Positions 1 through 64,000 of a DNA stretch of 64,000 bases are shown here, piece by piece. The position numbers and the translations under genes are program-made. The notes under the pieces were generated by a model. The model was given only the letters and a program-made list of their open reading frames with translations. It did not search any database and was not told where the DNA came from. Source of the stretch: Nostoc sp. MG11 (GTDB lineage: Bacteria; Cyanobacteriota; Cyanobacteriia; Cyanobacteriales; Nostocaceae). Every line of letters starts with the position of its first letter. Positions within the stretch are counted from its first letter, which is position 1. The stretch spans positions 186,001 through 250,000 of the forward strand of contig NZ_JACXXN010000008.1 of the NCBI RefSeq assembly GCF_014904695.1, given 5' to 3'.

Positions 1-521
1 AGGATTTCTACAGTGACTTGATTTACCAGTACGGCTTGCTTTACGATACGACCTTGCCAATGGATGTATCTGTAGATGAGTCTAAGATTAATAGTTTGGC
101 AGATTTGAGGGGAGCGATCGCCAAAATGCGATCGGATTGGGCATCATTTCAGGGGTTCATGGCTGAAGGACTACTGCAACGCCAACTGCATTCCCAGAGA
201 GTTTATACAGCGGGGCCCTTTGTTCTGCAACGGTTTATGACTAACCTGCAACTCAAGCACGAAAATTATATCGGGGAAGCGATCGCGCGGGAAAATGGAG
301 AAATAGAGTACCTCAAAATCTATCGTCTCTCAGAAGCCCAGACTCGCCGTGCTTATTTACTCAGCAAGCTAGCTCACTATAACTGGAATCTAGATGCGAC
401 TGCCAAAGCACTCTCCCATACCCGCGAAGAGTTTGTGTGTCGTATGGAAGCAGCCGGCTTTGGCTATTTGCTAAATCAACAAGTACGCGACGCCGCACGC
501 AAAAAAGCTAAAAAGTCTTGA
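1..521 (+). CDS. C-terminal part of an unrecognised protein with a Fis-like helix-turn-helix end (5' truncated by window)
   Basis: The frame is open from the left edge (first full codon at position 3), so the true start lies outside the window; a TTG at 18 is only an internal codon. About 173 residues are visible. The last 60 or so contain a NWNLDATAKAL segment followed by a second helix, which resembles the C-terminal Fis-type helix-turn-helix of bacterial regulators, and then a Lys/Arg-rich tail (RKKAKKS). I do not recognise the upstream part, which includes an AKMRSDWASFQGFMAEG stretch. DNA binding is inferred from the C-terminal pattern only. The codon use is ordinary for the window. Confidence 0.7.
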   Translation, partial: DFYSDLIYQYGLLYDTTLPMDVSVDESKINSLADLRGAIAKMRSDWASFQGFMAEGLLQRQLHSQRVYTAGPFVLQRFMTNLQLKHENYIGEAIARENGEIEYLKIYRLSEAQTRRAYLLSKLAHYNWNLDATAKALSHTREEFVCRMEAAGFGYLLNQQVRDAARKKAKKS

Positions 522-1298
522 CTCGAAATGAGGTCAATTTTATGAAAATTAAACCACAGATGAACACTGATAAACACAGCGAAAAGTATGAGCGTTGGCT
601 TCCGGCAAACATAACTTTTCAAGACAGATAATTTATCGGTTTTCATCTGTGGTTATAGTAAAAAACTAGGATTTTTGCAAAATGTCTAAGAAGTTGTTTG
701 AAAAGTGGTCGGCTGTGATACTAGGCACTTATTAATCCCCCCTAGCCCACGCCAATCGCTCCACTTGGGGAGACCCCATCGCATGATTGCGTCTCCCCAA
801 CTCTTGGAGACGCTACTTCGCGTTGGGAGAAGACCGCGCTGGCTCCCCTAAAAAAGGCTACGGTGTACACACAAGTCTTTGAGAGTTGCCCCACAGGCTT
901 TTGATCCCCCCAACCCCCCTTCAAAAGGGGGGCAAAAACCTCTCAAAGTCCCCCTTAAAAAGGGAAATTTAGGAGGATTTACAACGATTTTGGTTTTGTA
1001 CAGAGATGTGTGTACACCGTAGCCTAAAAAAGGGGGGAAACGGAATCAGGACTTACGCACTCAGATCCCCCAACCCCCTTAAAAAGGGTGCTTTAGAAGT
1101 TCCCCCCTTTTTAAGGGGGGCTAGGGGGGATCTAGGCTTCAGTGCGTAAGTCCTAGGAATCAAAGTCCCCCTTTTTAAGGGGGGAAACGGAATCAAAGTC
1201 CCCCTTAAAAAGGGGGATTTAGGGGGATCTAAAAGTATTTGATACATCACCAAGGACTTTTCAAACATCCTCTAATGACGAATGACAAATGACAAATT
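522..1298. repeat. Repeat-filled spacer: CCCCC/GGGGG palindromic units and a dispersed hairpin repeat
   Basis: No gene is seen. Positions 551-563 (AAACCACAGATGA) and 643-654 form an inverted repeat about 100 bp long; related copies occur near 16682, 51990 and 55167. From about 735 to 1240 there are at least six C-rich/G-rich units of the type CCCCCTTTTTAAGGGGG in alternating orientations. The direct phrase ACTTACGCACTCAGATCC at 1052 is mirrored by CAGTGCGTAAGTCC at 1140. Such units are common intergenic elements in Nostoc genomes. Open frames across them are repeat artefacts. Confidence 0.8.
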
Positions 1299-4200
1299 CT
1301 ACCGATACAACCAAACCCGCAATAATGAAAGCAGTTGCTCGGTATCCACAGGTTTGGTAATGTAATCAGAGGCTCCAGCTTCGATGCACTTTTCGCGATC
1401 GCCTGGCATAGCTTTGGCTGTTAAAGCAATAATTGGCAGTGAGCGGAACTTTTGTTGCTGGCGGATGGCGCGAGTTGTTTCGTAACCATCCACTTCTGGC
1501 ATCATCACATCCATTAAAACTATACTAATGTCGGGATTAGCTTGCAGCATCTCAATGCCATCTCTGCCATTTTCAGCAAATAGCACTTGCATTTGATAAC
1601 TTTCTAAGAAACTAGTAAGAGCAAAAATATTACGCAGATCATCATCCACAATCAGAATTTTCCGATTAGCTAGAACTGGATCGGTCTGGCGCAGTTGCTC
1701 TAATATTTGACGTTTAGGCGGTGGTAAATTTGCTTGTACTCGATGCAAGAATAGGGCAGTTTCATCTAATAATCGTTCTGGCGATCGCACATTCTTAATG
1801 ATAATTGTCTCTGCCAGTCCCCTGAGTTGACTTTCTTCTTGCCGATTTAGTTCTTTGCCAGTGTAAATAATAATTGGCAGTTTCAAAAGGCTCGATTCTT
1901 GCTTAATCTGCTCAATTAGTTCAAACCCGCTCATATCGGGCAAACCTAAATCTAGGACGATACAATCAAAGCGATTTGATCGCAAAATTGAGAGTGCTTC
2001 TGCTCCTGTACCCACTGCTGTACTGTGGACATCGCTATTACCGATGAGTTCGATAATACTTTGGGCTTGTACGGGGTCATCTTCGATTACTAAAAGATTT
2101 TTTACCTTACGCTCAATAAAGCCTTTAATTTCAGTTAAGATTTGAGTTAAATCTTCTGGAGAAACGGGTTTTTGCAGGTAGGTAATCGCTCCTAGCTGTA
2201 ACCCCCGTTGCTGTCTATCATCGCCAGAAAGGATGTGTACTGGTATGTGCCTGGTATCTGGATCGCGTTTTAAACGATCTAGTAGTGACCAACCGTCCAT
2301 CTCTGGCATGTGAATATCTAGCGTAATCGCATCGGGCTTAAATTGTTGAGCTAGCATTAAGCCTTGTTTACTATTTAAAGCAACAAGCACTTTAAAGCCC
2401 TGTTCACGTGCCATTTCTAGTAAGATGCGGGCAAATTTATCGTCATCCTCGATTACGAGTAAAATGCGATCGCCACTTTGAATTGTATCTCGATCATCTG
2501 CGACTTCATTAGGCAAATTGGGGAGTTGCTTCACTGATAGAGATGAGTCTGAGGATAGGCTTGCTGTATTTGAGATTTCGGAGATTGTAGGCTGATGTAC
2601 AGAAGTCTGAGGCTTAGCTTCCTGTATTTTGGATTTCGGAGGTAGTAAGGACAGAACTTCCTCTCTTTTCCATTGTTCCTGAGTAGCTCTTTCTCCACTT
2701 TCTGAATAAGTCTGCGGTAGGTAAAGAGTAAATGTGCTTCCCTCTCCTGGCTGGCTAACTAGTTCAATTCTCCCCCCCAAGAGCTGAGCAAGCTCCCGGC
2801 TAATCGACAAACCTAAGCCAGTTCCCCCAAACTTGCGGCTAGTTGTGCCGTCTGCTTGCTGAAATGCCTCAAAAATGATCTTCTGCTTCTCGATTGGAAT
2901 ACCAATACCCGTATCGCTGACCGCAAAAGTAATCATCGGACTGCTGTGTCTGCTACCATCGAGTTGTGCAGCCTCCGCAGCCATGCTAATTTGTAACTTC
3001 ACGCCTCCCTGTTCAGTGAATTTCAAAGCGTTAGACAGCAGGTTTTTCAGCACTTGTTGCAGGCGTTTAGGGTCGTTAGAGATTGCTTCTGGTAAATTAT
3101 CGTCTAATTCAATAGCAAAACTAAGTCCTTTATGCTGAGCAACTTGACGGAAAGTCTGCTCTAAAGAACTCTGTAAATCTGTCAAGTGTATTCGTGAAAT
3201 CTCTACCGATAGAGTGCCTGACTCGATTTTTGCCAAATCTAAAATATCATTAATCAATTCCAGCAGATCCGTGCCAGCGGAGTAGATTGTCCGACTATAT
3301 TCCACCTGCTTATCTGATAAATTGCCCCCAGAGTTATCTGACAAAAGTCGTGCTAAAATCAGCAAGCTATTAAGCGGTGTCCGTAACTCGTGAGACATAT
3401 TCGCTAGAAATTCTGATTTATATTTAGAAGACAATGCTAGTTGCTCGGCTTTATCTTCCAAAGACTTTCTTGACTGTTCAACTTCCTGATTCTTGCGAGC
3501 AACTTCTCGGTTTTGCACCTCTAACAATTCTGCCTTTTCTTCTAGCTCCTCATTCAACTGCTGTAATTCTTCGTTAGATTGCTTCAGAAGAAATCTTGAT
3601 TCTTCTAAATCCTGTGCCTGTTCTTCTAAGCGTTGATTGCTTTGCTGTAGTTCTTCTTGCTGGGTTTGCAATTCTTGTGTTAAAGTCACTGACTCTTGAA
3701 GTAATTGCTGAGTTTGCTGGTTGGCAGCGATATTATTCAAAAATACACCCAGAATTTCAATCAATTGCTCCAAGAATATCAAATGTAACTCACTAAAAGG
3801 CTGAAAAGATGCAAGTTCAATAACAGCCTTAACTTGCGTCTCAAACAGTATAGGTAACACAATAACATTGAGCGGTAAAGCTTCTCCCAACCCAGAACTG
3901 ATGCGAATATAATCACTAGGAACTTGAGTTAGGAGAATTCTTTGTTTTTCTAGGGCGCACTGTCCTACCAGTCCTTCACCCAAGCGAAACTCGTTTGCTA
4001 GGTGTTTGCGTTCTTTGTAAGCATAGCTACTCAATAACTTCAGCACAGGCTGATTATCTACCGAGTCCATTATGTAAAAAACGCCCTGTGGTGCTTCAAC
4101 CAGTGGTGCAAGATTCGACAATATCAAGCGAGACACACTTTCTAAATTTCGCTGGCCCTGAAGCATTTGGGTAAATTCAGCCAAATTAGATTTGAGCCAC

Positions 4201-5000
4201 CTTTGCTCCTCATTTTTTTTAGTTGTGTTTTGCAGATTAATAATCATCTGGTTGAAAATTCGCGTTAATACGCCAATTTCATCCTGGCGATCGCTGTTTG
4301 GTAAACTTACCGATAAATCCCCATCTGCAATATTTTCCGCCAAATCAGAAACTTGTTTCAGCGGTTTTGAGATATGCCGACTTAGTAAGAAACCTATCAA
4401 AGCTAAGATTAAAAAAGATAAGGGAATACCATAGACAATGCTGGCGAGAGTTTGCTGGATAGCTGCTTGTGCTTTTTCAGAACGCTGCTTCAGCAGTACA
4501 TTTTCCTCATTTTCCATCGCCTGCAACAGTTTCCGAATCTCATCCATCAACTGCTTGCCACTATCTGTCAGAATAGCTTTCTGAGCAGGTTCCAAGCCTT
4601 GGATTTGCCGTAACTCAATCACATTTTTCATTACAGCCATCCTCTGGTTTATCAATGGCTGTAATCTATAAAGCCGATTTTGTTGATTAGGATTATCTTC
4701 TGTTAATTTCTGAAGCTCTTTAATTTGTTGATTCAATCTTTCCATAGCAGCGCTGTAAGGTTGCAGATAGCGCTGTTCGCCAGTAATGATGTAACCGCGT
4801 TGTCCAGTTTCAGCATTTATTAGCTGAGAACTGAGCTGATTTAATTGATTTAAAACCTGGTAGGTATGTTTTTCCCGGCGCGAAGATTCAATTAGTTCAC
4901 TAGTGCTTTGGTAAGAGATTAGACCAATTGTGGTCAGAATTGCCAGACTCAAGGCAAAACCTACTCCAATTTTGGTTCCAATCTTCAAACTGTTTAACAT
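1299..5000 (-). CDS. Hybrid sensor histidine kinase, CHASE3-HAMP-GAF-HisKA-HATPase with three receiver domains
   Basis: A membrane-bound phosphorelay protein of 1233 residues. In order: a membrane segment at about 10-30, a CHASE3-type helical sensor (AETGQRGYIITGE), a second membrane segment near 190-208, HAMP, a GAF domain at roughly 285-430, a long Gln/Glu-rich coiled coil to about 525, HisKA with the phospho-accepting His near 536 (NMSHELRTPLN), and a HATPase with DTGIGIP and GGTGLGLSI boxes. Three receivers follow at about 835-955, 963-1085 and 1113-1233, with acceptor Asp in TLDIHMPEMDG, VLDLGLPDMSG and LMDVMMPEVDG. The second receiver has Lys-Asn where the usual Lys-Pro is expected. The ligand is unknown. 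No partner regulator is adjacent, so the terminal receivers probably signal to an unlinked protein. Confidence 0.95.
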   Translation of the reverse strand: MLNSLKIGTKIGVGFALSLAILTTIGLISYQSTSELIESSRREKHTYQVLNQLNQLSSQLINAETGQRGYIITGEQRYLQPYSAAMERLNQQIKELQKLTEDNPNQQNRLYRLQPLINQRMAVMKNVIELRQIQGLEPAQKAILTDSGKQLMDEIRKLLQAMENEENVLLKQRSEKAQAAIQQTLASIVYGIPLSFLILALIGFLLSRHISKPLKQVSDLAENIADGDLSVSLPNSDRQDEIGVLTRIFNQMIINLQNTTKKNEEQRWLKSNLAEFTQMLQGQRNLESVSRLILSNLAPLVEAPQGVFYIMDSVDNQPVLKLLSSYAYKERKHLANEFRLGEGLVGQCALEKQRILLTQVPSDYIRISSGLGEALPLNVIVLPILFETQVKAVIELASFQPFSELHLIFLEQLIEILGVFLNNIAANQQTQQLLQESVTLTQELQTQQEELQQSNQRLEEQAQDLEESRFLLKQSNEELQQLNEELEEKAELLEVQNREVARKNQEVEQSRKSLEDKAEQLALSSKYKSEFLANMSHELRTPLNSLLILARLLSDNSGGNLSDKQVEYSRTIYSAGTDLLELINDILDLAKIESGTLSVEISRIHLTDLQSSLEQTFRQVAQHKGLSFAIELDDNLPEAISNDPKRLQQVLKNLLSNALKFTEQGGVKLQISMAAEAAQLDGSRHSSPMITFAVSDTGIGIPIEKQKIIFEAFQQADGTTSRKFGGTGLGLSISRELAQLLGGRIELVSQPGEGSTFTLYLPQTYSESGERATQEQWKREEVLSLLPPKSKIQEAKPQTSVHQPTISEISNTASLSSDSSLSVKQLPNLPNEVADDRDTIQSGDRILLVIEDDDKFARILLEMAREQGFKVLVALNSKQGLMLAQQFKPDAITLDIHMPEMDGWSLLDRLKRDPDTRHIPVHILSGDDRQQRGLQLGAITYLQKPVSPEDLTQILTEIKGFIERKVKNLLVIEDDPVQAQSIIELIGNSDVHSTAVGTGAEALSILRSNRFDCIVLDLGLPDMSGFELIEQIKQESSLLKLPIIIYTGKELNRQEESQLRGLAETIIIKNVRSPERLLDETALFLHRVQANLPPPKRQILEQLRQTDPVLANRKILIVDDDLRNIFALTSFLESYQMQVLFAENGRDGIEMLQANPDISIVLMDVMMPEVDGYETTRAIRQQQKFRSLPIIALTAKAMPGDREKCIEAGASDYITKPVDTEQLLSLLRVWLYR

Positions 5001-5044
5001 TATCTAAGGTAATTATTTACGCCATCTCTTTATAGTATTTCTTA

Positions 5045-5078
5045 GATTGCCAACTTCTTAGAGAAGTCGGCAATCTAA
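5045..5078. terminator. Stem-loop between kinase and stress gene (palindromic repeat family)
   Basis: AGATTGCCAACTT pairs with AAGTCGGCAATCT across a loop of about seven bases, giving 13 positions with one mismatch. The same design, with a slightly different stem, sits at 7697-7729. It lies upstream of the kinase gene and downstream of the YflT-like gene's side of the spacer, so it is more likely a dispersed palindrome than a dedicated terminator. Confidence 0.4.
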
Positions 5079-5292
5079 GAAGTCGGAAAGTATAAGCCAG
5101 CGGAAACTCCGCAAATCTACTATCAACCTACCCGAAGAATAAAAAAATAATTATAACAAACTACTAGGATTAAAAAGGTTTTAAGTCTGAATAAATTATT
5201 ATAAGTACTAGTTACCAATAGTTATTAGTTGAAGATAAAAGATAAACGGTAGAGGGAAAAGAAAAAACCTTTAACCCTGTTACCTTAAAATT

Positions 5293-6240
5293 TTATGAGT
5301 AAGTTTTGTTATTAAGAACCTGATAATCGCTTCTATTTGCATTAACTACGGGTTGGCTATAGATGCGAAAATGTTGAACTCTATGACTCTCTAAAATGGT
5401 TTTTGCAGCTGCTATGTGAATATCAGTACCATTGAGCAACACTAGATAATCACCCTTGGTTACTTGATTTTTATAGTATTTGACTGAATCATCAGGAATT
5501 TGTAATCCAACAAAGTTATCTTTGGCACTGCTGATATATACTTCAGCAAGTCCAACTAGAGTGCTGGTATCTTTAGCAATCACTGTTATGTGACTCATCG
5601 GAAAGCCGACTGTCCTCAGTTCAGTAAGTGCTTTTTCGACGTCTTGTCTCGTAGAAAAAGCACCAATTCCGTACTTGTATCGACTACTTGGGGGTAAAAC
5701 CATATTATAAACGTCCCATTTTTGAATGCCACGATAATGGAACATATTTCTGGCGATACGAATCTCTGTTTCTGTAGCTGTTACTATCACTAAATAGTAA
5801 CCTTTGGACACTAGGTCGCTGTAAGCCTGGGCTTGGGCTTCAGGAATCCCTAAACCTAGTAGCGCACCAGTTAAACTACCTGCGGTTGCACCGATCGCAC
5901 CACCAGCTAAAGCCGTAGCGATCGCTGTTGCTTCGGCTCCAGCTAGCATGATTGGCCCTATTCCTGGAATTGCCAAAAGGCCTAAACCAAGTAATAAACC
6001 AGTCAGACCACCTAATGCACCCCCCGTAATTGCTCCAGCAGCAGCACCCTCATCTGCTATATTGCCAGTATTTTCTTTTACTTCAATACCAGCAATATCA
6101 CTCTGCTTTTGTGCGTTTCGCGCAATTACAGAAACCTTATGCATTGGAAAATTAGCAGCTTTTAGTTCCCGAAGTGCTAGTTCTGTATCTGAACGTTTAG
6201 CAAAAACGCCAACAGATCTTCGCTCTTTTTCTAATGTCAT
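5293..6240 (-). CDS. YflT-like general stress protein with glycine-rich membrane-spanning centre
   Basis: 315 residues. Two copies of a short alpha/beta module, VGVFAKRSDTELALRELKAA at the N-terminus and IGAFSTRQDVEKALTELRTV at about 193, resemble the heat-induced stress protein YflT domain. Between them, residues of about 65-125 form a very Gly/Ala/Leu-rich double hydrophobic stretch, similar to glycine-zipper segments. Family knowledge suggests a membrane-associated stress protein; the biochemical role is unknown. The gene is one of three neighbouring small stress-type genes (this one, the GlsB-like gene and csbD). The stop lies within an AT-rich region and no signal peptide is seen. Confidence 0.8.
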   Translation of the reverse strand: MTLEKERRSVGVFAKRSDTELALRELKAANFPMHKVSVIARNAQKQSDIAGIEVKENTGNIADEGAAAGAITGGALGGLTGLLLGLGLLAIPGIGPIMLAGAEATAIATALAGGAIGATAGSLTGALLGLGIPEAQAQAYSDLVSKGYYLVIVTATETEIRIARNMFHYRGIQKWDVYNMVLPPSSRYKYGIGAFSTRQDVEKALTELRTVGFPMSHITVIAKDTSTLVGLAEVYISSAKDNFVGLQIPDDSVKYYKNQVTKGDYLVLLNGTDIHIAAAKTILESHRVQHFRIYSQPVVNANRSDYQVLNNKTYS

Positions 6241-6299
6241 TTTATCTGTTTCTGGCGACTAGCAATGTTTTACAATGATATTAGCTGAAGCTGATAGAA

Positions 6300-6578
6300 T
6301 TACACAGCTCTACGAGTCACTAAACCCCAAAGGAAGATCAATAGCATTGCACCAAGAACAGCAAATAAAATACTTCCGAGTGATAAAGCGCCTACGGATG
6401 CTGCTGCTGCTGAACCACTTCCTAACAATAGTTGTCCTAGATAACCCCCAACTACCGCTCCGAGAATTCCCAATACAATAGTGGACAAAATACCGCCACC
6501 TTGTTGTCCTGGATAAAAGAATTTAGCTAACGCGCCTGCAATTAACCCTAAAACCAACCAAGCGATTATGTTACCCAT
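6300..6578 (-). CDS. GlsB/YeaQ/YmgE-family stress-response membrane protein
   Basis: A 92-residue, almost entirely hydrophobic protein with three predicted membrane helices. The opening MGNIIAWLVLGLIAGALAK and the central GGGILSTIVLGILGAVVGG match the transglycosylase-associated/GlsB family, whose members are small inner-membrane proteins induced by stress. It is transcribed in the same direction as the YflT-like gene, 59 bp upstream of it, so the two may share a transcript. A purine-rich AGGAGAC stands just before the ATG. No enzymatic function should be assumed from the old transglycosylase-associated name. Confidence 0.88.
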   Translation of the reverse strand: MGNIIAWLVLGLIAGALAKFFYPGQQGGGILSTIVLGILGAVVGGYLGQLLLGSGSAAAASVGALSLGSILFAVLGAMLLIFLWGLVTRRAV

Positions 6579-7495
6579 AACAAATGTCTCCTATTTTTTA
6601 CGAAAATGCGGTTTTGCTCGCTTTTGACTATTTCATCTTAAAATTAAGTTACAAAATTCATGATCTATCTAGCGAACTAATATCAAAAATCTTTAGATAT
6701 TATTTGAATCCCTATCAGGTCATCTCTAAGATCGACTTTATGCAAATCCCAGAACGTAACCCTTGAAATCTGGCAGAAACTCTGGTTTTGTAGCAAAAAC
6801 TTTCCACTACGAGATTAATTTGGATCAAATCTGAAGAGACACAACTTAACTTCCAGAAAGGTCTTAGAGGATGCGATCGCCTACGCCTAGCTAAAGATGG
6901 CAACACCTAATTAATGATATTGCGATCGCATATTTAATATTTATCTGTATAGCATCTAAATTTATTACTTAGATAAAAAATTAGTTAGTAAATGAGTTTA
7001 TTTACACTATCAAGCTGATAGCTCATTACTCTAATTTCACAGAAATAGTCTTTTACAAAGTTAATTTACTATATTCTCACCAATTATAAACTTAGATTTT
7101 ATTTATTATCAACGTTAATAATTAAAGCCTATACTATGTAATTTTTTCTTTAGATATACACTAAAAGATTCAACTAATCTGTATATTATTTAACGACTTC
7201 TGGCAATAGTAGGTAATTTATCAGTATATTATTTTTACAGAGTCTACCTGTGGGCATAAAGGTATTCATCAAAAGATATAGCTATGGAACCATTGGCTTA
7301 TATCTTTTGGCTACTTTGTTAGATTCTCCAAGATGAATTAATATTTGAAAAAGCTATGTACAACGGACAAAAAACTTGTTAATAAAAATAACTCCAGATA
7401 GAAGATTTAAAAATTGCACAAATACTAATATATAAACATTGCATAGCTTACTAAGCAATACTAACCAAATAAATCAATAAACCTAGGAGTTAGAG
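6579..7495. other. AT-rich 0.9-kb spacer upstream of csbD
   Basis: No convincing gene. It contains two GCGATCGC octamers (near 6877 and 6922), long A/T runs and a stem-loop at 7270-7309 (AAAAGATATA pairing with TATATCTTTT). The small open frames here lack coding character. The stretch is long enough to hold a non-coding RNA or extended regulatory leader for csbD, but nothing specific is recognisable. Confidence 0.5.
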
Positions 7496-7678
7496 ATGAG
7501 TATTGAAGATAGAGCAAAAGCTGTTGCTAAAAATATTGAAGGCAAGGTACAAGAGATAGTAGGCGAAGTTACTGGCAACCCTAATGACAAAGCTGAAGGT
7601 CAAGCTAAGCAAGCTGAATCCCAAGTTCGCCATACTGTTGAAAATATCAAAGATGAAGTTAAAAAGTCTTTAGAATAG
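7496..7678 (+). CDS. CsbD-family stress-response protein
   Basis: 60 residues, highly charged, no cysteines and predicted helical. MSIEDRAKAVAKNIEGKVQE, followed by GEVTGNPNDKAEGQAKQ, is the signature of the CsbD-like family, small soluble proteins that accumulate during general stress; their molecular function is unknown. A TAGGAG motif eight bases before the ATG supports the start. It lies next to two other stress-type genes on the opposite strand and is followed by a strong stem-loop at 7697. Confidence 0.92.
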   Translation: MSIEDRAKAVAKNIEGKVQEIVGEVTGNPNDKAEGQAKQAESQVRHTVENIKDEVKKSLE

Positions 7679-7696
7679 GCTAGATGGCTAGAGTTC

Positions 7697-7729
7697 AGAT
7701 TCCCGACTTCTAATAAAAGTCGGGAATCT
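7697..7729. terminator. Perfect 13-bp hairpin between convergent csbD and acnB
   Basis: AGATTCCCGACTT (7697-7709) and AAGTCGGGAATCT (7717-7729) are perfectly complementary around a seven-base loop. It stands between two convergent genes, so it could end transcription from both sides. It belongs to a palindromic family also seen at 5045. Confidence 0.6.
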
Positions 7730-7745
7730 AAAAGACGCGAGTTAA

Positions 7746-10430
7746 TTAGCGCAATGTACTAGCCGGCATACCCAAAATATCCTCAAGCCTTGGCATGTCT
7801 TCCAACGGAATCACGCGCCCTTCATCCTCAAAACCAACGATTTGATCAAAGTTCAAATACCGATACAAATCATCGGCAAAAGGATGAATTCTATTTGCCA
7901 CAATATCCATATATTCCTGTACTGTGGGAATGCGTCCCAACAGCGCACAAACAGCGGCTAATTCTGCTGAACCAAGATACACTCGGGCATCTTTACCCAT
8001 GCGATTATTGAAGTTGCGGGTAGAGGTAGAAAATACCGTTGTCCCATCAGCAACTCGCGCCTGATTACCCATACATAAACTGCATCCTGGCATTTCTGTC
8101 CGCGCATTTGCGGCATTAAAAATACCATATACACCTTCTTCTTTAAGTTGGTGTTCATCCATGCGGGTTGGTGGACAAATCCACAAGCGAGTTTTTACTT
8201 CACCTGCACCTTCCAAAACTTTAGCTGTTGCCCGATAATGACCAATATTCGTCATACAAGAACCAACAAATACTTCTTGTACAGGATCATTAGCAACTTC
8301 CGATAATAATTTCACATTATCAGGGTCATTAGGGGCAGCTACAATTGGTTCTTTGATTTCGTTCAAATCAATTTCAATAATTTCGGCATACTCCGCGTCT
8401 GCATCAGCTTCCATCAGCACGGGATTGGCTAACCATTCTTCCATTTTGGCGACGCGGCGCAAAATAGTACGCGCATCGTTGTAACCCCTCGCTGCCATGT
8501 TTTTTAGCAGCACTATATTAGAACGCAGATATTCGGCAACTGTCTCTACACTCAGTTTAATTGTACAACCTGCACAGGAACGTTCGGCGCTAGCATCGGT
8601 AAGTTCAAATGCTTGTTCAACTTTCAAATTTGGCAAGCCTTCCATCTCTAGAATCTTTCCAGAGAAGATGTTTTTCTTATTTTGCTTTTCTACCGTCAGC
8701 AAACCTTTTTGAATTGCTACGTAAGGAATTGCATTTACAACATCTCGTAAGGTGATACCGGGTTGCAATTCACCTTTAAATCTTACCAATACCGATTCTG
8801 GCATATCCAAAGGCATCACACCCAAAGCACCTGCAAAGGCTACTAACCCGGAACCTGCGGGAAAGGAAATACCCAAGGGGAAGCGAGTGTGAGAGTCTCC
8901 GCCTGTTCCGACAGTATCGGGTAGCAGCATTCGGTTGAGCCAAGAGTGAATTATCCCATCGCCGGGACGTAAGGCGACACCGCCACGGGAGGCGAAGAAG
9001 TCGGGTAGTTCTTGTTGAGTTTGGATGTCTACTGGTTTGGGATAAGCAGCTGTGTGACAGAAACTCTGCATCACCAAATCTGCACTGAAGCCAAGACAGG
9101 CGAGTTCTTTTAATTCGTCGCGGGTCATGGGGCCTGTGGTATCTTGAGAACCAACTGTAGTCATCATGGATTCGCAGGATGTGCCTGGATGCACGCCGGG
9201 TAATCCGCAAGCTTTACCAACCATTTTCTGTGCTTGGGTATAACCTTTACCTGTATCGGAAGGCTGCTGAGGACGGATGAAAACGGTGCTGGGTTCTAAA
9301 CCAAGTGCTTGGCGGGTTTTATCGGTGAGGGTACGTCCGATAAGTAGGGGGATGCGTCCACCTGCACGGACTTCATCAAAAATGGTATCGGGTTTGAGAG
9401 TGAAGGTAGAAATGACTTCGCAAGACGTTCCATGCAACGTCTCTACATTAGTGGTGATTTCGCCTTTGTAAGGATGAATGGTAATCACCATACCAGTTTC
9501 TAGTTTGGTGACATCGCATTGGATAGGCAAAGCACCGGCATCTTCAGCAGTGTTAAAGAAGATAGGCGCGATCGCACCACCTAAAATATACCCCCCAGCG
9601 CGTTTGTTCGGCACAAAAGGTATATCATTTCCCATGTGCCACAACACAGAGTTAATAGCAGATTTGCGCGAGGAACCTGTACCAACTACATCTCCCACGT
9701 AAGCAACAGGATGACCTTTTTTCTTCAACTCGGCAATTGTTGCTAAGCTTCCCGGTTGCCGTGACTCTAGCATCACTAAGGCGTGTAAGGGAATATCCGG
9801 GCGCGTGGTGGCACTTTGGGCGGGGGATAAGTCGTCGGTATTAGTTTCGCCAGGAACTTTGAAGACGGTGACAGTGATAGCTTCTGGTAGTGTGGGACGC
9901 AGGGTAAACCACTCGGCTTCTGCCCAAGAGTCAATTACCCGCTTGGCGAAGGGATTAGTTTTGGATAATTCTAAAACATCGTGGTAAGCGTCGTACACCA
10001 GCAAAATTTTGCTTAAAGCGTTGGCGGCATAAGCGGCGATGGGTTCTTTTCCTTGTCCCCCCATCACCAGCGGTGTTTCCGAAGAGTCGGAAACGGATAC
10101 AGTGGGGAATTGCAGCAAATCGATTAAAGATTGCACATTATAGCCACCCACCATTGTCCCTAACAATTCCACCGCTTCTATGCGCGAAATCAGGGGGCTG
10201 GTGATTTCTTTTTTAGCAATGGCGCTGAGAAACCCAGCTTTGACGTAAGCTGCTGCATCAACACCAGGGGGAATGCGATCGCGCAATAGATGTAATAATA
10301 TCTCTTCTTGACCCTTTGGCGGATTTTTCAGTAATTCACATAATTCTGAGGTTTGTTTAGCATCCAAAGGTAAGGGGGGAATTCCCAGTGCTGCTCTTTC
10401 GGCAACGTGTTTACAGTATGATTCCAGCAT
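7746..10430 (-). CDS. acnB: Aconitate hydratase B (bifunctional aconitase/2-methylisocitrate dehydratase)
   Basis: 894 residues from the ATG at 10430; an upstream in-frame TTG at 10454 would add eight residues, but [16 protein letters not shown] matches the usual AcnB N-terminus and TTTGGAG sits correctly before it. The enzyme interconverts citrate and isocitrate through cis-aconitate in the TCA cycle. Visible are the HEAT-like N-terminal domain, the swivel domain ([15 protein letters not shown]) and the [4Fe-4S] ligand cysteines in CAGC and in [10 protein letters not shown] short palindromic repeat unit appears inside the coding region at 9422-9446 (residues [10 protein letters not shown]), in frame. 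Divergent from the ferredoxin gene. Confidence 0.97.
9422..9446. repeat. Palindromic GTAGAGACGTT-type repeat embedded in acnB
   Basis: AAGACGTTCCATGCAACG followed by TCTCTAC is an imperfect palindrome closely related to intergenic copies at 46202, 57601 and 60531 (GTAGAGACGTTGC...GCAACGTCTCTAC). Here it lies in the coding frame of acnB and encodes part of the [10 protein letters not shown] segment. Confidence 0.6.
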
Positions 10431-10757
10431 TCTGAACTCCAAATATTCAGCCAAACATTTTTTAAGTGTTTCTAATCACTTCCTAAGTTTCAGGAGCATT
10501 CAACCTTACAAATCTTTACAGGTAGAATTCACAGGAAGTGAGCCTCCTTACTTTAAGTTTTTTGTCTAGCGAGGACTTATAATTATAACTGTATAGCTAT
10601 TTTTGTCGATAAAGCTATTTAAAAATAATTCTTTTTTCGTCTTTTTTAACTTGGTTGTGTGCTTATTTATCAGATAATATAATTCGTTTGTCCACCGAAC
10701 TTATAATCTAAGGAAGCCTTAGCTGAAAGTTCCCGTTGCATCATACTTCTATTATAT
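10431..10757. promoter_or_regulatory. Divergent promoter region between acnB and ferredoxin gene
   Basis: 327 bp, AT-rich, between two genes read outward. It must hold both promoters, but I do not see unambiguous -35/-10 pairs or a repressor palindrome. Confidence 0.4.
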
Positions 10758-11078
10758 ATGCCCCAAACTTACACCGTGGAAATCCGCCATCAAGGCAAAA
10801 TTCATACCTTGCAAGTTCCTGAAGATGAAACCATCTTATCAGTTGCCGATGCCGCTGGTTTAGATTTGCCAAGTTCATGCCATGCAGGTGTTTGCACAAC
10901 TTGCGCTGGTCAAATAACCGAGGGAACTGTAGATCAAACTGATGGTATGGGCGTTAGTTCAGATTTGCAAAAACAAGGTTATGTACTGCTTTGTATTGCC
11001 AAACCTCTTTCTGATTTGAAAATTGAGACAGAAAAAGAAGAAATAGTTTATCAGTTGCAATTTGGTAAAGACCAATAA
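10758..11078 (+). CDS. Plant-type [2Fe-2S] ferredoxin
   Basis: 106 residues. The CHAGVCTTC segment provides three cluster cysteines in the C-x4-C-x2-C arrangement and the fourth is in VLLCIAKP, as in soluble plant-type ferredoxins. This is an electron carrier in the cytoplasm. The start MPQTYTVEI is supported by the conserved beta-strand that follows. The QTDGMGVSSDLQKQGYVLLC region differs from the major photosynthetic PetF, so this is probably a minor ferredoxin isoform with a specialised partner. The nearest downstream neighbour is a 60-residue conserved-type protein 130 bp away. Confidence 0.93.
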   Translation: MPQTYTVEIRHQGKIHTLQVPEDETILSVADAAGLDLPSSCHAGVCTTCAGQITEGTVDQTDGMGVSSDLQKQGYVLLCIAKPLSDLKIETEKEEIVYQLQFGKDQ

Positions 11079-11208
11079 TCAGTCAAGAGTTATCAGTACA
11101 CGGTTAGATGGATAACTTACTATTACTAAGACTGATAAACAACATAAGTATTTCTTAGCACTTGATATCAGTTATTGTAGAAACTACAAATCAACAGGAT
11201 TTAAGGCG

Positions 11209-11391
11209 ATGACGACTCATTTTATTACCGCAGAAATTGACCTTCAAGAAACTCCGACAGAATTACAAAAAGTAATTGAAGCAGAGTTACAAAAACAAGG
11301 TGAACCCCTACGCTGGGCAATCACCTCTGTGAATGTTGCACGGCAAAAGGCTACTGTTGAAGCCGTTATCACCAGAGTCAGCGCTGAGTAG
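11209..11391 (+). CDS. Small hypothetical protein
   Basis: 60 residues, acidic to neutral, no cysteines or membrane segment. The sequence has a beta-strand, a helix with ETPTELQKVIEAELQKQGEP, and two more strands (WAITSVNV, ATVEAVITRV). Codon use and the clear strand-helix-strand pattern suggest a real protein. I do not recognise a family. It follows the ferredoxin gene on the same strand with 130 bp between, so a shared transcript is possible but not shown. Confidence 0.7.
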   Translation: MTTHFITAEIDLQETPTELQKVIEAELQKQGEPLRWAITSVNVARQKATVEAVITRVSAE

Positions 11392-11490
11392 TGAGTCTAT
11401 CCCTGTCAAGGTGGATTAAAAAGCTACTTTCATCCCTATGATTGGTAGAACACCTTACTTAGTGTCTTCTCTGCAAGACGCTTTGCGAAT

Positions 11491-11532
11491 GTGCCTCTGT
11501 GGTTAATAAATTAATTGTCACCACAAAGGCAC
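11491..11532. repeat. Hairpin-forming dispersed repeat
   Basis: GTGCCTCTGTGGT and ACCACAAAGGCAC are complementary at 12 of 13 positions around a 16-base loop. Related CTCTGTG/CACAAAG words recur in other spacers. It could act as a terminator after 11391, but no T-run follows. Confidence 0.45.
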
Positions 11533-11629
11533 AGAGAGTCCGAAGTTCTGAGTAGTTAGAAGTGTCACGGAATTCAAGCACTTGGTGAAAAATACCTGGT
11601 TGTAACCACTTAACACTCATAACTTAAAT

Positions 11630-12676
11630 ATGCAACGTCCATACACTGCTATCTTAATTGTACCAACCGGCGTTGGGGCTGCGATTGGTGGTTATGCTGG
11701 TGATGCTTTGCCTGTTGCCAGAGTTATAGCACAGGTTTGCGATCGCCTGATCACTCACCCCAATGTCCTCAACGGTGCAAGTTTGTACTGGAATCTCCCC
11801 AACGCTTTCTATGTTGAAGGTTATGGACTTGACAAATTTGCTGCTGGATGCTGGGGATTAAGACCTGTACATACCAATAAAGTAGGTTTGCTTTTAGACC
11901 AAGGTATTGAGCCAGAATTGCGGCTACGACACCTGCAAGCAGCCGATGCAACTAGAGCAACTCTGGGATTGTCAGTAACAGATTATGTAATCACCGATGC
12001 CCCGCTCAATGTAGAATTACGGACAGCACCATCGGGAGCTAGTTGGGGGACAATTGGCAACCCAGATAGCTTGTTAAGGGCAGCTGAAATTTTAATTAAG
12101 AAAGTGGGGGCAGAAGCGATCGCAGTTGTTGCCCGTTTCCCCGATGATATAGATGAAGAGGCAGTACAAAACTACCGCCACGGTAAAGGTGTTGATCCCC
12201 TAGCGGGTGCAGAAGCCGTAATTAGTCATTTATTAGTGCGAAACTTTCAAATTCCTTGCGCCCATTCTCCTGCTCTTGCAAGCGTACCCCCAGATCCAGA
12301 TTTATCTCCCCGTTCTGCCGCCGAAGAATTGGGCTATACTTTCTTACCGAGTGTCCTTGTAGGCTTGAGTCGCGCCCCACAATTTATAGTAGAAAAGGGG
12401 TTAGTCGCACCACTACAAGAAGATATTTGGGCAGATCAAGTCGATGCTGCGATCGCACCTGCAACTGCTTGTGGTGGTAGTGCCTTACTAAGTTTAAGCC
12501 AGAGGCGATGCCAAATAATTACAGTGGAAGAAAATAAAACTCATATACAAGTTCCTCCCCAGCCGTTGGGGATCAAATCCATACAGGTAAACTCATATTT
12601 AGAGGCAGTGGGTGTATTGGTTGCACACAAAGCAGGCATTAATCCATCTGCTCTCAGTTCAAGTGGCTTCGTCTAA
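11630..12676 (+). CDS. DUF3326 domain protein
   Basis: 348 residues. The start MQRPYTAILIVPTGVGAAIGGYAGDALPVAR is typical of DUF3326 proteins, a family conserved in cyanobacteria and plastid-bearing organisms with unknown biochemical function. The protein is Gly/Ala-rich with a Rossmann-like beginning, contains conserved-looking HSPAL and ATACGGSALL segments, and shows no signal peptide or membrane segment. The next gene, a CPBP protease, begins 65 bp downstream on the same strand, so co-transcription is likely. Confidence 0.9.
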   Translation: MQRPYTAILIVPTGVGAAIGGYAGDALPVARVIAQVCDRLITHPNVLNGASLYWNLPNAFYVEGYGLDKFAAGCWGLRPVHTNKVGLLLDQGIEPELRLRHLQAADATRATLGLSVTDYVITDAPLNVELRTAPSGASWGTIGNPDSLLRAAEILIKKVGAEAIAVVARFPDDIDEEAVQNYRHGKGVDPLAGAEAVISHLLVRNFQIPCAHSPALASVPPDPDLSPRSAAEELGYTFLPSVLVGLSRAPQFIVEKGLVAPLQEDIWADQVDAAIAPATACGGSALLSLSQRRCQIITVEENKTHIQVPPQPLGIKSIQVNSYLEAVGVLVAHKAGINPSALSSSGFV

Positions 12677-12741
12677 TTCGTAATTCAAGAGTTAAAAGTC
12701 AAAAGTTATTTTCTCGCCTCTGCCCCATTTCCTAAAAAACC

Positions 12742-13338
12742 GTGGTTGAACAACAAAAGCAAGAGCCAGAAATTCCATACCTGACGCGCTTCCAAGTACT
12801 TGGGGCGATGGGAGCGACTGCAATCATTTTGTTGATAGTCGCCAAGCTATCGTTATACTTTGGTAACTTTTCTTTATTTTCCTGGAAATGGGATGAAAGA
12901 GAATTGCTGCTAGGTGTGGGGTTAGGAATCATCATCACCGCGTTAAGTGGCTTAGCTTACCGCTTTTCCCCACCGTATCGTAAAAGTGCAGATTATTATT
13001 TAGAACTAGTACTTAAACCCTTAGCTTTACCAGACTTAATTTGGTTAGGGTTACTACCTGGTTTGAGTGAAGAATTGTTATTTCGGGGTGTGATACTGCC
13101 AGCTTTAGGTTCAGATAATACGGCTGTTATTGTATCGAGTCTTTGCTTTGGCGTCTTACACCTTAGTGGTTCCCAACAATGGCCTTATGTGATTTGGGCA
13201 TCCATTGTTGGGATACTACTAGGATATAGTGCCTTGATTACTGGTAACTTATTAGTGCCGATTGTTGCTCATATTGTGACAAATTTGATTTCCAGCTATC
13301 TGTGGAAAATGTGGCAATTGTCAAAAATTAAAAGTTAA
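12742..13338 (+). CDS. CPBP-family intramembrane glutamic endopeptidase
   Basis: 198 residues starting at a GTG. Several hydrophobic helices are visible (about 18-40, 50-70, 110-145 and 150-185). The family motifs are present: EELLFRG (the EExxxR motif with catalytic Glu), HLSGSQQ and the final HIVTN. CPBP proteins (CAAX protease and bacteriocin-processing family) cleave or bind proteins in the membrane; the substrate here is unknown. The GTG has no strong ribosome-binding site, but it gives an N-terminus with the expected first membrane helix. It probably shares a transcript with the DUF3326 gene. Confidence 0.9.
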   Translation: MVEQQKQEPEIPYLTRFQVLGAMGATAIILLIVAKLSLYFGNFSLFSWKWDERELLLGVGLGIIITALSGLAYRFSPPYRKSADYYLELVLKPLALPDLIWLGLLPGLSEELLFRGVILPALGSDNTAVIVSSLCFGVLHLSGSQQWPYVIWASIVGILLGYSALITGNLLVPIVAHIVTNLISSYLWKMWQLSKIKS

Positions 13339-13360
13339 ATGTTTGAGTCTGTAAGAATTA

Positions 13361-13392
13361 ATGCGTAGGCGTAGCCCAACCCAGACATCGCA
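13361..13392. repeat. Tiny dispersed repeat (GCGTAGGCGTAGCCC...AGACATCGCA)
   Basis: ATGCGTAGGCGTAGCCCAAC followed by CCAGACATCGCA. A second copy lies inside the DUF2470 gene at 52395-52428. The size fits the class of very small mobile dispersed repeats described in Nostoc. Confidence 0.6.
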
Positions 13393-13412
13393 CACTATCA
13401 ACCATAAAAGAA

Positions 13413-13562
13413 TTATGTGGTTTGAGCGCTTTGACTAGATGCTTTCTGTGCAATAGTTTTTAAGCGAGTCGCCCTGCTTTTACGGATACGTTCACTTTTG
13501 CGAACTCCACCAGCCATCTCATACTCGCGGCTGTCTTTGCCATATTTAAAGCCAATTCCCAT
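13413..13562 (-). CDS. Small basic hypothetical protein (49 residues)
   Basis: An open frame of 49 codons from ATG 13562 to TAA 13413; an in-frame ATG at 13568 would add two residues. The product begins MGIGFKYGKDSREYEMAGGV and continues with a strongly basic helix, RKSERIRKSRATRLKTIAQK, ending in a Ser/Gln/Thr-rich tail. Codon choice looks coding and the amino-acid pattern is orderly. No cysteines or membrane segment; no family recognised. The basic helix could bind nucleic acid or a ribosome, which is inference only. The ribosome-binding site is weak. Confidence 0.5.
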   Translation of the reverse strand: MGIGFKYGKDSREYEMAGGVRKSERIRKSRATRLKTIAQKASSQSAQTT

Positions 13563-13869
13563 GAGCATCTTTTCAGAGAAAGTACTCAAGGTTTTTTATG
13601 AAAGCAATCCAAGCCACAGGGAAGATTTATCGTCAGCTGCATGATTTAGTTGAGATGCTTGGGGATGACAATCTCAATCTTAAGATGCCCTCAACTGCTA
13701 TACAAAGCAAAATAGCGATCACCTGTTGCAATCAAGCTCTATTTGCAAAGCATATTTGTGCGATCGCATTTCAGTTGCCATAGCAACAACCACGCCCATT
13801 TTGATATAAATAGCTTAAAGCAGTGGGGAATCTGAAACTATAACGGGCAAGAGGAAAAACTATGTATTT
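13563..13869. other. Spacer without a convincing gene
   Basis: 307 bp. An ATG-initiated 61-codon frame at 13598-13783 lacks a ribosome-binding site and contains GCGATCGC-derived codons; I do not regard it as a gene. Two HIP1-type octamers or near-octamers are present. Confidence 0.5.
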
Positions 13870-14544
13870 TTACCTTATGCTAAGTGTTACTTCTGACAAG
13901 TAAGCTGCTAATGCGATCGCCTGTGGTAAAATTCGATGTTCTTGAACTTGAATCCTGGCGTGGAGTGTTTCTGATGTGTCATCTGGTAATACTGGCACTG
14001 CTGCTTGCATTAATATTGGGCCACTATCCACCTCTAAACAAGCTATATGCGCTGTACAGCCAGTAATTTTTACCTCAGATGCCAAAGCTTGTTCAACAGC
14101 ATGGACTCCCTTAAAACTGGGCAACAAACTAGGGTGGATATTAATAATCTTATTGGGAAAGGCATCAATTAATACTTCTGTCACCAGTCGCATCCAGCCT
14201 GCCATAATCACCCATTCAACATCATATTTCTGCAACGTCTGGACAATTTGCGCGTCAAACTCTTCCCGGCTTTTGTAGTTGCGGTGATTCAATAAAATAG
14301 CCTCTACACCTCTATTTGCTGCCCTGAGCGCTGCCTTAGCTGAAGGATTATTATAAATCAAAACTTGAATTTTAGCGTTTAACTGTCCGTCTTGGATAGC
14401 TTGAGCAACTACCTCAAAATTGCTGCCGTTTCCAGAAGCCATAATCCCCAATTTTAAGGGAGCGCTTTGTGTAAATTGGTTACTAGAGATGTTGGGAGAA
14501 ATTAGACAAGCTGCATCAGCATTTATTCTGGAATTATTACTCAT
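13870..14544 (-). CDS. purN: Phosphoribosylglycinamide formyltransferase (PurN)
   Basis: 224 residues. It transfers the formyl group of 10-formyltetrahydrofolate to glycinamide ribonucleotide in purine synthesis. Visible are the glycine loop MASGNGSNFE, the catalytic Asn/His in INIHPSLLPSFKG, and the folate-loop Asp in ACLEVDSGPI. The N-terminus carries about 30 extra residues (NADAACLISPNISSNQFTQS) before the usual LKLGIMASGNGSN beginning, a low-complexity extension of unknown value; an internal start at M34 would be too close to the glycine loop. It begins seven bases after the pilin-like gene's stop, so the two are probably co-transcribed. Confidence 0.95.
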   Translation of the reverse strand: MSNNSRINADAACLISPNISSNQFTQSAPLKLGIMASGNGSNFEVVAQAIQDGQLNAKIQVLIYNNPSAKAALRAANRGVEAILLNHRNYKSREEFDAQIVQTLQKYDVEWVIMAGWMRLVTEVLIDAFPNKIINIHPSLLPSFKGVHAVEQALASEVKITGCTAHIACLEVDSGPILMQAAVPVLPDDTSETLHARIQVQEHRILPQAIALAAYLSEVTLSIR

Positions 14545-14551
14545 AAAACTT

Positions 14552-15490
14552 CTATCTTACTAATAAATGCGAGCCTACTGGACATTTAACTTGCTGAAAA
14601 TTGTTGGAAGGAAGCGTTGGCGGAAGTGGCGGTTTAGTTGAAGGTTTATCAGTTTCACAAATAGCCGTACTTGTGAGAGTTTCACCTTTTGTTTTTCTGA
14701 CAAATGTAATGCCCGTATAGCTTCTTAATTCAGGTTTTTTGGCAACGGCTGTGCTGATTACGCTTTGGGTTTGTTTGTCTTGGGATACTATTCGATAACG
14801 ATAATTCTCCGTTTCTGGCTTAATATTAAGACCTAGTTGCTCAATAGTTGTACTAAACTTTTGGTATTCCAGATAGTAAGCCTGTTGTCCGCGGTTAATG
14901 GTACCAATAATTTGTTTACCTTCAACTTCTGACTGATTGGTTGCTTGATTTCCTGCTTTTGGGTCGATAAGTTGAATATTATCAGGCAATGTGGTGGCAT
15001 TGGAAACTTTTTTGAATAGCGATGCCTTTGGAGAAAAAGCTGTGGGTCTAGGTTTTCCCGGATTGGTTTCATCTAATTGCAGTCGCATCTGACCATCAGC
15101 AGTAAATTCAAAAATTGTCAATACTGGTTGCTGATTACTAGGAATTGTGACATCTAGATGCATGGGTTGTGGCGTCGGGTTGATGCGATATTTAACTTCT
15201 GCGGCAACAGGAGTATTAGAATTGGGCAATAAAATAAATAATTTACCTTCTGGTGTGAAAATGAAGGTTAGTCTTTGAAGCGATGAAGACTCTTGAGTTT
15301 GCCATTGCCCCGACAATTTTTGGATAATCGGGTTTGTCTGCTTAGCGGGTTGAGATGGCGTTGGCGTTGGTGCTGTGGAAGGCTGAGCCAGCACAGTTGG
15401 TTCGAGTTTCATCAGTAGTATCATAAATACGCTAAAGCTAAGCAATTTGCTAGCGATTTGGAGTTTGCCAAAGTGGGCGAATTTAAGCAT
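14552..15490 (-). CDS. Type IV pilin-like G/H family protein, exported
   Basis: 312 residues. An N-terminal hydrophobic segment (LLSFSVFMILLMKLEPTVLA) acts as signal peptide or anchor and is followed by a Pro/Thr/Ser/Gln linker. The middle part, QKLSGQWQ to residue 150, is a beta-rich domain. The section from about 190 (GKQIIGTINRGQQAYYLEYQ) with ETENYRYRIV and SYTGITFV matches the cyanobacterial pilin G/H domain, here without the usual N-terminal pilin helix. Probably periplasmic or membrane-anchored. Located immediately upstream of purN on the same strand (gap of seven bases), a puzzling partner with no obvious shared function. Confidence 0.8.
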   Translation of the reverse strand: MLKFAHFGKLQIASKLLSFSVFMILLMKLEPTVLAQPSTAPTPTPSQPAKQTNPIIQKLSGQWQTQESSSLQRLTFIFTPEGKLFILLPNSNTPVAAEVKYRINPTPQPMHLDVTIPSNQQPVLTIFEFTADGQMRLQLDETNPGKPRPTAFSPKASLFKKVSNATTLPDNIQLIDPKAGNQATNQSEVEGKQIIGTINRGQQAYYLEYQKFSTTIEQLGLNIKPETENYRYRIVSQDKQTQSVISTAVAKKPELRSYTGITFVRKTKGETLTSTAICETDKPSTKPPLPPTLPSNNFQQVKCPVGSHLLVR

Positions 15491-15567
15491 TTGCGTAAGA
15501 GTAATTAGATTGACAGGATCTTAACAGTACTTTTACGAATAACAACCCTACACTAGCCACCATTGCC

Positions 15568-16452
15568 ATGAAAACAACCCGATCGCCTATGCAACTGCTG
15601 GATAATGATACTGTGGCTGCCTGGATTTTTCTCACACCAGCACTAATTTTACTAGGCGTCTTTATTATTTGGCCGATCGCTTATTTGTTTTACCTTAGTT
15701 TCACAGCTGGTAGTTTCACCTCATCAGGTACTCATTGGATAGGCATAAAGAACTACTGGCGCTTGCTACTCAACCCTGATTTCTGGCAAGTTCTTGGTAA
15801 CACCTTTTATTTTACCGTTGCCACCGTCATTCCCAGCTTAGTTATTCCCTTGGGACTAGCAGTACTACTAAATCGCTCCCTAGCCTTGCGGGGAATATTG
15901 CGAAGTGCTTATTTTTTACCTTCAATTATCTCGCTTGTGGCGGCTGGTTTAGGATTTCGCTGGCTGTTTCAAACATCGGGGCCGGTTAATGGACTTTTAG
16001 GTTTTTTTGGCATTCCGGCAATACCCTGGCTTGGAGACACATTTTGGGCTATGCCAGTACTGATATTGTTAAGCATTTGGAAACAACTGGGTTTCAATAT
16101 GGTGGTGTTTTTAGCGGGGTTGCAAGCAATTCCCCCTAGTCGTTACGAAGCAGCAGATTTAGATGGAGCAAACGCTTGGCAACAATTCTGGTATATTACC
16201 CTGCCCGGATTGCGATCAACTATCATATTTGCAATTGTCACCACTGCGATTTTTACATTGCGGAGTTTTGAGCAAGTTTATGTGATTACTGGCGGCGGCC
16301 CGCTGAATTCGACTAATTTACTGGTTTACTACATTTATCAAGAAGCTTTTGGTCAATTTGATTTTGGCTATGCAGCCGCAGGGGCGACAGTGCTGTTAGC
16401 AGTGACGACGGTACTAGTGTATTTGCAGTTGCGAACTTGGAGTGAGGAGTAG
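15568..16452 (+). CDS. Carbohydrate ABC transporter permease (MalF/UgpA type)
   Basis: 294 residues with six membrane helices. The EAA loop, EAADLDGANAWQQFWYITLP, followed by L, is the contact site for the ATPase, and the overall pattern (VAAWIFLTPALILLGVFIIW at the start) is that of sugar-transporter inner-membrane components. Substrate unknown. Neither a second permease, an ATPase nor a binding protein is next to it, so it must work with components encoded elsewhere. The stop is followed at once by a repeat-rich spacer. A shorter N-terminal segment suggests the first helix serves as the membrane start, with no signal cleavage. Confidence 0.93.
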   Translation: MKTTRSPMQLLDNDTVAAWIFLTPALILLGVFIIWPIAYLFYLSFTAGSFTSSGTHWIGIKNYWRLLLNPDFWQVLGNTFYFTVATVIPSLVIPLGLAVLLNRSLALRGILRSAYFLPSIISLVAAGLGFRWLFQTSGPVNGLLGFFGIPAIPWLGDTFWAMPVLILLSIWKQLGFNMVVFLAGLQAIPPSRYEAADLDGANAWQQFWYITLPGLRSTIIFAIVTTAIFTLRSFEQVYVITGGGPLNSTNLLVYYIYQEAFGQFDFGYAAAGATVLLAVTTVLVYLQLRTWSEE

Positions 16453-16463
16453 GGGTTTGGTGT

Positions 16464-16800
16464 TGCTGAATCTGGGTATGAATTTATCGGGCTACGCCCC
16501 GCTACGCTAACACGCAGAGACGCAGCGGAAAGTCTGAGCGCCGGCTTCCGGCGAACAGACGCCACTTGCTTCAAGCCGGGGAACCCGTCCAACGCAGTGG
16601 CTCAACTTTTCAAGACAGAGGCGCGGAGAGTAGGAGTTTGAGATATTAGACTTCTTGCAAAAGTCGATTTTGTGAAAATTAAACCACAGATGAACACAGC
16701 GAAAAGTTCTGTAGGCAGTGAAACAGACCATCGCCGGAAGCCGCCGTTCAGACTTCTCTCTGCGTCTTTGCGCCTCTGCGTGAAATAAATCATCCCGCAA
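16464..16800. repeat. Mosaic of dispersed repeats in a 411-bp spacer
   Basis: The spacer 16453-16863 holds no gene. It contains ATCGGGCTACGCCCCGCTAC with CTAACACGCAGAG (16487-16519), an AAGTCTGAGCGCCGGCTTCC unit, and an AAACCACAGATGAACACAGC unit near 16682. An inverted copy of the first part is at 23749-23868 and a shorter copy at 39721-39771. Small open frames on the minus strand (such as 16507-16800) are repeat artefacts. Confidence 0.75.
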
Positions 16801-16863
16801 TTATGCAACGCCCAATTAAGCAACGTCAGAGGTTTTATCTGAGCAAATGACAATTTCCCGTAT

Positions 16864-18462
16864 CTAACTCAACTGTGCTACAAGTTGATTTTCTAATAGT
16901 GTGTTATTTGTCAATAAGTCCTCAACGGTAATTCGCAAAAAGCGTTGTTCATCAACTTGAAAGAGGATTTTAATCCGATCGCTTCCTGGATGTCCAGTTG
17001 GTGTAAGTTGGGCTATTGTTCTAGCACCTTCTTGATCGTTGAGGGGTCTGACGGTGGTTTCGCCATTGTCAGAACGGCGAGTAATTAGGCGATCGCCATC
17101 AAAATAAACTTCGGTGTTACCTGTATCTGCTCCCAATTCTCCCATAATTAGCTCAATACTGGGTTGATTCTCTAAAGACGCGCCTAAAACTAACTCCATT
17201 GGCTGACTCATTGGGTACGCTTGTCCAGCTTTAATAATTGGATGCCATTTGTGGTGTCCTTTGCGACGATCCCAGTAGCGGACACCGTAACTATGGTAGA
17301 GAAAGTCTTTAATTTCTATGCCTTGAGCTAACTGTAATGCACCTTGAGCGATCGCTTCAAAAGGACGTTCGCAACGAATTTTCTCTGGCTGAAAATACTG
17401 TTTTACCCATGTCTGCACTGCTGGTAATTGCACAGTACCACCAACTAACAACACTGCATTAATATCTGCAAGTTCTATTCCCTGGCGTCTTGCTTGCTGC
17501 AATAGTGTCGTCATCGACTCATCAAGTAAATCAAAAAATGCATGTTCTTTGAGGATATTTTCTAGGGTGTCGCGGTTTAGTTCCAGTTCATAGCTTTCAA
17601 ATGTTTCATCGTCAAAATAAACTTCACTGGCTTGGTTTTGAGTTGATAATTGAATTTTTACTTTTTCTGCGAGTCGCATTGTCAGGGGACTTACCGCCAG
17701 TCCTTGAGTTTTGGCAAAGTAATCTACTAACCAATTATCAATATCAGTACCGCCTAAATTTTGTCCGGCTTTTGCTAACACGCGAGCAGTTTTTACCTTT
17801 TGCTTGGAGTCGAAAGCCTTGGATTTATTACCCCACTTGAGAATAAAGCCTAGGGGTTTTGTGTTTGCTTGCATACCTTGAGCCAACTGTACAAGGGACA
17901 AATCCAAAGTACCGCCACCAAAGTCAATTACCAAAAGAATTTCTTGATCTGCTAAGCCATAACCCAAAGCTGCGGCTGTGGGTTCATCTAGCATTCGCAC
18001 TTGTTCGACGGGGAGAGATTGACAAACTTTTCCCAACCAATGACGATAAGCTTCAAAGCTGTCTACGGGGACTGTTAAAACTATAGAATCTAACCCACCT
18101 TGCAGGGGTACTAGTTGCTCAATTATCTTGGTGAGAAACCATTGTCCTACTTGTTCAAAGGTGATGATTTGTCCATCCAGTTCGGGTAAGAATCCTTGGA
18201 TATCTGCACCAATACCCCGCTTGAAGCTGCGAAAAAATCGTGTTTCGCCTTTGAGGTCAAAACCGCGATCGCGTACTTGTTGCCCTACTAAGACTTTACC
18301 CTGTGTTGCTTCTTCAACATAAACTAGGCTGGGAATCAATGGCGGATTTAAACTTTGTTGAATTGATAACCCAGGTAGATTTAGGGTTTCTGGCTGCTGG
18401 GTTACGGGATTCCAGCGAGTAATGACTGTGTTGCTAGTACCAAAATCGATTGCGATCGCCAT
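16864..18462 (-). CDS. Hsp70-family protein (short DnaK-like ATPase)
   Basis: 532 residues. The actin-like ATPase fold is clear: phosphate-1 motif AIDFGTSNTVITRW at the N-terminus, LDEPTAAALGYGL, phosphate-2 motif VIDFGGGTLDLSL and the adenosine motif LVGGTVQLPAVQ. The C-terminal part after about 385 is shorter than in DnaK and lacks the helical lid and EEVD-type tail, so it is a divergent Hsp70 relative rather than the main chaperone. It probably has a specialised client. Starts at ATG 18462; the uvsE gene lies 64 bp upstream on the same strand. Confidence 0.92.
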   Translation of the reverse strand: MAIAIDFGTSNTVITRWNPVTQQPETLNLPGLSIQQSLNPPLIPSLVYVEEATQGKVLVGQQVRDRGFDLKGETRFFRSFKRGIGADIQGFLPELDGQIITFEQVGQWFLTKIIEQLVPLQGGLDSIVLTVPVDSFEAYRHWLGKVCQSLPVEQVRMLDEPTAAALGYGLADQEILLVIDFGGGTLDLSLVQLAQGMQANTKPLGFILKWGNKSKAFDSKQKVKTARVLAKAGQNLGGTDIDNWLVDYFAKTQGLAVSPLTMRLAEKVKIQLSTQNQASEVYFDDETFESYELELNRDTLENILKEHAFFDLLDESMTTLLQQARRQGIELADINAVLLVGGTVQLPAVQTWVKQYFQPEKIRCERPFEAIAQGALQLAQGIEIKDFLYHSYGVRYWDRRKGHHKWHPIIKAGQAYPMSQPMELVLGASLENQPSIELIMGELGADTGNTEVYFDGDRLITRRSDNGETTVRPLNDQEGARTIAQLTPTGHPGSDRIKILFQVDEQRFLRITVEDLLTNNTLLENQLVAQLS

Positions 18463-18526
18463 ATTTTATTGATGATTTCGCGCCAAAATACAAACACTAG
18501 GGTAGAGAGTGCCAATTGTGATTATT

Positions 18527-19477
18527 CTATATAAGCCACCAAGAACGCAAATGGGCGATCGCTTCTTCTTTGTGTTTGGCTTCGACTTCTATCCACGGTG
18601 CTTCATGGTAGACATTGGGCATAGCAGTAATCAAATCACTATGTTTTCTGTCATTGAAAGCGACTTCGCCATTAGAAATATGTACTAACTGCCAATCTGG
18701 ATTCGTCCAAGTTTCTCGCGCTGCGTAAAACATTTCTGCTACACTCGGATGATCGTAGCTATCTAGGTTTTCGTGGCAAATATGGTGATGGGCATCGAAT
18801 ACCATCGGTATGCCAGCTTGCTGACAGACTGCTAAAATTTCACTGGCACTGTAAGCGTATTCATCATTTTCTAAAGTCAAGCGGCTTTTAATTGCTTCTG
18901 GTAGTTCTGAAATTATCCGTACCAGTTGTTCGGTGCGTTGAGATTTGCCACCATGAATATTCATCAATGACCAAGGCGATCGCGGTAAACTCAATAAGTC
19001 AAATGTACGCGCATGTCGTTCGAGAATTTTGATACTTGCTTGCACCACTTCGGCAGAATCAGAACTCAACACTACATATTGGTCTGGGTGCAGCACCATT
19101 CTAATGCCCAATGCTTGAGCTTGCTGACCAATTTCGCCTAAGTTAGCGCTCATTTCCTCTAAGATATTTGCGCCGATTTCGTCTTCCATGTCACTCAGAG
19201 GAAACAAACCAGAGGACATGCGATACAGCCGAATTCCGTTCTCCTGACAAAAAAAGAGAGCATCATACAAACGCTGTAAGTTATGGCTATATAGTTCTCT
19301 TAAAGCACTTTCACGATCACTGAGGGAGAGTTTTAAGTAGCGCGTACGCGTCATTGTCCGAAAGCGCACCTGCTTGTCGAAGGTGATGCAAACTAGCCCT
19401 AAGTGAGGCGAACTGCTTTCTTCGCTTTCTTCGCACTGCTGTGCATTAAGTAGATTTTGGAGATGGATTGCGGTCAT
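18527..19477 (-). CDS. uvsE: UV damage endonuclease UvsE
   Basis: 316 residues, TIM-barrel nuclease of the UvdE family that nicks DNA 5' to UV photoproducts. Recognisable segments are HLGLVCIT at the N-terminus, RLYRMSSGLFPL, RMVLHPDQYVVLSS, NIHGGKSQRTEQL, LTLENDEYAYS, FDAHHHICHE and HISNGE, which include the metal-binding His, Glu and Asp residues. The N-terminus has about 15 extra polar residues before the barrel begins. It sits upstream of and on the same strand as the Hsp70-family gene. Cyanobacteria commonly carry this enzyme as a back-up to photolyase. Confidence 0.94.
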   Translation of the reverse strand: MTAIHLQNLLNAQQCEESEESSSPHLGLVCITFDKQVRFRTMTRTRYLKLSLSDRESALRELYSHNLQRLYDALFFCQENGIRLYRMSSGLFPLSDMEDEIGANILEEMSANLGEIGQQAQALGIRMVLHPDQYVVLSSDSAEVVQASIKILERHARTFDLLSLPRSPWSLMNIHGGKSQRTEQLVRIISELPEAIKSRLTLENDEYAYSASEILAVCQQAGIPMVFDAHHHICHENLDSYDHPSVAEMFYAARETWTNPDWQLVHISNGEVAFNDRKHSDLITAMPNVYHEAPWIEVEAKHKEEAIAHLRSWWLI

Positions 19478-19945
19478 TAACTAAGTTTATCAACTGTTGC
19501 CCTAGTTTAAATTTAAGTAAATTGTGCAACTGAGTCATGAGTATCTAAAGAATGAAGTCCGAAATTTGCAGGATATAAATACCTAATACGCATCTTTTTT
19601 ATCCAATAGCCATAGGCGCGTTCTTTTTACTCTTGGGCTGCCATTGAAATACATCTGCCTTATGGAGTATTTTTTGTAATTTATCTATCAATGTTTATAT
19701 AGTTTTTTAATGATTTAGTAATTAAATTATTCAACTTCCAGTCTAAGAGATAAAGAAATCAAGCCATTGCAGTGCATCCAAGGTGACTTAACCAAAGGAG
19801 GAATGTCAAGATTAGGAGATGTGCCTCTAGGCAGTGAAGTCAAGTACCTGAAATATTTATTAATATAAAGTAAATTCAGCGTCAGGAGTCAGAAAAAGTT
19901 TTTACCAGTCAATCACCAGATTCTTCACAAACGGAGCAGAAGATT
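19478..19945. other. AT-rich spacer
   Basis: No supported gene. A 21-codon frame at 19803-19868 (MSRLGDVPLGS) follows GGAGG too closely for normal initiation. Nothing else is recognised. Confidence 0.45.
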
Positions 19946-20164
19946 ATGAACAATCAAGAACCATCAGACTCTAAAGAATTTGTCGGAAATCTCAAGAATG
20001 GGATTTGGCTGTTTGGCCTCTCATCTTGGGTGTTTGGCATTACCGATCGCAGTATTGCTTCATTTGCCGATGGCTATCTATCTGCTTTGGATCTGACGCA
20101 ACTATTTACTGCGGCGACATTCTTTATGGCGTGGCTATTTTTGAAACCGACATCCAAGGCTTAA
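19946..20164 (+). CDS. Small membrane protein of unknown function
   Basis: 72 residues. A polar start (MNNQEPSDSKEF) is followed by two hydrophobic stretches, GIWLFGLSSWVFGI and LFTAATFFMAWLFLKP. GGAGCAGAAG precedes the ATG and could serve as the ribosome-binding site at an 11-base spacing. The alternating Gly/Trp/Phe pattern looks coding, but no family is recognised. It stands alone before a decayed region. A second frame over the same DNA (20005-20190) has no such start and is judged a shadow. Confidence 0.55.
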   Translation: MNNQEPSDSKEFVGNLKNGIWLFGLSSWVFGITDRSIASFADGYLSALDLTQLFTAATFFMAWLFLKPTSKA

Positions 20165-20670
20165 GCAATTCAAAATTCTGGCTAATGTAGAACAGGGTTA
20201 CATCAGTCTTGTAGAAAATTCGGAAAGATATCTATAAGGAGAACACTTTTTATTGTAATGAGGGGTGTGCCAAAAAGTGCATCTTTATTTTTTGTATACC
20301 AAAAAATCGGAGTTATTTTGAAGGTTCCTAGAATGACGCCGATTTTTGATTTGTGATTAATCAATAATAACTCAGAATAGCGATCGCATTTTACAAAAAA
20401 TATAGTCAAGAGCCAAAATGGCAAGTGTACGACTGGCTTCTGGCGCTGTTTATGGTGATAATCCTGCTGTGCGATCGTGCGCTTTACTACCACAGTCAAG
20501 ATAATAATTTAAAACCAACAACAAGCAAGCTTCACTTAACTATTTTAAACTCAGCCGCTCACAATTAATTAAATGTAGTCTATTTTACTTAACAAAGCTT
20601 TTTTGAGCCAAATTAATCACTCTTTAGACAGACGAGTTCAAAATTTCAACAAGTTAAATTCTTGAGCTAA
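20165..20670. other. Decayed-looking spacer with a possible gene remnant
   Basis: 506 bp, AT-rich. A plus-strand frame open from 20371 to the stop at 20566-20568 encodes a plausible membrane-type tail (YDWLLALFMVIILLCDRALY), but has no ATG before 20452 and no ribosome-binding site. It could be the end of a gene whose 5' part is lost. The 98-codon minus-strand frame opposite it is not convincing. Confidence 0.35.
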
Positions 20671-21234
20671 GTGATATCTTTTCAACCTTTTAAAATTTCT
20701 ACTGAAGTTAGAATGTTAGATGTTTTGGTACAACCAATAATTGATCATCAACACACTCCAGCTACTATTACACTGCAAAATATTATCTTACCGAATTCAG
20801 ATATTTATAGTAGTATCGAAAAACTATTTTTAAGATTAAACTACAATTCTGTGCTGAATTATGAACAAAATATTGTTGAATTAAAAAAAGGTGGAAGCAT
20901 TAGATTCGATACTTATTTTAATGCTTTCTCAATCCAGAAGTGGAAGAATTACATTGACATAAAACATATAAATATAAGGTTATATTTAAAAGGAGCATTT
21001 CAAATTAGACTTTTGACGATAGATGAACTATCAAAATTTGCACATTTAGTCAGCCAAAAGTTTATCAACGTGAATACTTTAAGTGAAATAACTGTATTTG
21101 ACAATATAAATATAAATCTATGTAAACGGTTATTGTATCTTGAAATTATAGCTATCGGAAATAATTGTTTATTCAAAGATGGTTACTTTTACATAATAAA
21201 TATTCGTCAAAATTTAGATAAAAAATTGCAGTGA
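20671..21234 (+). pseudogene. N-terminal fragment of a GlfT2-like galactofuranosyltransferase
   Basis: 187 residues, strongly AT-rich, starting at a GTG. The segment GGSIRFDTYFNAFSIQKWKN, followed by an RLYLKGAFQIRL beta-strand, resembles the N-terminal beta-sandwich domain of GlfT2-type glycosyltransferases (family GT2), which is normally followed by a catalytic GT-A domain of several hundred residues. Here the frame stops right after this N-terminal domain and no GT-A motifs (for example DxD) appear downstream. I therefore read it as a truncated remnant; a stand-alone beta-sandwich protein is the alternative. The surrounding 1.5 kb has no intact genes, consistent with decay after transfer. 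Confidence 0.6.
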
Positions 21235-21742
21235 TAATATAATGCTTTTTTCTCTTCCTTGGCTTGTTTTAAGTAGAAGGGCTTAATTAAATCAGAGCTA
21301 GAGTAAGAGATTTATCCCTTAGAAACCTTATATAGAGCGATAAATCGCTCACTACGAACAAAAGCTTTATCTTATATTTAATTACGTCTAGCTACTTACT
21401 GTAAGACACTCCACGTCTACGTTAAAAAAAGTAGTTTTGAGTTTTTGATATGCATCTGGGTTTGATTTTGCCCGGAAATATACAGGATTTTGGCATATCG
21501 CACAACAGAATTAAGTTTTAAATTTTAATTTAAATTCTTTATTCAACCTAAAAGGCTTCCTTATACATATCTGATTTTAGTCCTATCGGACTAACTAAAC
21601 AAACAATACGTAGTCTCATAGATAATTTAAATTACTCCGCTCGCATGAGGACAGGATTCTGAGATTTGTAGAGAATAGGTACTGTAGAAGTTAGTGATTC
21701 AACAACTTCTAGAAGTTTCTAGAAGTGATGGAGGTACATAAA
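21235..21742. other. AT-rich spacer, probable decay zone, with a 14-bp palindrome near its end
   Basis: 508 bp without a gene. A copy of the AAATCGCTCACTACGAAC repeat word lies near 21344. The palindrome at 21704 is listed separately. No continuation of the glycosyltransferase reading frame was found by eye. Confidence 0.45.
21704..21717. promoter_or_regulatory. 14-bp perfect palindrome in front of the pentapeptide gene
   Basis: AACTTCTAGAAGTT is a perfect palindrome 26 bases before the start codon and 12 bases before the GGAGG. The half TCTAGAAGT is repeated immediately after. Its position suggests an operator or an mRNA stem near the ribosome-binding site; no regulator is identified. Confidence 0.3.
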
Positions 21743-22183
21743 ATGAAAGCGATATTTCTCACAGCAGCAGCTTTACTCAGCACAGTAGCTCTAACTGCTC
21801 CCATTCCCGTAAAAGCTGAAAACACCACCCCCCTCCGGCGCTTACTAGAAACTAGAGAATGTTTAGGATGTGATTTAACAGGTGTGAACCTCAAAGGCGC
21901 TCACCTAATAGGCGTTGATTTGAGAAGGGCAAATTTACAAGGTGCTAATCTTGAAGGCGCTAACTTAGAAGGCGCAGATTTAACTGGTGCAAATTTGAAG
22001 TCTGCTAATCTCACAGAAACTTTTGCCAGTGGTACTACCTTTGAAAATGCTAACCTGACTAACGCTAACTTAAGTGATGCTAATCTGCATAACGCTCAAG
22101 TAGATGGCGCTGTGATGATTGGTACTAATCTAGATGGTGCTGATGGCTTTGACATTAATCTTGGTATCGGAGGAGAAGAATGA
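21743..22183 (+). CDS. Secreted pentapeptide-repeat protein
   Basis: 146 residues from the ATG at 21743, which has GGAGG eight bases upstream; an in-frame start at 21725 would place six residues before the signal peptide and is less likely. Residues 1-25 (KAIFLTAAALLSTVALTAP) form a signal peptide. After a short linker with two cysteines (CLGC) come about 16 A(N/D)L-type pentapeptides (GANLEGANLEGADLTGANLK), predicted to fold as a right-handed square beta-helix. Probably periplasmic. Proteins of this kind (signal peptide, CxxC, short repeat block) are numerous in Nostoc; their function is unknown. Confidence 0.9.
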   Translation: MKAIFLTAAALLSTVALTAPIPVKAENTTPLRRLLETRECLGCDLTGVNLKGAHLIGVDLRRANLQGANLEGANLEGADLTGANLKSANLTETFASGTTFENANLTNANLSDANLHNAQVDGAVMIGTNLDGADGFDINLGIGGEE

Positions 22184-22231
22184 GAGTTAAGAGTTATCAG
22201 TTTAAAAATGAAAACTCCTAACTCCGAGGTT

Positions 22232-23572
22232 TTACTCTCCAGTAATGGATAGTTCATCCACCCAGATTTTTGGACAAACGCCTCCTGGAGTTAACTCCGC
22301 CTCTTTCTCGATAAAAATAATTGACTTCAAGAGTTCCAAGAAATCGCCCGCAACTGTTGCTGACTCAATACTTGTCCTAACACCCTTGTTGACTAGCCAA
22401 CCATCAAACGGCAAAGAAAATGAGCCTTGTAAAGACTTAACTCCAGCATGGAGCGCTTGTAAATCATCGATAAAAATCACATTCTCAGAAGTTTCTAGAC
22501 TAAATTCCTGCTCAGGAGTTGCTGCTGAAAAAACGTGATAAAAATTCGGACTAACATTGACTTTTGCGCCAATACTTGCATTACCCGTTGGCTTAGCATT
22601 CATCCTTTTAGCAGTTCCAGCACTGTGAAGAAAACCTGTTAAAACGCCATTTTCAATTAGTGAAATCTGACGAGTGGGAGTTCCTTCACCATCAAAAGTT
22701 TCTGCGCCTACATTTGCTGGATGTAGTGCATCATCATAAACCGAAAGCAGAGGGGAAGCAATCTGCTTACCTAAATCATCAGGAGTAGATAGGCTCTGAT
22801 TGTCCAGGATACTTTGAGCATTGAACAAGTTAGAAAAACCACCCAACAGACTTAAGAAAGCTTCAGCTGAGAAGACGACTCTATATTTACCAGTCTTGAT
22901 TTTTTCATAGTTCAAGTGACTGATAGTTTTATCAGCAGTTTCTTTTATACAACCATTGATATCTAAATTATTTAAACTCCGGTTGATTCTAAAAGCGCCT
23001 GCACTACGCGGTTTTTTTCCTTCTTCTTCAGTTTTGCTATAAAGATAAACCGATGCTAGGGAATGAGATTCAATTCTGGCTGCGCCGTCGCTGTTGAGAT
23101 AGAATCTATCAATATCTCTTTGCGCCAAACCATTATAAGGTACGCCTTTAATTGCCGGATGAACTGACAGTAATTCTTTTTCAGCAACCAGTAGTTTTTC
23201 AATCAGTTCAGCAACAGGTGCTTGAGGTGCTTTATCTTCAGCTTTATTTGCAATAGGGATAGTAGCTTCTGGACTAAAATCAGGGACATTTTCCTTAACC
23301 CCAAAGAAACTGGCTTCGTAAGCAGTTTTTAAGGCTAATTCCAGTCCATTGGGATCTACATCTGTGGTACTGGTGACACCCATTGTATTGTCTTCATTCC
23401 AGACACGGACAGTAACACCAGAGCGATTTGAGGCTTTGACTTGTTTTGGCTCACCTTGATCTACTTGTACACTAGTTTCGTCTACTGTTGAGCCATAAAT
23501 GTCGAATTTTTTGATGCCAAGCTTATTAGCATTGTCTTTTGCATAACTGGCAATATCATTGATATTTGGCAT
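22232..23572 (-). CDS. TldE/PmbA-family metalloprotease partner
   Basis: 446 residues from ATG 23572 (MPNINDIASYAKDNANKLG); an upstream in-frame start at 23605 is less likely. The protein has the TldD/PmbA fold: GVTVRVWNEDNTMG near the N-terminus, the central AFLSLLGGFSN segment where TldD has its zinc site, and SIGAKVNVSPNFY. As in other TldE proteins it lacks the HExxxH zinc motif. TldE pairs with TldD in a protease that in enterobacteria trims the microcin B17 leader and degrades CcdA. The tldD-type gene lies 307 bp upstream on the same strand, with a dispersed repeat between the two. Confidence 0.92.
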   Translation of the reverse strand: MPNINDIASYAKDNANKLGIKKFDIYGSTVDETSVQVDQGEPKQVKASNRSGVTVRVWNEDNTMGVTSTTDVDPNGLELALKTAYEASFFGVKENVPDFSPEATIPIANKAEDKAPQAPVAELIEKLLVAEKELLSVHPAIKGVPYNGLAQRDIDRFYLNSDGAARIESHSLASVYLYSKTEEEGKKPRSAGAFRINRSLNNLDINGCIKETADKTISHLNYEKIKTGKYRVVFSAEAFLSLLGGFSNLFNAQSILDNQSLSTPDDLGKQIASPLLSVYDDALHPANVGAETFDGEGTPTRQISLIENGVLTGFLHSAGTAKRMNAKPTGNASIGAKVNVSPNFYHVFSAATPEQEFSLETSENVIFIDDLQALHAGVKSLQGSFSLPFDGWLVNKGVRTSIESATVAGDFLELLKSIIFIEKEAELTPGGVCPKIWVDELSITGE

Positions 23573-23748
23573 AGTCAATCTTAGATTTTGGATTTTGCAG
23601 CACAAAAAGTTTTATTTACTTTGTGCCTTTGTGTTTTTATGAACCACGAAGACACTAAGACACAAAGAAGTTTACCGTTAAGTAGAATTTTTGGCATTGC
23701 TGAATTGAAGTATGAAATTTAAAAACTTAACATCTTAAACTCTTACTC

Positions 23749-23868
23749 TCTGCGCCTCTGTCTTGAAAAGTTCTGTTCGCCGGAAGCCGGCGCTCAGACT
23801 TTCCGCTGCGTCTCTGCGTGTTAGCGTAGCGGGGCGTAGCCCGATAAATTCATACCTGGATTCAGCAA
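23749..23868. repeat. Dispersed repeat between tldD and tldE genes (inverted copy of the 16464 unit)
   Basis: The 307-bp spacer 23573-23879 holds no gene. It contains GAAGCCGGCGCTCAGACTTT and TAGCGTAGCGGGGCGTAGCC followed by CGATAAATTCATACC, the reverse complement of most of 16464-16560. The insertion separates two genes that are commonly co-transcribed. Confidence 0.75.
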
Positions 23869-23879
23869 CGCCGAATTTT

Positions 23880-25352
23880 TTATCGTCCACCTACGGTAAT
23901 CGAATCAACTTTGATGTGGGGTTGTCCTACTGTGGTGTAAATACTGCCGCTAATAGAGCCACAAAAACCTGGTGCGATTTCCAAATCTTGAGAACACATG
24001 GAAATTTTGTTCATAATTTCCTTGGCTTCACCGATAAGGATGGCTCCCTTTAGTGGTTTGGTGATTTTGCCATTTTCAATTAAATAAGCTTCATCGACAC
24101 TAAAGTTAAATTGGCCTGTTGCACCAACACTACCGCCGCCCATCTTTTTGCAGTAAATGCCTTTATCAATAGAGGCAAATAAATCTTCAATGCTATATTC
24201 ACCAGAATCAATATAGGTATTACGCATTCGGCTAGCAGCGGCATAGGTGTAATTCTGGCGGCGTCCACTTCCAGTCCTGGGGTGTCCGGTGCGTGAGGAA
24301 CCGGCTCTATCTGCTAAAAAGTTTTTGAGAACGCCTTTTTCAATTAATAGGGTTCTTTGAGCAGGCATACCTTCGTCATCCATGTCAATTGTCCCAAAGG
24401 CATTTTCAGCACGCCCTTCATCCCAGGCTGTCAAACTTTCGTGGGCAATTTTTTCGCCTTTTTTGTCGGCAAAGGGGGTAGTATTGCGTTCAATTTGAGT
24501 GGTTTCCAGTAAGTGTCCACAGGCTTCGTGGAAGATGACGCCACCAAAGTGATTCGCCATAATGATGGGGTAAGTGCCTGATTCTACGTAATCTGCATAG
24601 AGCATTTTCCCAGCGGATTCGGCTATTTGCTCGGCGGCTTTTTGATAATCCCAAGTTCTCAAGAAGTTAGCATCGCTAGTGTTACCAGCACGTTCACCGA
24701 TTGAGGAGCGATTAGCACCATCAGCAGACAGGAGGTTAAATCCTACTGACTGGGTAAGGCGAATATCACGAGCAAAGGTACCATCGCTGGCGGCGACTAA
24801 AACTTCTTGCCAATCCCGGAAATAGGTAGCGCGGCGTGATTGGACGTGGCTAGCTTTTCGCTTTAGCTGGGCGGTACCATCAAGGAGAACTTCTCCCATT
24901 TCCCGGATGGAACTACACAACGTCAGCCATCCATCTTTGCCTCTTTTTGTGGCGTAGTCTCTCAATAATTCCAGGTTGATTTCTGGGATGAAAGCGTTAG
25001 GAGCGGGTAGTTGTAATCCCAGGATAGAAAGACCTTTTTCTAAGGCTGCTTTCAAACCGGAAAATGAAAGGTCATTGGTGCTAACGTAGCAGTCGGCTTT
25101 GCCACGAAACACTCTGACGCCTGCACCTGTAGCTAGACTTGGTGAAATACTGGTGATGGCGTCGTCTTCTGCAAGACAACTGATGTAGTTGCGACGTTCT
25201 AAGAATAATTCGATGAAGTCAGCGCCAGCGGCGCGTCCTAGTCCCAGGAGGGTAGCCAGAGGGGCTTCCCAGGTTTCATCGAAACGCTCTGGGGTGGAGG
25301 AATATTGTAGGGTGGGAAGTTGATTTGAGAGAATTAGCGTACTTGTAAGCAT
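23880..25352 (-). CDS. tldD: TldD-family zinc metalloprotease
   Basis: 490 residues. The zinc-binding motif HEACGH is present in [18 protein letters not shown], with further conserved TldD segments [45 protein letters not shown] and [20 protein letters not shown]. TldD forms a hexamer with TldE that degrades unfolded or small peptides and removes leader sequences in some RiPP pathways. The start at 25352 gives about 30 residues before the family core ([20 protein letters not shown]), some of which may be dispensable. The Nif11-type peptide gene lies 1.8 kb further along the plus strand. Confidence 0.94.
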
Positions 25353-25471
25353 GGGTAGCCTCGTCTGCTGGCGTAATCAGAGATTTGACTGAAAAATCCT
25401 GGTGTGTTCACTCTAGCAAATTTACCCAGATGACATCTGGCGTGGCTTTTTGAAAAGCAACTTGGTTTTAG

Positions 25472-26146
25472 CTACTTTGCTTGATTTCCTTTGTTCATCT
25501 CACGCCTACGCAGTTTTACCAAAATTCGGACTCGCCGTTTAAATGCTTCAAAGTCTTCAGCGCTCAATTTGGTTTTCTGCCACACTGGGCGTTGCATCAA
25601 GCGCTCAGACCATTGATTCAGCTTGGGGTAATTACTGAGATGGAAACCTAAAGGAGGTAATGAATGGATGGCTATTCCAGCAACGATATCAGCCAAGGTT
25701 AACTGCTGACTGCCAAAAAAAGAGCGATCGCCTAGCAATTGTGTAAAAAACTGCAATACTTTATCTATATTCTGCTTTGCCTGTGCAAATTGTGGTGAAT
25801 CTTCACTTTCATAAATTAGTGCAATCACTTGCGGAAATAATTCATTTGCAGTTACCATTTGCACCATCCGCACTATTGCTAATGCTTGAGGTTCGGTAGG
25901 TAGCATTGCAGGTATGGGATATTTACTTTCTAAATAGTCCATAATTGCCAGAGATTCTACAATTTGAAAACCGTCATCCACCACAACCGGAATGTGATGA
26001 AAAGGGTTGATTGTCAAAAACTCTGGTTGTAGCTGATCACCATCTAAGTTAAGTATGATTGATTCAAAGGGAATTTCCTTTTCTAGTAAGGTAATCCACA
26101 CACGGCGAGCATTAGGCGAGAGAGGATTGTAGTAGAATTTGAGCAT
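25472..26146 (-). CDS. Glutathione S-transferase family protein
   Basis: 224 residues. The thioredoxin-like N-terminal domain (LKFYYNPLSPNARRVWITL, cis-Pro in HHIPVVVDDG, then the ESLAIMDYL motif that binds the gamma-glutamyl part) is followed by the all-helical C-terminal domain with LTLADIVAG. The active residue is probably Ser (LSPNARR) rather than Cys, as in theta/zeta-like bacterial GSTs. It lies 44 bp downstream of a TetR-family regulator on the same strand, so it is very likely under that regulator's control. Substrate unknown; detoxification of an electrophile is a reasonable inference. It ends in a basic KLRRREMNKGNQAK tail. Confidence 0.92.
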   Translation of the reverse strand: MLKFYYNPLSPNARRVWITLLEKEIPFESIILNLDGDQLQPEFLTINPFHHIPVVVDDGFQIVESLAIMDYLESKYPIPAMLPTEPQALAIVRMVQMVTANELFPQVIALIYESEDSPQFAQAKQNIDKVLQFFTQLLGDRSFFGSQQLTLADIVAGIAIHSLPPLGFHLSNYPKLNQWSERLMQRPVWQKTKLSAEDFEAFKRRVRILVKLRRREMNKGNQAK

Positions 26147-26190
26147 ATAAAATTCCTGAAAAAGTTGATATTTTAATTTGTGCCATAGAT

Positions 26191-26778
26191 TTAAAGATGG
26201 CTTTCTATATATTGATTTAGATGATTCACTGCTCTTTGCATGTGAATCGCATTTCCGTATAGTTTGCTCATCATAATTGCTCCTTCTAAAGTTGCAGTTA
26301 TGATGGTTGCGATTTCATCAGCATTCACTTCCGGGCGAATTTCACCCTTTTCAATGCCTGTTTGAATAATTCGACAAATTAGATTCAGCCAAGAGTTCAT
26401 CACTTGTTGAGTGCGATCGCGCAATGCAGGATGAGCATCATCACTCTCAACAGCAGTGTTTAGCAGTGGACAGCCTCCTTGAACTGGTGGGTTGTCTACA
26501 AAACCACTAAATACGCTAACAATTGCTTGAAGACGCTCAATCGCATGATGCTTGCTTCGCAGTACAGATCTATAGTGTCTACTAACACAAGCGATCGCAA
26601 AATCAAAAGCCTGTAATGCTAGCTCATCTTTGCTTTGGAAGTGATTGTAAATTCCTCCTTTCTGCAATCCGGTGACACGCATAATATCTGACATAGACGA
26701 GCCTGCATAACCTTGTTGGTTAAACAATTCCGCTGCTTGTTGGAGAATTCTGGTTTTTGTTTCTTCGCCTTTAGACAT
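26191..26778 (-). CDS. TetR/AcrR-family transcriptional regulator
   Basis: 195 residues. The N-terminal helix-turn-helix is clear: TKTRILQQAAELFNQQGYAG, then SSMSDIMRVTGLQKGGIYNHF with SKDEL after it. The C-terminal ligand domain contains GGCPLLNTAVESDD, which puts one Cys in a position used for sensing electrophiles in the NemR/YcdC-like subgroup (established for some members, inferred here). It is the first gene of a pair with the GST. A GACC-N4-GGTC inverted repeat lies just before its start codon, as expected for autoregulation. Confidence 0.93.
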   Translation of the reverse strand: MSKGEETKTRILQQAAELFNQQGYAGSSMSDIMRVTGLQKGGIYNHFQSKDELALQAFDFAIACVSRHYRSVLRSKHHAIERLQAIVSVFSGFVDNPPVQGGCPLLNTAVESDDAHPALRDRTQQVMNSWLNLICRIIQTGIEKGEIRPEVNADEIATIITATLEGAIMMSKLYGNAIHMQRAVNHLNQYIESHL

Positions 26779-26790
26779 GAAAGTTTTTCC

Positions 26791-26802
26791 GACCGATTGG
26801 TC
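26791..26802. promoter_or_regulatory. Candidate TetR operator GACCGATTGGTC
   Basis: GACC and GGTC arms around GATT, 12 bases upstream of the regulator's ATG. Electrophile-responsive TetR regulators often bind AGACCnnnnGGTCT-type boxes; here the outer bases on the right (TCTG) fit partly. The site would overlap the promoter or early transcript and would control the regulator-GST pair. Confidence 0.55.
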
Positions 26803-27126
26803 TGATTGAGGTTAGCATGACATTTACTTGAGAGTCAAGTATTGGGTATTGAGAATTAGAGGTTGAGAATTAGGGATCAGGTATAAGAACCACCACAATA
26901 TTTTGCGGTTAAGCACTAGCAGCTATCAAATTTAGGGCTGAACATCACAAAATAGTCGTAATAGCCTAAACATATATTTTTTTGTCAAAATCAATACATT
27001 TTCCTTATTGATTTTAAGATTGAAGTATATAAGCTTAGCTAAAAGCTTCTCCAGTGGATTTGGTAAAACCACAGGAGTCAAATTACGACATTCAAATCTA
27101 TTGTTTAAAACAGGAGATGGACTGTC
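26803..27126. other. Spacer in front of the Nif11-type peptide gene
   Basis: 324 bp, AT-rich, no gene. It contains TTGAGAATTAG-type direct repeats near 26848-26872 and the AGGAG ribosome-binding site at 27112-27116 for the downstream gene. No clear promoter found by eye. Confidence 0.45.
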
Positions 27127-27360
27127 ATGACACAGCAAAATGCTGCCCAACTTTTTAAAGCTGTAAAACAAGACCAAGCATTAAAGGAAAGACTTAAAGC
27201 TACAGATGACCCGGAAGCTTTCGTCAAAATTGCTAAAGACCGTGGCTATGATTTTACTGTCGAAGAACTGCACACTGAGATTAGTAAATTGTCTGAGGAG
27301 GATTTAGCAGCTATTGTCAATCCAGGCTTAGCACCTAGACGGCACATTCATCCCAGGTAG
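27127..27360 (+). CDS. Nif11-type leader peptide family protein (possible RiPP precursor)
   Basis: 77 residues. The N-terminal 60 residues (NAAQLFKAVKQDQALKERLK, then DPEAFVKIAKDRGYDFTVEEL and SEEDLAAIV) match the Nif11-type leader found in many cyanobacterial precursors of ribosomally made, modified peptides. The usual double-glycine cleavage site is not obvious, and the C-terminal part is only about 15 residues (NPGLAPRRHIHPR) with no Cys, Ser or Thr to modify. So it is either an atypical precursor, a decayed one, or a stand-alone Nif11 protein with another role. No modifying enzyme or exporter is adjacent; TldD/TldE genes lie 1.8-4.9 kb away. AGGAG supports the start. Confidence 0.85.
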   Translation: MTQQNAAQLFKAVKQDQALKERLKATDDPEAFVKIAKDRGYDFTVEELHTEISKLSEEDLAAIVNPGLAPRRHIHPR

Positions 27361-27445
27361 TTCTTGAAGAGAGATACTAAAGTGTAGAAAAAACTAAGCA
27401 ACTTAAATACACTTTTTACTTTTACTAAGAAGTATTGACAAGAAT

Positions 27446-27475
27446 CCACCGTTATAGTCGAAAGCTTGGCGGTGG
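27446..27475 (+). terminator. Possible intrinsic terminator after the Nif11-type gene
   Basis: CCACCG (27446-27451) can pair with CGGTGG (27470-27475) around an 18-base loop, followed by GTATTTTATTTTAT. The T-tract is interrupted and the loop is long, so the call is tentative. It lies 86 bases after the stop codon. Confidence 0.4.
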
Positions 27476-27604
27476 GTATTTTATTTTATCTAAACAAACA
27501 ATCTTCCCACTAAACAAACAAAACCAGGTAACAAAGGTAAGTTAAGTTGATCACTAGCAAATACAGTTGGGTGGGCAGTACCCACCCAAAGTTAGATTTA
27601 AAAC

Positions 27605-28339
27605 CTACCTAGCCGCAAAGTAGGCTTCTAACGCCTCAGAACCCCCAATTAATTTTCCATCGATAAATACTTGAGGAACTGTTGTTGCACCTGTAACTGC
27701 TCGTAAAGAGCGTGTGGTAATATCCTTACCCAAGGTGATTTCTTCGTAGTCTATGCCATTTTCTTTGAGCATTCCCTTGGCACGCGCACAGAAGGGACAA
27801 CCCACTTTTGCAAACAAAGAAACGACTTCGGGCTTCACTGCTTTGGGGTTGATATATCTGAGCATCGTCTCGGCATCGGACACTTTAAAGGGATCTCCTG
27901 GCTCGTCTGGCTCAATAAACATGTTGTCAATTACACCATCTTTCACCAGCATAGAATAACGCCACGATCGCTTACCAAAGCCCAAGTCTGATTTATCTAC
28001 TAGCATTCCCATGCCTTCGGTAAATTCACCATTGCCATCGGGTATTAGTTTGATGTTTTCTGCCTCTTGATCTTTTGCCCACTCGTTCATTACAAAGGCA
28101 TCATTGACAGAAATACAAACAATGTCATCTACACCGTTTTCTTTGAAAACCCTAGCCAACTCGTTGTAACCAGGGAGATGAGTTGATGAACAAGTCGGAG
28201 TAAAAGCACCTGGTAAGGAGAAAACCGCGACTGTCTTACCCGCAAACAGGTCATCAGTTGTTACATCTACCCATTGGTTATTTTGACGAGTACGAAAGGT
28301 AACTTTGGGAATTCTTTGTCCTCGGCGATTGGAAAACAT
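27605..28339 (-). CDS. Peroxiredoxin-glutaredoxin fusion (Prx5-Grx hybrid)
   Basis: 244 residues from ATG 28339, which has AGAGG eight bases upstream; the in-frame TTG at 28363 is less likely. Residues 1-165 are a Prx5-type peroxiredoxin with the peroxidatic Cys in [15 protein letters not shown]. Residues from about 170 are a glutaredoxin with active site CPFC ([13 protein letters not shown]), the cis-Pro [10 protein letters not shown] and the glutathione-contacting GGSEALE. Such fusions reduce peroxides using glutathione directly. It lies in a stretch with GST and glutathione peroxidase genes, consistent with a glutathione-dependent defence. Cytoplasmic, no signal peptide. Confidence 0.95.
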
Positions 28340-28414
28340 AATTTTGCCTCTTGAAGTAATCAATCCACTAATAACCCATGATGGGGGGATTGGTCTAATC
28401 TAACTGTCAATCAG

Positions 28415-29338
28415 TTAGCATTCATTGATAAATGGGGCGATCGCTGCGACAAATTCAGCTGTAGATTCGTATGGTAGGACATTGCGCCCGTTCATTTTAA
28501 TCCCACGACCTTGAGGCAAACAGGCGAGGTAATCAGCTAAACGTTCATCTGGTGTTTCTTTTTTACCTTCTTGGCTGATACTCGATGCTGTTTCTCCGAC
28601 AACTACCAGTGTTGGTTGCCCAATTGAGGCGATCGCGCTACTATAATTCTGCCGCCAAAATCCTGCTAAAAAAGAAAATACTGCATGGCGATTCTCAGGA
28701 TTTTCTGCACCTGCGACTAAAGCATTCAACCACTCTGCATCGACAGCATCCTCTGAAGCGAAGAGTTGGCGAGTCGAGAAAGAAGTTAAAAACTTTGGCG
28801 TGCGTGCATAGCGATAAAAAGCATTCCCAAAAGGTGAATCTAAAAGATTCCAAAGCAGTTTTTGCTGCCATTCTGCTGATTGTTTGGTAATCACAGCCCA
28901 AGCTGGCGGCCCAGCAAGTATAAGTCCAGAGATTAAATTTGGTTCTTTTTTGACTAATTCGATTGCAACTGGTAATAAAGCACCTTGCACTACCATAATT
29001 ACAGGTTTTTGCACTACTGTCTGTAAAAAGTATTGCAGTTGTCTTGCCCAATCACTAGGAGTGTAAGCCACATGAGGCATCTCACTTTCACCGCATCCCA
29101 ATAAATCAGGATTGTAAATTGGATTTTGATGACCTGTGTTATACCATTCGTGGCAAAATCGCCGCCAAAATTGCCGAGATAATCCAACGCCAATCGGATG
29201 AATTAACAGCAAAGGAATACCTTCAGGCGTTGAATTAGTTGGTTGATGAACTTCGTAAGTACAGCGATAATTCTGCCAAGTGTAAAACTGCGTGGGAGAT
29301 GCTGTCATCAATGTGTTAGTTACAGCAGATGGTTGCAT
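28415..29338 (-). CDS. Alpha/beta-hydrolase-fold protein lacking the usual nucleophile
   Basis: 307 residues. The fold is suggested by PLLLIHPIGVGLSRQFWRRF (oxyanion-hole region), PDLLGCGESEMP and the C-terminal NVLPYESTAEFVAAIAP. Where catalytic hydrolases show GxSxG, this protein reads VVQGALLP, so Gln replaces the nucleophile Ser. The late catalytic His is also not obvious. It may therefore be non-hydrolytic or use another mechanism. It ends 22 bp before the start side of the epimerase gene (29361-30185), with both on the minus strand, so the epimerase and this gene are probably co-transcribed in that order. Confidence 0.85.
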   Translation of the reverse strand: MQPSAVTNTLMTASPTQFYTWQNYRCTYEVHQPTNSTPEGIPLLLIHPIGVGLSRQFWRRFCHEWYNTGHQNPIYNPDLLGCGESEMPHVAYTPSDWARQLQYFLQTVVQKPVIMVVQGALLPVAIELVKKEPNLISGLILAGPPAWAVITKQSAEWQQKLLWNLLDSPFGNAFYRYARTPKFLTSFSTRQLFASEDAVDAEWLNALVAGAENPENRHAVFSFLAGFWRQNYSSAIASIGQPTLVVVGETASSISQEGKKETPDERLADYLACLPQGRGIKMNGRNVLPYESTAEFVAAIAPFINEC

Positions 29339-29360
29339 AATTCTAAGCTCTTGATATCTG

Positions 29361-30185
29361 CTAAAAAATTATTTGTGGATGGATAAATTGGTATCCGGCA
29401 TCTTTAATCTTTTGATTAGATACCCAGACATTATATGGACGATCGCTTTTAACAGAAGCATCCCATATAACTTTAGGTAAATTGTGTTTATCAAACAGAG
29501 TATCTAGGAATTCTCTGCTAGTGAGATGTGCATCATCCACTAAATTATAAACTCCTTGCAAGCGGTTGCGACGAGCAAATTCTATTGCACCAACAATATC
29601 ATCTAGATGAATCCAATTCGTGACATCCTCGCCGTTACCAGGACGGGTTGCACCAGGATATCTACTAAATATTTTTACCAATTCTCTACCAGGTCCATAA
29701 ATTCCTCCTAAGCGCAAGATACAAACGCGAAGATTTTCATTAGATGCTGATAGCAAAACTTCTTCGGTTTTTCGCAGAATTTGGGCATTAATATTAGCAG
29801 GTGCAAGCGGTGTTTCTTCATCTACCCACACACCATTTCTATCACCGTAAACTGCATAACTACCTGTATATATTAACTGTCTAACACTGGGAGCCTGCTG
29901 CAATACTGAAACTAAAGTTTTGGCAGTTTGCAAATAAGTTTCTTCATACGCATCTGCACCTTTTGCACCAATACTCAAAAGGACAACATCTTGATTCTGC
30001 AATAATGATTTTAGACCATCTCGACCATTACCTTGGGTAACTATAACTCGTTGGGCAATTGGTTGTAGTGCTGGGACACGCTCAGGGGAAGTTGTTGTGG
30101 CACTAACCACAAAATCCATAGTTTGCTGCCAATATTGAGCAACCACATAACCAACATAACCACAACCAATAATTGCAATGTTCAT
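29361..30185 (-). CDS. NAD(P)-dependent epimerase/dehydratase family protein
   Basis: 274 residues of the extended short-chain dehydrogenase type. The N-terminal Rossmann motif is MNIAIIGCGYVGYVVA. The substrate region has IYTGSYAVYGDRNG, with the Tyr of YAVYG probably catalytic although the classical YxxxK spacing is not seen, then CILRLGGIYGPGR and the LDDIVGAIEFA segment. Proteins of this size with such features are often annotated as sugar-nucleotide epimerases or YeeZ-like; the true substrate is unknown. It is the first gene of a likely pair with the hydrolase-fold gene downstream. Confidence 0.88.
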   Translation of the reverse strand: MNIAIIGCGYVGYVVAQYWQQTMDFVVSATTTSPERVPALQPIAQRVIVTQGNGRDGLKSLLQNQDVVLLSIGAKGADAYEETYLQTAKTLVSVLQQAPSVRQLIYTGSYAVYGDRNGVWVDEETPLAPANINAQILRKTEEVLLSASNENLRVCILRLGGIYGPGRELVKIFSRYPGATRPGNGEDVTNWIHLDDIVGAIEFARRNRLQGVYNLVDDAHLTSREFLDTLFDKHNLPKVIWDASVKSDRPYNVWVSNQKIKDAGYQFIHPQIIF

Positions 30186-30434
30186 GACAATTTAGACACA
30201 AATAAATTAAACTGCTTTCTGGAATCAATATTTTCACCCAATCAGTTAACAGTCTTTCAGTTGAGAGTTAGATTACCCACTTCTAAAAGCAGGAAATTTC
30301 AGATGGGGATTTAGATTCTAACTCAAACTTTGATAACTGTTTTAATTAAGTAGCTGAGTAGAGTTAAACTTAATAATCCAACAACTAATAGTCAATATTA
30401 TAAAACTTTTTAAATATTGACTATTGACTATTAT

Positions 30435-30920
30435 CTATTTTGCTAATTCTTGCTCAATTATGGCAATTACTTCTGGTGAATATGGCTGAACACTACTTTT
30501 AAATCGAGCTACTACTTCACCTTGCTTATTGACTAAAAACTTTTCAAAATTCCAAGCAACAGGTTCCGTGGGTTCAACTGCGTTGGTAAGTCGAGCATAA
30601 AGTGGATGTAGCTGTGAGCCTTTAGCATGAACTTTATCAAACAGTTCAAAAGTAACGCTATAGTTACTCGTGCAGAATTTTACAATCTCTTGATTGCTTC
30701 CTGGTTCCTGCGCTCCAAAATCGTTGCAAGGAAACCCTAAAATACGTAACCCTGCTTCTTTATACTCTTGGTTCAACTTTTCTAGCCCATGATATTGGGA
30801 AGTATAACCGCAGTAGGAAGCCACATTCACAATTAAGAGAACTTTTCCGGTGTACTCGTTTAGTTGTTTATCCCCGCCGTTGATGGTTTTGACTGCAATG
30901 TCAGAAATTGTGCTAATCAT
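30435..30920 (-). CDS. Glutathione peroxidase (Cys type)
   Basis: 161 residues. Peroxidatic Cys in NVASYCGYTSQYHGLEKL (Cys in place of the selenocysteine of animal enzymes; the usual CG(F/Y)T context is kept), then GFPCNDFGAQEPG, where the Gln contributes to the active site, and WNFEKFLV with the Trp and Asn. Cyanobacterial Cys-type enzymes generally reduce lipid hydroperoxides with thioredoxin or NADPH-linked donors. FPC provides a possible resolving cysteine. No signal peptide. The gene stands alone between two spacers. Confidence 0.95.
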   Translation of the reverse strand: MISTISDIAVKTINGGDKQLNEYTGKVLLIVNVASYCGYTSQYHGLEKLNQEYKEAGLRILGFPCNDFGAQEPGSNQEIVKFCTSNYSVTFELFDKVHAKGSQLHPLYARLTNAVEPTEPVAWNFEKFLVNKQGEVVARFKSSVQPYSPEVIAIIEQELAK

Positions 30921-31021
30921 CTTGAATCTGATTTCTAGGGAATATTGCCAAGTTTCGCATATTGCAGGTACTACAAACTTGGTTTTTTTGAGGAAATCAG
31001 GTTAGTTAATCTTGTTTTCAA

Positions 31022-31684
31022 CTACTGATGAATCGAGCCATCAGGCATGATAGCTCCAGTTAAATTAGCACCAATCAGTTTAACTAGCAAGCGATCGCCT
31101 GAGCGAATCCGCGCACCTGTAAAGTCAGCTCCTCGCAAGTCGGCCCCACTTAGATCTGCTCCAATTAAATTAGCAGCACGCAAATTTGCTTCCCTGAGAT
31201 CGGCTAAAAGTAGGTTTGCTCGAAACAAATTTGCTTCAGACAAGTCCGCTCCTCTGAGATTGACTTTGTGCATAAAAGTATCACTGAGATTAGCACCACT
31301 CAAGTTGGCATAACTCAGATTTCTGCCAGATAAATCTTTGTTGCTCAAATTTGCTCGACTGTAGTCTTTGCCACTCAAGTCTGGGTTTCGCTTCGCTGGT
31401 TGCTCAGTTTTTGGCTCGGTTTTTGGCTCTGCTTTTTTCTGCTTTTGCGGTGGCGGTGAGCTAGGCGCGATGTGATGTTTGACTTTTTGCGATCGCAATT
31501 TATCACGAGCTTCATTAATTGCTTTGAGCTTATCTTGTGCTTTCTGATGTAAGCGCAGATTTTCTCTGGGAATGCGATCGGGATGCCAAACAAAAACCAA
31601 ATCCTTATAAGCCTGGTTCACTTCTTCAAGTGTTGCCCCAGGCTCCAATTCCAAGACTCTATAGTACCGCTCCAGCTCGCTCAT
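31022..31684 (-). CDS. J-domain protein fused to a pentapeptide-repeat domain
   Basis: 220 residues. Residues 1-65 are a DnaJ domain (YYRVLELEPGATLEEVNQAY, with the HPD motif in FVWHPDRIPRENLRLHQKAQ). A Lys/Pro/Glu-rich linker (residues 68-98) leads to about 20 pentapeptides (NLSNKDLSGRNLSYANLSGA) ending in LTGAIMPDGSIHQ. The J domain should stimulate an Hsp70 ATPase; the pentapeptide helix may bind a client. An Hsp70-family gene is in this window at 16864, but there is no evidence that they work together. Soluble, no signal peptide. Confidence 0.93.
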   Translation of the reverse strand: MSELERYYRVLELEPGATLEEVNQAYKDLVFVWHPDRIPRENLRLHQKAQDKLKAINEARDKLRSQKVKHHIAPSSPPPQKQKKAEPKTEPKTEQPAKRNPDLSGKDYSRANLSNKDLSGRNLSYANLSGANLSDTFMHKVNLRGADLSEANLFRANLLLADLREANLRAANLIGADLSGADLRGADFTGARIRSGDRLLVKLIGANLTGAIMPDGSIHQ

Positions 31685-32376
31685 ACAACGTTTTGGTGGA
31701 CAATCAACTTAATTATGAGTGATACAAACGTATATCGGCTGCATCTTTTCTCAAATCTCTTTGATGAACCAGCTTTTTGGCGGTAGCTAATCCAATTTTG
31801 CTCTCATCTCCAAGTACAACAATTATTGAGCCACTGCATAGCAACTAATCTATGGAGAAGTTGTATGGAGGAGAACGCCCAAAAAAATATTGTACAAGCT
31901 TATGGCGGCAAATGACAAATAATCAGGATTTATGCAATTGGAGGGTCAAGGGGAGCCAGCGCCGTGGTGAGACAGTCCGGTCTTCTCCCAAGGGGAGACG
32001 CCCGCCGTAGGATGCCCAAAGGGCTGTAGGGCGATAGCGTTCGCGCAGCGTCTCGTAGAGAAGCGGTAGCGAGTCATCGAGCGTCTGGGGGTTCTCCCCC
32101 AATCCCCACTCCGTGGGGGCCCCGAGTCCCCCAGGAGGAACTGCCGTTAGCGCAGTGGTAGCGACGTAGGAGCGTCAAGGGTTTCCCGCGCCACTTGCCA
32201 CAACGGGGGGAACCCCCGCAAGGCAGTGGCTTGACTTGAGGCGACTGGCGTTCAAGGGTCAAGGTTTTTTCTGGATTGTTGACTTTTGAATGCCTATTTT
32301 GTGTGCAATACCACAGTTCTGGCTCATTTAGACAACTTTTGCAAAAAATATAGCCGATTACGAATTACGAATTACA
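31685..32376. repeat. 692-bp spacer: mosaic of dispersed repeats (main block 31930-32240)
   Basis: No gene. The block contains GCGCCGTGGTGAGACAGTCC, GCGATAGCGTTCGCGCAGCG with TCTCGTAGAGAAG, and GGGGGTTCTCCCCCAATCCC, all with internal dyad symmetry, and GGGTTTCCCGCGCCACTTGC. GC-rich words contrast sharply with the AT-rich flanks. Related words occur at 16560, 38580 and 47305. The minus-strand open frame 32074-32262 is an artefact. Confidence 0.7.
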
Positions 32377-32775
32377 CTAGAATCCAGTTTTCACTAGGGT
32401 TAGAATTATCCCCACTAAAGAACCTATAAGCAGTATTATGATCATCAGCGCACTAATCGCAAAACCAACAGTCCGTTTTTCAGGAGCTTGATAGTAACCA
32501 AAAGCGTATACAATGCGACTTATGATCCAAACTATGCCAAGTACGTTTGCCCAGACTGGGGATACAAATGAAGAGAATAACCAGAGGCTAGGCAAAAATA
32601 GGATTAGTTGCTCTACAGTATTTTGCTGGATACGCAGCGATCGCTCGAAGTAAGGGTTGCCTGATATCTGAGGAGCCAGAATCTTAAATTTTACTCTAGT
32701 TCTAGATACATTGACTGTAATACCAAAGTAAACAATTAAAGCTAATACAGTTATCAAACTAGTCCCAGGTGACAT
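32377..32775 (-). CDS. MAPEG-family membrane protein
   Basis: 132 residues with four membrane helices (about 5-25, 55-80, 82-98, 106-128). The NPYFERSLRIQQNTVEQLILFLPSLW segment and the later SRIVYAFGYYQAPEKRTVGF correspond to the MAPEG family motifs (ERxxRxxxNxxE-like, with Gln in place of one residue). Members include microsomal glutathione S-transferases and leukotriene synthases; bacterial ones are mostly uncharacterised. Glutathione-linked chemistry would fit with the GST, Prx-Grx and Gpx genes nearby, but this is inference. Confidence 0.9.
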   Translation of the reverse strand: MSPGTSLITVLALIVYFGITVNVSRTRVKFKILAPQISGNPYFERSLRIQQNTVEQLILFLPSLWLFSSFVSPVWANVLGIVWIISRIVYAFGYYQAPEKRTVGFAISALMIIILLIGSLVGIILTLVKTGF

Positions 32776-32940
32776 GCCGTAAACTCCTAATTGAAAAAAC
32801 GTCAGATGCTTTAATAGTCGTTTTTAGACGACTTGAGCTATTAGCCATAGGTTATAAACCTATGGCGGTTATTATGAGGAGTGCAAAATCCCAGATTCAT
32901 TAAACAATAAGTTTTTGCAACACAACACATAATATTACAA

Positions 32941-33309
32941 CTATGGTGTAGTCAAAAAACCACTACATTTAAAGTAGGAAAGATAGGTATTCAGCAAATT
33001 ACTCTCTACGGGAGGACATACAATGTCAGTGTTTGCAAGTGCAGCCAGTGTTTCTTGGCAGCTAATCTGCATTCTTCTAGATTGCTGATATATTTCAGTA
33101 ATGGTGAGTTGTTTTTCAGTCCATCTTTTAACAAAGAAAGGCAAGAGAGGATATAAAGGATTTTCAGCAAAGCGACCTTGTAAGTATGCTGATAGAAGTG
33201 TGGTGGTGAGGGCTACTTTTGCTTGACTATCGGTAACGATCGCCTGAAGTCTAGAAAGCGATTGATTAGGCCGGGGTGGATAAGCCGGAATCGCGATCGC
33301 CACAACCAC
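32941..33309 (-). pseudogene. Composite remnant: fragment of a second fatty acyl-AMP ligase joined to an unrecognised tail
   Basis: The frame starts MVVAIAIPAYPPRPNQSLSR and continues for about 50 residues in clear similarity to the FAAL encoded at 43982-45847 (AYPPRRNQKMSRLMAIVRDA, then ATVALTTT). After GRFAENP the similarity ends and an unrelated stretch (LTITEIYQQSRRMQISCQET, then CPPVESNLLNTYLSYF) runs to the stop. Its 5' end overlaps the 3' end of the PEP-CTERM gene by 97 bp in a different frame. I read it as a deletion scar that joined a piece of a FAAL gene to the end of another gene. It is unlikely to yield a working enzyme. Confidence 0.65.
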
Positions 33310-34130
33310 ATAAAACTACCAAAAACTACCAAGCCTGGGATCATTGTCGGCTCAGGAACCGGTTTGATAGATTTGTAGTTTTTGATTGAGAAGGATTTTT
33401 CTGGCTCAAGCTTAAAATCCCACTGGAAAGCATAACTATTTTCACCAATCAATGGCCCAGGAAAATTATTTAAGGTAGTGGGAACATCGTCTTCCAATGC
33501 CTCTAGGATTTGAGAAAAAGGAGACACCTGATAATAACTTGCTACGGGGTCAATAACTTCGGTTGCCCAGGTAAATGTATCAGACTGTAGAGCTTTATTA
33601 CTACCTATTTTGATTGTGTCCTGCTGACCGCTTTCATTCAGATCAAAGTCAGTGTAGTTAAAGAGGTGGAAATCTAACTGCTCAGAACCAGTATTTTTAA
33701 TCCTGATATTTTCAAATAAGTTAGAGCTACCACTACCCATAGCACCACCATCCAACGTCAAATCAAGCGCCACTTCAAAGCCAGTACCAGCGTATGCCAC
33801 AGAGAGTTGCTTATCAGCTGGTTGAGATTGTTCGAGGCGAATCAAATTGAGCGTATTGAGCGAATTTTCTCTACTTTGAGAGCCAATACGATACCAGAAT
33901 TGGTTCTGGAACAATTGATTTACATCATCAACAGTCCACAAAATTAGACCATTATTTGCTGGATTATCTGATTTATCGGGGTCAAATGCAACTATCGAAT
34001 TGTCATCACTGAGAGCTACAACAGCAGACTTAGCTGGTCTGGCTGTAATTGCTATGGTTAAAGAGATGGCGACTGTCGTCACCAGCATATATTGTCTTTT
34101 GAAAAACTGATTGCAGCGTTTTCTTAACAT
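33213..34130 (-). CDS. PEP-CTERM sorting-domain protein with an altered C-terminal end
   Basis: 305 residues. A signal peptide (TTVAISLTIAITARPAKSA) leads to a beta-rich secreted domain that includes SVAYAGTGFEVALDLTLDGG. Near the C-terminus, PVPEPTMIPGLVVFGSFMWL is a PEP-CTERM motif followed by a hydrophobic helix and the basic RSRFR, where such proteins normally end. Here about 23 residues follow (LIHPGLINRFLDFRRSLPIV), and these are encoded by DNA that in another frame belongs to the FAAL fragment, so the original stop codon was probably lost at the deletion junction. Exported, to be anchored or sorted by an exosortase-type system; function unknown. Confidence 0.82.
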   Translation of the reverse strand: MLRKRCNQFFKRQYMLVTTVAISLTIAITARPAKSAVVALSDDNSIVAFDPDKSDNPANNGLILWTVDDVNQLFQNQFWYRIGSQSRENSLNTLNLIRLEQSQPADKQLSVAYAGTGFEVALDLTLDGGAMGSGSSNLFENIRIKNTGSEQLDFHLFNYTDFDLNESGQQDTIKIGSNKALQSDTFTWATEVIDPVASYYQVSPFSQILEALEDDVPTTLNNFPGPLIGENSYAFQWDFKLEPEKSFSIKNYKSIKPVPEPTMIPGLVVFGSFMWLWRSRFRLIHPGLINRFLDFRRSLPIVKQK

Positions 34131-34198
34131 TTTTGTAGCTTCTTGCTAAATAAGTTTAGTTAAAGGCAATCCCAAAAGCAGAATATTTCAAACTAGGT

Positions 34199-34250
34199 TT
34201 GTAGTGAGCGCTTCAGCGCTCAGACCAAGAAATAAAGTCCTCACTACGAA
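34199..34250. repeat. Dispersed repeat GTAGTGAGCGCTTCAGCGCTC...CACTACGAAC
   Basis: An inverted-repeat unit (GAGCGCTTCAGCGCTC inside, GTAGTGAG/CTCACTAC outside). Similar units lie at 38585-38750 and, partially, at 21343. Located between the GMC oxidoreductase and PEP-CTERM genes, where it could form an mRNA stem. Confidence 0.6.
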
Positions 34251-34288
34251 CTTATTCATCCATCAAAGTTGATGTGGTGGACTACTAG

Positions 34289-35911
34289 TTATTTAAGAAT
34301 ATCTTCTGCCAAAATCCGTTCTAAGCAGCGCTCTGCTAAGGCTGCAATGGTAAAAGAGGGGTTTGTGCAACCTGTTGAGCCGGGGATGAGTGCGCTATCA
34401 ACTACATACAGTCTTTGATAGCCAGAAACTCGACCGTATAAATCGCAGGCTTTTCCTAAAACGGCTCCACCTAGAGGATGAGCAGTCAGAGTGAAAATAG
34501 CTCCACTTTTAACTGGATTTTTTTGATAACTGTGACTACCCAGTGCTACATCTGTTTGTGGCTGGAAACTCGAAATTGCATTTTTTCGATCTAATAATTT
34601 GAATGCAAATTTCGTTAGTTGTAGGACTTTCGGATCTCCTGTGCCATTACCACTATCTGGCCAGTTAAGTTTGACTGAACCTGTTGTGTAATCGTAGTTA
34701 AATTTGCCTTTAACAGAAGGGATTGCAAAGCTAACGGTTCGCAAGAATCCATCAGGAGCGTTCCATGTGGGGGCTAATTGGATAGCGATGGGGCCGAAGG
34801 GGTTGTCGAAGTACTCAATAACTGAAGTTCCCGGCCCTCCTTGTCCTGGGTTGGTCGGTTTTGGTAGACCTGAACGACCAGCTAAAGCATCTCCGTTAGT
34901 TCCCCACTCTAGACCAATGTAGTTATTTAAACGGGGTAGGGTTCCTGTAGCCTTGGCTTTAACTAGAAGCGCGGAGGTTCCCATAGAACCAGCTGCTAAA
35001 AATAGATATCGACAAGTGATAGTTTTACTAGCAATAATTTCTCCATACTCATTAATTTGGTTGCAAGAGACTCGATAACCATGTCCAGGAACTTCCGAGA
35101 TTGTTGTTGCTAGATGTAAAGGCAGAATCTCTACATTTCCAGTTTGCTCAGCCTGAGCTAGATAATTACGATCTAGACTATTTTTTGCTCCACTATTGAT
35201 GCCGTACCAGTGTTCGCCAATAATAGCGCCAGGAACTTTAGTTCCTTGGATTTCTTGCCGAATCACATCCCAATCTATAGCTACATCTAACAAACGACTG
35301 GGTAATCCGGCATCTGCTCCTTGTTTAAGAAACAATCGCGTTGACAAGTAGTAGCTACTAGCCAAAATATCTTGAGGAACTATTGCTGGCTTGAGAACAG
35401 AACGGACACGAGGATAATAAACTCGATCCATCTGGTCGTAGTCAATCTCTTTAGGAAAGACACGGTAGAAGAGTTCGCGGGGAGGTTGGTAAGTATAGCC
35501 GTTATAGACTAAGGAGCCACCGCCAACGCCAGCCCCACACAGTACAGCAATGCCGTTTTCGATTTTAGTCTCTAGAACGCCTGTGTAGATAGGTACGCGA
35601 TCGCCAAAAAAAGTTACCGGACTCAGCCACGCAGCCCGACCATCAGGTTGACGAAATGTCGCAAAGGTGTTTTGTTGAGGTGTAATCGGCCAACGACGAC
35701 CACGTTCTATAAGTAGTGTTTTGATACCAGCTTGCCCTAAACGCAAAGCTGCAACAGCACCACCAAAACCACTCCCAATCACTAAAGCATCCACAGACTC
35801 ATCACTAGCTCTAGCTAAATTAGCTGTGCCTAATGAAGTCATTAACCCAGCAGAAAACAGGGCGGCATTTTGCAAAAAATTGCGCCGTCCGTATGGCTTT
35901 TTATCAAGCAT
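34289..35911 (-). CDS. GMC-type FAD oxidoreductase (cholesterol-oxidase-like), Tat-exported
   Basis: 540 residues from ATG 35911; an in-frame GTG five codons upstream is possible. The N-terminus has a twin-arginine signal (YGRRNFLQNAALFSAGLMTS). The FAD-binding motif follows at DALVIGSGFGGAVAALRLG, and the C-terminal GMC domain has TAHPLGGAVLG and PSFTIAALAERC with the expected His. The size and the GCGVGGGSL-like loop (CGAGVGGGSLVYNGYTY) are those of cholesterol-oxidase-type GMC enzymes, which oxidise alcohols to ketones or aldehydes with O2. Sterols are unlikely here; a fatty alcohol or hydroxylated lipid from the neighbouring cluster is a reasonable guess. On the same strand as the PKS-like gene, 119 bp downstream of it. 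Confidence 0.93.
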   Translation of the reverse strand: MLDKKPYGRRNFLQNAALFSAGLMTSLGTANLARASDESVDALVIGSGFGGAVAALRLGQAGIKTLLIERGRRWPITPQQNTFATFRQPDGRAAWLSPVTFFGDRVPIYTGVLETKIENGIAVLCGAGVGGGSLVYNGYTYQPPRELFYRVFPKEIDYDQMDRVYYPRVRSVLKPAIVPQDILASSYYLSTRLFLKQGADAGLPSRLLDVAIDWDVIRQEIQGTKVPGAIIGEHWYGINSGAKNSLDRNYLAQAEQTGNVEILPLHLATTISEVPGHGYRVSCNQINEYGEIIASKTITCRYLFLAAGSMGTSALLVKAKATGTLPRLNNYIGLEWGTNGDALAGRSGLPKPTNPGQGGPGTSVIEYFDNPFGPIAIQLAPTWNAPDGFLRTVSFAIPSVKGKFNYDYTTGSVKLNWPDSGNGTGDPKVLQLTKFAFKLLDRKNAISSFQPQTDVALGSHSYQKNPVKSGAIFTLTAHPLGGAVLGKACDLYGRVSGYQRLYVVDSALIPGSTGCTNPSFTIAALAERCLERILAEDILK

Positions 35912-36030
35912 GAATTTCACACACACCTGGTAATTATTCTCTTGTTTATACCAGATAAAATTGTTATTAATTAGAACTTAATGACAATTTTATCTGTTCG
36001 TAAATATTTTGGTATCAAAAGATTGCAGAC

Positions 36031-38511
36031 TTAGCGAGACAACTCAGTAGCACTATCAGTTGCTTCAATCCAACAACGCTGGCGCTGGAATGGATAAGTC
36101 GGCAATTGGAGACGGCGATATGGATAGTCTCGGTCAAAGTTCGACCAGTCTACCGATGCACCAAGTAAGTATAATTCCCGTAAACTTTCGAGCGTTTGTT
36201 GCCAATCTGACTGTCCTTGACACAGACCGGGAAGTTGCAGTTCTAAGTCATCTGACGAGCCGTATTGACCATTTTCTTCAATCTCTGGCTCAGAGCCGAT
36301 TTCCAATCCAGATGCAAATCTCTCTGACTGTTGCAAATGATTTAACCAATAATCGGGGGTAGCAATCTCATCTGTAACCAACTTGCCAGTAAGACTGGAA
36401 ACTAAGTCTATGCTGGGGGTTGAGTAAGTTACTGCTTGGGCAATTTGCTCAAATGTATATCGCGTTTCGCTTGTTAAAGTTGGCAAAGTGGCAGTTGCAC
36501 TTTTGCAACCATTAACGGCAGATTCAATTGTTGCTGCTACCTGCGCCAAAGGTATGTGCATCAAACCAGCTCTTGCGGTAATTAACTTTAGTCCATCTTC
36601 CAAGCTGAAAACCCCAGCAATGCAAGCAGCGACATATTCCCCAACAGCGTAACCCATGACAGATGAAGGTTTTATACCCCACGACTGCCATAATTTCGCT
36701 AATGCATACTCTAAGGCAAATAAAGCTGGTTGGTTATAAATATTTTCACTTAGAGAAGAAGTTTGACCAGATACAGGATAAAGAACTTCCAGGAGAGACT
36801 TTTCTAAATAAGGACGCAGAATTTCATCGCAACGATCTAGGGTTCGACGGAAGACAAGCTGAGTCCTGTATAACTGTCGTCCTATATTGACATACTCTGA
36901 ATTCTGACCGCTGAATAAAAATGCTATCTTTCGACTCTTGGGGGTTTGTCCCTGACTGCTGGCTAATCCTACAGCCTCCCTTCCTGCAATAAAAGCACTT
37001 AGTTGCTCACGCAGTTGCGTGGTAGACTGTGTTACCACAGCGAGACGATAGGGAAAATGCGATCGCCCTGCATTAGCAGTAAAACAAACATCTTCTAAAG
37101 CTGCTTCAGTGTGAGACTGCAAATAGGTTTCATAACGGGTTGCGAGTTCCCGCAGTGCCTTTTCACTTTTTGCAGACAGAGTTAACAAGTGTACGGGGCG
37201 TTTGTTATCACTAATTGCCGTAGGCAAAACGGGCGCTTCTTCCAGAATCAAATGGCTATTAGTACCACCAAAACCAAAAGCGCTAATTCCGGCTCGACGG
37301 GGTGCTGTATCAACAGGCCAGGGTTGACACTCGGTGGGGATAGAAATCGGAGTCCCTGTCAAAGAAATGCGGGGATTTAGATTTTTCAGGTGTAGGTGCG
37401 CTGGAATCTCTTGATGTTTGAGTGAGAGAACCACTTTAATCAAGCTAGCCATTGCGGAAGCCGATTCCAGATAGCCGATATTCGTCTTAACTGAGCCAAT
37501 CCAACAAGGCTGATCTGGTGAACGATCTCGCATCAGCACTGTTTTTAAAGCATTAGCCTCGATGGGATCTCCTAAAGGAGTGCCAGTACCGTGAACCTCA
37601 ACATAGCTGATTTCGGCAGGTGCGACTTCAGCATTTTCCAAAGCTTGAGAAATTACTGCTTGCTGAGCCGGGCCATTGAATGCTGTCAGTCCATTACCAA
37701 GACCATTTTGGTTAACTGCTGAGCCTTTAATCACAGCCAGAACATTATCTTTGTCCCTAACAGCATCAGCAAGGCGCTTGAGAACAACTACACCACAACC
37801 CTCACCCCTAACATAACCGTTAGTACTAGCGTCAAAAGTCTTGCAGCGACCATCTGGAGCCATAACACGCGCATGAGAGGAAGCGATCGTTTCCTCCGGG
37901 GATAGAATCAAACTCACGCCACCAACTAGCGCCATCTGAGACTCTCCAGTCCGTAAGCTCTGGCAGGCCAAATGTACTGCGACCAGTGACGAAGAACAAG
38001 CAGTATCTACAGCCATACTTGGGCCTCGTAGGTCTAACACATGAGACAGGCGATTGGCAGCAATGCAATGATAAGTGCTGGGGCCGTGGTGAGCGTTAAC
38101 GCGGGAGATATCCTTGCATATAATCCTGTCGTAATCATTATGGCTGATAGCGATAAATACTCCTGTCTTGCTACCAGCCAGCTTTGCTGGTACTACTCCA
38201 GCATCTTCTAGAGCTTCCCAAGCAACTTCTAATACCAATCTATGCTGGGGGTCTATTAACTTGGCTCTGCGTGGCAAAATTCCAAAGAAACCTGGATCGA
38301 ATTGATCTACTTGATTTAGAAAACCACCCCAGCGGGTGCTCATTTTGCCTGGTATACCTGGATTTGGATCATAGAAAGCATCGATATCCCATCTGTCTGA
38401 AGGCACCTCAGTGATGGCGTCCCCACCAGACCGCAGAAGATTCCAGAATGACTCTGGGTTCTCAGCACCGGGAAACCGACAGCCAATACCAATAATAGCT
38501 ATGGGTTCCAT
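36031..38511 (-). CDS. Ketosynthase-acyltransferase protein with degenerate active sites
   Basis: 826 residues. Residues 1-425 are a type I ketosynthase: [32 protein letters not shown] (nucleophile Cys), and [13 protein letters not shown] (first His). The second catalytic His, normally in KTNIGHLE, is Tyr here (KTNIGYLES, codon at 37471-37473). A linker ([19 protein letters not shown]) joins it to an AT-like domain from about 525 ([10 protein letters not shown]). The AT nucleophile motif GHSVGEY reads GYAVGEY (Ala codon at 36646-36648), and the region that should hold the second His (AFHSPLM) is missing. No KR, DH or ACP domain follows; two discrete ACP genes are upstream. It could be a non-elongating KS (loading, transfer or docking) or an early decay product. 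Confidence 0.9.
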
Positions 38512-38584
38512 TTCAATATCTCTACTTATTTAATTGCTCGTATTTCTAGTAGTAGTGCGTCAAGTTTAAATTGATGGATAAACA

Positions 38585-38750
38585 AGTTCGTAGTGAGTTA
38601 GCGCGGTGAGTCCAGTGCTGCGGGAGGGTTTCCCTCCGCAGGCAACTGGCGAACCCGAAGGGTCTTGGGGGTTTCCCCCATGAGCGACTAACGAACCCGA
38701 AGGGTAAGGACTTTAGTCCTTCTTGAACGCTGAAGCGCTCACTATGAACC
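38585..38750. repeat. Dispersed repeat mosaic between PKS-like and methyltransferase genes
   Basis: 268-bp spacer 38512-38779. It contains GTTCGTAGTGAGTTAGCGCG, GGGAGGGTTTCCCTCCGC, two copies of CGAACCCGAAGGGT and GAACGCTGAAGCGCTCACTA. Outer ends are GTAGTGAG/CTCACTATGAAC, as at 34199. No gene. Confidence 0.65.
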
Positions 38751-38779
38751 TATCAAATCAAATTTGACAAATTGACTAA

Positions 38780-39652
38780 TTAATCACGAGGGTTATCTAT
38801 GCGTCGCAGTGTAACTCGTAATAGTCCCATTGTCCCCACATGGAAACCGATGATCGAAAATTTCAGGTATTTTTCATAGCGGCTGACTACTTCTTCACCA
38901 ACCAGATTGACCGCTGCTACGCGGTTTGCTTTCAGTCCCTTTTGCCAAGCTCTCAGTGTACGTGCGTAGTGTTCGCGGTCATTTCTCAGCGCCACAACCT
39001 CAAAAAGTCTCTCACTTGCTGTGGCAATGTCTGCTAAACGAGGTAAGTCTGATTCTGGGAAAATCTCAGTAGCATAAAACTGACTGAAGTCTTCACGGCG
39101 GGAATTTTCATAAGAAATGCTTTGGAGCGATATACAACCCCCTGGTTGCAGCCACTCATGACATCGCTGGAAGAATGCCCGATAACCTGCTATTTTCTCA
39201 TCTTGAGAAAGATTCAACTGGGCAAAGTGTTCAAATGCACCAATGGAAATAATTGCATCGTAAGGTGCTGTGGGAACATGGTCTGACCAGCTTTCAACTC
39301 TGGCATCAATTTGTGGCTGATTGAATGACGAAATCCACTCTGCTTGGCTATTGCTTAAAGTTAAACCTACAGCTTGCTGAACACCATGTACTTCCACTAA
39401 GCGCTTGAGTGTAGAACCCCAGCCGCAGCCCACATCTAAAACTCGTTTAGCATTGCTAGCTCTAGCTTGATTGATATGATAGTCAAGTTTTCTAATTTGC
39501 GCTAACTCTAATGTGTCATTATCTTCCCAAAGCGCAGCTGAATAAGTGTTGGTAGAATCGAGCCAAAGTCTGTAAAACTCATTACTTACGTCGTAGTGAT
39601 GCTGAATTGCCTCTGCTGATGCACCGGGATTCTGAGTTGTTAAAGTGGTCAC
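38780..39652 (-). CDS. Cyclopropane-fatty-acid-synthase/mycolic-acid-methyltransferase family protein
   Basis: 290 residues starting at a GTG with GAGGT in front. The family hallmark is the opening HHYDVSNEFYRLWLDSTNTY, then the SAM motif RVLDVGCGWGSTLKRLVE and IISIGAFEHFAQ. This is the length and layout of the mycobacterial CmaA/MmaA enzymes, which methylate or cyclopropanate double bonds of ACP-bound or lipid-bound chains. Following three desaturases and two ACP genes on the same strand, it may act on a double bond made by them, on an ACP-bound chain. Its first six codons and 5' leader are nearly identical to those of the ACP gene at 39777 (MTTLTT). Confidence 0.92.
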   Translation of the reverse strand: MTTLTTQNPGASAEAIQHHYDVSNEFYRLWLDSTNTYSAALWEDNDTLELAQIRKLDYHINQARASNAKRVLDVGCGWGSTLKRLVEVHGVQQAVGLTLSNSQAEWISSFNQPQIDARVESWSDHVPTAPYDAIISIGAFEHFAQLNLSQDEKIAGYRAFFQRCHEWLQPGGCISLQSISYENSRREDFSQFYATEIFPESDLPRLADIATASERLFEVVALRNDREHYARTLRAWQKGLKANRVAAVNLVGEEVVSRYEKYLKFSIIGFHVGTMGLLRVTLRRIDNPRD

Positions 39653-39720
39653 AGTGTTACCTCAATTGATGACAAAATATTGCGAATTAATCTGATTGTG
39701 GGAAAAGCGGGATGATTTAT

Positions 39721-39771
39721 CGGGCTACGCCCCGCTACGCTAACACGCAGAGGCGCGGAGGCGCAGAGAGT
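39721..39771. repeat. 51-bp small mobile-type repeat with 9-bp flanking direct repeats
   Basis: The unit starts CGGGCTACGCCCCGCTACGC and ends GCGCAGAGAGT. It is flanked by ATGATTTAT at 39712-39720 and 39772-39780. The duplicated spacer between the two ACP genes (near 40145-40160, GGATTGATTTATAAGTTAG) lacks the unit and appears to be the empty site. Longer relatives are at 16487 and 23815. Confidence 0.65.
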
Positions 39772-39776
39772 ATGAT

Positions 39777-40094
39777 TTATGAGTTAGTTCGATCTGCCAC
39801 TAACTGCTCAGATAAAACTTCAATAGTTGGGTAATCGTACAAGATGGTTGGTTCTAATTCGTATCCCAGTAAGTTTTCTAAGTCACCGGTCAAACCAATG
39901 GCGGCTGAGGAGTCCAAACCGTAGCGCTCAAAGGGAACGTTGACATCAATTTCAGATTGGTCGATTTCTAGTAGTTCAGATAGATAAGAAATCAACCATG
40001 TTTGAATCTCTGCGTTGGTTAGGGGTTGTTTACCTGCATCTGGTGTAGCGTTGTCAGGTAGTGAAGTTGTAGAGGGGGTGGTTAGAGTGGTCAT
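39777..40094 (-). CDS. Acyl carrier protein (second of a tandem pair)
   Basis: 105 residues. The phosphopantetheine-attachment Ser lies in FERYGLDSSAAIGLTGDLE, a motif typical of cyanobacterial PKS and FAAL-partner carrier proteins, followed by LGYELEPTILYDYPTIEVL. The N-terminus MTTLTTPSTTSLPDNATPDA is a flexible tail. The DNA from 39811 to 40073 is identical, over 263 bp, to 40187-40449 in the other ACP gene. The two proteins differ only at the first few residues and at the last ten. A cytosolic carrier that would hold the fatty acyl chain activated by the FAAL. Confidence 0.96.
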   Translation of the reverse strand: MTTLTTPSTTSLPDNATPDAGKQPLTNAEIQTWLISYLSELLEIDQSEIDVNVPFERYGLDSSAAIGLTGDLENLLGYELEPTILYDYPTIEVLSEQLVADRTNS

Positions 40095-40164
40095 AGTGTT
40101 ACCTTAATTGATGACAAAATAATTACTAATGAATCTGATTGTTGGGATTGATTTATAAGTTAGT

Positions 40165-40467
40165 TCAGGCTGCCACTAACTGCTTAGATAAAACTTCAAT
40201 AGTTGGGTAATCGTACAAGATGGTTGGTTCTAATTCGTATCCCAGTAAGTTTTCTAAGTCACCGGTCAAACCAATGGCGGCTGAGGAGTCCAAACCGTAG
40301 CGCTCAAAGGGAACGTTGACATCAATTTCAGATTGGTCGATTTCTAGTAGTTCAGATAGATAAGAAATCAACCATGTTTGAATCTCTGCGTTGGTTAGGG
40401 GTTGTTTACCTGCATCTGGTGTAGCGTTGTCAGGTAGTGAAGTTGTAGATACGTGTTGGATAGCCAT
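40165..40467 (-). CDS. Acyl carrier protein (first of a tandem pair)
   Basis: 100 residues with the same GLDSSAAIGLTGDLE attachment site and almost the whole sequence of its neighbour. The N-terminus differs (MAIQHVSTTSLPDNATPDAG), and the tail ends VLSKQLVAA. It is preceded by a purine-rich AAGGAGAT ribosome-binding site (near 40476-40483), six bases before the ATG. It is separated from the desaturase gene at 40665 by about 200 bp with AT-rich direct repeats (TTTAGAGA, GCATTTAGAGA). The recent duplication suggests selection for dosage, or gene conversion. Confidence 0.96.
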   Translation of the reverse strand: MAIQHVSTTSLPDNATPDAGKQPLTNAEIQTWLISYLSELLEIDQSEIDVNVPFERYGLDSSAAIGLTGDLENLLGYELEPTILYDYPTIEVLSKQLVAA

Positions 40468-40664
40468 TATGAAAATCTCCTTTGGGGTGTTATTGCACTA
40501 AATCTGCATTCAGGATTTGAATTGCTTTCTTTAGTTATTAATCAGTTAATCTTGTAACTTTTATGCATTTAGAGATATGCATTTAGAGAGATTTGTTAAG
40601 CGATCGCGCATTTAATTTCTATGCTTTCTACTTGGGATAGATATGCGATCGCTTAGCTGTTGAG

Positions 40665-41678
40665 TTAGGCAGTTCTGGTTTTTGCTTCCATCATGCGTGC
40701 TGTCGGCGTCTTGACATCCCAGACTAAGCCCAGTTTTTCCAGTGCGCGAATTACCCAGCCACTTGGATCAATTTGCCACCACTTCAACCCTGCCATTGCT
40801 GAGTTGGGGAAAGCGTGGTGATTGTTGTGCCAGGATTCGCCTAATGTGGGGATAGCTAACAGAAAGTTGTTTGTACTCATGTCATGGCTTTCGAGGGGAC
40901 GACTACCAAAGACGTGTGCAACTGAGGTAATACACCAAACCATGTTGTGCCAGAAGAAAAGTCTTACCAGTCCACCCCAAAGAAAACCGTAGAAAGCACC
41001 TGTCCAAGAACCTCTAAGGAAACCCCCCGCAACTGTGGGAATCAAAAAACCCAGGAATACCCAGAGAAAGTACATCTGGCTGACTTTTGAGAGGACTTTA
41101 TCTCGTAATAAATCGTTGGCGTAGTAAGTTGCATTGGGGGCATCATAATCGATTGTCCAGGCGAAATGTGCGTGCCATAGTCCTCGCAGCATCCCAAAAA
41201 AACCTTTTCCATGAAAATGGGGTGAATGAGGGTCGCCAGGGCGATCGCTATGTTCATGATGCAATCGATGCAATGCTACCCAAAAAATTAACGGCCCCTG
41301 TGCAGCCATCGATCCCAAGACGGCAAGGACAACCCGCACGGGCATTGCTGCTTGAAAGCTTTTATGGGTAAAGTGTCGATGAAATCCGGCTGTAGTACCG
41401 ATGCCAATGACAACTGTCAGCGCCAAATAAGTTCCAATCTCGATGGGGCTGAGGGTATTTCCTGCCAGCAATAGCGCTACTGCAATCACAAATCCTAGAC
41501 AAGATACCAAGCCAACTGTCAGAGCATGAATCTGCTGTAAAGTTTTTAGGTAGCTACTCGTTACAGTTTTTTTCTGTCTCTTAACCTTGGTTGGAGCTTG
41601 TGTATCCGTTTCTGCATAAGAATTGTCAGCACTTGCAACCATAGACATTTCAGGTATTTGCGAATTCAAAACTTCCAT
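40665..41678 (-). CDS. DesC-type fatty acyl desaturase (third of three)
   Basis: 337 residues. All three histidine boxes of the delta-9 membrane desaturases are present: HRHFTH (GFHRHFTHKSF), HRLHHEHSD and HNNHHAF. Two hairpins of membrane helices surround them. It carries an extended Lys-rich N-terminus (KVKRQKKTVTSSYL). Reaction: O2-dependent removal of two hydrogens from an acyl chain, using a diiron centre and ferredoxin. Sequence similarity to the two neighbouring desaturases is high, so they come from duplication. Position in a FAAL-ACP cluster suggests an ACP-bound substrate. A third role, such as acetylenase, cannot be excluded. Confidence 0.95.
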   Translation of the reverse strand: MEVLNSQIPEMSMVASADNSYAETDTQAPTKVKRQKKTVTSSYLKTLQQIHALTVGLVSCLGFVIAVALLLAGNTLSPIEIGTYLALTVVIGIGTTAGFHRHFTHKSFQAAMPVRVVLAVLGSMAAQGPLIFWVALHRLHHEHSDRPGDPHSPHFHGKGFFGMLRGLWHAHFAWTIDYDAPNATYYANDLLRDKVLSKVSQMYFLWVFLGFLIPTVAGGFLRGSWTGAFYGFLWGGLVRLFFWHNMVWCITSVAHVFGSRPLESHDMSTNNFLLAIPTLGESWHNNHHAFPNSAMAGLKWWQIDPSGWVIRALEKLGLVWDVKTPTARMMEAKTRTA

Positions 41679-41759
41679 TTTTCACCTTTTTGGTTTTTAC
41701 TTGTTGTATTTGTGGAAAGGGCGGGCGAGACGCCCTTTAAATTGCTGCAAGCTGTGAGG

Positions 41760-42722
41760 TTACAAGTCTACTGAAGATTCAGACGGGTTCTTCTTTCTGG
41801 CATTAATCAAACGTTGTGTAGGTCTTTTGACATCCCAGGCTAAGCCCAGCTTTTCTAGCGCCTGAATTGTCCAGCCAGTTGGATCAATTTGCCACCATTC
41901 CAAACCAGCGATCGCAGAGTTAGGAAAGGCATGATGGTTGTTGTGCCATCCTCCGCCCAAGGTAGGTATGGTCAGTAAGAAGTTGTTTCTGCTATGTTCG
42001 CGGGTATCAAAGGCACGGTTACCCCAAATGTGGGCGATTGAGCCAATACTCCAAGTGGCGTGCTGTCCTACAAACATCCGCACGAAGCCCCCCCACAATA
42101 ACCCTTTCAAGGCTCCTAACCATGTCCAGGTGATAATTCCTCCTAAAACAGCGGGGATAGCAAGACCGATGATGATCCACACTAAATACAACTGACTAAT
42201 CTTGACAATTAGAGGATCTTGAATTAAGTCTTTGGCAAAGAACACGGCATTTGTCATCTTGCTGCTGAAGAACCAGCCAATGTGAGAATGCCATAAACCA
42301 TGCCACCAACCTAATTGCTTACCTTCGTGAATATAAGGTGAATGAGGATCTTCAGGCAGGTCGCTGTGCTGGTGATGGTGGCGATGGGTAGCTGCCCAAT
42401 AAATGACTGGCCCTTGACCCGCCATCGACCCCAGGATTGCCAGGATTGCTCGGACTGCTGATTTAGCCTCAAAGGATCTATGGGCAAAGTGTCGATGAAA
42501 ACCCACTTCAGTCGCACCAACAGTTATGATGTACATGCCCAAAAACAAACCGATTTCTACTGAACTAATACCTGTAAACCAAAGTAGGGCAATAGCAGCG
42601 ACAAATCCGATGGTGGGGACTAAGACAGTACCTAGAGCAAAACGTCTTTGGAGATTTTGTAGGCTTTGATTCTCTATAGTTTTGCTTTTCTTGCGCCAGA
42701 CTTTTACTGTTTGAGTGGTCAT
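41760..42722 (-). CDS. DesC-type fatty acyl desaturase (second of three)
   Basis: 320 residues. Histidine boxes HRHFAH, HRHHHQHSD (with an extra His compared with the typical HRxHH) and HNNHHAF, together with the GLWHSHIGW segment found in delta-9 desaturases. Basic N-terminus (KVWRKKSKTIENQ) and a basic tail ending RKKNPSESSVDL. It lies 81 bp from the third desaturase and 45 bp from the first, on the same strand, which points to a single transcript. Substrate and double-bond position are not predictable from sequence. Confidence 0.95.
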   Translation of the reverse strand: MTTQTVKVWRKKSKTIENQSLQNLQRRFALGTVLVPTIGFVAAIALLWFTGISSVEIGLFLGMYIITVGATEVGFHRHFAHRSFEAKSAVRAILAILGSMAGQGPVIYWAATHRHHHQHSDLPEDPHSPYIHEGKQLGWWHGLWHSHIGWFFSSKMTNAVFFAKDLIQDPLIVKISQLYLVWIIIGLAIPAVLGGIITWTWLGALKGLLWGGFVRMFVGQHATWSIGSIAHIWGNRAFDTREHSRNNFLLTIPTLGGGWHNNHHAFPNSAIAGLEWWQIDPTGWTIQALEKLGLAWDVKRPTQRLINARKKNPSESSVDL

Positions 42723-42767
42723 GATTTGTTGTTAACTCCATTCAGAAAGATGAGAACGATCTAGTTA

Positions 42768-43742
42768 CTAATTGTTTTTAGCCTTGAGTTTAGACTCAAT
42801 CATCTGAGCTGTAGGCTTCTTGACATCCCAAACCAAGCCAACTTTTTCTAATACCCAAATCACGTAGAAACCAAAATCTATTTGCCACCATTTCAATCCA
42901 AAAAGTGCTGAGTTAGAAAAAGCGTGGTGGTTGTTGTGCCAGGCTTCTCCACCTGTGGGGATAGCTAGCCAAATGTTGTTTCTACTATGTTCTTTGGTAT
43001 CAAAAGGACGGCTACCGCATAGATGAGTGATGGAGTTAATACTGCTGGTAAAGTGAAATATGAGGAATAGCCGAACACAACCACCCCAGAGAAATCCCAA
43101 TATTGCACCCATAATCGTCCCTGTGAGAATTCCTCCCAAAATGGTGGGTATAGCCAGACCCAGCAAGGCCCAAACGTAGTAAAGCTGGTTGACCTTAGAA
43201 ATAACAGGGTCACGAAGCAAGTCTTTAGTAAATAGGAAAGTATTGGTGATTTCGTGCTTAAACATCCAACCAATATGTGAATGCCATAGCCCTCGCAACC
43301 CGCCTAGAGATTCACTTTCTTGGAAAAATGGGGAATGAGGATCTCCAGGGCGATCGCTATATTGGTGGTGTCGTCTATGGTTGCTCACCCAATAAGTTAT
43401 TGGCCCCTCACAAGCCATAGATCCCAAAATAGCTAAGATAACTCGGACAGCAGTACTAGTCTGAAAAGCAGTGTGTGCAAAGTGTCGATGAAAACCTACG
43501 GTAATTCCTACCAAGGTCAAGATATACATGCTCACTAACAATCCTATTTCCACTGCACCTATCCCTGAGTAAAAGGCGATCGCTAATGCGGCTACTGAAC
43601 CCACTAAAGGAATCCACAAAAGAGCTAAAGCATGAAGCCGTTGCGGTGTTCTTAGGTAATCACTCTTAATGGTGATACTCTTTTTGGCACTAGGATTTAC
43701 CAGCAGTTCGGCTGGTATGGCACGATCAAGCTGCATTGACAT
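42768..43742 (-). CDS. DesC-type fatty acyl desaturase (first of three)
   Basis: 324 residues, four predicted membrane helices. Histidine boxes HRHFAH (GFHRHFAHTAF), HRRHHQYSD and HNNHHAF. Compared with its two neighbours it has GEAWHNNHHAFSNSALFGLK and ends DFGFYVIWVLEKVGL, suggesting a somewhat different substrate channel. The start MSMQLDRAIPAELL is preceded by GGAAAGAC. It is the gene nearest to the FAAL and would be the first desaturase in the transcript; a 239-bp spacer with a dispersed repeat separates the two. Confidence 0.95.
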   Translation of the reverse strand: MSMQLDRAIPAELLVNPSAKKSITIKSDYLRTPQRLHALALLWIPLVGSVAALAIAFYSGIGAVEIGLLVSMYILTLVGITVGFHRHFAHTAFQTSTAVRVILAILGSMACEGPITYWVSNHRRHHQYSDRPGDPHSPFFQESESLGGLRGLWHSHIGWMFKHEITNTFLFTKDLLRDPVISKVNQLYYVWALLGLAIPTILGGILTGTIMGAILGFLWGGCVRLFLIFHFTSSINSITHLCGSRPFDTKEHSRNNIWLAIPTGGEAWHNNHHAFSNSALFGLKWWQIDFGFYVIWVLEKVGLVWDVKKPTAQMIESKLKAKNN

Positions 43743-43845
43743 TTTGTCTTTCCTGATTATTTTTGACTTATAAATCTCTTGAGGGACTGAAGATACTCTG
43801 GGTAAAGCTGTTGTGAAGTACCATGCGAGAATTCAAACTCTCATT

Positions 43846-43955
43846 CTCTGCGTTTCTGTCTTGAAAAGTTTCCTAGGTCGGGCTAACCCTCCTTCTCCTG
43901 ACGGAGACGCTACGCGAACAGAACTTTTCGCTGCGTCTGTGCGTGAGACAAATTC
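43846..43955. repeat. Dispersed repeat between FAAL and first desaturase
   Basis: CTCTGCGTTTCTGTCTTGAA, AGGTCGGGCTAACCCTCC, GACGGAGACGCTACGCGAAC and AACTTTTCGCTGCGTCTGTG. It matches words in 16500-16620, 23760-23820 and 60345-60440. No gene; could affect read-through from FAAL into the desaturases. Confidence 0.6.
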
Positions 43956-43981
43956 ATATTTTCACTCAACAATGCCCTTTA

Positions 43982-45847
43982 TCAGTCTACTTTGATAGAC
44001 TTTGTGTCACCTTGAACCTTAGAAGTCTGCAATTGCTGCAACAGAGAATCAACTTCAGCATTCAAATGCACAAACTTTGTTTTGCTCTGAGGATTCTCGC
44101 TCCAATCTTCCACTACATCCAAGCTTCCAGTTAAGAAAGCAGCTCGACAAGCGTGGCGCTGAATCTTACCACTCGAAGTTTTGGGAATACTTCCAGTCTT
44201 CACTAATACCGCAGCATAGACTTGCTGTTCATGTTCTGTCGCCACCGCTTGACGAATATCTCCAACTACTTTGTTCACATCCAGTTTTCGGAGATAATTT
44301 CGCTCTACTTCCTGAACAATAACTAATCGCTCTTTACCTTCTACTTCCACAGTAAACACCGCACCAGAACTTGGTTTTAGTACTGGGTTACTTTGTTCTA
44401 CTGTTAGTTCAATATCGTGAGGATAATGGTTGCGACCCCGGATAATAATCACATCTTTGATTCGTCCGGTAACAAATAACTCACCATTCCGTAAAAACCC
44501 TAAGTCTCCTGTACGCAGAAACGGGCCCTCTCCAGTGTCAGCGAGGAAAGTGTTGAAAGCTTTTTGTGTTTCCACTGGTCGATTCCAATAGCCTTGAGCA
44601 ACACTCAAACCTGATACCCAAATTTCCCCAACTTGATCAGACGCACAGCGAGTTAAGGATTCAGGGTCAACAATCAAAACTTGGTTAGACAATTCTTGTC
44701 CGCAGCCGACAATTTGTCTGACCTCTTCTTTTTCAGGAGTCGCTACTACCACTTGGTTTTGCTCAATATCTTCCTTTTTAACAGAGCAGATAACAGGAGC
44801 GGCTTTTTTTAAACCCCCGGTAACAATGAGTGTTGTCTCAGCCATCCCATAGCAGGGGTAAAATGCTTCTCGGCGGAAACCACAAGGCTCAAAAGTTGCT
44901 GTAAACCGATCTAGTGTATCTGGACGAATCGGCTCAGCACCATTGAAAGCTACTTGCCAACTGCTCAAATCAAGATTTTCTCGTTGTTCTGGCGTAATCT
45001 TTTGAACACATAATTCGTAAGCAAAGTTGGGGCCGCCGCTGGTAGTCGCTTTATAGCGGGTAATCGCATTTAGCCAACGAATCGGTTTTTGAAGAAAGGC
45101 TGCGGGTGACATAAATGTTACTGGGAAACCCCCGTAGAGTGGCTGTAACACTCCGCCAATCAATCCCATGTCGTGGTAAGGTGGCAACCAAATTAATCCC
45201 CAACTCTTGGATGTATGCTCAAAAGAGTTATAGATTAATTCTGAATTATGCAGCAGGTTGCCATGAGTAACCATTACACCCTTGGGTATTCCTGTTGAAC
45301 CTGAAGTGTATTGCAGAAATGCCAGCGTATCGCTGCTAACTTTTGGTTCTTGCCAGTCTAACGTTTGTTCGCTGGGATTATCGGTTGACAACCAACGCAG
45401 TGAAGCCAATTCTGGAGTTTCAGAAAATCTGTCTTTTAAGTTGGTCAACACAGGTGTGGTAGTCAGTGCTACTGTAGCCTGAGCATCTCTAACGATCGCC
45501 ATCAGCCTAGACATTTTCTGATTGCGCCGGGGTGGATAAGCCGGAACAGCCACTACATTGGCATACAAACATCCGAAAAAGGCGGCTATGTAATCCAGTC
45601 CTGGTGGATACAGCAGTAAGGCGCGTTCACCACTTGCTTTAATTGATTGTAATTGGACAGCGATCGCCTGAGCCTGTTGATCTAACTCTCGATAAGTTAG
45701 GCGAGCTGATTCTGTCTCTTCGTCTTGCAAAAAAATAAAAGCAATTTGATCTGGCTGGTGTAGTGCTCTGTGACGTAAAAGAGCAGTTAACGTAGGAAAT
45801 CTATGCAGATGTTGCCGGGAGATACTTGGTATAAGGTTCTCTAGCAT
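43982..45847 (-). CDS. Fatty acyl-AMP ligase (FAAL)
   Basis: 621 residues. FAAL enzymes activate a fatty acid as acyl-AMP and pass it to an acyl carrier protein instead of CoA. Motifs: AYPPRRNQKMSRLMAIV, the AMP-binding loop LQYTSGSTGIPKGVMVTHGN, WLPPYHDMGLIGGVLQPLY, SGGPNFAYELCV, YGMAETTL, RTGDLGFLRNGELFVTGRIK and the C-terminal TSSGKIQRHACR with the catalytic Lys. The pattern SGGPNFAYELC and the sequence around PPYHDMGL are typical of FAAL rather than CoA ligases. There is no fused carrier domain; discrete ACPs follow in the cluster. It would start the pathway by loading the free fatty acid. First gene of the co-directional cluster. Confidence 0.95.
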   Translation of the reverse strand: MLENLIPSISRQHLHRFPTLTALLRHRALHQPDQIAFIFLQDEETESARLTYRELDQQAQAIAVQLQSIKASGERALLLYPPGLDYIAAFFGCLYANVVAVPAYPPRRNQKMSRLMAIVRDAQATVALTTTPVLTNLKDRFSETPELASLRWLSTDNPSEQTLDWQEPKVSSDTLAFLQYTSGSTGIPKGVMVTHGNLLHNSELIYNSFEHTSKSWGLIWLPPYHDMGLIGGVLQPLYGGFPVTFMSPAAFLQKPIRWLNAITRYKATTSGGPNFAYELCVQKITPEQRENLDLSSWQVAFNGAEPIRPDTLDRFTATFEPCGFRREAFYPCYGMAETTLIVTGGLKKAAPVICSVKKEDIEQNQVVVATPEKEEVRQIVGCGQELSNQVLIVDPESLTRCASDQVGEIWVSGLSVAQGYWNRPVETQKAFNTFLADTGEGPFLRTGDLGFLRNGELFVTGRIKDVIIIRGRNHYPHDIELTVEQSNPVLKPSSGAVFTVEVEGKERLVIVQEVERNYLRKLDVNKVVGDIRQAVATEHEQQVYAAVLVKTGSIPKTSSGKIQRHACRAAFLTGSLDVVEDWSENPQSKTKFVHLNAEVDSLLQQLQTSKVQGDTKSIKVD

Positions 45848-46379
45848 TAACTCAAATAGAAAAACTGTGTGTTACTTACACTTCAATTTGAAAAGCAAAA
45901 GTTATGCAGTCAATAACAAAACTTCACAAAAGGATGAGTTAGGCAATTTACAAACCAACCCTAGTGAAACTACGTAATTTGGTCATCTTGTGGTTAGTAG
46001 AACCTTAATTTACTGCGTAAGGTACTATCATTTGTGATCCTCACGAAATATTTATTATTTTGTCAATAGAAATAATGCTGAATATGTATATTAATTATGT
46101 ATAGAAAACGTATAATTTTGGTAAACTTGTAACGTAATCTTAAGTGAATTCTCTCTCGTACCCTAAAAAGTTACAGCAGTTGGCATTTTCATAGATCATA
46201 CGTAGAGACCGTAGATGTAACGTCTCTACAGGGTTTCGCGTTTTATTTATGTACTTCATGTACCTGACTGAAATCTGCTGTATTTTCATAGCTGTCGCCA
46301 GGTAGTTTAGGACAGAAACTACTCATAAAAACCTGACAAAAAGAGACTTTCAAGCCTGTTAATAGTTACCTGCCATAGG
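45848..46379. other. 532-bp spacer upstream of FAAL, with a palindromic repeat
   Basis: The region must hold the cluster's promoter on the minus strand. It is AT-rich (for example 46030-46110). No unambiguous promoter or regulator site was recognised. The palindrome at 46202-46229 is listed separately. No gene. Confidence 0.45.
46202..46229. repeat. GTAGAGACGTT-type palindromic repeat
   Basis: GTAGAGACCGTAGATG followed by TAACGTCTCTAC, an imperfect palindrome of the family also at 9422, 57601 and 60531. Confidence 0.65.
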
Positions 46380-47078
46380 TTATCGTTGCTTCGCAAAAGC
46401 CAATTCACTTTCAAAAAACTTAGCACCTGTCAGATTAGCGCCAGTCAAGTCACAAAAGTGAAAATTTACCCCTCTTAAATCTGCTAGCGCTAAATTGGCT
46501 CCTCTCAGGTCTGCATCAGTTAGGTTAACTCCACTTAAGTTAGCCATACTGAGGTTAGCCCCCTTCAGGTCTGCTAGTTGTAGGTTTGCCTTAGTTAGGT
46601 TTGCTCTTACTAAAAATGCCTTACTTAGGTCGGCTCCACTTAAATTAGCTTCATTGAGGTCTGCTGCGGTTAAATCAGCTTGAGTCAGGTTGACTTGATT
46701 TAGGTTAGCCGAACTCAACTTGGTATAACTTAGGTTAATCTTACTCAGGTTCATTGATGCAAGCACTGTACATCTCAAATTAGCATTAATAAAATTTCTT
46801 TCTCCCATTGCATAGCGGCGCAAAAGTTCATCGTTTGTCAATCTCTCTAAAACTGCTTTTGAATCACCTTGGTAACACCATGCTGCTTCTAATAGTTGGG
46901 CAGCAGTATTAATAGCTACCTCATCACACTTGGTCATGATTACACCATTGCAGCCATCCCACTGACCGTTAAGCATCAAGGCAATTTCATCCGCAGCAGT
47001 AATTGAATCAAATAACAATACTGATTGTTTCTGCTCTTTGAACCAGCTATTTAAAGCAATCGATATAAAATTTTTCAT
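46380..47078 (-). CDS. Pentapeptide-repeat protein with an N-terminal alpha/beta segment
   Basis: 232 residues. Residues 1-80 (NSWFKEQKQSVLLFDSITAA, then MLNGQWDGCNGVIMTKCDEV) form a small mixed domain unlike typical signal peptides, followed by about 25 pentapeptides from residue 95 (NFINANLRCTVLASMNLSKI, to LTGANLTGAKFFESELAFAK). Soluble, presumed cytosolic. The N-terminal domain precedes pentapeptides in other Nostoc proteins, but no function is established. The minus-strand position just downstream of the FAAL promoter side makes it divergent from nothing; it is on the same strand as FAAL, 530 bp upstream, so it is probably separate from the lipid cluster. Confidence 0.88.
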   Translation of the reverse strand: MKNFISIALNSWFKEQKQSVLLFDSITAADEIALMLNGQWDGCNGVIMTKCDEVAINTAAQLLEAAWCYQGDSKAVLERLTNDELLRRYAMGERNFINANLRCTVLASMNLSKINLSYTKLSSANLNQVNLTQADLTAADLNEANLSGADLSKAFLVRANLTKANLQLADLKGANLSMANLSGVNLTDADLRGANLALADLRGVNFHFCDLTGANLTGAKFFESELAFAKQR

Positions 47079-47379
47079 TTCTATAGTTTCTAGGGTGTTC
47101 AGGGACTATTGAGGCTCTAAGTCTAAGGTATTAATAAACTCTGTTTACTTGCCTCTATCTTATGGGGAATGGAGAATTGGAATATTACCTAATAGCTCTA
47201 ATAGCTCGCAGTGTTAATATAAAGTGATTCTCCGAACTTGATATAACTGGTAAAAAAAGCAAGGCATAGCCTATTACAAATGACAAATGACCAATACTTC
47301 TCTACGAGACGCTACGCGTAGCTTGCTTAAGCGTAGGGGTACGCTCAGTACAAATGACAAATAACCAATCCCTTTTACG
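47079..47379. repeat. Spacer with dispersed repeat words
   Basis: 301 bp without a gene. Contains three ACAAATGACAAAT-type direct repeats (near 47276, 47350 and within) and CTCTACGAGACGCTACGCGT, a palindromic GC-rich word, near 47300. Confidence 0.55.
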
Positions 47380-47874
47380 CTATCTGCCCAGAACTTCATT
47401 TCTCCATCGACTTATAGCTCTCAAATAAGCTGCAACTGGAACTTGATAGACCTCAATAAAAATCCAAACAATAATTGATAAATGCGACAAGAAAGTTAAT
47501 ACCGTCCAAATATATGGCATCCAGCTAATGGGCGCTTGTGGAGTAGGCGGAAAATAGTAAGCAACTGTGCCAATTATAGTTGTAGGAAGAATTACAAAAG
47601 CAGCAGAGGCTAATCCATAGCCCCAGCCTAACTCCACACCTTCCAACTGCGCTTCTGTCCAACCGAAACCATTCCAACGCCAAATTAAGGGAGGTTGCCG
47701 AGAAGGCATCTTGATTTGCTCTAGTTCTAGGTTGACAGTAAAAATTTCTTGGCAAAAGTCACAAGCCATAGCCTCCATCAACGGCATATGAGAAATCTTA
47801 CCTATCCGACAGACTGGGCAGGGGTAAACTCCGTGATAGTCGAAAGACGTGGCTAAGATTTTGGAACTGGGCAT
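47380..47874 (-). CDS. Membrane protein with an N-terminal four-cysteine zinc-ribbon-like motif
   Basis: 164 residues from ATG 47874 (an in-frame TTG two codons earlier is less likely). CPVCRIGKISHMPLMEAMAC with DFC after it provides two CxxC pairs that could bind zinc. A short RWNGFGWTEAQLEGVELGWG segment precedes two long hydrophobic helices (about 84-106 and 116-143) and a basic tail. I do not recognise a named family, although the layout suggests a conserved cyanobacterial type. The membrane topology would leave the cysteine motif in the cytoplasm. It is convergent with nothing and stands alone upstream of the aro leader. Confidence 0.72.
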   Translation of the reverse strand: MPSSKILATSFDYHGVYPCPVCRIGKISHMPLMEAMACDFCQEIFTVNLELEQIKMPSRQPPLIWRWNGFGWTEAQLEGVELGWGYGLASAAFVILPTTIIGTVAYYFPPTPQAPISWMPYIWTVLTFLSHLSIIVWIFIEVYQVPVAAYLRAISRWRNEVLGR

Positions 47875-48123
47875 AATCAACTGGTGATCCTAAAAACTTG
47901 ATCGGGTCAATGAGGACTTGAGTAAGAATGATGAATTTTTAGCATTCATTTTGGATCATTCAATTACGCATTAGCCATGACCTAACAATTTTGGTAAAGT
48001 TATGTAACTTTAGCAAGATCTAATGACAAGCGGCCTTCTTAGTCTATACAAACAAGCAACTAGTCTTGATTTCCACAGTCAGTTGTACTGAGTCTATCGC
48101 TTTTTTTGAGCGTTGTGGGGGTC

Positions 48124-48152
48124 TTGACACCGCCGACTCTTTCTGCTAATTT
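48124..48152 (+). promoter_or_regulatory. Probable promoter for the DAHP synthase leader
   Basis: TTGACA at 48124-48129, a 17-base spacer, and TAATTT at 48147-48152. This would start transcription near 48160, about 40 bases before the first leader frame. Both elements are visible; activity is inferred. Confidence 0.6.
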
Positions 48153-48199
48153 TCTGGATAAAGGTGTAAATTAGATTTTTGTCAGCAAACGTCCCGCAA

Positions 48200-48256
48200 A
48201 TGTTCAGCAATAATTCTTACTTTTATTTTTGGTTTAGGGTGGTTCACTGGGAGTGA
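48200..48256 (+). CDS. Leader peptide 1 of the DAHP synthase attenuator (18 residues)
   Basis: ATG 48200, TGA 48254. The peptide is MFSNNSYFYFWFRVVHWE, with six aromatic residues in a row (YFYFWF, codons 48218-48235) and a second Trp at the end. An in-frame TTG at 48179 with AAGGTG at 48161-48166 is a possible alternative start. The stop lies three bases after the first arm of the antiterminator (48241-48251). The arrangement is that of leader peptides in ribosome-mediated attenuation, where stalling at scarce-amino-acid codons exposes the antiterminator arm. Confidence 0.75.
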   Translation: MFSNNSYFYFWFRVVHWE

Positions 48257-48292
48257 ATTGAGTTTCCTAATGGGAACCGCCCAGTGAACCGC
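48239..48292 (+). promoter_or_regulatory. Antiterminator 1 (pairing of 48239-48251 with 48280-48292)
   Basis: GGTTCACTGGG (48241-48251) is perfectly complementary to CCCAGTGAACC (48280-48290), extendable by a G-U and a G-C pair at the base. The second arm overlaps the first six bases of the terminator stem at 48287, so the two structures exclude each other. The first arm lies inside leader frame 1, downstream of the aromatic codons. Confidence 0.7.
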
Positions 48293-48320
48293 AGAGCAAA
48301 CTCTGCGGTTTTTGTTTTTT
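48287..48320 (+). terminator. Intrinsic terminator 1 of the aro leader
   Basis: AACCGCAGAG (48287-48296), loop CAAA, CTCTGCGGTT (48301-48310), then T5-G-T6. A strong hairpin-plus-T-tract about 180 bases before the DAHP synthase start. Confidence 0.85.
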
Positions 48321-48338
48321 AAGGAGCATAATCTCATC

Positions 48339-48404
48339 GTGATTACCTATCTAAGTAACTATTTTTATAGCTTTTACTTTTGGCCCAGAATAAGTTCCGG
48401 GTAG
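48339..48404 (+). CDS. Leader peptide 2 of the DAHP synthase attenuator (21 residues)
   Basis: GTG 48339, TAG 48402. AAGGAG at 48321-48326 gives a 12-base spacing. Eight of 21 residues are aromatic: Tyr at positions 4, 8, 10 and 13, Phe at 9, 12 and 14, Trp at 15 (NYFYSFYFW core, codons 48357-48383), followed by PRISSG. The last codons overlap the first antiterminator arm (48392-48401). No Trp/Tyr/Phe codons follow the run before the stop. The layout repeats that of leader peptide 1. Confidence 0.75.
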   Translation: MITYLSNYFYSFYFWPRISSG

Positions 48405-48443
48405 ATAGCGTCATGTCGATGAATCAGAACGCGCCCGGAACTT
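48392..48443 (+). promoter_or_regulatory. Antiterminator 2 (48392-48401 with 48434-48443)
   Basis: AAGTTCCGGG is perfectly complementary (10 bp) to CCCGGAACTT, which also contains the entire 5' arm of terminator 2. If a ribosome finishes leader 2 it covers the first arm and frees the second for the terminator; if it stalls at the aromatic codons the antiterminator can form. Confidence 0.72.
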
Positions 48444-48465
48444 CTCAAAGGTTTCGGGCTTTTTT
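48433..48465 (+). terminator. Intrinsic terminator 2 of the aro leader
   Basis: GCCCGGAAC pairs with GTTTCGGGC (48451-48459; one G-U pair), a further U-G pair closes a loop of about seven bases, and six T follow. It ends 32 bases before the DAHP synthase start codon. Confidence 0.85.
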
Positions 48466-48497
48466 ACTGTCTTTTTTACTGTAAGGAGAATGGAACC

Positions 48498-49370
48498 ATG
48501 ATTAACGCTAAACTTGCTGCACAATCTCATACTAACCACCAAACAATCGTTAAACTTTCAGAAAAAGTTGTTTTCGGTGGTAATGAACTGGTAATTATCG
48601 GTGGTCCCTGCACTGTTGAAAGCTTGGAGCAAATGGAGACAGTCGCCCAAAAGCTAACTACTGCATCTGTGCAGGCGTTGCGTGGCGGTGTCTACAAACC
48701 CCGTACATCTCCTTACGCCTTCCAAGGTATGGGAGAGGAAGGACTGAAAATTTTGGCTAGAGTGCGATCGCATCACCAAATCCCAGTCGTCACCGAGGTG
48801 ATGTCAATTTCTCAAATTGAAGTAGTTGCTGCCCATGCTGATATGCTTCAGGTTGGTAGTCGTAATATGCAAAACTTCGACTTGCTCAAAGCTTTAGGGC
48901 AAGCTGGTAAGCCGATACTGCTCAAGCGTGGTTTAGCAGCAACAATTGAAGAATTCGTGATGGCCGCTGAATACATCCTCAGTCATGGAAATCCTGATGT
49001 GGTTTTGTGTGAAAGGGGTATCCGTAGCTTCGATGATTACACACGCAATGTGCTGGATTTAGGAGCAGTAGCAGCACTCAAGCAAATAACTCACCTGCCT
49101 GTAATTGTAGATCCTTCCCACGCCGTAGGTAAACGGGAACTGGTAGCACCGATGGCTAAAGCTGCGGTGGCTTGCGGAGCAGACGGATTAATTATTGAGT
49201 GTCATCCAGAGCCAGAAAAATCTGTTTCTGATGCACGTCAAGCACTTTCCTTAGAAGATATGGTGCATCTAGTTGATAGTTTAAAGCCAATAGCGGTAGC
49301 TGTTGGGCGGAGTGTATCACAAGCGATCGGGGCAGGTTCCAAACCCACCCCGATTTTTTGTGCTGCTTAA
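48498..49370 (+). CDS. 3-deoxy-7-phosphoheptulonate (DAHP) synthase, short form without N-terminal regulatory domain
   Basis: 290 residues. It condenses phosphoenolpyruvate and erythrose 4-phosphate, the first step to Phe, Tyr and Trp. Motifs of the class I-beta (AroF/KdsA-like) family: [81 protein letters not shown] and [15 protein letters not shown] with metal ligands. Only about 25 residues precede the barrel core, so the ferredoxin-like N-terminal domain that gives Tyr/Phe inhibition in the Thermotoga enzyme is absent. The enzyme may therefore escape feedback inhibition. AAGGAG nine bases before the ATG supports the start. The leader carries two attenuators. Confidence 0.95.
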
Positions 49371-49526
49371 ATATCGGTGGCGATCGCTTCTTTGATAATA
49401 TTTGAGTCACTCAACTACGAAAGAGCGATCGCTTTTATTTATGAAGCCTGCTTGTTAAAGTTCTGCCTGATCATGAATCGCAAATCTAAAATCTGTTGAC
49501 CTTTTTTGAATTAAAAATTAAAAATT

Positions 49527-50474
49527 ATGTTTAATGAGGCAATTATTCAATCTGAATTATTGGAACACAAAGCTGATAACAAGCAAAACCTCTGTCAGAT
49601 TCTCACTGTACAGGAATTAAGTCTTCTAAACGATCGCTCCAATACCAAAGGGCTGGTTCAACTAGCTTTGCATCTTACAGTTATGAGTTGCAGTGGCTAT
49701 CTGTGGGCAACGAATTTTGGCAATTGGTCGGTGGCTATACCAGCACTGGTAATCTACGGCTTCAGTCTGGCTTCGATGTTTGCACCAATGCATGAATCTG
49801 TTCATAGAACGGCTTTCGCTAACAATCGTTTGAATGAAGCTGTGGCTTGGTTTTCCGGCTTGCTCTCATTTTACAACAGCACGTTTTTTCGCCGTTATCA
49901 TAAGTGGCATCACCGTTACACTCGCGTTCCTAACAAAGATCCAGAACTGACCGATCCCAAGCCGAGCAACCTGGGCAAATACTTGTTGATAATTAGCGGT
50001 TTACCGTGGTGGTGGGGTAAAGTACATGGGCATTTTCAGGTTGCAACTAGTCAATTTGACGATTTTCCATTTGTACCAGAAGCAGCACGAGCCGAAGTTA
50101 TTCGCTCCACACGTTGGCAATTAAGTATTTATGCTGCTGCGATCGCCATTTCAATTGCAGTTAGTCAGCCTTGGTTTTTCCTCTATTGGCTGCTACCACT
50201 CCTTGTAGGTCAACCGATTCTCCGTTTTATTCTGCTGGCAGAACATACAGGTTGTACTCTTGATGCTAATCTGCTCACGAATACGCGCACAACTCTAACC
50301 CTTTGGCCTGTGCGATTTTTTATGTGGAATATGCCATTTCATGCAGAGCATCATTTGTATGCATCAATTCCGTTCCACACCCTACCAAAAGCACATCAGC
50401 TGTTGAGTCAACGCTTTAGCCATATAGAACCTGGCTATATAAAAGTAAACTGGGATATCATAACTAATTCGTAA
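49527..50474 (+). CDS. Membrane fatty-acid desaturase/hydroxylase family protein
   Basis: 315 residues, about six hydrophobic segments. Histidine boxes: HESVH (PMHESVHRTAF), HKWHH (RRYHKWHHRYT) and HAEHH (MPFHAEHHLYA), typical of the FA_desaturase superfamily that includes DesA-like desaturases, carotenoid ketolases and hydroxylases. It is not of the DesC type found in the lipid cluster. The longer loop with PNKDPELTDPKPSN is unusual. Substrate cannot be told. It has an N-terminal hydrophilic extension of about 40 residues (QSELLEHKADNKQNL). The gene lies on the same strand as DAHP synthase but 156 bp downstream, so a link is unlikely. Confidence 0.9.
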   Translation: MFNEAIIQSELLEHKADNKQNLCQILTVQELSLLNDRSNTKGLVQLALHLTVMSCSGYLWATNFGNWSVAIPALVIYGFSLASMFAPMHESVHRTAFANNRLNEAVAWFSGLLSFYNSTFFRRYHKWHHRYTRVPNKDPELTDPKPSNLGKYLLIISGLPWWWGKVHGHFQVATSQFDDFPFVPEAARAEVIRSTRWQLSIYAAAIAISIAVSQPWFFLYWLLPLLVGQPILRFILLAEHTGCTLDANLLTNTRTTLTLWPVRFFMWNMPFHAEHHLYASIPFHTLPKAHQLLSQRFSHIEPGYIKVNWDIITNS

Positions 50475-50710
50475 TTCGTAACACTCGCCAAGGCGCGAGA
50501 AGCAAGCTACGTAATTCGTAATTAGGATACACATAAAATTGCTGGCGTTGGTAATAAAGAAACTTTACTATCCTTCTCTACTCCCCGTTCGTCTATCCCC
50601 TGTCATCTGTTTACTATTTTCTTTGATTTTTGTTTGCCATAGACTCGACCTTAATGCACCTTTATAAGATTATGAAGAATGATTAAGAAAAATCGGTTTA
50701 GACAAACGTC

Positions 50711-51955
50711 ATGAAGATACTAGCTGAATTGATTGAGATTGAAGCAAAATTACAGATTGATTGGGTTTTAGTAAATACCTGCTTGCAGTTTGCTAGTTGG
50801 GGATTATTTTCACTTTTGCTCGCTGAAGTCTTAAGAGACAGTTATCATGCTTTGTGTCATCAAGTCAGTTGGCTGGCTAAATGGCATAATAAGCACCACA
50901 TGGCGTATCGCCGGGATTTATCGATAGTTTCCCTAAAAGCGTACCAAGATTCTCAGCTCTATCACGACATTTTAGAGTCAAGTCTATTGGTAGTGGTATT
51001 GATAGTAATTGCCTTAGTTGTGCAGCAAATGGGGTTATGGTTGGGAGTAGCTTATGCTTGCACTTTCTTGTTTGGTGCATCCCAACGATATATCCTAGGA
51101 ACAATTGATACAGATTACAACCATTTACCTGGCCCTTTAGAAACAACTCCATCCGTTTGGTGGGTGAATCGTTCTTACCATTGGCGACATCATTTTGATG
51201 ATGTCAACGCTTATTACAGTGGAGTCTTTCCCCTAGTGGATAAAATTCTGGGAACTGGATTATCACTTAAGGGTAAAACAATCGCTTTAACCGGAGCATC
51301 AGGTGCTTTAGGGCAAGCTTTGGCTACTGAACTTTTAAAGAATAATGCTAAAGTCGTCGCTTTAACCACTAATCCAGAAAAATTGGTAGAGCAAGTTGGG
51401 GTGAAGGTGATTCCTTGGCAGTTAGGTAATGAAGCCGAACTGAGGGATAGTTTAGAGAAAATTGATATTTTGATTATCAATCACGGAGTAAATGTCTACG
51501 CTAGTCGCACACCGCAAGCAATTAACTCTTCTTATGAGGTGAATACTTTTTCAGCATTGCGGTTGATGGATTTATTTTTGACAACTGTAACAGGGCCACA
51601 GGCAAAGGCAACTAAGGAAATCTGGGTTAACACTTCTGAGGCTGAGGTGTCCCCAGCACTTAGTCCGCTTTATGAACTCAGCAAACGAGCGCTTGGGGAG
51701 ATTGTCACCTTAAAACGGTTGGATGGAAATTGTGTAATTCGTAAGTTAATCCTCGGCCCGTTTAAGAGCCAACTCAATCCTTATGGAGTAATGTCAGCAC
51801 AGCAAGTAGCTCGTGCCATCCTGTTTTTAGCACGACGAGACTACCGCAATATTATTGTGACAATTAATCCTCTTACCTATATACTTTTTCCTTTAAAGGA
51901 AACTAGTACGTGGTTATATTATCGAATTTTTAGCAAGACAGCGAAGAGTCAATAA
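50711..51955 (+). CDS. Bifunctional sterol-desaturase-like and short-chain-dehydrogenase protein
   Basis: 414 residues with two parts. Residues 1-190 form a fatty acid hydroxylase/sterol desaturase-type membrane domain with boxes HALCH, HNKHH and HWRHHFDD. From about 192 (KGKTIALTGASGALGQALAT) a short-chain-dehydrogenase domain follows, with LIINHGVNVY and a Tyr-x3-Lys site in LYELSKRALG. Such fusions are seen in cyanobacteria under this double name; a hydroxylation followed by oxidoreduction of a lipid or isoprenoid is the obvious inference, with the real substrate unknown. GACAAACGTC precedes the ATG without a strong ribosome-binding site. It lies 236 bp after the desaturase gene on the same strand. 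Confidence 0.92.
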   Translation: MKILAELIEIEAKLQIDWVLVNTCLQFASWGLFSLLLAEVLRDSYHALCHQVSWLAKWHNKHHMAYRRDLSIVSLKAYQDSQLYHDILESSLLVVVLIVIALVVQQMGLWLGVAYACTFLFGASQRYILGTIDTDYNHLPGPLETTPSVWWVNRSYHWRHHFDDVNAYYSGVFPLVDKILGTGLSLKGKTIALTGASGALGQALATELLKNNAKVVALTTNPEKLVEQVGVKVIPWQLGNEAELRDSLEKIDILIINHGVNVYASRTPQAINSSYEVNTFSALRLMDLFLTTVTGPQAKATKEIWVNTSEAEVSPALSPLYELSKRALGEIVTLKRLDGNCVIRKLILGPFKSQLNPYGVMSAQQVARAILFLARRDYRNIIVTINPLTYILFPLKETSTWLYYRIFSKTAKSQ

Positions 51956-52287
51956 ACTTCTTGCAAAAATGCGAATATGCGAAAAAGGAACCATAGATAA
52001 ACACAGATAATTAATCGGTGTTCATCAGTGTTTATTTGTGGTTTAATTTCCCAAAAATTGACTTTTGCAAGAGACTCCATGAGTAGCATTCACAAAAAAT
52101 AATGTAAATAGGCTTTCAAGGCGAGTCTACTCAATGAGTAGGGGATAAAATACTTGTATCAAGTCTAATTCAATAAGCATTTAGGCATTTGACTTTCTCA
52201 ATTTGCCTGTAGAGTATTTACAACCGCATAACGCCAAGTTGCCTTAGAATTTAAGCAGTTATTGTATTGTTAACTTTTAATCTCACA
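51956..52287. repeat. Spacer with an inverted dispersed repeat at about 51990-52045
   Basis: 332 bp without a gene. ACCATAGATAAACACAG and TCAGTGTTTATTTGTGGTT form an imperfect inverted repeat related to the unit at 551 and 16682. Further downstream, TTGACTTTTGCAAGAGACTC is a word also related to TAGACTTCTTGCAAAAGTCG at 16648. Confidence 0.6.
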
Positions 52288-52593
52288 ATGTCTGAAAATT
52301 TCTCTGCTGAAATTAGTTCGCGCATCTGCAACCACATGAATGAAGATCATGCTGATGCCATAGTTCTTTATGCTAAAGCTTTTGGTGGTGCAACGGATGC
52401 GTAGGCGTAACCCGTCGAAGACATCGCAGCACAAATGCTGGCAATTGATTCTGAAGGCATGGATTTAACAGCAGATGTAAATGGGGAAGCTGTGCCAATT
52501 CGTATTCAGTTTGATCACGTCTTAGCAGACGCGGAAGATGCTCATCAAACGCTAATTGCGATGGTAAAGCAGGCGCGGGTTAAGGCTAAGTAA
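52288..52593 (+). pseudogene. DUF2470 gene interrupted by a tiny dispersed repeat with two in-frame stops
   Basis: Frame 52288-52593 would encode about 100 residues. The start (NFSAEISSRICNHMNEDHAD, then AIVLYAKAFGG) and the end (MLAIDSEGMDLTADVNGEAV, then PIRIQFDHVLADAEDAHQTL) are a clear DUF2470 domain, a small heme-utilisation/pyridoxamine-oxidase-like accessory domain. In the middle, TAG at 52402 and TAA at 52408 interrupt the same frame. They lie in a GCGTAGGCGTAACCCGTCG unit related to 13361-13392. The frame before and after is preserved. So the insertion is a multiple of three but lethal unless the stops are read through. Confidence 0.8.
52395..52428. repeat. Tiny dispersed repeat inside DUF2470 gene
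   Basis: GGATGCGTAGGCGTAACCCG followed by TCGAAGACATCGCA, matching 13361-13392 except for a few bases. It carries both premature stops. Confidence 0.65.
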
Positions 52594-52830
52594 AAATCGC
52601 TTTAGCTTAGTTTTAACTTTGTTTTGTGTATTGATACTTTAAAAACCCTAATTGATGGGAGTATTAAAAGTTACCTATTTATGGCATGATTGGGTAACTA
52701 TGCTGAATTACGCTCAGCTGCAATAATATGGAAAGTGAATGTGTTTTAAGCAGCGAAATTAATACAGACGCTCAATTAGTTTACGAAAAAACTTTGATCA
52801 TTTATTTTGGTGATACCTGTAAGCGATCGC
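52594..52830. other. Spacer
   Basis: 237 bp between a broken plus-strand gene and a minus-strand gene, AT-rich, with one near-HIP1 site near 52823; nothing else seen. Confidence 0.35.
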
Positions 52831-53874
52831 TCAATTTGTGGGATACCATACAAACTGTCCCACTTTGTTGATGTAGCCAGCTTTGCCACCAACATAGACT
52901 AATGCCAACCCAGAAGTGAAATTAAGAGCTAAATCAAATTGAGGCGGAATGACTATTTTACCATTGGTATTAATATAACCATACTTATCGCCAACTTTGA
53001 CAGCAGCTATCCCTTGAGAGAAACTTGTTGTTCTATCAAAGCGTGGCTTAATTGCTATCTGCCCGTTGTTGGCGATATAACCCCATTTATCGCCAATTTG
53101 CACTACTGCTAATCCTTCGGTAAATTCCCAAGCTTGTTCAAATTGCGGTTCAATTGCCATTGCGCCTGTTTTGTCAATATAGCCCCATTTATTGCCAATT
53201 TGAACTGCTGCTAACCCTTCAGAAAATCTCAAAGTTTCATCAAACTGTGGTTTAATAACTAACTTACCATTGAAGTTAATATAGCCCCATTTGTTGCCAA
53301 TTTGAACTGCTGATAGTCCTTCATAAAAATGCCTTGCACTATCAAATTGTGGTTTAATAACTATCTTTCCAGATGGATTTATATAACCGTATTTTTCATC
53401 AATTTGAACTGCTGCTAGTCCTTGATTAAAAGCTAAAGCTTGATCATACTGCGGTTTAATAACTATCTTCCCTTTGGTGTCGATGTAACCATGTTTATAA
53501 TCAATTAATACCAATGCTAATCCATTGGAGAAGGCATAAGCTAAACGAAATTGCGGCGGAATCACTTTTTTTCCCATTTCGTCGATATAGCCGTATTTGT
53601 CATCAAGCTTGATCTGCGATCGTCCATCGATAAAATTCCAAGCCAAATCAAACTGCGGTTCAATAACTATCTTTCCAGTTTGGTCGATAAAACCATATTT
53701 GCCATTCTTGATAATCCGAAAAAGTGGATTTGACATAGGCTTATTCTCCGATGAAGGATTTGATATTTGCTTATGTTTTTCAGGGATATTTATTGCCTGC
53801 ATTTGCTGCTGATAAATTCCAGTTATTCCACTTAAAATAGCCAAAAAAATCAAAGATAAAATAGTTCGGTTCAT
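52831..53874 (-). CDS. WG-repeat protein with signal anchor
   Basis: 347 residues from ATG 53874; the frame is open for 31 codons further upstream and would overlap the next gene, so the internal ATG (MNRTILSLIFLAILSGITGI) that gives a proper signal/anchor is preferred. Nine WG repeats of about 41 residues follow (KYGFIDQTGKIVIEPQFDLA, KYGYIDEMGKKVIPPQF and so on to KAGYINKVG). WG repeats form beta-rich folds used in binding; function unknown. Probably periplasmic or membrane-anchored. The repeats are regular, with QFD and IPPQF or IKPQF ends, and the DNA repeats are diverged enough to be old. Confidence 0.9.
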   Translation of the reverse strand: MNRTILSLIFLAILSGITGIYQQQMQAINIPEKHKQISNPSSENKPMSNPLFRIIKNGKYGFIDQTGKIVIEPQFDLAWNFIDGRSQIKLDDKYGYIDEMGKKVIPPQFRLAYAFSNGLALVLIDYKHGYIDTKGKIVIKPQYDQALAFNQGLAAVQIDEKYGYINPSGKIVIKPQFDSARHFYEGLSAVQIGNKWGYINFNGKLVIKPQFDETLRFSEGLAAVQIGNKWGYIDKTGAMAIEPQFEQAWEFTEGLAVVQIGDKWGYIANNGQIAIKPRFDRTTSFSQGIAAVKVGDKYGYINTNGKIVIPPQFDLALNFTSGLALVYVGGKAGYINKVGQFVWYPTN

Positions 53875-53917
53875 CTTTAGCGCTTTAGAGTCTTGCGAAT
53901 TCACATTTTTATAAAAA

Positions 53918-54193
53918 TCAAACGGTTTGCGAATCAAATAACAAAGCTGAAAAAGCAGCAGTTGCAAATTCAGCTTCCATTTGTAAGACTTGTGTGTGAT
54001 ACTCAGGGTCTTTAAGCATTTCTGCTAATTCTGCATCAATTTCTGGGCGTTTCATCGCTGCTAATTCTCGACGTAAAGCCCTGGCAATTAACTCACTGCG
54101 ACTAATAACTTTTCCTTCTTTTACAGCTTTGTCAGCTGCTTCTAAAAGCTCAGATGGTAATACCAAATCTTTGACAAAAACCATGTTTTCCAT
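53918..54193 (-). CDS. Ribbon-helix-helix-type antitoxin-like protein without a visible toxin
   Basis: 91 residues. LPSELLEAADKAVKEGKVIS followed by RSELIARALRREL fits a CopG/ParD-like DNA-binding fold, with a C-terminal tail (RPEIDAELAEMLKDPEYHTQ) of the kind that folds on a toxin partner. No toxin gene is adjacent on either side: downstream is the WG-repeat gene, upstream a spacer. So either the toxin is lost or the protein acts as a solo repressor. Starts at ATG 54193 with a second Met three codons later (MVFVKDL). The C-terminal end ...LLFDSQTV is encoded in DNA that would overlap the extended WG frame. Confidence 0.8.
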   Translation of the reverse strand: MENMVFVKDLVLPSELLEAADKAVKEGKVISRSELIARALRRELAAMKRPEIDAELAEMLKDPEYHTQVLQMEAEFATAAFSALLFDSQTV

Positions 54194-54366
54194 AATATAT
54201 AATTTCCTTAATTGTTAATTGAGATGAGTGCATCCCATTTTGAAAAAGGTTAGGCAGGCTTTTTAGTGTTTTAGCGTAGCGGCACGTTAGCGAAGCTCAA
54301 CAAAGACAACTTACTTAGTTTAAGCATACCCCAACCATTGCAAAAACTTATTCACTGTACACTTGC

Positions 54367-55161
54367 TTAATCTTCTGCTCGTAGCAACCAAAAGCCACTG
54401 TATGTCATGCCCGAATCATCAGGTTGCACTAACAAAAAGTGTAATCCTCGACTTAATTGTTTTCGCTGTTCATACATTTTGGCTGCGGCTGTAACTTCTG
54501 GATCTTCAAACGTGGCAACTATCCATCTATCCACTAAACCAGCTTCTAATACTAAGCCATCTGGGGCACCAGAAATGTAATTTAACGCCACGGGACGAGC
54601 TTGATGCAACCATCGTGCTAAAGGCATCGATTGCCGTCCACCATAAATGACGACGCCGGGGATGGGTACTGTTGACGCCAAACCCATATTCATGGGTTTA
54701 AGAAATTCTGGCATGTGTAAATGAGGAATGGGGCGATCGCTAAATCTTGTTTCTACATCACTAGCCGCTAAAGTTGCAAACCGCCATTGTTCTCCCCAGA
54801 GATTTTCTGGTAATGGTGCTGGTGGTGGTTTCTCTAGCGCGAAAGGATATTGCTTTTCCTGCAACCACTGCTTCAATGCGAAAGTACGGCGGGTTGGTTC
54901 GATATTAATACCCAAATTGCGCCCAGCCCATTCAATTAAACTCAAAGACTGAGGACGAAACACCTGAATTATATCTGGGAGTGTTTCACCAGCTGCTAGC
55001 TCAAGTTGAGCTGCAACCCAACTCGAATTTGCTGCTGATTGCGGACAAGTCGCTGCATACTCAAAGCTGCGAGTCGGATCACAAATCAACAACTCCCATA
55101 ATGTCTGCCCTGCTGCATCCTGCAACGGACTACGATAAAAATCAGCTTGCCAAATTTTCAT
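54367..55161 (-). CDS. Tab2/Atab2-family RNA-binding protein
   Basis: 264 residues. The beginning IWQADFYRSPLQDAAGQTLW, the middle YPFALEKPPPAPLPENLWGEQ and IPGVVIYGGRQSMPLARWLH, and the end SGFWLLRAED match the Tab2 family, known from chloroplasts (translation of the photosystem I psaB mRNA in Chlamydomonas and Arabidopsis). In cyanobacteria the proteins are conserved and their role is less clear. No signal peptide. A separate gene, 173 bp downstream of nothing coding on its strand and followed by a repeat-rich spacer. Confidence 0.93.
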   Translation of the reverse strand: MKIWQADFYRSPLQDAAGQTLWELLICDPTRSFEYAATCPQSAANSSWVAAQLELAAGETLPDIIQVFRPQSLSLIEWAGRNLGINIEPTRRTFALKQWLQEKQYPFALEKPPPAPLPENLWGEQWRFATLAASDVETRFSDRPIPHLHMPEFLKPMNMGLASTVPIPGVVIYGGRQSMPLARWLHQARPVALNYISGAPDGLVLEAGLVDRWIVATFEDPEVTAAAKMYEQRKQLSRGLHFLLVQPDDSGMTYSGFWLLRAED

Positions 55162-55515
55162 GAGTTAAAACCACAGATAAACACAGCGAAAAGTTTGCGC
55201 GTCCGGGTAACAGGAGCGCAAAACTTTTTAAGACAGCGAAGCGAAAAGTTCTGTAGGAGGGTTTCCCAACCTAGGAAACTTTTCAAGACACATAGGCTGA
55301 TTTTATCTATCTGTGTACATCAACGGAAAGTCTGAGCGCCAGTTTTCAGTACTCAGACTTTTTAAGACAGTATTGATCTGTGTTCTATCTTCTCATCATC
55401 TGCCAGTACAAGTAAGCGACGAGAGCTTCCAATTTGGGCAAAAATGTAGAGAAATAAGCTGTTGTTTAATCTTGAATCGGTATTTTAAGGATGCAAGAGG
55501 TATACAAACTTGATG
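55162..55515. repeat. Spacer with dispersed repeat words
   Basis: 354 bp, no gene. AAACCACAGATAAACACAGC (55167), CGAAAAGTTTGCGCG, TCCGGGTAACAGGAGCGCAA and GGAAAGTCTGAGCGCCAG words belong to the mosaic family seen at 551, 16464 and 23749. Small plus-strand frames here are artefacts. Confidence 0.6.
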
Positions 55516-56850
55516 TTACCAGTTACCCCGGCCCCAGCCTTTGTAATTTCTCCTCCAAGGCCCCCAGATTGCGAAAGTAGTACCAGGACTTTGAACATTT
55601 ACGAACAAAGTCTGACCATCAGGCGAGAAGCAGGCCCCTGCAAATTCGCTTGTATTAAAGGCGTTACGCGCGAATTGATAGAGTTCACCTTTGGGAGTCA
55701 CACCAACTAAGAATTGTTGGTCATCTCCATCTTCACAGAGGATGAGATCGCCGTAGGGTGAGATAACTATGTTATCAGGGCTATCGAGTTCGTTTACATC
55801 TGTAGACTCTACAAATAGTTCGATTGTCTCTTTTTTGGGAATGTAGCGCCAGACTTGACCTAGCTCTTTAGCACCACCACTTGTACAGCAAAAGTAAATT
55901 TCGCCATCGCCGTACCAAATACCTTCTCCACGCACAAACTGAGCAGCACCTAACTCAAAACCTTGAAATCTAACATTATCTTCGTCAAGTGGGTTTGGCT
56001 GAGGAATTTTTACCCAGTCTACTTTCATTGGCTTCCGCAATTCAAAACCTGTAGCGGTGTTTGCTTGAGGTTTACCAACAATTCTTAGAGCTTCAAGGAC
56101 GCCTCCTTCTTTCAATCTACCAGGTACTTTTGGGATGAAACGGTAGAATAGGCTATCTCCCCGGTCTTCCGTCTCATAAACAATTCCGGTTTTGGGGTCT
56201 ACGGCAACAGCTTCATGATTAAATCGTCCCATAGCGACTAAAGGCTCAGGCTTTACAGGACTAGTAGCGCTAGCTGGAACTTCAAAGTTATAGCCGTGGA
56301 ACTGCGAGACATAGTTTGGATCACCCAGCGGTGCTGAAGTTGGAGTAGAGGTATTCTCTTCACAGCTAATCCATGAACCCCAAGGAGTTGGCCCACCTGC
56401 ACAGTTGCGATAAGTTCCACTTAGGGAAGTGTAATGTTTAATTAGCTGGCGATCGCGTCCAACAACCAGAGTTGTTGTGCCACCTTTGCAAAAAGGGTCG
56501 TAGGGATTTGGCCCTTTAAGTTGTGTACTTGAATTAGGACTAAGTTCGTGATTGCGAACTAAGATAACTGTATTTCCGCGGCCCCGGAAAGCTGCCATCC
56601 CATCATGACCACCCGGCACTAGAGTACCATCGTTCATCAGGTCGTTTCTTTGAGAGAAAACACGATACTGAAATCCGGGTGGTAAATCCAACAAGCCATT
56701 GGGATCTTTTACAAGTTCTCCGTAACCTTTACCAAATACACGTTTGCCTTTAGCATTGCTGGCATAAAGACCTTCTAAAGGAGACATTAGCACAGTGCCA
56801 GCAGCACTCGTACCTGCTAATACAAAAAATTTACGTCGTGATAATTTCAT
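55516..56850 (-). CDS. PhoX-family (DUF839) alkaline-phosphatase-like protein, Tat-exported
   Basis: 444 residues. A twin-arginine signal MKLSRRKFFVLAGTSAAGTV starts the protein. DUF839 segments include GGHDGMAAFRGRGNTVILVR with NHE, GGTTTLVV, PWGSWISCEENT, FNHEAVAVDPKTGIVYETED, GIWYGDGEIYFCCTSGG and SPDNIVISPYGDLILCEDGD. This is the family of the calcium- and iron-dependent phosphatase PhoX, although many cyanobacterial members of this length are not proven phosphatases. Exported to the periplasm in folded form. No phosphate-regulation box was recognised in the upstream DNA. The final residues (GPWRRNYKGWGRGNW) are Trp/Gly-rich. Confidence 0.92.
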   Translation of the reverse strand: MKLSRRKFFVLAGTSAAGTVLMSPLEGLYASNAKGKRVFGKGYGELVKDPNGLLDLPPGFQYRVFSQRNDLMNDGTLVPGGHDGMAAFRGRGNTVILVRNHELSPNSSTQLKGPNPYDPFCKGGTTTLVVGRDRQLIKHYTSLSGTYRNCAGGPTPWGSWISCEENTSTPTSAPLGDPNYVSQFHGYNFEVPASATSPVKPEPLVAMGRFNHEAVAVDPKTGIVYETEDRGDSLFYRFIPKVPGRLKEGGVLEALRIVGKPQANTATGFELRKPMKVDWVKIPQPNPLDEDNVRFQGFELGAAQFVRGEGIWYGDGEIYFCCTSGGAKELGQVWRYIPKKETIELFVESTDVNELDSPDNIVISPYGDLILCEDGDDQQFLVGVTPKGELYQFARNAFNTSEFAGACFSPDGQTLFVNVQSPGTTFAIWGPWRRNYKGWGRGNW

Positions 56851-57241
56851 TAGGGTGTTTTGGCTACATAAAATGCTTAGAAGAAATTATTTGATTTCGA
56901 TTAAGTTTGGGTAATGCTTGATTTAACTTAGGATTATTAAATAAAAGATTAATTTTTTAAAATTTTTCGCTAAACAAGGCAGATTTATACTATGACGATT
57001 CAGATTATCCTACAAAATAAAGCTTGGTGATAGATAAAAAAGGCTTGCAAAGGTAGGTTTAGATAGTTATTTAGTAACTAGAAAAACAATATTTATTTAA
57101 TACAAGTTAAAAATCAATTTAACTAAAGAAGAACTATATTTATTTGCTAAAGAAATATAGTTCTTTGGTTTTTTACATTTAGAATATAGGTTTTTTGTTT
57201 TTTACATCACCCTTGGCTCTCATCGAATTTGCAGTTCTGAG

Positions 57242-57451
57242 CACGAAGTTCCGAGTTCCGAGCACGAAGTTCCGAGTTCTGAGCACGAAGTTCCGAGTTC
57301 CGAACACGAAGTTCCGAGTTCCGAACACGAAGTTCCGAGTTCCGAGCACGAAGTTCCGAGTTCCGAACACGAAGTTCCGAGTTCTGAGCACGAAGTTCCG
57401 AGTTCCGAACACGAAGTTCCGAGTTCTGAGCACGAAGTTCCGAGATTTTGT
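57242..57451. repeat. 21-bp tandem repeat, ten units, built on a 7-bp sub-period
   Basis: Units begin at 57242, 57263, 57284 and every 21 bases to 57431, each reading CACGAAG then TTCCGAG and TTC(C/T)GA(G/A). The third base group varies (TTCCGAG, TTCTGAG, TTCCGAA). Because 21 is a multiple of three, several frames on both strands stay open and give artefact peptides. The 7-bp sub-period fits the heptamer-type short tandem repeats (STRR) known from heterocystous cyanobacteria. Confidence 0.9.
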
Positions 57452-57600
57452 AGGTTGGGTTTTATGCTTCGACTCAACACCCCAATTAATGTTGGGTTTC
57501 GTTCTTCAACGCAACCTACATTTAATGCACTAATTTAGCTGTGCCACGCCAGTAGGATGCGTTATACCAATTTAAAGAAAGAATGTGACAGATAGACCAT

Positions 57601-57629
57601 GTAGAGACGTTGCATTGCAACGTCTCTAC
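57601..57629. repeat. GTAGAGACGTT-type perfect palindrome
   Basis: GTAGAGACGTTGC, centre ATT, GCAACGTCTCTAC: 13-bp perfect arms. Copies at 46202, 60531 and, inside acnB, at 9422. Confidence 0.75.
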
Positions 57630-57783
57630 TAAAGGATTTGTTGCAATCATTAATTGAATCGGTATTACGCGATCGCTAACATACTAGACTTCTTGTAAAT
57701 ATTTTTAAGAGCAAAGCCGGAGTCTCCAGCTTTGCTCTTGAGAGGCATAAAGCAAATTATGCAAATTAAATGAGTAAGATGCT

Positions 57784-59997
57784 CTAGAGCAGAACTTTGG
57801 CTAAAATCGGTTCTACACTCTTAGAAATCTCCGGGACATACACCTGTGAAACATAGTCAGCAATCATCCTGTCTGTGTTGAACAACGGTGCATTTGTCTT
57901 AATCGACGCCTTCATCATTTGCACCCAGCGGTGGGGAACGCCTTGAGCATCTTGGTCATAGTATAGGGGAACAATTTCTTCTTCCAACAGCTGATATAGC
58001 GATCGCGAATCAATCCGATCCTGCAATTCTTGGTCACTGGTGTGAGCATCTTCGCCAATAGCCCAGCCGTTAATTCCTTTACCATCTTGTCCAGCTTGGT
58101 AGCCTTCACACCACCAGCCATCTAAAACGCTGCAATTAATCCCACCGTTGAAGCAGACTTTTTGCCCACTTGTACCAGACGCTTCCAAAGGACGACGAGG
58201 ATTATTCAGCCAAACATCTACACCTTGCACCAGTTTTTGACCAGTGTAAATATCATAGTCTTCAATAAACGCGACTCGGTTGATAATCCCGGAGTTGTGA
58301 CACCACTCCATCAAGCGCTGGATAATCCGCTTACCTTCTTCATCGGCTGGGTGGGCTTTACCTGCAAAGATAATCTGTACTGGACGTTGACCATTACCAA
58401 AAATCTTCAGCGCCCGTTGTGCATCACGCAAAATTAAATCCCCACGTTTGTAAGGGCTAAAGCGTCTGGCAAATCCAATAGTCAATACATTGGGATTGAG
58501 TAGGGTTTCAGTTGCTTTAATTAGTTCGTAACTTTCGCCACGCAACTCCCGTGATTTCTTGATTTTATAGCGGGTGTAGGCAATGAGTCGTTCTTTGAGG
58601 ATGAGATGGCGCGACCACAGTTCCTCATCGGGAATCTCGTCAATTTTCGCCCACATCTTGGGATCAACGGCGCGAGTTTTCCAGTCTTCTCCCAAATACT
58701 GGTTATATAAGTCACCGAGCAGGGGTGCAGTCCAAGTGGGAGCATGAACGCCATTGGTGATGTAACCAATTGGTACTTTATCTTCCGATCGCTGCGGATA
58801 GAGAATTGTCCACATTTTACGGGAAACCTGACCGTGCAATTCACTCACGCCGTTACAAGCACGAGACATCCGCAATGCTAAAACAGTCATCCCAAAGGGT
58901 TCCCAAGGATCGCCTAGTCGCCTTGCACCCAATGCCAAAAATTGCTCGCGGGAAAGTCGCAATTGTGGCCAGTAACTAGCAAAGAAGGAGTCGATTAAAT
59001 CGGGAGAGAAGACATCATGACCGGCGGGAACGGGGGTATGGGTAGTGAATACACAACTGTTCCGTACTTTGGCTTCAATGTCGTAGAAAGATTTGCCAGT
59101 CCGCTCAATTTCTAAACGGGCAATTTCTAAAGTGCAGAAAGCGGCGTGTCCTTCGTTGAGGTGATAGACAGAGGGTTGAATTCCCAAAGCATCCAAAGCA
59201 CGCACACCACCAATTCCTAAGACGACTTCTTGGGCGATGCGGGTTTCTAAGTTACCACCGTATAGGTGTCCAGTTAGCCAACGGTCGATGGGATCATTGT
59301 CGTGGCGATCGCTATCTAATAAATATAGACTGACTCGCCCAACTTGCACGCGCCAGATTTGCACTTTCACCGACCGCTGACGAACTTGTAGCTGGATTGT
59401 CAGCGGTTCCCCTTGCTCATTTTTAATTAACTCCAGGGGCATCTGCTGGAAGGGGTTGTCAATGTAGTAATCTTCTTGCCAGCCTTGACGGTTCAAGCGT
59501 TGGCGAAAGTAACCTTGACGATACAATAAACCGACACCAACCATCGGTACACCCAAATCTGAAGATGATTTGAGATGATCCCCAGCCAGAATACCTAAGC
59601 CACCAGAGTAAACGGGTAGGGATTCATGAATGCCAAATTCAGCGCAAAAGTAAGCAATGGGACGGGATGCAGATACTTGCGGTGCAACTCGACTTACCCA
59701 AGTATCTTTCTGGGTAATGTATTGATCAAACTCACGCGCTAACGCAGAAATCTGCTTTAGGTAATATGGATCTTCCGCTAATTGGGTGAGGCGCTCATAG
59801 CTTGCAGACTCTAATATTGCTACTGGGTTGTGTCCACAGCGTTGCCATTCTTGGGGATCAATCGTTTGGAATAAGGAGATGCGATCGCCACTCCAACTCC
59901 ACCAATAGTTATAAGCCAAATCTGCTAAGCGCTTGAGCGGCAAAGGTAACTTTTCACTCAAGCGCTGTGCTGGGGTGATTGCACTGGTATTAGCCAT
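57784..59997 (-). CDS. glgP: Alpha-glucan (glycogen) phosphorylase, short type
   Basis: 737 residues, shorter than the approximately 815 of the E. coli enzyme, and with the DUF3417-type N-terminus (LPLPLKRLADLAYNYWWSWS). The enzyme releases glucose 1-phosphate from glycogen. Segments: AYFCAEFGIHESLPVYSGGL, YHLNEGHAAF, TTHTPVPAGHDVF, ITNGVHAPTW, IGFARRFSPYKRGDL, and the pyridoxal-phosphate Lys region EASGTSGQKVCFNGGINC. The short-type family member fits other cyanobacterial and thermophile phosphorylases. Soluble. It stands alone on the minus strand, with a 650-bp repeat-containing spacer upstream. Confidence 0.94.
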   Translation of the reverse strand: MANTSAITPAQRLSEKLPLPLKRLADLAYNYWWSWSGDRISLFQTIDPQEWQRCGHNPVAILESASYERLTQLAEDPYYLKQISALAREFDQYITQKDTWVSRVAPQVSASRPIAYFCAEFGIHESLPVYSGGLGILAGDHLKSSSDLGVPMVGVGLLYRQGYFRQRLNRQGWQEDYYIDNPFQQMPLELIKNEQGEPLTIQLQVRQRSVKVQIWRVQVGRVSLYLLDSDRHDNDPIDRWLTGHLYGGNLETRIAQEVVLGIGGVRALDALGIQPSVYHLNEGHAAFCTLEIARLEIERTGKSFYDIEAKVRNSCVFTTHTPVPAGHDVFSPDLIDSFFASYWPQLRLSREQFLALGARRLGDPWEPFGMTVLALRMSRACNGVSELHGQVSRKMWTILYPQRSEDKVPIGYITNGVHAPTWTAPLLGDLYNQYLGEDWKTRAVDPKMWAKIDEIPDEELWSRHLILKERLIAYTRYKIKKSRELRGESYELIKATETLLNPNVLTIGFARRFSPYKRGDLILRDAQRALKIFGNGQRPVQIIFAGKAHPADEEGKRIIQRLMEWCHNSGIINRVAFIEDYDIYTGQKLVQGVDVWLNNPRRPLEASGTSGQKVCFNGGINCSVLDGWWCEGYQAGQDGKGINGWAIGEDAHTSDQELQDRIDSRSLYQLLEEEIVPLYYDQDAQGVPHRWVQMMKASIKTNAPLFNTDRMIADYVSQVYVPEISKSVEPILAKVLL

Positions 59998-60645
59998 ACT
60001 AAATCTACGTCCTCTCTCTTAACTTGCTCTCTATTCTGCTCCCAATCAATTTCTTTTCAGGTTTACAACGCCGGAGTTTTCATTTATGAATTCTCCCCTG
60101 AAGTCGAGCAGTTTAGCGACATCAAACCTTATTCAAGATAATGGCTCTTATCGTTTTTGTCTTCTAATTATCCCTGCTTTCTAGACAAGTTTGAGATTGT
60201 TTTATATCAAATTCGTTGACATTAATTTAAATTATTTATTTTGTTGTTAATATTTATTTAATAGTTAGCACCAAGCAAACAAAATTATGCATAGGTCTTG
60301 CTAGAGGTCAGTTCTGACTTGGTAAAAGATTACCCTCTCCTCTCTTCCTCTGTGTCCTCTGTCTTGAAAAGTTCAGTTCGCCGGCGCTCCGACTTTTTGC
60401 TGGGCCTCTGCGGTATGCCTCCGGCACGCTAAGCGAACGTTAAAGAAATTAGGTATTCTTATGCCGGGATAGGAGTATACGTCAATGACAACAATTTTCG
60501 ACGTTGCTGAATTGCGTTATGAATCCAGATGTAGAGACGTTGCAATGCAACGTCTCTACAAGGATTTTGATGTCATGCACAATCGTTTTTATACATGAAA
60601 TCAGCAACGCCAATTTTTCTATTATTTTTACAAACCCCATATTTA
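59998..60645. repeat. 648-bp spacer with dispersed repeats
   Basis: No gene. AT-rich to 60290, then CTCTGTCTTGAAAAGTTCAG and CCGGCGCTCCGACTTTTTGC (60357-60400) of the 16464/23749 family, then GGTATGCCTCCGGCACGCTA (60411-60430), which is palindromic in part (GCCTCCGGC). A palindrome follows at 60531. Promoter of the phosphorylase not identified. Confidence 0.55.
60531..60559. repeat. GTAGAGACGTT-type perfect palindrome
   Basis: GTAGAGACGTTGC, centre AAT, GCAACGTCTCTAC: identical in plan to 57601, with an identical 13-bp arm. Confidence 0.75.
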
Positions 60646-61506
60646 TTAACAAAGAATTACAGTAACTCCTAAAGCGATCGCATGATGGCGGATATGATCT
60701 TCAATAAAACTAGCGATGAAATAATAACTGTGGTCGTAGCCTTCTTGGTAACGCAAGTTAAGCGGTTGATTAACATCTGCACAAGCTTGTTCAAATACCT
60801 CTGGCATTAATTGCTCAGTTAAAAATTTATCAGCAGTTCCTTGATCAATGAGAATTAGACTGTGATAACCTAGTTGCTTAACCAATTCACTAGCATCATA
60901 AGCTCTCCAACTTTCTTGATCACTGCCAAGATAACCACTGAATGCTTTTTGTCCCCAAGGACAACGCATAGGTGCAGTGATAGGAGAAAAGGCTGATACT
61001 GATTTGTATAACTTGGGGTTTCTCATTGCACAAACTAACGCCCCATGTCCCCCCATTGAGTGACCGAAAATACCTTGTTTGTCCGGTTGCACTGGGAAGT
61101 TTGCAGCAATTAAAGCAGGTAATTCGTGGACAATATAACTATACATTTGGTAGTGCGATCGCCACGGTTCTTCTGTAGCATCAACATAAAAGCCCGCACC
61201 TGTACCAAAGTCCCAATCATCATCTTCACCAGTAATCCCCCTGTTACGAGGACTAGTATCTGGCGCAACCAGCATTAAGCCGTACTCAGCCGCAAAGCGT
61301 TGCGCCCCCGCCTTTGCCATAAAATTCTCTTCAGTGCAAGTTAAACCAGAAAGAAAATATAGAACTGGTACTGGCTGTTGAATTGCTTGCGGTGGTTGAT
61401 AGACAGCAAAGCGCATTTCACAGTTACAAATTGAGGAGAGATGACTGTAAAAGCCAACTTTGCCACCAAAGCTTTTATATTCAGAGATGAGGCTAAGATT
61501 AGTCAT
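60646..61506 (-). CDS. S-formylglutathione hydrolase
   Basis: 286 residues. It hydrolyses S-formylglutathione to formate and glutathione in glutathione-dependent formaldehyde detoxification. The catalytic Ser is in [16 protein letters not shown], the Asp in [11 protein letters not shown], the His in [28 protein letters not shown] and [10 protein letters not shown] are family segments that shape the pocket. About 286 residues is the usual size. The partner alcohol dehydrogenase is not in the window. No signal peptide. Ends with an unusual hydrophobic [12 protein letters not shown] tail. Confidence 0.94.
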
Positions 61507-61917
61507 TTATTTAGCGATTAGTAAAATTCAGTAGCGTGGCTATTTTAACTTGATCAGCAAAAGTCTCACGCTTACCTGAAAAAAAGCGTTGATGATCTTA
61601 AAGCTCAGTCAATGTCTTCATTGAAGAGTCACTGAGAAACCTACACTTACTCCCTAAAGAAGTAGTAGGTATTAGGTATATCACTGCAATCAATTTTTAG
61701 CTAGTAGGTTGGGAAGCCAGCGCTGTGGACATAGAGAAGTAGCAGCAAGTCTGAAACACTGAACACGGTGCTATGCGCTTGTTTTTCGGACTTTTTAGCT
61801 AACTTTCCTTAATTTGTTTAAACTTTACTTACTTTTATTAAGTAAAGCTAGTATAACTTTCAACATCGACTAAAATAAGATTTTGTTCTTATTTAAACCT
61901 ATCATCTTCAAAATCTC
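61507..61917. other. AT-rich spacer before the unknown gene set
   Basis: 411 bp without a gene. ACTTTACTTACTTTTATTAA near 61825 is AT-rich and could hold the promoter of the next genes. AGCGCTGTGG-type words near 61720 belong to the repeat mosaic. Confidence 0.45.
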
Positions 61918-62418
61918 ATGGTAAATACTGTTAGGGAAAACACGGAAATTAATGGTCAAGCTAGCGAAAACAAAGAGTATAATGGTCAAGCTAGCAAAGC
62001 AAGTTTGAAATTTAAAGAGAAAATCAATGATAAAAAAGGATTTAATGTTGAGGATGCTATTGATGCTATCAAAATAGCCATAGTTGATGTTATTGAGTTA
62101 GAAATTACTACTTGGGTTCCAGAGCCATCTAATCAGTTAGACAACGAACCACAAAATGAGCAAGAAATAGCCAAACCAGGTAATCGTATGTATACCGTAA
62201 TTAATCTAATTGATGGCACCATAACAAATGAAGTTGGTAATCAATTTATTGGTACTGGCCCCTATGCAGAACTTCGTGAATTTCATTTAAGTCAAGTTAA
62301 AGAAAGTCGAGAGATCATTAAAAAGAATATAGAAAGTGTGCAGAAGTTGTATGAAATTCTTATAGAAGTTCTTAAATCTCGTAAAAATTCACAACAATCT
62401 ACAATTAATAAACCTTAA
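61918..62418 (+). CDS. Unrecognised acidic/basic helical protein A
   Basis: 166 residues, AT-rich gene. An N-terminal low-complexity stretch contains a direct NGQAS duplication (INGQASENKEYNGQASKAS). Then AIDAIKIAIVDVIELEITTW precedes a mostly polar middle and a C-terminal helical region (REFHLSQVKESREIIKKNIE, then SVQKLYEILIEVLK). The AIDAIK...LEITTWV segment is similar to the VKTLLDDITALEVNTMVV segment of the next gene's product, so the two may share a domain. No membrane segment or cysteine pairs. Function unknown. It is the first gene of a compact set of three on the plus strand. Confidence 0.65.
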   Translation: MVNTVRENTEINGQASENKEYNGQASKASLKFKEKINDKKGFNVEDAIDAIKIAIVDVIELEITTWVPEPSNQLDNEPQNEQEIAKPGNRMYTVINLIDGTITNEVGNQFIGTGPYAELREFHLSQVKESREIIKKNIESVQKLYEILIEVLKSRKNSQQSTINKP

Positions 62419-62548
62419 GCCTTAGTTAATTAGATTCCAACTAAACCACCTACAGCAAAAGTAGCCTAGCTAGAGGTTACTTGGGATATGTTTTGAAATC
62501 GAACACGATACTACAACCAGATTAGTCAGAACTTAAAGGCGTATCACT

Positions 62549-63421
62549 ATGGTTAATAAGGTTAATAAAGTTAATAAGACTCAAGCTCAAGCTCAAGAAT
62601 TATTAGATAACTTAGTAAAATCTGTAAAGACACTACTCGATGACATCACAGCCTTAGAAGTAAATACAATGGTTGTAGATCAGATTACAGGTGCAAAGTT
62701 TAATGCTTGGAAAGCATATCAAGAAATTTATTCCATAAATGATAAAGACTACTTTGATATAAAAAATATTCCCGAAGAAGGCCTTCAAGGTCAAAACTTA
62801 CGTAAACGTTATAAAAGTCTTTTTGAACAACTTGAAAGAGAATATTTTTACATTCTCCTCGATAACTATCTCGATCAAGATTCAGAGTTTTATAATCCAC
62901 AGGATGATAGAGTAAGAAGATATCAGGAACGCCTTGAATATTTGAAGGCAACGAAAGGAAAGATAGTTGAAAGTGATGAAAAATACGTGCAGTTAGCTGA
63001 GCCGATACTTCCGCCTCCATCTCCTGTTTTGGATAAAAAAGATAAGAACAATCAATTTTCAGATGGAACCGATAAAAATCATCAAGAAAATTGGTTCAAA
63101 AATTGTAAAGAGATTCGCAAACTATTTAGTCATGATGAATTTCTCCGCAGCCTTCGGAAAATTTCGGAACTGAAAGCTGCACTTGATAGTGGTGATATTC
63201 AAAGTACCAAAATTGATATTATTTATGCCCAAACAGTTATGCAATTAGATGGAGATATTATTAGTCGTTATCATAAACAACTATTTGAGGAAGATGAAGA
63301 AACAAAAGATTTGATCATTCAAATACATAAAGAAGGAGTAATTGCTGGAGAAAAACAGTGGCGTGGAACATTGGATTTTCTGATTAATTTGGTAAAGGGT
63401 ATTGCTAATATAGCTCGATGA
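62549..63421 (+). CDS. Unrecognised helical protein B
   Basis: 290 residues, AT-rich, Lys/Glu/Asp-rich. The N-terminus MVNKVNKVNKTQAQAQELLD arises from short GTTAATAA direct repeats in the DNA. After VKTLLDDITALEVNTMVVDQ there is LFEQLEREYFYILLDNYLDQ, an acidic coiled-coil-like middle (RRYQERLEYLKATKGKIVES), a Pro-rich hinge (AEPILPPPSPVLDKK), then a second helical domain (FSHDEFLRSLRKISELKAAL) ending TLDFLINLVKGIANIAR. No catalytic motif is visible. Its stop overlaps the start of the next gene by four bases, showing a shared transcript and translational coupling. Function unknown; the mosaic of charged helices could serve in protein-protein contacts. Confidence 0.7.
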   Translation: MVNKVNKVNKTQAQAQELLDNLVKSVKTLLDDITALEVNTMVVDQITGAKFNAWKAYQEIYSINDKDYFDIKNIPEEGLQGQNLRKRYKSLFEQLEREYFYILLDNYLDQDSEFYNPQDDRVRRYQERLEYLKATKGKIVESDEKYVQLAEPILPPPSPVLDKKDKNNQFSDGTDKNHQENWFKNCKEIRKLFSHDEFLRSLRKISELKAALDSGDIQSTKIDIIYAQTVMQLDGDIISRYHKQLFEEDEETKDLIIQIHKEGVIAGEKQWRGTLDFLINLVKGIANIAR

Positions 63422-64000
63422 TAAACGCCAACAGTACACAGCTAGATAATCAAGCTGATGTTATAGTTTCTTCTTTTTTAGAAATCGCTCAAGGTACTTC
63501 TTTTGAGCTAAAAATTGAGCAAGCACAGTATAGTTTTTACTTAAATGAGACAGTTATACAACAGATTCAGCTAGCACAAAAAACGGGTTCTTCTCTGTAT
63601 ATTCCGCCAAGCTTGCTAGTTCCTCTTTGGTATTGCGCTAGCTTCAGCAATTATCTTGATATGCAAGGTAGAGAACCAGAAATTGTCATAAAAAAGATTA
63701 TAACTTTTGATGTTATTTTTATAGTCAATCTTCTAAGATTATTTCTGAGGAAATCATTACAAGATAAAACAACCTTACAGTGTGGACTTACCTTTAACTC
63801 TTACTATAGACAGGATACATCAGCTTCAGTCGATTATGAAGACCAAGACATTGTTCTGCAAAGCACGATTATTCTTAATGGTGATATCTTTCACAAAGTG
63901 AAGAGGGACTTTCTCCAAAATTCAAACTGTTCGACAATTGTTTCTGCACATTATTGGCTAACTGATCAATTATTAAGTTATCTTAGAACTAACTTAAACG
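63418..64000 (+). CDS. Unrecognised protein C (3' truncated by window)
   Basis: An open frame starts at ATG 63418 in an ATGA overlap with the previous stop (63419-63421) and is still open at the window end, so at least 194 residues. It starts MINANSTQLDNQADVIVSSF and contains QIQLAQKTGSSLYIPPSLLV, a possible hydrophobic segment FDVIFIVNLLRLFL, and SAHYWLTDQLLSYLRTNLN at the edge. The beta-strand-rich pattern differs from the two helical upstream products. It has no match that I recognise. The ATGA overlap indicates translational coupling with protein B. Confidence 0.7.
   Translation, partial: MINANSTQLDNQADVIVSSFLEIAQGTSFELKIEQAQYSFYLNETVIQQIQLAQKTGSSLYIPPSLLVPLWYCASFSNYLDMQGREPEIVIKKIITFDVIFIVNLLRLFLRKSLQDKTTLQCGLTFNSYYRQDTSASVDYEDQDIVLQSTIILNGDIFHKVKRDFLQNSNCSTIVSAHYWLTDQLLSYLRTNLN

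Follow-up and report, generated by a model that had tools for sequence, protein, structure and literature searches.

Ribosome-mediated attenuation is a textbook mechanism in proteobacteria and actinobacteria. Its classic representatives are the trp and pheA/pheST leaders of Escherichia coli (PMC11802643, PMC3641672), and in the aroR-aroF system of Corynebacterium glutamicum the gene for a DAHP synthase follows a leader with Phe-Tyr-Phe (Neshat et al. 2014, as reported in PMC11802643). Tandem attenuators, mgtM and mgtP, have been described for mgtCBR of Salmonella, with ATP and proline as signals (PMC3641672), and a double attenuator was predicted for the aromatic supraoperon of Streptococcus pneumoniae (PMC1173090). 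For cyanobacteria, reliable data on attenuation were stated to be absent (Korolev et al. 2016; PMC4833913), and the definition of the Synechocystis actuatons involves neither leader peptides nor charging (PMC5386190). No earlier report of a cyanobacterial tandem was found in the open-access literature, among the matches listed.

Here we describe a DAHP synthase gene of Nostoc sp. MG11, within a 64 kb stretch of DNA (the window), whose leader very probably carries a pair of serial ribosome-mediated transcription attenuators that control an isozyme without the ferredoxin-like domain. With E. coli trp and pheA/pheST, as outlined in the sources above, it would share a leader ORF with regulatory codons, an antiterminator opposed to an intrinsic terminator and ribosome position as the switch. 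Unlike in those leaders, the cyanobacterial modules stand in series, each run mixes Phe, Tyr and Trp, the 5' arm lies inside the leader codons, and a protector-like helix was seen only in module 1 (the module searched), in the window and the relatives nearest to it. As in C. glutamicum, a DAHP synthase would be governed by ribosome stalling at aromatic codons; there, in another phylum, one leader is described, which reportedly responds to Phe limitation and not to Tyr (PMC11802643), whereas the cyanobacterial leaders hold Trp too. Salmonella mgtCBR, as summarised in PMC3641672, likewise has two serial leader ORFs, each an attenuator, but its two attenuators answer different signals, whereas both cyanobacterial leaders are aromatic, giving one signal class, and both modules have intrinsic terminators. 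For S. pneumoniae, too, a pair of attenuator units was predicted in front of aromatic-pathway genes, although this case comes from a terminator/antiterminator prediction database, in another phylum, and its leader peptides go unnamed in that account (PMC1173090). As with the actuatons described for Synechocystis, a terminated 5' RNA together with read-through into the gene would be expected here.

Two attenuator-like modules precede a DAHP synthase gene

Direct reading of the region (Table 1) bore out both leader frames of the preliminary description, the second with 8 aromatic residues in 21, and placed both terminators where they had been proposed, ahead of the gene start. Antiterminator 1 was present close to its predicted position, with a length of 13 bp and not 11, and antiterminator 2 agreed with the prediction, with 48392 and 48443 able to pair beyond the tabulated arms. 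The proposed overlap of the antiterminator 3' arm with the terminator holds in both modules. A scan of the window on both strands for an aromatic-rich short ORF with a terminator 15-70 nt past its stop, in which the antiterminator was measured but not required, returned two places only, namely module 1 and module 2, with antiterminator helices of 13 bp and 11 bp. The same scan of 30 first-order Markov surrogates gave no match, and a chance occurrence of two modules in the window is not expected.

Table 1. Features upstream of and including the DAHP synthase gene, in window positions.
Feature	Position	Strand	Basis or remark
Putative promoter TTGACA-17-TAATTT	48124..48152	+	direct sequence reading
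Leader peptide ORF 1, MFSNNSYFYFWFRVVHWE	48200..48256	+	ATG48200 to TGA48256; aromatic run kept in relatives
Protector-like alternative helix	48237..48282	+	48237-48245/48274-48282; compatible with terminator 1; minimum-energy fold
Antiterminator 1, 5' arm	48239..48251	+	within last codons of leader 1; 13 bp with 48280-48292; covariation; swap test
Inner hairpin in antiterminator 1 loop	48262..48277	+	arms 48262-48267/48272-48277
Antiterminator 1, 3' arm	48280..48292	+	7-nt overlap with terminator 1; covariation
Intrinsic terminator 1	48286..48320	+	hairpin 48286-48311, then T-run; covariation in distant relatives
AAGGAG, Shine-Dalgarno-like site of leader 2	48321..48326	+	direct sequence reading
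Leader peptide ORF 2, MITYLSNYFYSFYFWPRISSG	48339..48404	+	GTG48339 to TAG48404; conserved
Antiterminator 2, 5' arm	48393..48402	+	last codons of leader 2; pairs with 48433-48442; covariation; swap test
Antiterminator 2, 3' arm	48433..48442	+	inside terminator 2; covariation
Intrinsic terminator 2	48433..48465	+	hairpin 48433-48459, then T6; covariation
DAHP synthase of 290 aa with a type I-beta core	48498..49370	+	above cut-off for TIGR01361 and PRK08673

The least secure part of this predicted anatomy is the promoter. The two hexamers that had been read as a promoter are present, but the second matches the consensus at 3 of 6 positions and a consensus promoter scan listed none. Of 75 sequences, 73 have a TTGAC box in the 90 nt that precede leader 1, and in 52 of these it stands at -76 to -78. 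A Shine-Dalgarno-like motif was found before leader 2 in 69/74 sequences and before leader 1 in 0/75, and leader 2 starts with ATG in 64/75. The encoded enzyme has a PF00793 domain and a weaker NeuB match; the ferredoxin-like regulatory domain (FXD, PF18152) was not found in it and is present in both paralogs. No aromatic leader was detected, at the scan threshold, within 900 nt before either FXD-bearing paralog.

The tandem recurs in several cyanobacterial orders

Covariance models found both modules at 77 of 80 ortholog loci (the best 80 of 542), 10 of which were included in each model, and the three others had an upstream region of only 47-102 nt. In a second set of 83 loci, of which 56 (module 1) and 48 (module 2) were in the models, module 1 was found in 82 and module 2 in 81. 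A model-free ORF scan of 164 upstream regions recovered the two leaders together in 154; four of the remaining ten were too short, four (L054, L065, L079 and L098) had both modules in another spacing, and two (L105 and L111) had one module each. Among 292 genomes sampled across the phylum, 29 carried the ortholog, with module 1 in 28, module 2 in 28 and both in 27 of them; the other genomes gave one match per module. At least three orders have the tandem, and in both modules the leader frames, the arms and the terminators persist beyond the order to which the window belongs. In a sister class a single module precedes another short DAHP synthase.

In the 154 scanned pairs, Phe codons were present in every leader 1 and every leader 2, Tyr codons in 151 and 152, and Trp codons in 153 and 154, respectively, which gives no indication that the two leaders divide the amino acids between them. 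The in-frame aromatic fraction was 0.53 and 0.62 for the two leaders, against at most 0.32 out of frame. Spacing to the antiterminator was also kept: in most sequences the last aromatic codon begins 9-15 nt ahead of the core of the 5' arm. For arm 1 its distance from the GTTCAC core is 9 or 12 nt in 150/154, and the Trp codon of module 1 begins 12 nt ahead of the arm core in 140/154. In a synonymous-substitution test of the leader frames, non-synonymous pairwise codon differences outnumbered synonymous ones, at 1007 versus 308 in module 1 and 2006 versus 863 in module 2.

Antiterminator arms covary and prefer their own partners

Covariation among Nostocales says little because the arms are too conserved, and distant loci were needed. 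At the closest loci, antiterminator 1 had 2 pairs changed on both sides and antiterminator 2 was uninformative (33 to 217 of 500 shuffles reached its values). Among distant relatives, both sides had changed in 8/14 pairs of antiterminator 1 (alignment A3, 67 of 94 sequences, near-duplicates thinned). For antiterminator 2 (A4, 59 of 94 sequences with coordinates, near-duplicates removed) the count was 4/11, which might have been lower had the omitted sequences with arms in another register (L155, L157-L166, L144 and L146) been included; L107, L109 and L138 were also left out. Covariation scores for the antiterminators and terminators of both modules exceeded those of slid controls and of shuffles, the latter a control that does not correct for relatedness; for antiterminator 2 the cell number and score were above the shuffles and the number of changed pairs was not.

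Arms also paired better with their own partners than with swapped ones, at -25.3 versus -21.1 kcal/mol in module 1 (42 representatives) and -19.2 versus -17.0 kcal/mol in module 2 (66 representatives), with 0/10,000 permutations as low as the observed mean for each module. Own arms beat swapped arms in 82% (module 1) and 68% (module 2) of comparisons. Of 154 pairs in which terminators were scored, 152 (module 1) and 147 (module 2) had an intrinsic terminator above the script score, and the swap representatives came from the 152 pairs in which both terminators could be located. The earlier reading of the region as amino-acid attenuation is thus supported by conserved frames, covarying arms and the preference for own arms; the comparison with relatives that had been set in advance returned kept leader frames and compensatory arm changes in both modules.

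Predicted folding depends on ribosome position

We computed partition-function equilibrium folds, with the ribosome edge assumed to lie 12 nt from the A codon. With no ribosome, the window's terminators had probabilities of 0.93 (module 1) and 0.98 (module 2); the idea that each module is read through without translation was dropped, as these folds favour the terminators. In module 2 the terminator probability was 0.08-0.09 for stalls at 48360-48366 and 1.0 with the ribosome at the stop codon, although the response was not smooth (0.70 for a stall at Phe48372). In module 1, a stall at any of the first three aromatic codons left the terminator at 0.96-0.97, since the 5' arm is then paired with 48274-48282 in the protector-like helix (probability 0.90-0.99 with no ribosome or an early-run stall). 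The antiterminator led only for the stall at Phe48227 (0.56 versus 0.43 for the terminator), and reached 0.30 at Trp48230. As modelled, equilibrium folding clearly supports switching in module 2, whereas in module 1 it does so for no more than one or two stall positions, and our confidence in tandem attenuators is slightly reduced by this result.

In relatives with a well-scoring terminator, mean terminator probability rose from 0.67 at the first aromatic codon to 0.95 at the stop codon for module 1 (152 sequences) and from 0.59 to 0.95 for module 2 (147 sequences). This rise exceeded 0.2 in 94/152 and 68/147 sequences, the difference was at most 0.2 in 58/152 and 79/147, and a fall of more than 0.2 was seen in none. 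Cells of the protector-like helix were paired in 83.6% of cases across 69 Nostocales-type sequences versus 58.6% across 67 diverse ones, and those of the inner hairpin in 98.8% across the same 69, in which 9/11 pairs of terminator 1 are invariant.

A proposed mechanism and its alternatives

In each module, a ribosome would translate a short peptide containing a run of Phe, Tyr and Trp codons, with the 5' arm of the antiterminator written into the leader's last codons. When charged tRNA is ample the ribosome would reach the stop codon and cover the arm, allowing the intrinsic terminator to form, and when aromatic aminoacyl-tRNA is scarce it would stall in the run, leaving the arm free for the antiterminator to replace the terminator. 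The alternative helix of the window's module 1 may sequester the arm until the ribosome is at about the fourth aromatic codon, so that switching would take place at some stall positions only. As RNA polymerase would have to clear both modules before the gene, read-through should approximate the product of two probabilities, which predicts lower basal expression and a steeper response.

It is unlikely that charging is sensed by one module alone and that the second serves as a constitutive brake or as a small-RNA terminator (actuaton-like, with a leader RNA or peptide acting in trans). Such an arrangement would fit the near-invariance of terminator 1 in Nostocales-type sequences, which goes beyond a terminator's needs, the mostly closed gate that equilibrium folding gives for module 1 in the window, and the loci L105 and L111, which manage with one module; but a plain brake would not retain an antiterminator, and arms, aromatic runs and terminator overlap are kept in both modules across at least three orders. 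Arrest by the nascent peptide is less probable still. Peptides ending in VH(R/W)E and PRxSSG would stall the ribosome, with the aromatics acting in the exit tunnel, and the C-terminal residues are indeed strongly kept (best 80 of 542 ortholog loci). These residues are, however, specified by the antiterminator arm, and this arm covaries with its 3' partner, which is non-coding; in L157-L166 the second peptide and the arm change jointly (GGGTCAGG/CCTGACCC), and aromatics interchange within the run, accounting for 615 of the 1007 non-synonymous differences in module 1. The terminator/antiterminator pairs taken alone would fit a T-box or a ligand-binding riboswitch beside which the ORFs occur by chance. 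We consider this highly improbable, since the helices found are plain hairpins, an Rfam scan of the whole window gave 0 matches at gathering score to a T-box or other leader, and both aromatic ORFs recur in nearly all scanned upstream regions.

Under the preferred reading of two serial attenuators, attenuation would occur in duplicate in cyanobacteria of at least three orders, and a sister class would have the single-module form. If true, it would imply working transcription-translation coupling in cyanobacteria, give those who engineer aromatic compounds a defined point of control over a DAHP synthase that lacks the regulatory domain, and offer a natural series of leaders, with one module or two, in which to examine the benefit of a second serial attenuator. 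We suggest, tentatively and at somewhat less than an even chance, that the tandem is a selected device: an attenuator duplicated long ago within photosynthetic cyanobacteria, derived from a single module like that of a sister class, which would multiply two charging measurements (module 1 mainly of Phe/Tyr, module 2 also of Trp via an upstream Trp codon) and so place a steep, low-leak switch on the only DAHP synthase isozyme without a regulatory domain. Homology of the two modules by duplication is only suggested by sequence comparison, as the module 2 model (R2) finds module 1 as its second-best match in the window's own genome (E 0.22; window E 0.0016) and the module 1 model (R1) did not find module 2. 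Weaker R2 matches in that genome (L198-L202) were set aside as chance, with no aromatic leader ORF at the match; L201 and L202 have short aromatic ORFs about 400 nt from it.

Anatomy of the leader region

Direct reading of the sequence showed that every element of the preliminary description, from a putative promoter to the start of the DAHP synthase gene, is present, arranged as two predicted attenuators in series (modules 1 and 2), each with an aromatic leader, an antiterminator whose 5' arm lies at the leader end, and an overlapping terminator. The antiterminator arms lie where they had been placed, but are slightly longer than had been described (13 bp and 10 bp), antiterminator 2 gaining an outer A-T pair and an inner GCGT/ACGC helix. 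The terminator scan returned two terminators in 47800-48800, against a mean of 0.9 in shuffles. A scripted search for short aromatic-rich ORFs with a terminator downstream gave only these two places on both strands of the 64 kb, with leader-end/terminator-arm helices of 13 and 11 bp, and none in 30 first-order Markov surrogates.

Features of the predicted tandem attenuator and of related or neighbouring loci (window positions unless a locus is named)
Feature	Position	Strand	Remark
Leader 1	48200-48256		
Antiterminator 1	48239-48251/48280-48292	+	13 bp helix
Module 1 extra helix	48237-48245/48274-48282		predicted
Terminator 1	48286-48311	+	terminator scan
Leader 2	48339-48404		
Antiterminator 2	48393-48402/48433-48442	+	10 bp helix
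Terminator 2	48433-48459	+	terminator scan
DAHP synthase	48498-49370	+	290 aa
Flanking genes	42768-45847 and 49527-51955		presumably like lipid desaturases and fatty-acyl AMP ligase
DAHP synthase paralog	L003:82-2289		FXD-bearing, directly 3' of an ORF presumably like trpD
Single aromatic leader and terminator	L207:1773-1900; L208-L211 upstream regions		sister class of the same phylum

Conservation of the tandem

Of 542 related stretches from named genomes the best 80 were kept. Among these, the covariance models of module 1 and module 2 matched the identical 77 loci (E <= 0.001), with 10 of the 80 included in each model; the unmatched loci (L007, L027 and L041) have 67, 102 and 47 nt of upstream sequence. 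At 83 loci of further genomes (E <= 0.01), the module 1 model matched 82, missing L111 (L137 ends at a contig edge), and the module 2 model 81, missing L105 and L158, the latter having a leader 2 by ORF scan. As 56 and 48 sequences from these loci were in the respective models, a model-free count was taken from the ORF scan, in which 154 of the 164 upstream regions had both leaders; the other 10 were too short (4) or outside the spacing rule (6, of which L054, L065, L079 and L098 carry both modules). Module absence in L054, L065 and L079 was considered and rejected, both modules sitting farther upstream. Loci L105, keeping module 1 only, and L111, keeping module 2 only, retain the ortholog and are natural one-module controls.

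In a phylum sample of 292 genomes, 29 had the ortholog (E <= 1e-100) and 263 were without it at this threshold. Module 1 was matched in 28 of the 29, module 2 in 28 and both in 27, the exceptions having module 2 only (G143) or module 1 only (G116). The 29 genomes span 10 families, 9 of them with both modules and 4 outside the window's order. Two of these 4 belong to different orders, which brings the number of orders covered to at least three. Within these two orders the ortholog (E <= 1e-95) was found in 34 of 42 genomes of one and 45 of 63 of the other, 30 ortholog genomes being examined in each. The proposed comparison of ortholog upstream regions thus bore out the tandem, with both modules kept across at least three orders and arms that covary.

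Outside the ortholog-bearing genomes of this sample each model had a single match. That of module 1 was in genome G030, where module 1 precedes a truncated and apparently dead remnant of the same gene (locus L195), module 2 and the gene start being gone. That of module 2 (E 0.0041) was in G236, of another class, directly 5' of a different DAHP synthase of 275 aa, 44% identical to that of the window. This type occurs in 5 of 194 genomes of that class (E <= 1e-60). Four of the five, from one family, have one aromatic leader (e.g. YYFWFY, FSFFWFYF) and a terminator. Of these, L208, L209 and L210 show a clear leader-end/terminator-arm helix of 7-8 bp, and L211 a weak one. The fifth and more distant carrier, L212, had no such leader element, and no tandem was found in this class within the 500 nt examined.

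Covariation and pairing of the arms

Helix 1 was paired in 97.9% (module 1) and 94.2% (module 2) of cells among the closest loci, where little covariation could be counted because the arms are almost invariant. With kinship ignored in the shuffles, 67 diverse module 1 sequences showed two-sided changes at 8 of 14 pairs of antiterminator 1 (12 of 500 shuffles as high), in 76 cells (0 of 500), and at 4 of 10 pairs of terminator 1 (1 of 500). With kinship again ignored, 59 module 2 sequences showed them at 4 of 11 pairs of antiterminator 2 (231 of 500), in 40 cells (0 of 500), and at 4 of 10 pairs of terminator 2 (107 of 500), in 43 cells (0 of 500). Covariation scores were 0.269 for antiterminator 1 (0.137 shuffled, at most 0.089 slid), 0.206 for antiterminator 2 (0.144 shuffled, 0.130 best slid) and 0.291 for terminator 2 (0.181 shuffled, 0.157 slid).

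Exchanging arms between representatives weakened the predicted pairing, from -25.3 to -21.1 kcal/mol in module 1 (42 representatives, sd 0.42) and from -19.2 to -17.0 kcal/mol in module 2 (66 representatives, sd 0.30). Own arms beat swapped arms in 82% and 68% of comparisons respectively, and 0 of 10,000 permutations in each module were as low as the observed mean. In loci L157-L166 the module 2 arm has shifted to another sequence and register (GGGTCAGG/CCTGACCC), with the terminator overlap kept. Among the 69 closest module 1 sequences, 9 of 11 terminator 1 pairs never vary; this invariance exceeds what a terminator needs, and the terminated RNA may possibly have a second role.

Leader peptides

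The aromatic codon runs of both leaders are dense. Across 154 sequences, leader 1 contains Phe in 154, Tyr in 151 and Trp in 153, and leader 2 in 154, 152 and 154; the in-frame aromatic share is 0.53 (leader 1) and 0.62 (leader 2), and reading out of frame gives no more than 0.32. Codon differences inside the aromatic run are mostly not synonymous, and of 1007 non-synonymous differences in the module 1 run 615 replace an aromatic residue with a different aromatic one. Measured from its first base, the last aromatic codon stands 9 or 12 nt 5' of arm 1's GTTCAC core in 150 of 154 sequences; spacing to arm 2 is more variable, at 11-15 nt in 117 of 153 (L101, in which no arm was placed, being left out). 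In 140 of 154 sequences the Trp codon of module 1 starts 12 nt 5' of the arm core. By their peptides, many relatives have a second Trp codon far upstream in module 2, at which the window has Tyr. In the named set plus the window, an SD-like site precedes leader 2 in 69 of 74 sequences and leader 1 in none of 75.

Proposed mechanism and folding with a ribosome

A ribosome covers 12-15 nt past the P site, in the account given in PMC3641672. At the end of a leader it would cover the arm as far as the stop codon and the terminator would form, while stalling within the aromatic run would leave the arm free. Transcription of the whole gene would need passage through both modules and, were these independent, their read-through probabilities would multiply. 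As the module 1 Trp codon lies 12 nt from the arm core, stalling at Trp may partly hide the arm. A division of labour among the aromatic amino acids between the modules is possible, given this Trp codon near arm 1 and the extra upstream Trp in many module 2 leaders.

In isolated folds antiterminators were more stable than terminators (-29.3 vs -17.2 kcal/mol in module 1, -21.6 vs -15.5 in module 2). Equilibrium folds placed the ribosome front edge 12 nt beyond the first base of the A codon. In module 2 of the window, terminator probability was 0.08-0.09 with the ribosome at 48360-48366 (antiterminator 0.91), then 0.70, 0.23, 0.38 and 0.83 at the aromatic codons after these, and it reached 1.0 at the stop. 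In module 1 it was 0.96-0.97 from Tyr48218 to Tyr48224, 0.43 at Phe48227 (antiterminator 0.56), 0.68 at Trp48230, 0.83 at Phe48233 and 0.95 at the stop. Ribosome-free folds gave 0.93 (module 1) and 0.98 (module 2). From these stall-position probabilities, module 2 of the window behaves in the equilibrium model as classic attenuation predicts; barring an influence of folding kinetics, module 1 fits it only near its fourth aromatic codon.

The predicted extra helix of module 1 can hold arm 1 with terminator 1 intact. Its probability was 0.90-0.99, both in ribosome-free folds and with the ribosome placed at aromatic codons one to three. It was paired in 83.6% of cells in the closest loci and 58.6% in the diverse set, and is thus a local feature, resembling the trp protector hairpin in function only. 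Among relatives, mean terminator probability in 152 module 1 sequences rose from 0.67 at the first aromatic codon to 0.95 at the stop; in 147 module 2 sequences it rose from 0.59 to 0.95. The rise exceeded 0.2 in 94 of 152 and 68 of 147, and a fall above 0.2 occurred in none.

Relation to known systems

Judged by sequence, the tandem shows those features of a classic attenuator that lend themselves to testing; folding gives only partial support to its predicted switching. The mgtCBR kind is another matter, a tandem which responds to two different signals and has no intrinsic terminators, according to its authors (PMC3641672). The nearest functional parallel is aroR-aroF of C. glutamicum, as told in a review (PMC11802643). 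Two predicted attenuator units upstream of an aromatic supraoperon of Streptococcus pneumoniae are mentioned in PMC1173090, in a passage that names no leader peptides. In 2016 reliable data on attenuation in cyanobacteria were said to be lacking (PMC4833913). Given that statement and the lack of an earlier report of this tandem among the open-access matches listed, the tandem attenuator is likely to be new within the open-access literature.

The DAHP synthase and its paralogs

The window enzyme scored above the cut-offs of TIGR01361 and PRK08673 and matched PF00793. The same genome encodes two paralogs (L002, 352 aa; L003, 354 aa; 51-52% identity across the match), both with the ferredoxin-like domain PF18152, which the window enzyme is without. 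This domain reportedly mediates feedback inhibition in the Thermotoga enzyme. No aromatic leader ORF was found at the scan threshold in the 900 nt examined upstream of either paralog. The isozyme lacking the regulatory domain is thus the one under predicted RNA-level control.
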